A stretch of DNA of 21,158 nucleotides, taken from the NCBI GenBank assembly GCA_018304505.1, contig JAGVWA010000011.1, forward strand, positions 1-21,158, read 5' to 3'. Under the pieces are notes generated by a model. It was given only the letters and a program-made list of their open reading frames with translations, was not told the origin of the DNA and did not search any database. Position numbers and translations under genes: made by a program. Shown piece by piece: positions 1 to 21,158 of the stretch (positions are counted from its first letter, which is position 1; each line of letters begins with the position of its first letter). The stretch comes from Nanobdellati archaeon. GTDB taxonomy: Archaea > B1Sed10-29 > JAGVWA01.

Positions 1-726
1 AGCAGCAGCAAAAAGATTCCAAAGGCGGACATTGAAGCTCTTGAGAACTTTATAAGCAAGCCGCAAAAGAAAACCACCGGTGCGCACGTGCCGACAGGAA
101 TGCCCCTGCTTGACGCTGAATTAGGGGGGGGCTTCATGAGCCCAGGCAGCATACTCGTAAAAGGCGCCCCTGGCACAGGAAAGACCGCGTTCTGCCTAGC
201 GATTTCAGACCAAACACTGAAAGACGGCAAGGAGGTCGTGTTCATCGTGACAAACAAATTCCCAAACGAAATAAAGCAAATGGCGAAAGAACTCGGCTAC
301 AACCTAGACAAGGCACGATTTGTCGACATGTACTCCTGGCTCGTCGGGGAGCGAAAGGGAACAATATCATCATTAGACGCGACAAGCATCCTTGAGTATC
401 TGGAAGACGAACTCGAAAAGGGGAAGCTAGAAACCGTGGTCTTCGACTCGCTGGCATCGCTCCTCTTGTACAACGACGACCGGACCGTACAGCGGTTTCT
501 CGACGCATTCAACGCCATGATCAAAGAGCAAAACGCAATAAGCCTCGTTGTTATTGAAACGGGGGTTGTCGAAAAAAGCACTGAAGAAGTTTTTGACTAC
601 CTGTCAGACAACACAGTGTTACTCGAAGAGGACAAGCTGACCCTGGAAAAAACGAGCCACGCAAAGCCCAAAAAGCGCGCATTCCGCTTCGACGTGTCCG
701 ACAAGGGCTTCCGCATCAAGGACTAG
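1..726 (+). CDS. RAD55/KaiC-like RecA-superfamily ATPase, 5' end outside window
   Basis: The reading frame is open from base 1, so the gene starts before the window; the GTG at 88 is an internal codon in this view. The visible 241 residues carry a RecA/KaiC core. There is a PTGMPLLDAELGGG entry segment, a Walker A P-loop GAPGTGKT (visible residues 55-62) and a Walker B-like hydrophobic strand ending in D (TVVFDSLASLL, around 145). The C-terminus is basic (AKPKKRAFRFDVSDKG). This is the architecture of COG0467 (KaiC/GvpD/RAD55-like) ATPases, which bind and hydrolyse ATP. In archaea they serve varied roles in signalling, recombination or motility, so the role here is not set by sequence. The next gene starts 34 bp downstream with its own TATA box. 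Confidence is high for the family and low for the function. Confidence 0.85.
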   Translation, partial: SSSKKIPKADIEALENFISKPQKKTTGAHVPTGMPLLDAELGGGFMSPGSILVKGAPGTGKTAFCLAISDQTLKDGKEVVFIVTNKFPNEIKQMAKELGYNLDKARFVDMYSWLVGERKGTISSLDATSILEYLEDELEKGKLETVVFDSLASLLLYNDDRTVQRFLDAFNAMIKEQNAISLVVIETGVVEKSTEEVFDYLSDNTVLLEEDKLTLEKTSHAKPKKRAFRFDVSDKGFRIKD

Positions 727-729
727 AAA

Positions 730-740
730 ACCTTAAATTG
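730..740 (+). promoter_or_regulatory. TATA box of coiled-coil gene
   Basis: CCTTAAATT sits about 26 bp before the ATG at 761, the archaeal spacing for a leaderless transcript. No Shine-Dalgarno sequence is visible before that ATG. Confidence 0.6.
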
Positions 741-760
741 AACCAATGCGATACTAAATT

Positions 761-3454
761 ATGCCCGCCACCGTGACCGCAGAACTAACAAAATTAGAGC
801 AAAATCTAAACAACGAAAAAGAGCAGCGGCTGGCAAAAATCCGAAAAGACGCCGAACGCATTAAAACACAACTACAGTCAGACCAGGACCCATTTCTCCG
901 ATTAAGCAATGACTTTCTTGTTCTCATAGAAGAAACCAGCAACATCCGAAACGCAATTCAGGCACAGGCAAGGGTGGAAAAATCCCAAGTACAGGGCCTT
1001 AAAGAGAAAATCAACGTACTGAACGAGAAACTCGACAAAATAAAAACAGAAGAGTCAAACACCGAAAAGGCCCTTACTAAACTCGGTGAGGCGCTCAACC
1101 GACAAATCTCCGCATTGCACAAAAAAGAACAACACGACTTAAGCCACATATCCGGAGCAATTGAAGCCCACGAGATAAAAACCGAACGGGCACAGGACAC
1201 CATCCTGGAATTAAGAGACACCCTAAGCGGGCTGAAACAAAAAACCGAAGGCATGCACACAATAATCGACATCAGCCTATCCCAATTAAACGGGAACCTC
1301 CTTGAAATTGAGCAAAAAATCAAGAATGAAGCGAAGATCGAAAACAAGGACATCAGCACCGTGAACCAGCGCGTCCATGACTTGGTCGAGCAGCTGAACA
1401 GGCTGAAGTCTGAACAGGAAGCCTCAAAGGAATCAGTAGTAAAGCTCATAAGAAACAACCAGGCCACGCTCGACGCACGCCTCACGACAATCGAGGCTGA
1501 AAAAATCGGTGTTGCTGAGGCCAAAAAACTCCTCAACGAAATTCAAGTGGCAAATGAACAAATGCAGCAACGGCTTAAAGAACAGCTCGGAAACCTCAGC
1601 ACAACAATGCGGCAACAGCTAGACTCACAATACAAACAGGCAATGACGCGCATGTCGCGGATACAAAAAACCAACACCCAGCTAAAAAACAAGGTTGGCA
1701 AAAACAGGGCCCTTGAGCAAAGCGATGTTGTCGACCTCAAAAATCACCTGCGCGAACTCGTGCTTGACATCAACAGGCTCAATGAGGCTGAAAAGGACAT
1801 CGAGTCAAGCATCATGAAAACCATTGCAGATCAGCAAGAGAAAAACCAGAAAAAAATCAAAGACATACTTGAAAAAGACCTGGAAGACACAAAAACAATC
1901 TCAGAGGCCAGGAACGCAATTGCCTCGCTCCAAAAAAGCGCCACAGAACAGCAAAATAAATTGTCCCAAATTGCAACTGGTTCAGAAGCTCAGGGCGCAA
2001 AACTCAGAGCGGCAATACAACAGCTTTCAGAAACCGCCGGCCAACTAAAAACCCAGATTGGCGATGAGCGAAGGCTTGAGCAGCAAGACCTCGCCCAGGT
2101 GCTTTCGAAAATCCAGCTTGTGTCAGAACGAATAACACAGCAGCGGGCTGAAACACAAAAACAAATCGCCCAAAGCATTGAACACCACAGGCAGGACTTC
2201 GACACAATCGACATGAACCTTAAAAATCAAACAACTAGCGTAGAAAAAATTTCCGGAATGCTGGCACAGAAAATAAACGCGCTAGAGAACACCCTCACGG
2301 ATGTAAAAACCAGTGCAACAGAAGCCCAGAAAAAAACCATTTCCCAAACAGAAGCACGGCTCAACGAATTGCGGGAGAAGCTTGAAAAATCCGCCTCGTC
2401 AAGCGAGGTCAAAAAAGCAATCGGGGCTCTCAGCGAACAGCTGAAATCAACAGACCTGCGAAACCGTGAAATCGAAAACTCTGCAAAGGAAAAAATAATG
2501 GGCCTGCAGCAGCAGCTTAATCAGGCAACCCAAGCCCTTGTGAAGGTTAAGAAAATCGATGAAATAAAAGAACAGCTCAACAAGCTCCAGGTGGCGAACA
2601 AAATGCTCCGCTCAGAAATCGATGAATCAAACCACTATCTTCTTGATGACATAATCGAACTCTCCGCCCGGGCACAGGAAACCGAAGAGCGCCTAGCCAA
2701 AGACGAAGTAATAGACCACTCTGACCTTCTGTCAATAAGGCACTCTGTCAACGAGCTAAACAAATCGCTGTCAACACTCAAGGGCATAGACAAAACCAAA
2801 CAGATCGGGGAAGACGTAAAGAAAATCGAAAACGTGCTCTCGAAGTTTTCCAAAAAAACACAACCCGCAGAGGCAACAGAATCTCTATCCGAAATAAAAG
2901 AAAAACTCATCGAGCTGAGCGGCAGGAGCGACAAAAAGGACACGGAGCTCGAACAGCGGCTTAACAGCCTGAACAAGACCCTTGAGAAACTCGCAACAGG
3001 CGAACTTGACACATCGGCAAAGCAGACCAGCGAAAAAATCGGCCGGCTCGAAAAGGAACACGAAGGCCTCCGGGAAAACAAACGCCTTATAGAAAAGCTC
3101 CAGCAAAAAACACGGGACCTTGAAGAACAACTGCAGCAAACAAAAGCAGCATCAAAACAGGACCTGCTAAAGCTCGAACAAAAAATAACGTCTATGAAAA
3201 AGGCCACACAGTCAATCAAAGAGACGGCCCAAGAAATTAAAAAACAGGAAGAAAAACGGGAAAAGCAACAGGAACCACCAGCCCCCGTTTCCGAAAAGGA
3301 GATATCACAAGACGACATACAAAAATCTGTGGGCGCGCTAAAGAAGGGCCAGGACATAGACGACATAATCGCTAACCTGAACTCGCTCGGATACTCCAGT
3401 GCACAGGTTCAAACCATACTAGAACAAGCACGCCTCACGTGGATGTACGGCTAG
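761..3454 (+). CDS. Large coiled-coil protein (897 aa)
   Basis: The protein is almost entirely charged, Gln-rich heptad-like sequence from residue 1 to about 840. It has no signal peptide, no membrane segment and no ATPase head, so it is not a complete SMC or Rad50 protein. After a Glu/Lys/Gln-rich stretch and a short Pro-containing linker (QQEPPAPVSEKE), the last ~50 residues form a compact helical end with the pattern DDIIANLNSLGYSSAQVQ. That pattern resembles small three-helix UBA-like or SHOCT-like modules; this is a visual resemblance only. The ATG at 761 is chosen because a TATA box lies 26 bp upstream. It follows a RAD55/KaiC-like ATPase closely on the same strand, so a functional pairing is possible. 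The 3' end overlaps the convergent ABC ATPase gene by 20 bp. The precise role is unknown. Confidence 0.9.
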   Translation: MPATVTAELTKLEQNLNNEKEQRLAKIRKDAERIKTQLQSDQDPFLRLSNDFLVLIEETSNIRNAIQAQARVEKSQVQGLKEKINVLNEKLDKIKTEESNTEKALTKLGEALNRQISALHKKEQHDLSHISGAIEAHEIKTERAQDTILELRDTLSGLKQKTEGMHTIIDISLSQLNGNLLEIEQKIKNEAKIENKDISTVNQRVHDLVEQLNRLKSEQEASKESVVKLIRNNQATLDARLTTIEAEKIGVAEAKKLLNEIQVANEQMQQRLKEQLGNLSTTMRQQLDSQYKQAMTRMSRIQKTNTQLKNKVGKNRALEQSDVVDLKNHLRELVLDINRLNEAEKDIESSIMKTIADQQEKNQKKIKDILEKDLEDTKTISEARNAIASLQKSATEQQNKLSQIATGSEAQGAKLRAAIQQLSETAGQLKTQIGDERRLEQQDLAQVLSKIQLVSERITQQRAETQKQIAQSIEHHRQDFDTIDMNLKNQTTSVEKISGMLAQKINALENTLTDVKTSATEAQKKTISQTEARLNELREKLEKSASSSEVKKAIGALSEQLKSTDLRNREIENSAKEKIMGLQQQLNQATQALVKVKKIDEIKEQLNKLQVANKMLRSEIDESNHYLLDDIIELSARAQETEERLAKDEVIDHSDLLSIRHSVNELNKSLSTLKGIDKTKQIGEDVKKIENVLSKFSKKTQPAEATESLSEIKEKLIELSGRSDKKDTELEQRLNSLNKTLEKLATGELDTSAKQTSEKIGRLEKEHEGLRENKRLIEKLQQKTRDLEEQLQQTKAASKQDLLKLEQKITSMKKATQSIKETAQEIKKQEEKREKQQEPPAPVSEKEISQDDIQKSVGALKKGQDIDDIIANLNSLGYSSAQVQTILEQARLTWMYG

Positions 3455-4175
3455 CGTGAATTCCCCGTGGACGTTTTTTGCGCCCGTGTCCCTTAAGGAT
3501 TTTTTCGTGGTCGTGCTTAGTTATTTTTCCATCCTTAATAAGAAAAACATGATCATCTTTTGTAATGTATTCCGTGTCGTGGGTCACGACAACAAATGTC
3601 ACGCCGTGCTCTTTATTTAAGTTGCGCATGTACGCGAACAGCATGTTCCCTGTTCTGCTATCAAGATTCCCGGTCGGCTCGTCGGCAAGCACCACGACTG
3701 GGTCGTTTATAAGCGCCCGCGCAACGGCAACACGCTGGCGCTCACCCCCGGACAGCTCTGCAGGCCTGTGATTTATCCTGTCAGCCAGGCCAAGTTCCAT
3801 CAGCAGCTTCGCGGCCTTTTGCCGGCTTTCTTCTGTCACGCCTTCTGGATACACCGGAACAAGCACGTTTTCAATAGCGGTCAAAGCAGGCAACAAATTG
3901 AACGACTGAAACACGAATCCAATGCGGTCCCTCCTAAACAACGCCAATTGATAGTCATCAAAATCCGACAGGCGCTTTCCGTCAATGTAAACTTCGCCGC
4001 TGGTTGGGTGCATCAAGGCCCCAAGGATGTCCAGCAACGTGGTTTTTCCGCTTCCCGACGGACCAACGATGAAGGAAAATGCGCCGGGGTCAAGTTTCAT
4101 GCTAACGCCGGCAAGTGCCTCAACCCTTGTTGGGCCCTCGCCATATGTCTTCTTCGCGTTTTTTACTTCAATCAT
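3435..4175 (-). CDS. ABC transporter ATP-binding protein, MacB/LolD type
   Basis: This is the nucleotide-binding subunit of an ABC exporter or lipoprotein-release-like complex of the MacB/LolD (COG1136) family. Motifs in order are Walker A GPSGSGKT (residues 38-45), Q-loop GFVFQSFNLLP (Q90), signature LSGGERQRVAVARAL (141-155), Walker B VVLADEPTGNLDS and the switch histidine in VVVTHD (H199). The last ~25 residues form a His/Arg/Lys-rich tail (GHGRKKRPRG) that the core family does not need. The gene is the last of the operon COG1361 protein - permease - ATPase and is separated from the permease by a 41-bp tandem repeat region. The ATG at 4175 fits the usual family start (MIEVKNAKKTYG). Its end overlaps the convergent coiled-coil gene by 20 bp. 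Confidence 0.95.
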   Translation of the reverse strand: MIEVKNAKKTYGEGPTRVEALAGVSMKLDPGAFSFIVGPSGSGKTTLLDILGALMHPTSGEVYIDGKRLSDFDDYQLALFRRDRIGFVFQSFNLLPALTAIENVLVPVYPEGVTEESRQKAAKLLMELGLADRINHRPAELSGGERQRVAVARALINDPVVVLADEPTGNLDSRTGNMLFAYMRNLNKEHGVTFVVVTHDTEYITKDDHVFLIKDGKITKHDHEKILKGHGRKKRPRGIHASRTST

Positions 4176-4183
4176 TTCACATC

Positions 4184-4277
4184 ACATTTCATTTATTTCA
4201 CATCATATCTCATTTATTTCACTCACATTTCATTTATTTCACATCATATCTCATTTATTTCACTCACATTTCATTTC
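4184..4277. repeat. 41-bp tandem repeat between permease and ATPase genes
   Basis: Two exact 41-bp units (4184-4224 and 4225-4265) are followed by a partial third (from 4266). Each unit is itself built from two similar ~20-bp halves starting CATTTATTTCA. On the coding (minus) strand it is a run of ATGA, GTGA and AATAAATGA motifs filling the gap between the permease stop (4281) and the ATPase ATG (4175). A length of 41 is not a multiple of 3, so it is not a coding repeat. Confidence 0.85.
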
Positions 4278-4280
4278 AAG

Positions 4281-5450
4281 TTACTCATAATGTATCGCCT
4301 CTACTGGATCCATTTTTGCTGCGCGGTGTGCTGGATAGTACCCCCCAAACACGCCAAGGCCAATAGACAAAACAAACGCCAATAAAACCAAATCCGATGT
4401 AACCAAACCCGGAAAACCCAAAAACGAACCCAAAAGCACAACAATTATCGAACCAACTATGATTCCAATAATACCACCAATGACGCTCATAAACATCGAC
4501 TCAAACAACACCAGCTTCTGAATGTCCTTAGCCGTCCAACCAAGGGCCTTCAGGATTCCGAATTCCTTGGTTCTCTCAATAACGCTCATCAACATCGTGT
4601 TTAGGATACCAATAGCTCCAACCAAGATCGCGATCATCGAAACCGTAAAAAAGAATGCATCCAACGAAGACAAGATGGAGCCAGCCTGCTCGCCAAAACC
4701 GGCCCCCGTATCAGCTTTCAGCTCGTCCTCATACCGAAAGTTAATCTTCGATGCGACTTTTTCCGCGTCATTTGGATCTTTAAGTTCCACATAGAACGAT
4801 GCGGCTTGATCATCTTGAAGGCTCCTGAATTTACGGGCAGGCTCTATCGGAATCATGACTGCACGATCAACAAAATTTGAGCCGGTGCTGTAAATGCCTA
4901 CTACTTTCATGCTGATTCCGTTGATGTCAAGGGTTGTCCCAACATTAATCTTGAACTCTTCAGCTACCGGCTTTCCAACAACAACCGCGTTTTTGTCGTT
5001 GTTGTTCAGAAAACGCCCGCGCGTTATTGGCGGATTATACAACGAGCCCTTGACAAGCTGCGAATTCTTTGCTGGGTCCAAACCGAAAAATGGCAACGCG
5101 CCGCCAAATGGGGCCGCCCGCAACTCATGTGCCTTTCCGCCGAGGCTTGTTATAAAACCGCCGACGCTTGGCGCTACTATGCGCACTTCTGCAAACTTTT
5201 CAATCTCCGCAGCGCGCTTCATGTCAACAATACTGAAAACGTCGTCCACTGCCCCATCTTGCAAAACCACCACGCCTTGTATCTGCGTCAGGATCCCGGT
5301 TATGTTTTCACGCAAACCCGCGGAAATCGAAATCAGGCCCACGACGCCGACAATCGCAATGATAACGCCGATTAAAGCAAGAAGTGTTCTCGATTTTTTT
5401 ATCCACAAGTTCTGGTATGCAAACTTATATACGCCGGTAGTCTCTACCAA
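4281..5450 (-). CDS. ABC transporter permease, MacB/FtsX family
   Basis: This 389-residue protein has MacB/FtsX topology: one N-terminal membrane segment (about residues 20-45, TLLALIGVIIAIVGVVGLIS), a large extracytoplasmic MacB_PCD-like region, and three C-terminal segments. The C-terminal part starts at DAFFFTVSMIAILVGAIGIL and includes the family motif SVIERTKEFGILKALGWT and the end motif AAKMDPVEAIHYE. It pairs with the ATPase downstream. The start is a TTG at 5448-5450, supported by GGTGA at 5457-5461, six bases upstream and overlapping the end of the previous gene; this indicates translational coupling to the COG1361 gene. Substrate is unknown. Such archaeal sets are usually annotated as envelope or protein/lipid exporters. 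Confidence 0.93.
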   Translation of the reverse strand: MVETTGVYKFAYQNLWIKKSRTLLALIGVIIAIVGVVGLISISAGLRENITGILTQIQGVVVLQDGAVDDVFSIVDMKRAAEIEKFAEVRIVAPSVGGFITSLGGKAHELRAAPFGGALPFFGLDPAKNSQLVKGSLYNPPITRGRFLNNNDKNAVVVGKPVAEEFKINVGTTLDINGISMKVVGIYSTGSNFVDRAVMIPIEPARKFRSLQDDQAASFYVELKDPNDAEKVASKINFRYEDELKADTGAGFGEQAGSILSSLDAFFFTVSMIAILVGAIGILNTMLMSVIERTKEFGILKALGWTAKDIQKLVLFESMFMSVIGGIIGIIVGSIIVVLLGSFLGFPGLVTSDLVLLAFVLSIGLGVFGGYYPAHRAAKMDPVEAIHYE

Positions 5451-5451
5451 A

Positions 5452-6942
5452 CTACCTCACCTTTTTCTTGGATTCATCCATTTTCCGTTTCCTACGATAT
5501 ATATAGTAAGAAATGGCCACAGCTAACGCCAAGAAGGCGATCACGCCGAGGTTATTATTAGCCGCATGAACATAAACCGCCGCCTTAACCGTCTTTGAGT
5601 AGGCGTTTCCATTGTTGTCTTCATATCCAACTAGAACCGAAAACTCATTGTCGCCGAGCTTCGTCGTAGTCAGGTCGAAAATCGCCGTGTCTGTATCATC
5701 AGCATCAATTGTCCCCATGAATGATTCCCTGATCCCGATAACTTTCTCTTCTAAAAGCGTTGCTCTTACTGATCGCGCACTTCCTGTCCCAATGTTTTCT
5801 AATTGTATGGAAACACTAAACGGCTTTCCAGATATTACCTGCTCAACGTCGGTTGTTACTCCTGCCCCTCGCAGATCTGGAATTCCGTCCACAACAAGTG
5901 CTGCTGCTTCGCGCTGCGATTTTTCCGCAGCATCAATGATGATTGTCATTGGGTAGATACCACTGGCGAGCGCCCTGTCGGCGCGCACAGAAAACGTTAC
6001 CTGTCGCGACTCTCCTGGACGCAGGTTCCCGAGGTATAACGAGTTATCAGCAATGGATAATGAAATATTCGTTAGCAGCGAAACCTTAACATCAGAGAAG
6101 GTTGCCTGGCCCCGATTTGTCACAATAAAGCCCACGTCTGCTTGTTTTCCGGGTTCAATGCTGGTAACGACATCTGAGACATCCAGCTCTGCCCGCGAAG
6201 CAACCTGCAAAACAAATGACTTGTTCACTTGCTGCCCATCATAATCAACTGAAACAACCGCTGGATACGCCCCAGGATCGGCAAACGGCGTTACCTCACC
6301 GTCAATGACAACCATAGCTGCTGAACCCGCCCCTATGATAGCCGTCCGTTTCGGCATGCTGGTAAGCACATTGATGTACGGCGCATTTAAAATCAGGTCT
6401 GTCATTACGTTCGCCGCCGGAAAACCACCATTGTTCAACAGTGTGACGTTTATAGTGAATAAATCGCCCACGGATATGCTGGGCGTCATTATAATAGCGT
6501 CAATTTCGACACGCGGGGAGCTCTCGACGCTCATGGAAACATAACGCGTTGATACCACATTGATACCCTTGTTGGTTTCCGTAAAATAAAACGTCACTGG
6601 AACTGAATAAATCCCGGGGTCGACGTTTTCCACATTGAACCTAAAATACAGTGTGTACTGGTCATTTGGATTGATCTCCAACAACTCCACCGTGTCCTTG
6701 ACCGCAACAAATCCATCTGGGAAACTCGCCACGGCCTTTACGTTGGTGTATTTCGCATTGCCGTGGTTGATTACGTCGACCTGAAGCGTTGCGCCGGCCG
6801 TGTCGGGCTCTATTTCTGCGGGGAACGTCCTAGAATTTGAAATGCTCAGGGCGCTGCTGGCCGGATAATAGGTAGAGGCGTTCTGCGCAATCACTGACGC
6901 CAAAAGAAACACCAATACAAAAAGCACCTTATAATTTGACAT
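5452..6942 (-). CDS. COG1361-type secreted surface protein with NEW3/CARDB-like repeats
   Basis: The product has 496 residues from the ATG at 6942. That start is preferred over an upstream in-frame ATG at 7005 because a TATA box lies 25 bp before it and the product then begins with a clean signal peptide (MSNYKVLFVLVFLLASVIAQ). Four or more immunoglobulin-like repeats show the hallmark N-x-G ... V pattern: INHGNAKYTNVKAV, LNNGGFPAANV, VTNRGQATFSDVKV and LENIGTGSARSVRA. A C-terminal membrane anchor (LGVIAFLALAVAISYYIY) is followed by a basic tail (RRKRKMDESKKKVR). This is the S-layer-domain-like COG1361 architecture, commonly first in an operon with a MacB-type permease and ATPase, exactly as here. 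The protein is probably displayed outside the cell and may act as an adaptor or substrate-binding partner of the exporter (inference). Confidence 0.9.
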   Translation of the reverse strand: MSNYKVLFVLVFLLASVIAQNASTYYPASSALSISNSRTFPAEIEPDTAGATLQVDVINHGNAKYTNVKAVASFPDGFVAVKDTVELLEINPNDQYTLYFRFNVENVDPGIYSVPVTFYFTETNKGINVVSTRYVSMSVESSPRVEIDAIIMTPSISVGDLFTINVTLLNNGGFPAANVMTDLILNAPYINVLTSMPKRTAIIGAGSAAMVVIDGEVTPFADPGAYPAVVSVDYDGQQVNKSFVLQVASRAELDVSDVVTSIEPGKQADVGFIVTNRGQATFSDVKVSLLTNISLSIADNSLYLGNLRPGESRQVTFSVRADRALASGIYPMTIIIDAAEKSQREAAALVVDGIPDLRGAGVTTDVEQVISGKPFSVSIQLENIGTGSARSVRATLLEEKVIGIRESFMGTIDADDTDTAIFDLTTTKLGDNEFSVLVGYEDNNGNAYSKTVKAAVYVHAANNNLGVIAFLALAVAISYYIYRRKRKMDESKKKVR

Positions 6943-6960
6943 GATAAAACAAATAAGACA

Positions 6961-6975
6961 GGATTTAAATAACTT
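6961..6975 (-). promoter_or_regulatory. TATA box for the COG1361-permease-ATPase operon
   Basis: On the minus strand TTATTTAAATCC lies about 25 bp before the ATG at 6942. It shares a 78-bp divergent promoter region with the gene starting at 7021. Confidence 0.65.
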
Positions 6976-6987
6976 GCCCACTAAGAA

Positions 6988-6998
6988 GTTTTTTATAC
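6988..6998 (+). promoter_or_regulatory. TATA box for the gene at 7021
   Basis: TTTTTTATAC is centred about 26 bp before the ATG at 7021, supporting that ATG over the in-frame TTG at 7009. Confidence 0.6.
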
Positions 6999-7020
6999 GC
7001 GACAAGCGTTGTTAGGCTGC

Positions 7021-8568
7021 ATGAAAAAAGCGGTATTACTCCTCATGGCTCTGTTGCTCGCCACGGGCTTCGCCCAGGCCAAGATAGTTTCGCCAAAAAG
7101 CGGCTCAACATTCCACGTTGGTGAAGAGATCAGGCTCATCGGCTTTGTCGGTTCAAACACCTCGTGCTCCGGAACAAGTTACCTGAGTGTCAATGACCAG
7201 CTCGTAACGCAGACAACACGGCGCTTCTATGCTGGCGAAATCATGTCGCTTGAAGGCCTTTTTGGAAACAACTCACTTCCAAACTCGGCGGGAAACAAAA
7301 ACCTTAAAATCTACTCAGACTGTTTCCTGGGCCTCAACATAGCTTACACCGTGGAAAATAACCTCGACATAATTTATTCCTTGAACAGGCAACAGGCGAT
7401 GCTAAACGACGAGATCGCCATCAGCGCTTACGCCTTTACTGACACGCAGCTCTGGAGCATAACGAAAATCCAGTCTGGCAAGACAGAATACATCGACAAC
7501 GCGGTTTTCAGTTTCAGCTCTGCCGGTGAAAAAACCATCTCCTTGAGCGCACAGGACCAGTATGGAAACAAAAACAACCTAACTCTCATTATTGACATTT
7601 TCGATGAACTGGCTCTCGATGTCAACCCTGGCAAGACAACAGCAGAGCCGCTCGAGATCATTCCAATAAGCTTAACCGCTAAAGACTCCTTTGGGCAACC
7701 CAGGGTGACGAACATAACCATTGCCGGCTTCGGCACCACCACTACCAGGGAAATAAACGGCGAACAGACAATCGATATAATTGCGCCCCAAATAACGGCG
7801 CCCGGAAACTACACAATAACAGTGAAAGCCGACTCGAACGGAAATACGGCAGAAAAAACAATTAGCGTCCTCGTCAAGGCCATTACCTCTCTCGTCGTCC
7901 TGTCCACGAACAAATACCAGTTTTCGCCTAATGAAAAACTAGAGGCCACGGTTACTGCACTAGACCAATCAGGCGGTCCTGTAAACGGAAACGCGATCTT
8001 GGAAATCAAAACCGATGCGGGAACGGCCCTCTACTCAAAAGAAGTCGCCAGCGGCGCGACAGAGCAAATCATCCTAACGAACTACTTTCCAGCTGGCACA
8101 CTAACGGTTTTCGCAACGCTCGGCCAGAAACAGGCGCAGCGGCAGGTATATCTGAATCAGGAAGCTGCAGTTGATGGCTCAGCAGAAGTTACTGCAACTG
8201 GTGTGCTCGAAACCACAGTAACAAACACAGGGAACATTCAGGTTGACAGCACCGTCATACAGGTATGCGATGATGAGCAGTGCCGTGAGACGACAATCAC
8301 TGGCTTAACGCCAACTGATTCTGAAAGGCGCGTGTTCACAAATGTTAAAGGAACCCCAACGATAACGGTGACGCATGACGGCGAAAGTGCAAACATTCCC
8401 GTAAAAACACAGGCCGTGTCGGCATTCTCTCCAACCGGCCTGGCAACCGGCGCAATGGCAGTGAAGGACAACTACGTCATGATCCTGACGATCCTCGTGG
8501 TTCTTTTGGCCATTGTTTACGCAAGACGATGGCGCATGGGTGGCCAGATGAACCCATTCAGGCGATAA
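7021..8568 (+). CDS. Secreted, C-terminally membrane-anchored Ig-fold protein
   Basis: The product has 515 residues from the ATG at 7021 (MKKAVLLLMALLLATGFAQA, a clear signal peptide). The start is chosen from the TATA box 26 bp upstream. The ectodomain is beta-rich and appears to hold several Ig-like domains. One stretch (STNKYQFSPNEKLEATVTA...GGPVNGNA) has the look of an alpha-macroglobulin MG-like or bacterial Ig-like domain. Cysteines are few: a pair near the N-terminus (TSCSGT and SDCF) and one near residue 420 (VCDDEQCRE). A C-terminal segment (YVMILTILVVLLAIVYA) and a short basic tail (RRWRMGGQMNPFRR) anchor it. It is divergent to the COG1361 operon with a shared promoter region, suggesting a common envelope role. 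No specific family assigned. Confidence 0.88.
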   Translation: MKKAVLLLMALLLATGFAQAKIVSPKSGSTFHVGEEIRLIGFVGSNTSCSGTSYLSVNDQLVTQTTRRFYAGEIMSLEGLFGNNSLPNSAGNKNLKIYSDCFLGLNIAYTVENNLDIIYSLNRQQAMLNDEIAISAYAFTDTQLWSITKIQSGKTEYIDNAVFSFSSAGEKTISLSAQDQYGNKNNLTLIIDIFDELALDVNPGKTTAEPLEIIPISLTAKDSFGQPRVTNITIAGFGTTTTREINGEQTIDIIAPQITAPGNYTITVKADSNGNTAEKTISVLVKAITSLVVLSTNKYQFSPNEKLEATVTALDQSGGPVNGNAILEIKTDAGTALYSKEVASGATEQIILTNYFPAGTLTVFATLGQKQAQRQVYLNQEAAVDGSAEVTATGVLETTVTNTGNIQVDSTVIQVCDDEQCRETTITGLTPTDSERRVFTNVKGTPTITVTHDGESANIPVKTQAVSAFSPTGLATGAMAVKDNYVMILTILVVLLAIVYARRWRMGGQMNPFRR

Positions 8569-8675
8569 CCTGCCCAAGAGATACGGTGCTTGTCAGTCCG
8601 CCTATCAATCTTCATTCAAAAAGTCAGGTACTCAAAATCTTCATCATCCAAGCACATTTATTATTGCGTGAGATA

Positions 8676-8685
8676 CTTTTATAAA
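8676..8685 (+). promoter_or_regulatory. TATA box of tRNA-iMet
   Basis: CTTTTATAAA is centred about 32 bp before the mature 5' end of the tRNA, consistent with a short 5' leader. Confidence 0.6.
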
Positions 8686-8712
8686 CCCCTCTTTTCAGAA
8701 CCCTTATTGCAT

Positions 8713-8787
8713 AGCGGGGTGGGGCAGCCAGGAGTGCCCGTCGGGCTCATAACCCGAAGGTCAGTAGTTCAAATCTACTCCCCGCTA
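8713..8787 (+). tRNA. Initiator tRNA-Met (CAT)
   Basis: The cloverleaf folds with a perfect acceptor stem AGCGGGG/CCCCGCT, anticodon loop CTCATAA and a T-arm with GTTCAAATC. Two initiator hallmarks are present: an A1-U72 first acceptor pair, and three consecutive G-C pairs in the anticodon stem (GGG...CCC). Discriminator A is at 8787 and CCA is not encoded. There is no intron. A T-rich stretch (TCTTGTTTTG) follows and may terminate transcription. Confidence 0.95.
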
Positions 8788-8791
8788 TCTT

Positions 8792-8865
8792 GTTTTGTCA
8801 AAATCCTTTTATACAAACCTTGTGTCTTTGAGACATGACACTTGGGCAGAGTATGAAACGCGGCC
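8792..8865 (+). pseudogene. Duplicate promoter and start of the class III signal peptide gene (possible remnant)
   Basis: The segment TTTGTCAAAATCCTTTTATA recurs as TTTGTCAAAATCCTTATAAA at 9436-9455, and the start ATGAAACGCGGC recurs at 8853 and 9477. A TATA box (8806-8815) is followed 24-26 bp later by an ATG at 8835. That ATG opens a 34-codon frame (MTLGQSMKRGLVPGHA...) ending at 8939, which runs antisense into the toxin gene. It looks like the 5' end of a second copy of the class III signal peptide gene, broken where the toxin-antitoxin cassette lies. A leaderless micropeptide cannot be excluded. Confidence 0.45.
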
Positions 8866-8882
8866 TCGTTCCGGGGCACGCC

Positions 8883-9134
8883 TTAATCGTAGACCCGGGA
8901 TCTTTTGTCCAGTTTCATGACAACGATTTTTTTGCTTGAATAGTCAATCCTATAAAGTGCCCTGTAATTACCTATTCTAACCCTAAAAACCCCGTGCTCA
9001 CCGGTTATTGTGGTGGCATTGTGTGGAACTGGGTTCTCCCCAAGCGCACCCTCAATTTTATTTATTATTCTGCTAGCTGTGTGTTTATCATGCTTGTCTA
9101 GAAATTTTTCTGGCTGTGTCATAAAAAATTTCAA
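8883..9134 (-). CDS. RelE/ParE-family toxin
   Basis: The product is an 83-residue RelE-superfamily protein, in most characterised cases an mRNA interferase acting at the ribosome. The family pattern is clear. A helix pair (PEKFLDKHDKHTASRIINKIEGAL) is followed by the strand core GVFRVRIGNYRALYRIDY, then KKIVVMKLDKRSRVYD with the C-terminal Arg/Tyr. The annotated start is TTG at 9134. An ATG pair at 9135-9140 overlapping the antitoxin stop leads into the typical RelE start MFEIF, but in another frame. Removing one T from the six-T run near 9122-9127 would join the two frames as MFEIFMTQPEKF. The gene may therefore use TTG, or contain a one-base indel. It lies immediately after the antitoxin gene. 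Confidence 0.85.
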   Translation of the reverse strand: MKFFMTQPEKFLDKHDKHTASRIINKIEGALGENPVPHNATTITGEHGVFRVRIGNYRALYRIDYSSKKIVVMKLDKRSRVYD

Positions 9135-9137
9135 ACA

Positions 9138-9335
9138 TCATAGTCCCAATTTCTTTCTCAATTCTTTGCTAGAAAGTAGCGTTCCATCCTTCTGGTTCTT
9201 GTGGCTTTCTTCCAGAAGTTGTTCTTCCTCTTTAGTTAATCGTGTATCTTCTATGTATTCCATTATGTAATTTATGGTCTTCTCCATGTGCACCAATTTC
9301 CCCATAATTTGTTTTTCAAAGGTTGCTTCTGCCAT
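9138..9335 (-). CDS. RelB-like antitoxin
   Basis: This 65-residue acidic/basic helical protein resembles archaeal RelB-type antitoxins. A long N-terminal helix (KLVHMEKTINYIMEYIED) is followed by TRLTKEEEQLLEES and the terminal LSSKELRKKLGL. It would neutralise the RelE-like toxin encoded immediately downstream. It is first in the operon, with a TATA box 25-30 bp before its ATG. No DNA-binding domain is obvious in the short N-terminus, so autoregulation is uncertain. Confidence 0.8.
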   Translation of the reverse strand: MAEATFEKQIMGKLVHMEKTINYIMEYIEDTRLTKEEEQLLEESHKNQKDGTLLSSKELRKKLGL

Positions 9336-9358
9336 TATAATTATTATTTGCTAATTCC

Positions 9359-9370
9359 TGTTTAAATACC
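9359..9370 (-). promoter_or_regulatory. TATA box of the toxin-antitoxin operon
   Basis: On the minus strand GGTATTTAAAC lies about 28 bp before the antitoxin ATG at 9335. Confidence 0.6.
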
Positions 9371-9445
9371 GATCTAAAATTTCTTTAAAAACAACAGCTA
9401 CGGTGATGCAGCCTCCAGACACCGGTTATGCCCGTTTGTCAAAAT

Positions 9446-9455
9446 CCTTATAAAC
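9446..9455 (+). promoter_or_regulatory. TATA box of the class III signal peptide operon
   Basis: CCTTATAAAC is centred about 26 bp before the ATG at 9477. A near copy of this promoter is at 8798-8815. Confidence 0.65.
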
Positions 9456-9476
9456 ACGCCGTGTTTCAGTTGTAAC

Positions 9477-9923
9477 ATGAAACGCGGCGGGCGCGGCCAG
9501 GGTGCATTTGAGTTCATCATGCTGTATTTGTGGGCAATGATCATAGTAGGGGTCATTGGCATAGTGATTTTCGGCAGCGGGCTTTTCGGGCACGGGGTGA
9601 CGCAGGAAGACGTTTCAAAATTCACAACCGTGTTCCCTGACGACTTCGCCTTCTACAACACCGGCACGAACTCCTCGGTTGCGTGGAGACAATCTGGAGA
9701 AACCCGACTTGCAAACATCTCGCTGAACTATTCGGGGCACTGCAACGCAACAACGAGTCTTGGTGAATTGCGTCCTGGCAGATCGATCTTGGACGAGTTT
9801 GACTGCAACACGCAGTGCGACACCGATGAGCCCATTGTTGTGGACATTGACCTTAGTTATACCACGGGCACCGGAAGGCTAATTAATGAATTCGGGGTTA
9901 TTAAGACAAGGTGTAGCGGGTGA
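9477..9923 (+). CDS. Class III signal peptide (type IV pilin/archaellin-like) protein
   Basis: The 148-residue product begins MKRGGRGQGAFEFIMLYLWAMII. This is the archaeal class III signal peptide: a basic Gly-rich leader, a GQ-A-FEF processing region for a prepilin peptidase, then a single long hydrophobic helix (to VGVIGIVIFGSG). The remainder is an extracytoplasmic beta-rich domain with four or five cysteines (e.g. CNATTS, DCNTQCD) and several N-glycosylation sequons (NSS, NIS, NYS, NAT). It is likely a minor pilin or surface subunit assembled by a type IV pilus-like system. It starts an operon with an orphan gene and a methyltransferase. Transcription is probably leaderless from the TATA box at 9446-9455. 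Confidence 0.85.
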   Translation: MKRGGRGQGAFEFIMLYLWAMIIVGVIGIVIFGSGLFGHGVTQEDVSKFTTVFPDDFAFYNTGTNSSVAWRQSGETRLANISLNYSGHCNATTSLGELRPGRSILDEFDCNTQCDTDEPIVVDIDLSYTTGTGRLINEFGVIKTRCSG

Positions 9924-9924
9924 T
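9919..9924 (+). promoter_or_regulatory. Ribosome binding site deciding the start at 9931
   Basis: GGTGAT overlaps the TGA stop of the upstream gene and sits six bases before the ATG at 9931. It selects that ATG over the in-frame ATG at 9886 and implies translational coupling. Confidence 0.6.
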
Positions 9925-9930
9925 CCAAAG

Positions 9931-10290
9931 ATGAATGCTGACGCGATTCCAATAAACCCACCAAAAATTACGACACAAGACAAAATGAGCTATGCGAAAG
10001 AATTCCAGGCCTTCGTCAAAAACGTCAGGGAAAAGCCTGAAGACTACATACACGAAACCGAGGACATTCAAGAAAACGGTACCCATTTCATTGTGTATGA
10101 GCCGCGCAGAAAGGGCCTGCCGACCGTGCATTTCGTACCCAAGGCAGTGTACGATGAATTTGAGGGAAAGCGCGTAAGAACGCTCCAGGAATTCACTGGC
10201 CCAACAGTTAAAATCGACACTGGGGACGGCCGCGAACTACAGGTAAGCTGCTACGGCATCGAGCAATCCATGTTGGCCATCAACTTCTAG
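9931..10290 (+). CDS. Orphan 119-aa cytoplasmic protein
   Basis: I do not recognise this gene. The start at 9931 is chosen from a GGTGAT ribosome binding site six bases upstream. The product has no signal peptide or membrane segment and one cysteine (VSCYG). It starts with a Pro-rich stretch (IPINPPKITTQ), then a helix (SYAKEFQAFVKNVREKPEDY), then alternating beta strands (GTHFIVYEPRR, PTVHFVPKAVYDEF, PTVKIDTGDGRELQVSCYG), suggesting a small alpha/beta or beta-barrel fold. It lies between a pilin-like gene and a methyltransferase on the same strand with little spacing, so the three are probably one transcription unit. Confidence 0.8.
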   Translation: MNADAIPINPPKITTQDKMSYAKEFQAFVKNVREKPEDYIHETEDIQENGTHFIVYEPRRKGLPTVHFVPKAVYDEFEGKRVRTLQEFTGPTVKIDTGDGRELQVSCYGIEQSMLAINF

Positions 10291-10310
10291 CCCCGCGTGA
10301 CTTGATTTTC

Positions 10311-11012
10311 ATGCAATTAAAAGAAACCCTGACGACGATTGATACATACGACAACATTTCTGAGGCAGACCTAGACACTCAGTTTAATCAACCCCTTGAC
10401 TCGTCACATTTGGGAAAATTCATAGACTTGCTGCACGGCAAGCTGATTTTAGACGCGGGGTGCGGCCCCGGCCGCAACTCGAAATATTTCCAAGGACTAG
10501 GCTACGAAGTCACCGGCATCGACGCATCCAAAACCGCGATAGAGTCCGCCAAAAAACGCGTGCCAGGCGTAACGTTCTACAAAATGGATATCCTAAATTT
10601 GGCGTTCAAGTCTCGTCATTTTGACGGCGTCTGGTGCAACGCCACTTTTCTTCACGTGCCAAAAGAGCATGCCCGCGCCGCGTTACAAAGCTTGCGCAAC
10701 GTACTCAAGGAAGGTGGCGTGCTGTTTCTGAGCCTTAAATATGGAAAGAAAAAACCGGGATACGAAACAGAAACGTATGGCCGGCCGCGGTACGAATCAT
10801 ACTACTCAGAAGCTGAAATACAAGACCTGCTGATAAAAAATGGCTTCGAGATCCTAAAAGCAGAAACTGGCACGGAAGCAGAAACGGGCGCAGAGACAAC
10901 CGGCACGGGCACAACCGGCACGGACACAACCGGCACGGACACAACGAACACTGGCCACGTTAACCCAAAACAAAAATGGCTGTACGTCTACGCAAGGCGG
11001 CACACTGAATAA
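10311..11012 (+). CDS. Class I SAM-dependent methyltransferase with a Thr/Gly-rich insert
   Basis: This is a 233-residue Rossmann methyltransferase. Motif I is LDAGCGPGRNSKYF (residues 47-60). The acidic residue after strand 2 is in VTGIDASKTAI. MDILNLAF and FDGVWCNATFLHV form motifs II/III, and VLKEGGVLFLSLKYG is the strand 5/helix region. This resembles COG2226/2227-type small-molecule methyltransferases; the substrate is unknown. Between the last two strands there is a ~31-residue Thr/Gly/Glu low-complexity insert (about 185-215), encoded by a 15-bp DNA tandem repeat. After it the fold resumes with KQKWLYVYARR. The ATG at 10311 is preferred; TTG at 10302 is possible. It is the last gene of the operon. 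Confidence 0.88.
   Translation: MQLKETLTTIDTYDNISEADLDTQFNQPLDSSHLGKFIDLLHGKLILDAGCGPGRNSKYFQGLGYEVTGIDASKTAIESAKKRVPGVTFYKMDILNLAFKSRHFDGVWCNATFLHVPKEHARAALQSLRNVLKEGGVLFLSLKYGKKKPGYETETYGRPRYESYYSEAEIQDLLIKNGFEILKAETGTEAETGAETTGTGTTGTDTTGTDTTNTGHVNPKQKWLYVYARRHTE
10896..10955. repeat. 15-bp in-frame tandem repeat in methyltransferase gene
   Basis: Units are ACAACCGGCACGGGC (10896-10910), ACAACCGGCACGGAC (10911-10925 and 10926-10940), and a degenerate fourth (10941-10955). More degenerate units appear upstream from about 10865. The unit encodes T-T-G-T-G/D. Confidence 0.85.
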
Positions 11013-11024
11013 ATAATCAGTTAA

Positions 11025-11462
11025 TCAATCGTCATTGCGCAGGGCGTCTTTCCCATATTCGTCCTCTAGTGCGCGAATCTGGTCAATGGTATTGTTTACC
11101 ATGTCAACCCTATCATTTCTCACACTTGTTATGGCCTCGATTTGAGCATCTACAATAGCAACGGCGGCATTGCCAGCAACAACATCGGCAACCCTTTCCC
11201 GTACAATTTTACGCGCCATTGCCGTCGCGTGGTCACCCCTTGCACCATCTGTCAAAAGCAGGCTATCGCTGCCTTCAACATCAAGCAAAATCCGCTTGCC
11301 AGGAATGATGTGCGCCTCGTGTATGGGCAAGACTGAGATTTCAATGTATTCCCCCATATCTTTTGCGTCACGGTGTATCTCAGGGTGTTCTACACTAAAC
11401 AGCGCTTTTCGTTTCAGGCCGTCTAGTTGATCTGGATCGTGTATCGTTGTTATGTCCCACAT
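11025..11462 (-). CDS. MWD-family orphan protein 1 (145 aa)
   Basis: I do not recognise this family by name. The product starts MWDITTIHDPDQLDGLKRKA. It then has a central beta-like stretch (AHIIPGKRILLDVEGSDSLLLTDG), a conserved block TDGARGDHATAMARKI and a helical acidic C-terminus. It is soluble, without signal peptide or membrane segment. It is homologous over its length to the next gene: shared MWDI-T--DP--L--L, then LLLTDG--G-HA---AR-I. A TATA box (GTATATAA, 11491-11498) is 29 bp upstream of the ATG, and the promoter-to-start segment is also similar to that of the next gene, so the pair arose by duplication. It converges with the methyltransferase gene, 12 bp apart. Confidence 0.8.
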   Translation of the reverse strand: MWDITTIHDPDQLDGLKRKALFSVEHPEIHRDAKDMGEYIEISVLPIHEAHIIPGKRILLDVEGSDSLLLTDGARGDHATAMARKIVRERVADVVAGNAAVAIVDAQIEAITSVRNDRVDMVNNTIDQIRALEDEYGKDALRNDD

Positions 11463-11490
11463 GCTAATCTTAAGGTTATTGCACCGCGCA

Positions 11491-11500
11491 GTATATAACT
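11491..11500 (-). promoter_or_regulatory. TATA box of MWD gene 1
   Basis: On the minus strand TTATATAC lies 29 bp before the ATG. Spacing and flanking bases (TAACC, then AAGAT, before the ATG) match those of MWD gene 2. Confidence 0.6.
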
Positions 11501-11541
11501 GTTTTGGTTTTCTCGGCTAAATTAAAGCCCGCGGGGATTGT

Positions 11542-12003
11542 TTAATCCTGGTCGTCTTTTTCAAATAAGTCCTCAATGTCATACAAGCTCCGTACACACC
11601 CAACAAACTCATCGGTCCTGTGCACGGCTTCTCTTATTTCTCTCTCCGTTTCGTCGAGCATCTTCCGTTGCTTTTGAATTTCCATAAACTCAAGCGTGCT
11701 GCGCACCTGCTCTTCAAGGGCGCTAGATGCAATTCTCCTGGCGATCTCTGAAGCATGCGCCCCCTCTGGGCCATCTGTCAAAAGCAGGCCGCTTCGTGTG
11801 CTTTCTGAATCATCACCTTGTTCAATCAAAATCCCGTGCGGTAGTAAAACGTGCGCATTTAGAACCGGCCCCTCTTTTGCCCCCAGTTCCGCGTTACCCG
11901 GGGCGATCTCAGAAAGCACCGCTGGGTTATTTGCACTAGCTATTGCTGTTTTTCGCAACCACTCAAGTTTACTTGGGTCGGTTACGGTTCTAATGTCCCA
12001 CAT
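11542..12003 (-). CDS. MWD-family orphan protein 2 (153 aa)
   Basis: This is a paralogue of the downstream gene. It starts MWDIRTVTDPSKLEWLRKTA and shares the block SGLLLTDGPEGAHASEIARRI, followed by a long charged helix (FMEIQKQRKMLDETEREIREA) and an acidic end (DIEDLFEKDDQD). It has no export signal. It has its own TATA box 28 bp upstream (12031-12040), so it is transcribed separately from its neighbours despite the same orientation. The central region GPVLNAHVLLPHGILIEQGD corresponds to the beta-like stretch of the other copy. Function unknown. The conserved LLLTDG and AR-I block is probably the structural core (inference). Confidence 0.8.
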   Translation of the reverse strand: MWDIRTVTDPSKLEWLRKTAIASANNPAVLSEIAPGNAELGAKEGPVLNAHVLLPHGILIEQGDDSESTRSGLLLTDGPEGAHASEIARRIASSALEEQVRSTLEFMEIQKQRKMLDETEREIREAVHRTDEFVGCVRSLYDIEDLFEKDDQD

Positions 12004-12030
12004 CTGATCTTGTGGTTACTGGGTCGTGCG

Positions 12031-12040
12031 GTATATAAAT
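12031..12040 (-). promoter_or_regulatory. TATA box of MWD gene 2
   Basis: On the minus strand ATTTATATAC lies 28 bp before the ATG at 12003. Confidence 0.6.
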
Positions 12041-12081
12041 GTTTGCGCACGGGTTGTATATTTGGATATTAAAATTAGTTA

Positions 12082-12315
12082 TTAGAACACGTCGCCGTCT
12101 TCCCCATATGACTCGCCGTCGTCCGAATCATAATCTGTGTCATCGTCGTCTGGGAAATCGCCATCCAGATCATCATCAGGGAATTCATCGTCAGGATCCC
12201 ACCCCTGGTCTGGGCCTGTGTCAACGTCTGTTTGCTCCAAACGCCTTGCAGCGGCAAACATTTTTTTGGTCTCGTCGGCGCGTGCAGCGTCGTAATGTAA
12301 TTGGATGTCCCACAT
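12082..12315 (-). CDS. MWD-family small protein 3 with Asp-rich tail (77 aa)
   Basis: The start ATG at 12315 gives MWDIQLHYDAARADETKKMF, matching the first four residues of the two neighbouring MWD proteins. After one amphipathic helix (to AAARRLEQTD) the rest is an intrinsically disordered, extremely acidic tail (EFPDDDLDGDFPDDDDTDYD and similar). The LLLTDG block of proteins 1 and 2 is absent, so only the N-terminus is shared. A second ATGTGGG with its own frame occurs 26 bp upstream (12341), a near-duplicate of the start region. A TATA-like CTTTAAAAAG lies near 12350. The tail could bind metal or basic proteins (inference). Confidence 0.65.
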   Translation of the reverse strand: MWDIQLHYDAARADETKKMFAAARRLEQTDVDTGPDQGWDPDDEFPDDDLDGDFPDDDDTDYDSDDGESYGEDGDVF

Positions 12316-12372
12316 AAGATCAACAATCCAATAACCCACATGGTCTTTTTAAAGTTTTCCCTGGTGGCTTCT

Positions 12373-13602
12373 TCAGCGTGCGATCAGCATTCTCCAGAGG
12401 GTTCCCGGGGTTATCGAGATTCGATCGATCGGCGACTCGTTTATGAACGTTCCGGCAAGCATGTCCCTGAATTCCTTGCTCGCATGTATGCGCTTTATGG
12501 CGAAGTTGAGAAGCCACTTGTGCTTTAAGAATCTCTGGAGCCTTGTCGAGTTCTTAAATTCACCCCCAATTTCCTTCAGTAGTTCATCGCGGTACTCGCC
12601 AAGGTTCTGCTTTGAAAAATCGTTATCATAAAAGGCCTTTAGAATCACCTTTGATGCCACACGGGCGCTCAGCATGCCGTTTCCAATACCCTCGCCGCTG
12701 AACGGGTCAATAAGGCCGGCGGCGTCGCCAATTAGCAGTGCCCCATCAAAAACCATCTCCCGCGGCTTGCTTCCAAGTGGCAGGTTCCAGCCAACTATCT
12801 TGCCCTTCTTCTTCGCGTTCTTGAAGCGACCTTTCATCAGCGGGTTTTTTTCAACGATTTCGTCCATCAGCTTAACTAGATTCACGTTCCGTTCTTGGCG
12901 CGCATCAACCAGCATGCCCAAGCCCACATTAGCTTCGTTTTTGTCGCCAGTTGGGAAGATCCAGAAATATCCGGGCATCACTTCGTCGACAAAATGAATT
13001 TCTATGCGATTCGTCATTCCCTCGACGCCATCATAGTACGCGCGCACCGCGATACTCGTGTTTGGGGGATCCATCAACTCCAGCCCTAACTTTTGGGCAA
13101 CGACACTAGTGGCCCCGTCAGCACCAACAACCATGCGAGAAATGAATTCGTGGTCTTGGCCCTTTGCGTCCTTGGCCTTTATTCCAACAACCCTGCTGTT
13201 GTCGAAAATCAAATCCATAACAGCGAGGCCTTCCATTACCGTTGCGTGTTTTTTGGCTTCTTGAAACACCAGGTTGTCGAACATTTGGCGCTTGCACACA
13301 AAACCGAGAAACGTCTCATCTGGTTTTGGGTTGTCGATCTCTGCCGCAATTCCTTTTGGGCTCGAGATGAGTACGCCGTTGATCTTTGCCGCTCCCGTTT
13401 TTGCAACTCGGTCCACCAAATCAAGGTCCTTGAGGATCGCCATGCTTTTTCCCGAGATGGCATCACCACAGGTCTTGTCCCGGGGAAACGTGGCCTTGTC
13501 TATTAAGAGGACGCGCTTGCCCGCCTTTCCCATGTAGATAGCGCAGGCGCTGCCGCTGGGGCCTGCCCCAACAATGATTACGTCAAAATCCGCTTGTTGC
13601 AT
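12373..13602 (-). CDS. Geranylgeranyl reductase family FAD-dependent oxidoreductase
   Basis: This 409-residue flavoprotein is of the geranylgeranyl/digeranylgeranylglycerophospholipid reductase family. In archaea, members saturate the isoprenoid chains of membrane lipids. Motifs are the N-terminal FAD dinucleotide-binding site VIIVGAGPSGSACA (residues 9-22), the family CGDAISGKS near residue 45, a second FAD contact GADGAT, and LIGDAAGLIDPFSGEGIGNG near 290. Some family members act on other isoprenoids or quinones, so the substrate is not certain. The ATG at 13602 is ~28 bp from a TATA box embedded in an array of GATTACA repeats, suggesting regulated expression. It ends 60 bp upstream of the TATA-like element of MWD gene 3 or less. 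Confidence 0.92.
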   Translation of the reverse strand: MQQADFDVIIVGAGPSGSACAIYMGKAGKRVLLIDKATFPRDKTCGDAISGKSMAILKDLDLVDRVAKTGAAKINGVLISSPKGIAAEIDNPKPDETFLGFVCKRQMFDNLVFQEAKKHATVMEGLAVMDLIFDNSRVVGIKAKDAKGQDHEFISRMVVGADGATSVVAQKLGLELMDPPNTSIAVRAYYDGVEGMTNRIEIHFVDEVMPGYFWIFPTGDKNEANVGLGMLVDARQERNVNLVKLMDEIVEKNPLMKGRFKNAKKKGKIVGWNLPLGSKPREMVFDGALLIGDAAGLIDPFSGEGIGNGMLSARVASKVILKAFYDNDFSKQNLGEYRDELLKEIGGEFKNSTRLQRFLKHKWLLNFAIKRIHASKEFRDMLAGTFINESPIDRISITPGTLWRMLIAR

Positions 13603-13623
13603 AAATATCTCCCTTTTCTTGTG

Positions 13624-13725
13624 TTGTTTATAATCCGCTGTAATCTATTGCTTGTAATCTGCTGTAATCTATTGCTTGTAATCCGCTGTAATCTGTTGTT
13701 TATAAGCTTCTGTAATCTATTGCTT
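13624..13725. repeat. GATTACA direct-repeat array upstream of geranylgeranyl reductase
   Basis: Six exact TGTAATC (GATTACA on the gene strand) copies start at 13639, 13653, 13663, 13677, 13687 and 13711. Steps are 14, 10, 14, 10 and 24, i.e. a 24-bp tandem unit holding two heptamers one helical turn apart. A degenerate seventh overlaps the TATA box, and CTGTAATT recurs near 13751. Confidence 0.85.
13626..13636 (-). promoter_or_regulatory. TATA box of geranylgeranyl reductase gene
   Basis: On the minus strand GGATTATAAAC is centred ~28 bp before the ATG at 13602. It is itself a degenerate member of the repeat array behind it. A second copy (CTTATAAAC, 13697-13707) lies about 70 bp further upstream. 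Confidence 0.6.
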
Positions 13726-13796
13726 GTTCCTGCTTAAGCTTTTTACGCCGCGCTGTAATTTAAAGTTTACGCTGGCCGCGCCGTTGTCAGTGCACC

Positions 13797-15113
13797 TCAC
13801 AGGTATTGCTCTGTGTAAAGTGCCGTGGCATAAATAAGAAACTGACTCATGCTGTTGTTTTCGATTGCCTGGTAGTACCTTTCTTTTGAATCTGCTTCGA
13901 AGGTAACTGGAAAATAATCTCTCGAGATGAGCAAATTGAAAATCAATCTAGCTACCCTGCCGTTGCCGTCTTGAAACGGGTGAATCATAACAAACTGCTG
14001 GTGTACAACAGATGCCAAAATAAATGGGTGCAGCGTGTCCTTGTTTTCCCTGTACCACGTCATCAGTGAACGCATTCTTTCTTTTACGTGCACCGGCGGC
14101 GTTGTGGGGTGGTTTCCAACCACGTTGTAGCCCGCCTTGTACTTGCCGGCGCTTTTGCTGATGTTCTTTTCTATAAAATAGTGCAGATCTTTTATCAGCG
14201 CCCCGTCAAAGTCGCTCGCCGACTTTTGCTGCGCCCACTCAAAAGCCTCTGCGGTATTTATCGTTTCATGCAGGTCCTTAGCTTTTGCGTACCTGGGAAA
14301 GGTTCCTGCGGTGATGTACTTGGTGACTTCTGATGCGGTTAGGGGGTTTCCCTCTATCCGATTTGTGTTGTACACGTACCTATATTTCCGCTGCTTTTCC
14401 AACTCGTCCCTCGTTGCTTCTGGCAAGCTCTTCAGATAATACGCATGCTGTTTAGTGATTTCGCCAATTTTGGCCAGTTGTATCATTATTCTCTCATCTG
14501 GGGCATATGCCCTTGCTTTGTCAAGAAAGTAATCCCCTCCTTGCACATAGTGCTCGTCACACGCCTGCTTTATCCCCTTGTCCGATTGTGCCCCCCGCGG
14601 TTTTCTTGCTGCTGTTTTCTCAAGCTTTTCCAAAAATTCTAAGTACTCATCAGCAGTTACCCTTGGCACAATGTTGAAGTAATCCAACAGTGTTCTTGCT
14701 ATCGTTTCGTTGGCCCGTAGGCTTGCCGTCAGCGGCCTCTTTTTCGTTATCAGCGCGATCTTTAACCTGTGCAACTGCCTTGTCTTTCTTATGCCGTTGA
14801 GGCTAGCGTTTTTTGCAATTTCTAAACTCTTGCTGCCGGCCAGCAGTCTGAGGAGCTTTTCTGTTCCCGGCGAAATCAGGAAGAGGTAGTCCTTTGGTGC
14901 TATTTCCCTTAGCAAAATCAGCTTCCTGGCCTTTTCACTTGCTGGGTTTGCTATGTACGTTTTTCCTTTTTTCGTTATCAGGCCATCCGTCCTAAGTGCT
15001 GCTAGCTGAGTGTACAGGTTCGGCAACGCGGTCTGTGTTTTTTCTGCTAGCTCTTGAGCTGTGAGGCCCTCTGGGCGCTTGAACAAATAACTTAGCACTA
15101 TGTACTTCTTCAT
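13797..15113 (-). CDS. Fic-domain protein with N-terminal winged helix
   Basis: The product has 438 residues from the ATG at 15113, which is 28 bp from a TATA element; an in-frame ATG at 15128 would add five residues. The N-terminus is a winged helix (SYLFKRPEGLTAQELAEKTQ...LRTDGLITKKG). The C-terminal Fic domain has the full catalytic motif HPFQDGNGRVAR (378-389), whose His and GNGR make it competent for AMP or similar nucleotide transfer. It also has an inhibitory-helix-like motif TNRIEGN (250-256) of the S/T-x-x-x-E-G/N type placed before the Fic core, implying self-inhibited activity. The wHTH-plus-Fic arrangement and palindromes in its promoter suggest it controls its own transcription (inference). 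Substrate unknown. Confidence 0.9.
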   Translation of the reverse strand: MKKYIVLSYLFKRPEGLTAQELAEKTQTALPNLYTQLAALRTDGLITKKGKTYIANPASEKARKLILLREIAPKDYLFLISPGTEKLLRLLAGSKSLEIAKNASLNGIRKTRQLHRLKIALITKKRPLTASLRANETIARTLLDYFNIVPRVTADEYLEFLEKLEKTAARKPRGAQSDKGIKQACDEHYVQGGDYFLDKARAYAPDERIMIQLAKIGEITKQHAYYLKSLPEATRDELEKQRKYRYVYNTNRIEGNPLTASEVTKYITAGTFPRYAKAKDLHETINTAEAFEWAQQKSASDFDGALIKDLHYFIEKNISKSAGKYKAGYNVVGNHPTTPPVHVKERMRSLMTWYRENKDTLHPFILASVVHQQFVMIHPFQDGNGRVARLIFNLLISRDYFPVTFEADSKERYYQAIENNSMSQFLIYATALYTEQYL

Positions 15114-15128
15114 GCCTGTATTCTGCAT

Positions 15129-15206
15129 TTTTTAGTATAAAAATATACCTGTTTTGGTTAAAATAATCATTTTTTAGCATAAACAGATATAAAATTATAC
15201 CTGTTT
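15129..15206. promoter_or_regulatory. Duplicated palindromic element at the Fic promoter
   Basis: Two similar blocks occur: TTTTTTAG-ATAAA followed by TATACCTGTTTT at 15128-15154 and again at about 15171-15206. Each contains an inverted repeat over an AT-rich TATA-like core: GTATAAAAATATAC at 15135-15148 and TATAAAATTATA at about 15189-15200. Candidate operators for a regulator, possibly the Fic protein's own winged helix. Confidence 0.5.
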
Positions 15207-15329
15207 TGTGCTCGGGGGTCTTTTTGGGCTTTAACCGACCTTCTTTTATACTATCCGCTTTATTTGTGCCGTCTGCTTCTTTTTTGTATATACCGCCCTC
15301 TTCGTGCTGCTGGCCCCATTTATACTGCG

Positions 15330-16022
15330 TCAGAGCAACGCCAGGAACTCCTTGGCCGTCTCAATGTTTGGTTTGAACGGAAATCGCTCGAAGAAAGACC
15401 TGAACTCTGGATAGAACTCCAGTGTGGCGTCGATGAGGGTCTGCTCCCTATCCGAGAAGTCCAGCGAGCGCATTTCCAGCTGCAGCACGTGCCGGTATGC
15501 CGGGTCGGTGTAGCACATGAACAGGTTGATGGCGTGCCACAGGAAGTCCGTCAGTTTTCGGTCCCTGACTAATGGATAGAACAGCGTAATGAGGTCGAAA
15601 TTATGTTCTTGTAGGACGGGCAGGTTGTACATGAAGAACGCGTCGTCGAGGTACAGGAAGTTCACCTGATACAATGCAGTGAGGTTGCGCGGTAGTGTAA
15701 GATCCTGGTTTGCGTGGTGAATCCTCATCAGGGCCCGGATCTTGGCCCAGTCACCCCCAGCGCTCCCTGTATCTCCCATACTCATGGAAACCCCGACGCG
15801 CCGGGTGTCTGGGGTGTACTTTACTAAAATGTTCTTGGCAACGAGGTCTGCAAGCACATCATCCTGCACGAACCTGCTGACCTTCTTGTCCGGCGTTTTC
15901 GGGTAAAAGCCCGGAACGGTGTCTCTTAGGTGCCGCGCGATCTCTGTCGCGCTTCTGGGAATTGGGTACCTGCAGAACTCCAGCGTTTTCATCTTGGCGA
16001 GGTCCTTGCTGTAGTGCACCAT
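15330..16022 (-). CDS. Orphan protein with N-terminal winged helix (230 aa)
   Basis: The first ~75 residues look like a winged helix-turn-helix (LEFCRYPIPRSATEIARHLR, then DDVLADLVAKNILVKYTPDT). The remaining ~150 residues are mostly helical with aromatic-rich stretches (YQVNFLYLDDAFFMYNLPVL, FYPEFRSFFERFPF). They have no membrane anchor and no enzyme motif I recognise. It is probably a transcription factor with an unknown sensing domain. The ATG at 16022 has a TATA box 25 bp upstream (minus strand TTTTTTATACC, 16043-16053), so the transcript is leaderless. It lies upstream of the Fic gene on the same strand with a 200-bp gap, so the two are probably separate units. Confidence 0.8.
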   Translation of the reverse strand: MVHYSKDLAKMKTLEFCRYPIPRSATEIARHLRDTVPGFYPKTPDKKVSRFVQDDVLADLVAKNILVKYTPDTRRVGVSMSMGDTGSAGGDWAKIRALMRIHHANQDLTLPRNLTALYQVNFLYLDDAFFMYNLPVLQEHNFDLITLFYPLVRDRKLTDFLWHAINLFMCYTDPAYRHVLQLEMRSLDFSDREQTLIDATLEFYPEFRSFFERFPFKPNIETAKEFLALL

Positions 16023-16110
16023 GGCTTAATCTTTCATTTAAGGTATAAAAAAGTATGGGTGCTTTCTCGGACTTGGCGTAATCCTGCGGGCTGTGTAGGT
16101 TCGGCACATG

Positions 16111-16182
16111 TCAGACCACGTGTCCGGCTCAACAGTTCTCAGACCACACCTCCAGCCCAGCAGTTCTCCGGCCCAATAGTTC
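16111..16182. repeat. 28-bp tandem repeat, about 2.6 copies
   Basis: Units are 16111-16138, 16139-16166 and a partial 16167-16182. Each full unit begins TCAGACCAC and each ends in A-TAGTTC or CAGTTC. The copies differ at several positions. Confidence 0.75.
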
Positions 16183-16232
16183 CAGTATTCGGTTTTTCAG
16201 AAATCGGTAGTTGTAGTAGTAGAAAGTAATTG

Positions 16233-16272
16233 CGTATATATAATATAATACGTATATATAATATAATATAAT
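16233..16272. repeat. AT-only tandem repeat of 18 bp
   Basis: CGTATATATAATATAATA occurs at 16233-16250 and 16251-16268, giving a ~40-bp near-pure AT tract that would melt easily. Confidence 0.8.
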
Positions 16273-16293
16273 GTATCTGTTGGTGTGTTGGTT

Positions 16294-16373
16294 GGTTCGG
16301 TTGTTGATTGGTTCGGTTGTTGATTGGTTTGATTGTTGGTTGATTCGGTTGTTGATTGGTTTGGTTGGGGCTG
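16294..16373. repeat. 16-bp G/T tandem repeat
   Basis: Five units follow GGTTCGGTTGTTGATT: exact at 16294-16309 and 16310-16325, then diverged at 16326, 16342 and 16358. It grades into longer G/T low-complexity sequence to about 16617. Confidence 0.8.
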
Positions 16374-16619
16374 GTTTGGGTTTTGGTTGGGGTTGTTTGT
16401 GCATTTTTTGGGGGTTGGTTTGGGTTTTTTGTTGGTTCGTTTGGGTTGGTTGTGGGTGGAAGCTGGTCGCTTGACCGTGTTGGTTGTTTGACAAAAATGG
16501 GTTGCTTAGCGATGATTTTGGTGTGTTGTGGGTGTTGGGTTGTTGGTTGGTTTTTGGGTGTGTTGTGGTTGGGGTTGTTTTGGGGTTGTGGGTGTTGTGT
16601 TGCGGTACGTGTTGGGCCC

Positions 16620-16985
16620 CTATCGTCTGTGGTGCCTGATCAGGTGGGCTGGCGACTTTTTGTACAAACCCGTGCTGCTAGTCCTTGAGCGTACCGCCCT
16701 TTGCGGTTCTGGCGCGTGTTCTTCTGGTTCGGGGCTATAAGCCGGGCCCCCACGCCGTTGTACAAGCACAATGTCCTTAACTGATAAAACGTTTGAGTAT
16801 GAAACCGACATGTCCCGAGCCATTACACGTGCTTCTTCCTTGCTCATTGGCCGCAGGGCCTGCGTTGTGAGCTTGAGCACACCCCCCATTTCTAGGTCTA
16901 GGATTATGTCATGGACCTTGCCAACATAACCCGCTTCTGCGCTGAAGATGTCCATACCGTACATGCGTGATAGCTCTACTGTCAT
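16620..16985 (-). CDS. PRC-barrel domain protein
   Basis: Residues 1 to ~82 form a typical archaeal PRC-barrel: ELSRMYGMDIFSAEAGYVGKV, then DIILDLEMGGVLKL, then SVSYSNVLSVKDIVLV. Such domains occur in RimM and in stand-alone archaeal proteins linked to RNA processing or division (CdpB-type); the sequence does not choose between these. An unusual ~40-residue basic, Pro/Arg-rich tail follows (SPEPEEHAPEPQRAVRSRTS... to HLIRHHRR), ending exactly where the G/T-rich region begins, so the tail may have been gained by read-through. A TATA box (GGTTTATAATT on the plus strand, 17018-17028) lies ~37 bp before the ATG, giving a ~10-base leader. Confidence 0.88.
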   Translation of the reverse strand: MTVELSRMYGMDIFSAEAGYVGKVHDIILDLEMGGVLKLTTQALRPMSKEEARVMARDMSVSYSNVLSVKDIVLVQRRGGPAYSPEPEEHAPEPQRAVRSRTSSTGLYKKSPAHLIRHHRR

Positions 16986-17135
16986 GATGTTTCGCCAATG
17001 AGAAATAGGAAGCAGGGGTTTATAATTCTTTCGTTTTCAGAAGCCGCACAACGAAATACTGGAAGTAGCCCCCCAGCGCGGGGCGTTGAAACAACCCCCA
17101 ACCAGGAACGCCAAACCCGGCCAGCAAGTCAAGGA

Positions 17136-18248
17136 TTACTTGTTTGCGAGCACAAACCTGATTTTTTCCTCTAGGTCAAAGACCTGCCCGTTGTCACGCG
17201 AGATTTTTTTCACCACGGGTTCTGTTAGACCCTTCTTGCTCATGATGTGCACGTCGCTCACGAGCGCAAGCCGAGAGAGCTGCTTTGCGATGCTGCCCTT
17301 TGTTTTTCCGGTTTGCTCGGCTATCTGCTCGTACGTCATGGGCTTGTTTGAGTCGCTAAGACACGTGACTATGCTCCACTGCAGCGGCGACAACCTCGAC
17401 TCGAGTTCGTTTATTTCCAGCGACCGGGTGTTTTCTGCGATTTTCTCGTTTGATTCCTTCACAATGCGCACCAGGGTAGAGGTGGGTGATAGCTCCACGG
17501 GCACGCGCTTGTCAAGTTCCGCCAAGGCGTGACTATGCTTGCCAATGATTGAGGCAATGGTGTTGCTGTTGATGCTGTGCTCCTTGTTGTGCGTCTCGTG
17601 CAGTTCGCGGCAGATCTTCTCCGCATTTTTGAGCACGTTCCTGGCGTTCAGGTCGCTCCTGACCGCGAGCTCGTGTAAGGCTTGGCTCGTGAACGGGTTA
17701 ACGCCACCGTCCATGCGCTTTTTAATCAGCTCAATCAAGTCATCTGAGCTGAACTTTGGCAACTCGATGGTGTCTGAAATGCGGTGTTTCATTGAATCAA
17801 CAATGTTTGCGTAGTCAATGGTTGAGAACACCACGGCCTTAAGCACACCAGAGTCGAAGAAAGCCTTGATTTCCTCGGTCTTGTCTTCATCAAGCTTCTG
17901 GATCTCGTCGCAAAGTAGCACGACCTTGTCTTTGCTTGAGTACGCCCCGCCGTCAAGCAGGCCGAGCAGGCGCCGGGGTTTAGTCATGAGCTTAGTCATG
18001 GAAAACTCGCTTGCTGGGGCCTGACTACAGTCATGATAGACCATGTTAAAGTCAGTCCCAAGTTCACCGGCAAGCAGCTTCAGCATCGTTGTCTTGCCAT
18101 TTCCTGCGTAGCCAACAACAGCGGTGATGTTTCCGCTGTGGATGCTTTCCTTAATTTTTTTAAGTTCACTCACCCTACCCACAAACTTTTCTGGGTGGGG
18201 CCTAATGTCGAAGGGGTTTTCCTTGAAACCATACGATTCAAACCACAT
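17136..18248 (-). CDS. Orc1/Cdc6-like AAA ATPase with C-terminal winged helix
   Basis: The 370-residue protein starts MWFESYGFKENPFDIRP, an entry segment typical of archaeal AAA ATPases related to Orc1/Cdc6 and ExeA. Walker A is GYAGNGKT (46-53), Walker B VVLLCDEIQ (109-117, D114 E115) and a sensor-1-like strand KAVVFSTIDYA follows. A helical lid domain follows (DLIELIKKRMDG to ALHELAVRSDLNARN). A C-terminal winged helix (about 290-370; SPLQWSIVTCLS, MTYEQIAEQTGKTKGSIAKQLSRL) would bind DNA. The ATG has GGAG seven bases upstream and a TATA box at 18318-18329, giving a ~50-base leader that contains TAGTCA motifs. It may be a replication initiator or a transcriptional regulator; a true Cdc6 assignment is not secured. 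Confidence 0.88.
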   Translation of the reverse strand: MWFESYGFKENPFDIRPHPEKFVGRVSELKKIKESIHSGNITAVVGYAGNGKTTMLKLLAGELGTDFNMVYHDCSQAPASEFSMTKLMTKPRRLLGLLDGGAYSSKDKVVLLCDEIQKLDEDKTEEIKAFFDSGVLKAVVFSTIDYANIVDSMKHRISDTIELPKFSSDDLIELIKKRMDGGVNPFTSQALHELAVRSDLNARNVLKNAEKICRELHETHNKEHSINSNTIASIIGKHSHALAELDKRVPVELSPTSTLVRIVKESNEKIAENTRSLEINELESRLSPLQWSIVTCLSDSNKPMTYEQIAEQTGKTKGSIAKQLSRLALVSDVHIMSKKGLTEPVVKKISRDNGQVFDLEEKIRFVLANK

Positions 18249-18255
18249 ATCAATT

Positions 18256-18259
18256 CTCC
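18256..18259 (-). promoter_or_regulatory. Ribosome binding site of AAA ATPase gene
   Basis: On the minus strand GGAG is seven bases before the ATG at 18248. It is unusual in this window for the first gene of a transcript to have a leader and a Shine-Dalgarno site. Confidence 0.5.
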
Positions 18260-18260
18260 G

Positions 18261-18436
18261 TAGTCATTTTTGATAGCCCGCAGGCGTAGTCATTAGTCAC
18301 GGACTTAGTCACCGATAGGTTTATATAGTAGTCATGACTAGTCACCATGACTACAATTTGACTAAGACACACGTTCTATGACTAAGATGCGTGACTCTGA
18401 CTAACAAGCGTTAGTCAAGAAATGAATACGTAGTCA
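18261..18436. repeat. TAGTCA/TGACTA iteron-like array
   Basis: TAGTCA starts at 18261, 18287, 18294, 18306, 18329, 18339, 18412 and 18431. TGACTA (same site, other strand) starts at 18335, 18348, 18359, 18379 and 18398. That makes thirteen sites in 176 bp, including the nested palindrome TAGTCATGACTAGTCA at 18329-18344. Further copies lie in the coding region of the AAA ATPase at 17981, 17993 and 18022, and at 17366 and 17530. Divergent TATA boxes (18318-18329 minus, 18440-18447 plus) sit within and at the edge of the array. Confidence 0.9.
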
Positions 18437-18439
18437 GGG

Positions 18440-18447
18440 TATATAAA
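18440..18447 (+). promoter_or_regulatory. TATA box of the short gene at 18467
   Basis: TATATAAA lies 27 bp before the ATG at 18467 and directly abuts the last TAGTCA site (18431-18436), so a protein bound there should affect it. Confidence 0.65.
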
Positions 18448-18466
18448 GGTATTGGGGCTGTTGGGC

Positions 18467-18598
18467 ATGATAACTCTCACTGAGTTTGTGAAGGCGCTCG
18501 AAAAGAGCAGATTTGGATATAAGATCGAGAACAGGGGCTTTGTAAATATAACTGTAGACACGTCGAGGCTCCTCCTACACCCAGTCAAGGCATGCTGA
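18467..18598 (+). CDS. Short 43-aa gene or 5' gene fragment
   Basis: An ATG 27 bp after a strong TATA box opens a 43-codon frame beginning MITLTEFVKALEKSRFGYKI and ending in LLLHPVKAC. The composition is ordinary protein (a helix, then a strand FVNITVDTSRLLL), not low complexity. It stops abruptly, and repeat-rich DNA follows. It reads like the first third of a larger protein whose remainder was lost, but it could be an intact small protein controlled by the TAGTCA array. No family recognised with confidence. Confidence 0.45.
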   Translation: MITLTEFVKALEKSRFGYKIENRGFVNITVDTSRLLLHPVKAC

Positions 18599-18689
18599 GG
18601 GGCTGAACTCTCACTTTGGGATCAACCCTCATTTTTCTAGCTTCAGCGCTTGAATACCGGAAGTGACCCCCTGGTTTTCGGTCTTTTTT

Positions 18690-18836
18690 CTACTTTTTGC
18701 CTTCGTATACGGTGCGAACGCTCACGTTTCCCTTTTTGTTCACACGCTGCGAGCTGTACCTGTAAGGCCCGTGAAGCTGGCCGCGGGCGCACCTACAATT
18801 GGGCTTCCCACACCGCACATACCTTGAATACACCAT
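18690..18836 (-). CDS. Tiny DUF6788-like protein (48 aa)
   Basis: The ATG at 18836 gives MVYSRYVRCGKPNCRCARGQ followed by LHGPYRYSSQRVNKKGN. The CGKPNCRCARG-LHGPY signature is that of the DUF6788-type motif found in many archaeal short proteins; the cysteine trio may hold a metal (inference). A TATA box (GGTATTTAAG on the plus strand, 18857-18866) lies 26 bp before this ATG, so upstream in-frame Met codons are unlikely starts. The usual longer helical partner region is missing, so it may be a shortened member. It ends in a basic tail (RTVYEGKK). Confidence 0.6.
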   Translation of the reverse strand: MVYSRYVRCGKPNCRCARGQLHGPYRYSSQRVNKKGNVSVRTVYEGKK

Positions 18837-19406
18837 GTTGTAGTGTAAGAATAGGGGGTATTTAAGACTTGTGCTCAAACCCTCACATTGTGCCCGGCAA
18901 ACTGAGCACGAACCGCACGCCCCTGGGCGCGAGCATAAAACCCACCCGCGAGCATGGGGGCTCGGTACCCCCGCACGAACCCCCACAACCCCTCTGTAGT
19001 GTAAGATCTGCTGCGTGTAGTGTAAGATCCAATGTTTGGGGCCCTGAGCACAGAATCCTCACTTTGGGCACAACACACCTGAGCACACGTGCTTGGGCAT
19101 CACCGCATGCGCCCACGCCCAAGGCGCCCACAAGCCAAACCACAGCACAAACACACACATTACGCCCCCCACCCACTCAGCATACCACCCAAGCCACGCC
19201 AGCAGCCGCATAGCACCCGTATTCGCAGAACCCTCACCTTTAGCGTGCCACTTATATATGATATATCTTAATGGTTTTTGTTTATAAATTAAATTGATTA
19301 TAGCGTAAAGTATAAAAAATAAAATATGTTTTAAAACCTATAAATTAAATCGTAACGGCAAACATTTATATACTTCGTCTTATTATATTTTGTTTAGGTG
19401 AGACTC
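18837..19406. other. Repeat-containing non-coding region
   Basis: No gene is supported. TGTAGTGTAAGA occurs at 18839-18850, 18995-19006 and 19016-19027; the last two are 21 bp apart and extend to TGTAGTGTAAGATC. CTCACTTTGGG occurs at 19058-19068 and, outside, at 18610-18620. From about 19085 to 19215 the plus strand is almost only C and A, and the rest (19255-19375) is AT-rich. Frames across the C/A stretch are low-complexity Pro/His/Thr/Gln translations. The right end holds the promoter of the gene at 19407. Confidence 0.65.
19364..19401 (+). promoter_or_regulatory. Promoter and ribosome binding site of HTH gene
   Basis: The TATA box is TTTATATAC (19365-19373). GGTGA at 19397-19401 is five bases before the ATG at 19407, which is therefore preferred to the GTG at 19398 that forms part of the Shine-Dalgarno site itself. 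Confidence 0.6.
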
Positions 19407-19739
19407 ATGATAAGTGCCCTTTTCTTTAAGCAAAAACCGGTGCGCGCCCTTGCCTCCCTGGCGCAAAAAGACAGGGTTTGGTATGCAAGCATGCTGTGCA
19501 AGGAAATCGATTGCACGTACCCCCATTTGACAAACCTCCTGAAGGAGTTTGAGCGTCAAAATTTGATTACGACCACCGGGCAAGGCAGAATTAAGATCAT
19601 CGAACTCACAGACACGGGCGACGACCTCGCGCACGACCTCGAAAACCTGCTGCGGCGCATGGACAAAATCGAAAAAAGCGGAGGAAGCAAGGCGCAGGAG
19701 CAAGAGGCTGAAGCGGGAGAGAAAAAGCCCGGAAAGTAA
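19407..19739 (+). CDS. MarR/ArsR-like winged-helix regulator
   Basis: The product has 110 residues from the ATG at 19407. The winged helix covers most of the protein: RALASLAQKDRVWYASMLCK, then a recognition-helix region CTYPHLTNLLKEFERQNLI and a wing TTTGQGRIKIIELTDTG. A short helix (DDLAHDLENLLRRMDKIE) and a disordered charged tail (GSKAQEQEAEAGEKKPGK) follow. It is likely a DNA-binding repressor; dimerisation and ligand are unknown. It precedes the GNAT gene by 51 bp, with a TTTGGG hairpin in the gap, and the two probably form one transcript. Confidence 0.8.
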   Translation: MISALFFKQKPVRALASLAQKDRVWYASMLCKEIDCTYPHLTNLLKEFERQNLITTTGQGRIKIIELTDTGDDLAHDLENLLRRMDKIEKSGGSKAQEQEAEAGEKKPGK

Positions 19740-19741
19740 AC

Positions 19742-19783
19742 TTTGGGAAAAACCCAAAAAGTTTGGGAAAACAGAATTTGGGG
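19742..19783 (+). repeat. TTTGGG hairpin and repeat between HTH and GNAT genes
   Basis: TTTGGGAAAAACCCAAA (19742-19758) forms a 6-bp stem with an A5 loop just after the stop codon. TTTGGG(G)AAA recurs at 19762 and 19777. It could be an RNA hairpin or an operator. Confidence 0.5.
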
Positions 19784-19790
19784 AAATAGC

Positions 19791-20375
19791 ATGGTGGCAG
19801 CAGAAATAAGGCACGTGGGAATCGAGGATTTTGAGACCCTGAAGATGATCTACGACAAGACAAACCCGAAGGGCGGCAAAAAGTTCGGCAGTTACCCGAT
19901 GATGGACTGGATCAAGTACCCGCGGCAGAACCAGATGCTGCTCGCATTTGTCGATGAAAAGCCAGCGGGTTTCATTATCGCGCAGCCCCGTGGAAGAAAG
20001 ACCAAGATAGTGTTCTTAAGAATTCTTAAGGCATTTGAGAAAAAGGGCACGCGGAAGCAGTTGCTTGATGCGATCACCAGCACGCTGGACGCAGGGCGCA
20101 CGGTGGAAATGGTTGTGCCGCGCTCATCAGCTGCATTGACTGGTTTTTTCAGGCGCCACGGTTTTGAGCAAACGGAAACTTATCCTGGCTTGTTTGGCAG
20201 CGGCAAAACAGGCGTGCTGTTCAGCAAAACAATTGAACTTCCAGTGTACGGCCGAACCAGGGCGCTGAAGGAAGCCGGGGAACGAGAGAAGCCGCAGGGC
20301 CTTTCGGGAACACGGGGTTTGCGCACTTCGATTTTAGAGCGCAATTTGCGGAAGCTGGACGAGATTTTAGATTGA
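19791..20375 (+). CDS. GNAT-family N-acetyltransferase
   Basis: The product has 194 residues from the ATG at 19791 (MVAAEIRHVGIEDFETLKMI), the typical beginning of a GNAT fold. An earlier in-frame ATG at 19743 would add a poor stretch encoded by the TTTGGG repeats. Strands run MLLAFVDEKPAGFIIAQPRG, KIVFLRILKAF and EKKGTRKQLLDAI; the last occupies the position of the acetyl-CoA-binding Q/R-x-x-G-x-G/A loop, in a reduced form. VEMVVPRSSAALTGFFRRHGFEQTETY is the typical strand-6 region. An extra basic, charged tail of ~45 residues (YGRTRALKEAGEREKPQGLS to the end) is not part of the fold. Substrate unknown. It converges with MWD gene 4. Confidence 0.82.
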   Translation: MVAAEIRHVGIEDFETLKMIYDKTNPKGGKKFGSYPMMDWIKYPRQNQMLLAFVDEKPAGFIIAQPRGRKTKIVFLRILKAFEKKGTRKQLLDAITSTLDAGRTVEMVVPRSSAALTGFFRRHGFEQTETYPGLFGSGKTGVLFSKTIELPVYGRTRALKEAGEREKPQGLSGTRGLRTSILERNLRKLDEILD

Positions 20376-20388
20376 TGATCTTTTGGGG

Positions 20389-20785
20389 TTAGAATGATCG
20401 TGGCACAGGTTGTTGAGCGCCACGCAGTAGGCCTTCCAGCGCCGCGATTTCTGTTTCCAGGACAGCTATAGTGCTGTCGACCTTTACACCAGGCTGGTCG
20501 ATCATTGCCTCAACGGCAAGTTTTCTGGCTGCGCATTCTGCTTCAGCTCTTGTCAGGGTGCCCCACAATTAAATTTCCCCTCTCAGTTGTGCGCCCGTCC
20601 GCGTCGCACAGCAACGCAAAATGGCCTTCGATGCCAACGATTTCCGCTTCAAATTCCTTGCGCAACGTTCGCGCGCCAGGATCATCGCCGTAAGTACTCA
20701 GTTCGTCAACAGCGTTCACCAGCGCCGCTCGCCGTTTAGCAAGCGCTCCGTCGCTTTTGTATTCTAGAATTGGTTCGTTCCACAT
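20389..20785 (-). pseudogene. MWD-family gene 4, interrupted by a one-base frameshift
   Basis: From the ATG at 20785 the frame reads MWNEPILEYKSDGALAKRRA and on to TTERGNLIVG, then stops at 20543 after only 80 codons. Removing one G from the GGGG run at 20561-20564 (minus strand) continues it through TLTRAEAECAARKLAVEAMI and EIAALEGLLRG to a TAA at 20389-20391, a 131-residue protein. The restored part aligns with the LLLTDG/AR-I block and following helix of MWD proteins 1 and 2, so it is a full-length paralogue. The indel may be a sequencing error, programmed slippage or real inactivation. A TATA box (TTTATAAGC) lies at 20830-20839, and a GTGAT ribosome binding site precedes the ATG. Confidence 0.65.
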
Positions 20786-20840
20786 AACTAATCACTTAGA
20801 TAATCACGTAGAATAATTTGGCTGTTCCGCTTTATAAGCT

Positions 20841-20880
20841 TTTTGCAGAATTAGATGTTGTTTTGCAGAATTAGATGGTC
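20841..20880. repeat. 20-bp tandem duplication at the end of MWD gene 5
   Basis: TTTTGCAGAATTAGATG is present at 20841-20857 and 20861-20877. The second copy contains the stop codon of the gene ending at 20871. Confidence 0.8.
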
Positions 20881-21086
20881 ATAGGTATATTTTTTAGGGT
20901 TTGGTAGTAGCGTGGGTCTTCGTCTTCCAACGGCTCTAGCACGTTCAGCATTTCCTTGACAAATTCTGATGGATCTTCTGCTAGCAAGCGTGCAGCCTCT
21001 TCAGCAGTCAGGTAACCAAGGCGATTAGGGTTAATTTTTATAGGTGCTGTTCCGAAGAATCCTGTTCCTGTTCCGCCGTCCCACAT
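20871..21086 (-). CDS. MWD-family small protein 5 (71 aa)
   Basis: The product starts MWDGGTGTGFFGTAPIKINP. It shares the MWD start and the ATGTGGGAC codons with genes 1-3 of the family but not their LLLTDG block. The middle is a helical pair, YLTAEEAARLLAEDPSEFVK and EMLNVLEPLEDEDPRYYQTL, strongly acidic and without export signal. TATA-like elements lie at 21101-21112 and 21121-21128, and GGAGATGA is ~10 bases before the ATG. It is encoded upstream of gene 4 on the same strand. Function unknown. Confidence 0.65.
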   Translation of the reverse strand: MWDGGTGTGFFGTAPIKINPNRLGYLTAEEAARLLAEDPSEFVKEMLNVLEPLEDEDPRYYQTLKNIPMTI

Positions 21087-21158
21087 TAGTTGTCATCTCC
21101 GGTATAATTATACATCGTATCTATAAATAGCTTTTGGTAGACTGCTAGAAGTTGACCC

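What the first reader, a model, noticed from the sequence alone, without database searches (positions are those of the whole stretch)
11025..12315. MWD family: separately promoted small orphan genes sharing an identical start
Three consecutive small genes begin Met-Trp-Asp-Ile (starts 11462, 12003, 12315), and two more begin Met-Trp-Asn/Asp (20785, 21086). Four of the five share the codons ATGTGGGAC. Genes 1, 2 and repaired 4 also share a core (LLLTDG-like, then A-R-I/L). Genes 3 and 5 share only the start, followed by unrelated acidic bodies. Several small proteins with a fixed N-terminus and variable bodies, in two clusters of one window, suggest an expanded lineage-specific family. The N-terminus may be a recognition tag, or the conserved element may be DNA/RNA at the 5' end of leaderless messages.
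Basis: partly seen in the sequence, partly recalled or inferred. Interest (0 to 1): 0.72.

Follow-up and report, generated by a model that had tools for sequence, protein, structure and literature searches.

The report
Genome-wide Met-Trp small protein repertoire
One tiny-genome archaeon carries about ninety small, mostly unrelated-looking genes whose proteins all begin with the same two amino acids, Met-Trp, a pattern absent from its sampled relatives that looks like a shared address label on a large, lineage-specific protein set of unknown job.

Summary
Across the source genome (DPANN-type archaeon, 917 kb) I count about 91 small genes (43-153 aa, median 92) starting Met-Trp; MWD/MWN is a subset. 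In an unbiased first-ATG test, 57 of 410 small ORFs have Trp at position 2, against 2 of 533 larger ORFs and 0 of 285 small ORFs from six same-order or same-class genomes (p about 1e-32 against later ATGs). Residue 2 carries 6.6 bits, residues 3-9 carry 0.3-0.6, the rest nothing. Only 17 of 91 have a detectable homologue, always another Met-Trp gene. No library, PDB or 394-genome profile match. Start codons vary (ATG 85, GTG 5, TTG 1), codon 3 is synonymously free and bodies include at least two predicted folds, so protein-level constraint on the N-terminus fits best. Best reading: a lineage-specific, fast-diversifying repertoire of soluble acidic small proteins sharing a minimal N-terminal recognition tag. 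The family is well supported; the tag mechanism is inferred; the partner is unknown.

The parts
11025..11462 (-). Met-Trp gene 1, 145 aa (MWDITTIHDP...), TDG-core subfamily
   Evidence: paralogue of gene 2
11492..11498 (-). TATA-box-like sequence (TTATATA), about 30 nt before the ATG of gene 1
   Evidence: sequence; enrichment of TATA before ATGTGG
11542..12003 (-). Met-Trp gene 2, 153 aa (MWDIRTVTDP...); predicted b-a-b-b-b-long helix, Trp2 in strand 1
   Evidence: model (pLDDT 75)
12032..12039 (-). TATA-box-like sequence (TTTATATA) before gene 2
   Evidence: sequence
12082..12315 (-). Met-Trp gene 3, 77 aa, strongly acidic Asp-rich C-terminal half
12345..12354 (-). TATA-box-like sequence (CTTTAAAAAG) before gene 3
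   Evidence: sequence
20389..20568 (-). Additional Met-Trp ORF, 59 aa, TTG start followed by TGG, overlapping the end of gene 4 in another frame; replaces the 'repaired gene 4' reading
20576..20582 (-). Shine-Dalgarno-like GAGGGGA, 7 nt before the TTG start at 20568
   Evidence: sequence
20543..20785 (-). Met-Trp gene 4, 80 aa (MWNEPILEYKS...)
20871..21086 (-). Met-Trp gene 5, 71 aa (MWDGGTGTG...)
21121..21127 (-). TATA-box-like sequence (TTTATAG) before gene 5; SD-like CCGGAG at 21097-21102
   Evidence: sequence

Best explanation
These are members of one genome-wide, lineage-specific repertoire of about 91 small, soluble, mostly acidic proteins, expressed from ordinary archaeal promoters as single genes or short operons. 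They are unified by an invariant N-terminal Met-Trp followed by a weak preference for polar or acidic residues at positions 3-9. Shown: the Met-Trp excess, its restriction to small ORFs of this genome, the absence of other conserved positions across the whole set, at least two predicted folds, and no homologue lacking Met-Trp in this genome. Inferred: the constraint acts on the protein. Met is not expected to be removed before bulky Trp (rule for MetAPs in PMC4692089), so the exposed N-terminus would be Met-Trp, read by one common partner (a chaperone, sorting or export factor, or protease adaptor). That would hold the first residues fixed while the bodies diversify fast, as in effector or recognition repertoires.
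For: 57 of 410 first ATGs of small ORFs are followed by Trp, against 17 of 935 later ATGs in the same ORFs and 2 of 533 larger ORFs; p about 4e-32. TGG is the most enriched codon after SD-ATG, 3.0-fold. Residue 2 has 6.6 bits, residues 3-9 about 0.3-0.6 (99% null 0.32), none after 10. Paralogues down to 28% identity keep Met-Trp, including an ATG/GTG pair at 35%. phmmer of 82 Met-Trp proteins against 1030 other ORFs: one hit, itself an unnoticed Met-Trp gene. Folds differ: Trp2 in a b-strand in gene 2, in the coil before a helical hairpin in C20_43271 (pLDDT 87). Codon 3 matches genomic synonymous usage. TATA in 27 of 61 lead genes and 3 of 25 followers; SD-like motif in 19 of 25 followers. 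No transmembrane-like segment; mean net charge -4.5.
Against: No partner protein, expression or localisation data. Trp has a single codon, so protein- and nucleotide-level constraint at codon 2 cannot be fully separated; GTG starts still share TGTGG. A structural role of Trp2 inside one deeply diverged family is not excluded: only two members were modelled, gene 2 at modest confidence and C20_43271 without an alignment. A two-residue tag is very short for a targeting signal. ORF calling was purely mechanical, so some of the 91 may be spurious, and the census (unlike the first-ATG test) used Met-Trp itself as the criterion.
Confidence: 0.45

Rival explanations
1. One anciently duplicated family: all members descend from a single small protein and Trp2 is a fold-critical residue that packs into the core, the last position to survive extreme divergence. 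There is no partner reading the terminus.
For: Some dispersed members share a TDG..G.H..R core with gene 2 (alignment of eight); nine pairs are detectable at E<0.001, some on different contigs; position 4 favours I/T/V, as a first strand would.
Against: Predicted folds differ; no other position is conserved across the set (mean column identity 8%); only 17 of 91 have any detectable homologue.
Confidence: 0.27
2. Met-Trp acts as a degradation signal or acetylation-dependent stability tag (an archaeal analogue of Met-hydrophobic N-degrons), setting a short or conditional half-life for this whole protein class.
For: Met-Trp is a canonical NatC substrate in eukaryotes and Met is not removed before large residues (PMC4692089). 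A degron would fix the N-terminus irrespective of the body.
Against: No archaeal N-recognin for Met-Trp is known to me; no reason is evident why only small orphan proteins would bear it; not tested here.
Confidence: 0.13
3. The conserved element is nucleic acid: ATGTGG at the 5' end of leaderless or short-leader messages tunes initiation for this gene class.
For: TATA-to-ATG spacing of about 25-45 nt implies short leaders for many lead genes; Trp has one codon, so codon 2 cannot be separated from its amino acid.
Against: Codon 3 is synonymously free; GTG starts occur; SD-like motifs precede most operon followers, so the class is not uniformly leaderless; large genes with the same signals lack TGG.
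Confidence: 0.08
4. The genes are cassettes or cargo of a mobile or viral system whose insertion or recombination site supplies the shared start.
For: Array-like clusters of small orphan ORFs.
Against: No 14-base sequence is shared by the flanks of more than two genes; Met-Trp genes sit on 16 of 21 contigs, in the window beside cellular genes; no hit in viral contigs, phages or PHROGs.
Confidence: 0.07

Closest known systems
Effector repertoires with a fixed N-terminal motif and variable bodies (for example oomycete RxLR proteins; from general knowledge)
   Same: Short conserved N-terminal signature on many small, fast-evolving, lineage-specific proteins with otherwise unalignable bodies
   Different: No signal peptide, motif is two residues at the very start, organism is a small-genome archaeon, no delivery shown
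N-degron / N-terminal acetylation classes (Met-Trp as NatC-type N-terminus, PMC4692089)
   Same: Information carried by the first two residues, Met retained before Trp
   Different: Those signals occur across unrelated housekeeping proteins; here Met-Trp is confined to one orphan class
Lineage-specific hypothetical protein families of archaea (for example as surveyed in PMC9258230; only title and abstract start seen)
   Same: Lineage-restricted proteins of unknown function
   Different: Such families are grouped by whole-protein similarity; here the bodies are mostly unalignable and only the start unites them
Integron-type cassette arrays of small orphan ORFs (general knowledge)
   Same: Arrays of small ORFs without homologues
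   Different: No shared recombination site seen; genes have own promoters or SD motifs, lie on both strands and share a coding start

Membership tests
Any described protein family (Pfam-A, PHROGs, NCBIfam, PADLOC) | Score above family threshold | tested here: not met
   65 members scanned in each library; only single weak matches, E 0.003-0.05, one member each
Sec-exported or membrane proteins | Hydrophobic segment of about 19 residues | tested here: not met
   No member of 86 exceeds mean hydropathy 1.6 over 19 residues
Fixed-N-terminus effector repertoire (RxLR-like in architecture) | Invariant N-terminal motif with variable bodies | tested here: met
   W2 6.6 bits, no conservation beyond residue 10; mean column identity 8%
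Fixed-N-terminus effector repertoire (RxLR-like in architecture) | Classical signal peptide | tested here: not met
   No hydrophobic signal segment
Fixed-N-terminus effector repertoire (RxLR-like in architecture) | Delivery into a partner or host cell | not testable with these tools
   needs experiment
N-degron substrates | Half-life depends on the N-terminal residues and a recognin | not testable with these tools
   needs experiment
Leaderless-mRNA 5' element | Nucleotide conservation beyond codons 1-2, no SD | tested here: not met
   Codon 3 follows genomic usage; SD-like motif in 56 of 86 genes
Integron gene cassettes | Shared recombination site flanking each ORF | tested here: inconclusive
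   No 14-mer shared by the 150-bp flanks of more than two genes, but such sites can be divergent
Known fold for gene 2 | Significant structural match | tested here: inconclusive
   Foldseek PDB and BFVD best E 0.04 and 0.4; VIA best non-helical Z 4.8 to NucT

The most novel reading that the evidence does not exclude
A DPANN-type archaeon uses a minimal N-terminal Met-Trp address, read by a dedicated sorting or export machine, to handle a repertoire of about ninety rapidly diversifying small proteins, plausibly directed at a partner or host cell or its viruses.
Probability: 0.22. Interest if true: 0.92.

Novelty: categorically new. Interest (0 to 1): 0.76.

Why it matters
A class of about ninety genes (2.9% of the genome's bases) united only by residues 1-2 is not something homology-based annotation can detect: each gene looks like an unrelated orphan. 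If the terminus is a recognition tag, it offers a direct handle on how small-genome archaea sort, export or control lineage-specific proteins, a question now mostly unanswerable because such genes have no homologues. The signature also gives a simple test, N-terminal dipeptide bias among small ORFs, that could be run on every genome to find similar hidden repertoires.

Tried and rejected
Homologue searches that found nothing: gene 2 in 101 genomes (best outside hit E 0.006, noise), profile A5 in 394 archaeal genomes, genome contigs with the C15 pair, viral contigs, phages, PDB sequences (spurious weak hits). Pattern scans in relatives are noisy because TATA and SD precede every real start; a few genomes with raised ratios were checked by reading stretches: G099 0 of 28, G179 2 of 29, G173 0 of 4, G185 1 of 10 small ORFs start Met-Trp, not comparable to 57 of 410. 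Frameshift repair of gene 4 rejected in favour of two overlapping genes. Structure search gave no reliable fold; the weak resemblance to the PLD/NucT fold is within noise. Codon-frame likelihood (86 of 86 best in frame among three, 70 of 86 among six) is biased by choosing open frames and only weakly supports coding. Literature searches found no description of such a class, but the library is incomplete.

Full report
What was checked. The window is contig C13 of a 917 kb, 21-contig archaeal genome, 92.8% complete. Its geranylgeranyl reductase-like protein is at best 42-50% identical to proteins of Diapherotrites, Micrarchaeota and other DPANN MAGs, so the organism is DPANN-like; I could not name it further.

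Genome-wide census. ATGTGGRAC occurs 29 times against 13 for the reversed control; with a TATA-like box 20-36 nt upstream, 19 against 3. Reading nearly the whole genome in stretches (908 kb) showed that the third residue is free: the signature is Met-Trp. In a test that does not choose starts by Met-Trp, the first ATG of each called ORF, Trp is the commonest second residue of small ORFs (57 of 410) and among the rarest of larger ones (2 of 533); after later ATGs in the same small ORFs it is 17 of 935. The binomial p against the later-ATG rate is about 4e-32. A curated census gives 91 genes, 85 with ATG, 5 with GTG and 1 with TTG, 43-153 aa, median 92, 2.9% of the genome's bases. The ORF caller is mechanical, so this number may be off by some in either direction.

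Only this lineage. In stretches of six genomes of the same order or class, 0 of 285 small ORFs start Met-Trp. More distant genomes flagged by pattern scanning show at most 2 of 29. A profile of eight members finds nothing significant in 394 genomes. No genome of the same family was available, so how narrow the lineage is remains unknown.

Bodies. Nothing in Pfam, PHROGs, NCBIfam or PADLOC exceeds noise. Only 17 of 91 have a detectable relative at E<0.001, always another Met-Trp gene. One recurring core, TDG..G.H....R, links genes 1 and 2 of the window to genes on C9, C11 and C15. Across 65 members M1 and W2 are the only invariant columns, with 8% mean column identity. No homologue without Met-Trp turned up in this genome: the only apparent one (C14:36155) contains an overlooked Met-Trp start. 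The proteins are soluble (no hydrophobic stretch) and mostly acidic, mean net charge -4.5, 69 of 86 negative.

Protein or nucleic acid? Information is 6.6 bits at residue 2, about 0.3-0.6 at residues 3-9 (99% null 0.32), background after residue 10. The preferences at 3-9 (N, D, E, then T, N, Q, E) exceed those of other SD-led genes, though part may reflect general 5'-end bias. Codon 3 uses GAC:GAT 9:5 and AAC:AAT 7:4, matching the genome at about 2:1. A homologous pair has ATG in one copy and GTG in the other with Trp kept (C19:2839 and C19:1786). Upstream there are ordinary TATA and SD signals: TATA in 27 of 61 lead or solo genes but 3 of 25 followers, SD-like motif in 19 of 25 followers. 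No repeated flanking sequence was found beyond TATA-like pieces. Together this favours constraint on the protein, though Trp's single codon prevents a full separation.

Fold. Gene 2 with an eight-row alignment gives b1 (residues 2-7), a1, b2-b4 and a long helix, pLDDT 75; C20_43271 is a two-helix hairpin, pLDDT 87, with Met-Trp in the coil before helix 1. Trp2 thus sits in different contexts in two members, which argues for a tag over a fold remnant; two models are a thin basis.

Window details. Genes 1-3 form one same-strand cluster, with a TATA-like box before each. The second cluster (20785, 21086) touches the contig end, which overlaps the start of C11 by 99 bp; seven further Met-Trp genes lie on the same strand in the first 7.3 kb of C11, so the second cluster probably belongs to a larger array. 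The 'broken' gene 4 is better read as an 80-aa gene overlapped by a 59-aa ORF starting TTG-TGG behind an SD-like GAGGGGA.

Mechanism. Met is not expected to be removed before a residue as bulky as Trp (rule for MetAPs in PMC4692089, read), so these proteins should expose Met-Trp. The most economical account is a shared partner that reads this terminus on proteins whose bodies diversify freely. Whether it sorts, exports, chaperones or degrades them is open; I rate the tag reading at 0.45, a structural remnant of one family at 0.27, degron at 0.13, nucleic-acid element at 0.08, mobile cassettes at 0.07. That the repertoire itself is real I would put above 0.9.

Noticed in passing
window 13797-15128 (-): Fic/DOC-family protein with an N-terminal helix-turn-helix (Pfam E 7e-19), between the two Met-Trp clusters.
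   Followed up: no
window 17136-18248 (-): AAA ATPase of 370 aa also begins Met-Trp (MWFESYGFKENPF), one of only two large ORFs that do; probably unrelated to the small family.
   Followed up: partly
contig ends of the genome (C13/C11, C13/C5, C15/C17, C19/C18): Contigs overlap by 94-99 bp at their ends, suggesting they are neighbours in the assembly graph; the window's second cluster would continue into C11.
   Followed up: partly
window 10860-10960: The methyltransferase ORF ends in a low-complexity Thr-Gly-Thr/Asp repeat (TGTGTTGTDTTGTDTTNTG) encoded by short tandem DNA repeats.
   Followed up: no
genome-wide: The source genome has more small ORFs per 100 kb (about 45) than its six sampled relatives (about 28-37), more than the Met-Trp genes alone would add.
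   Followed up: no
window 12082-12315 (-): Gene 3 has a C-terminal half made largely of Asp, Gly, Glu and Pro, an acidic tail unlike the other members.
   Followed up: no
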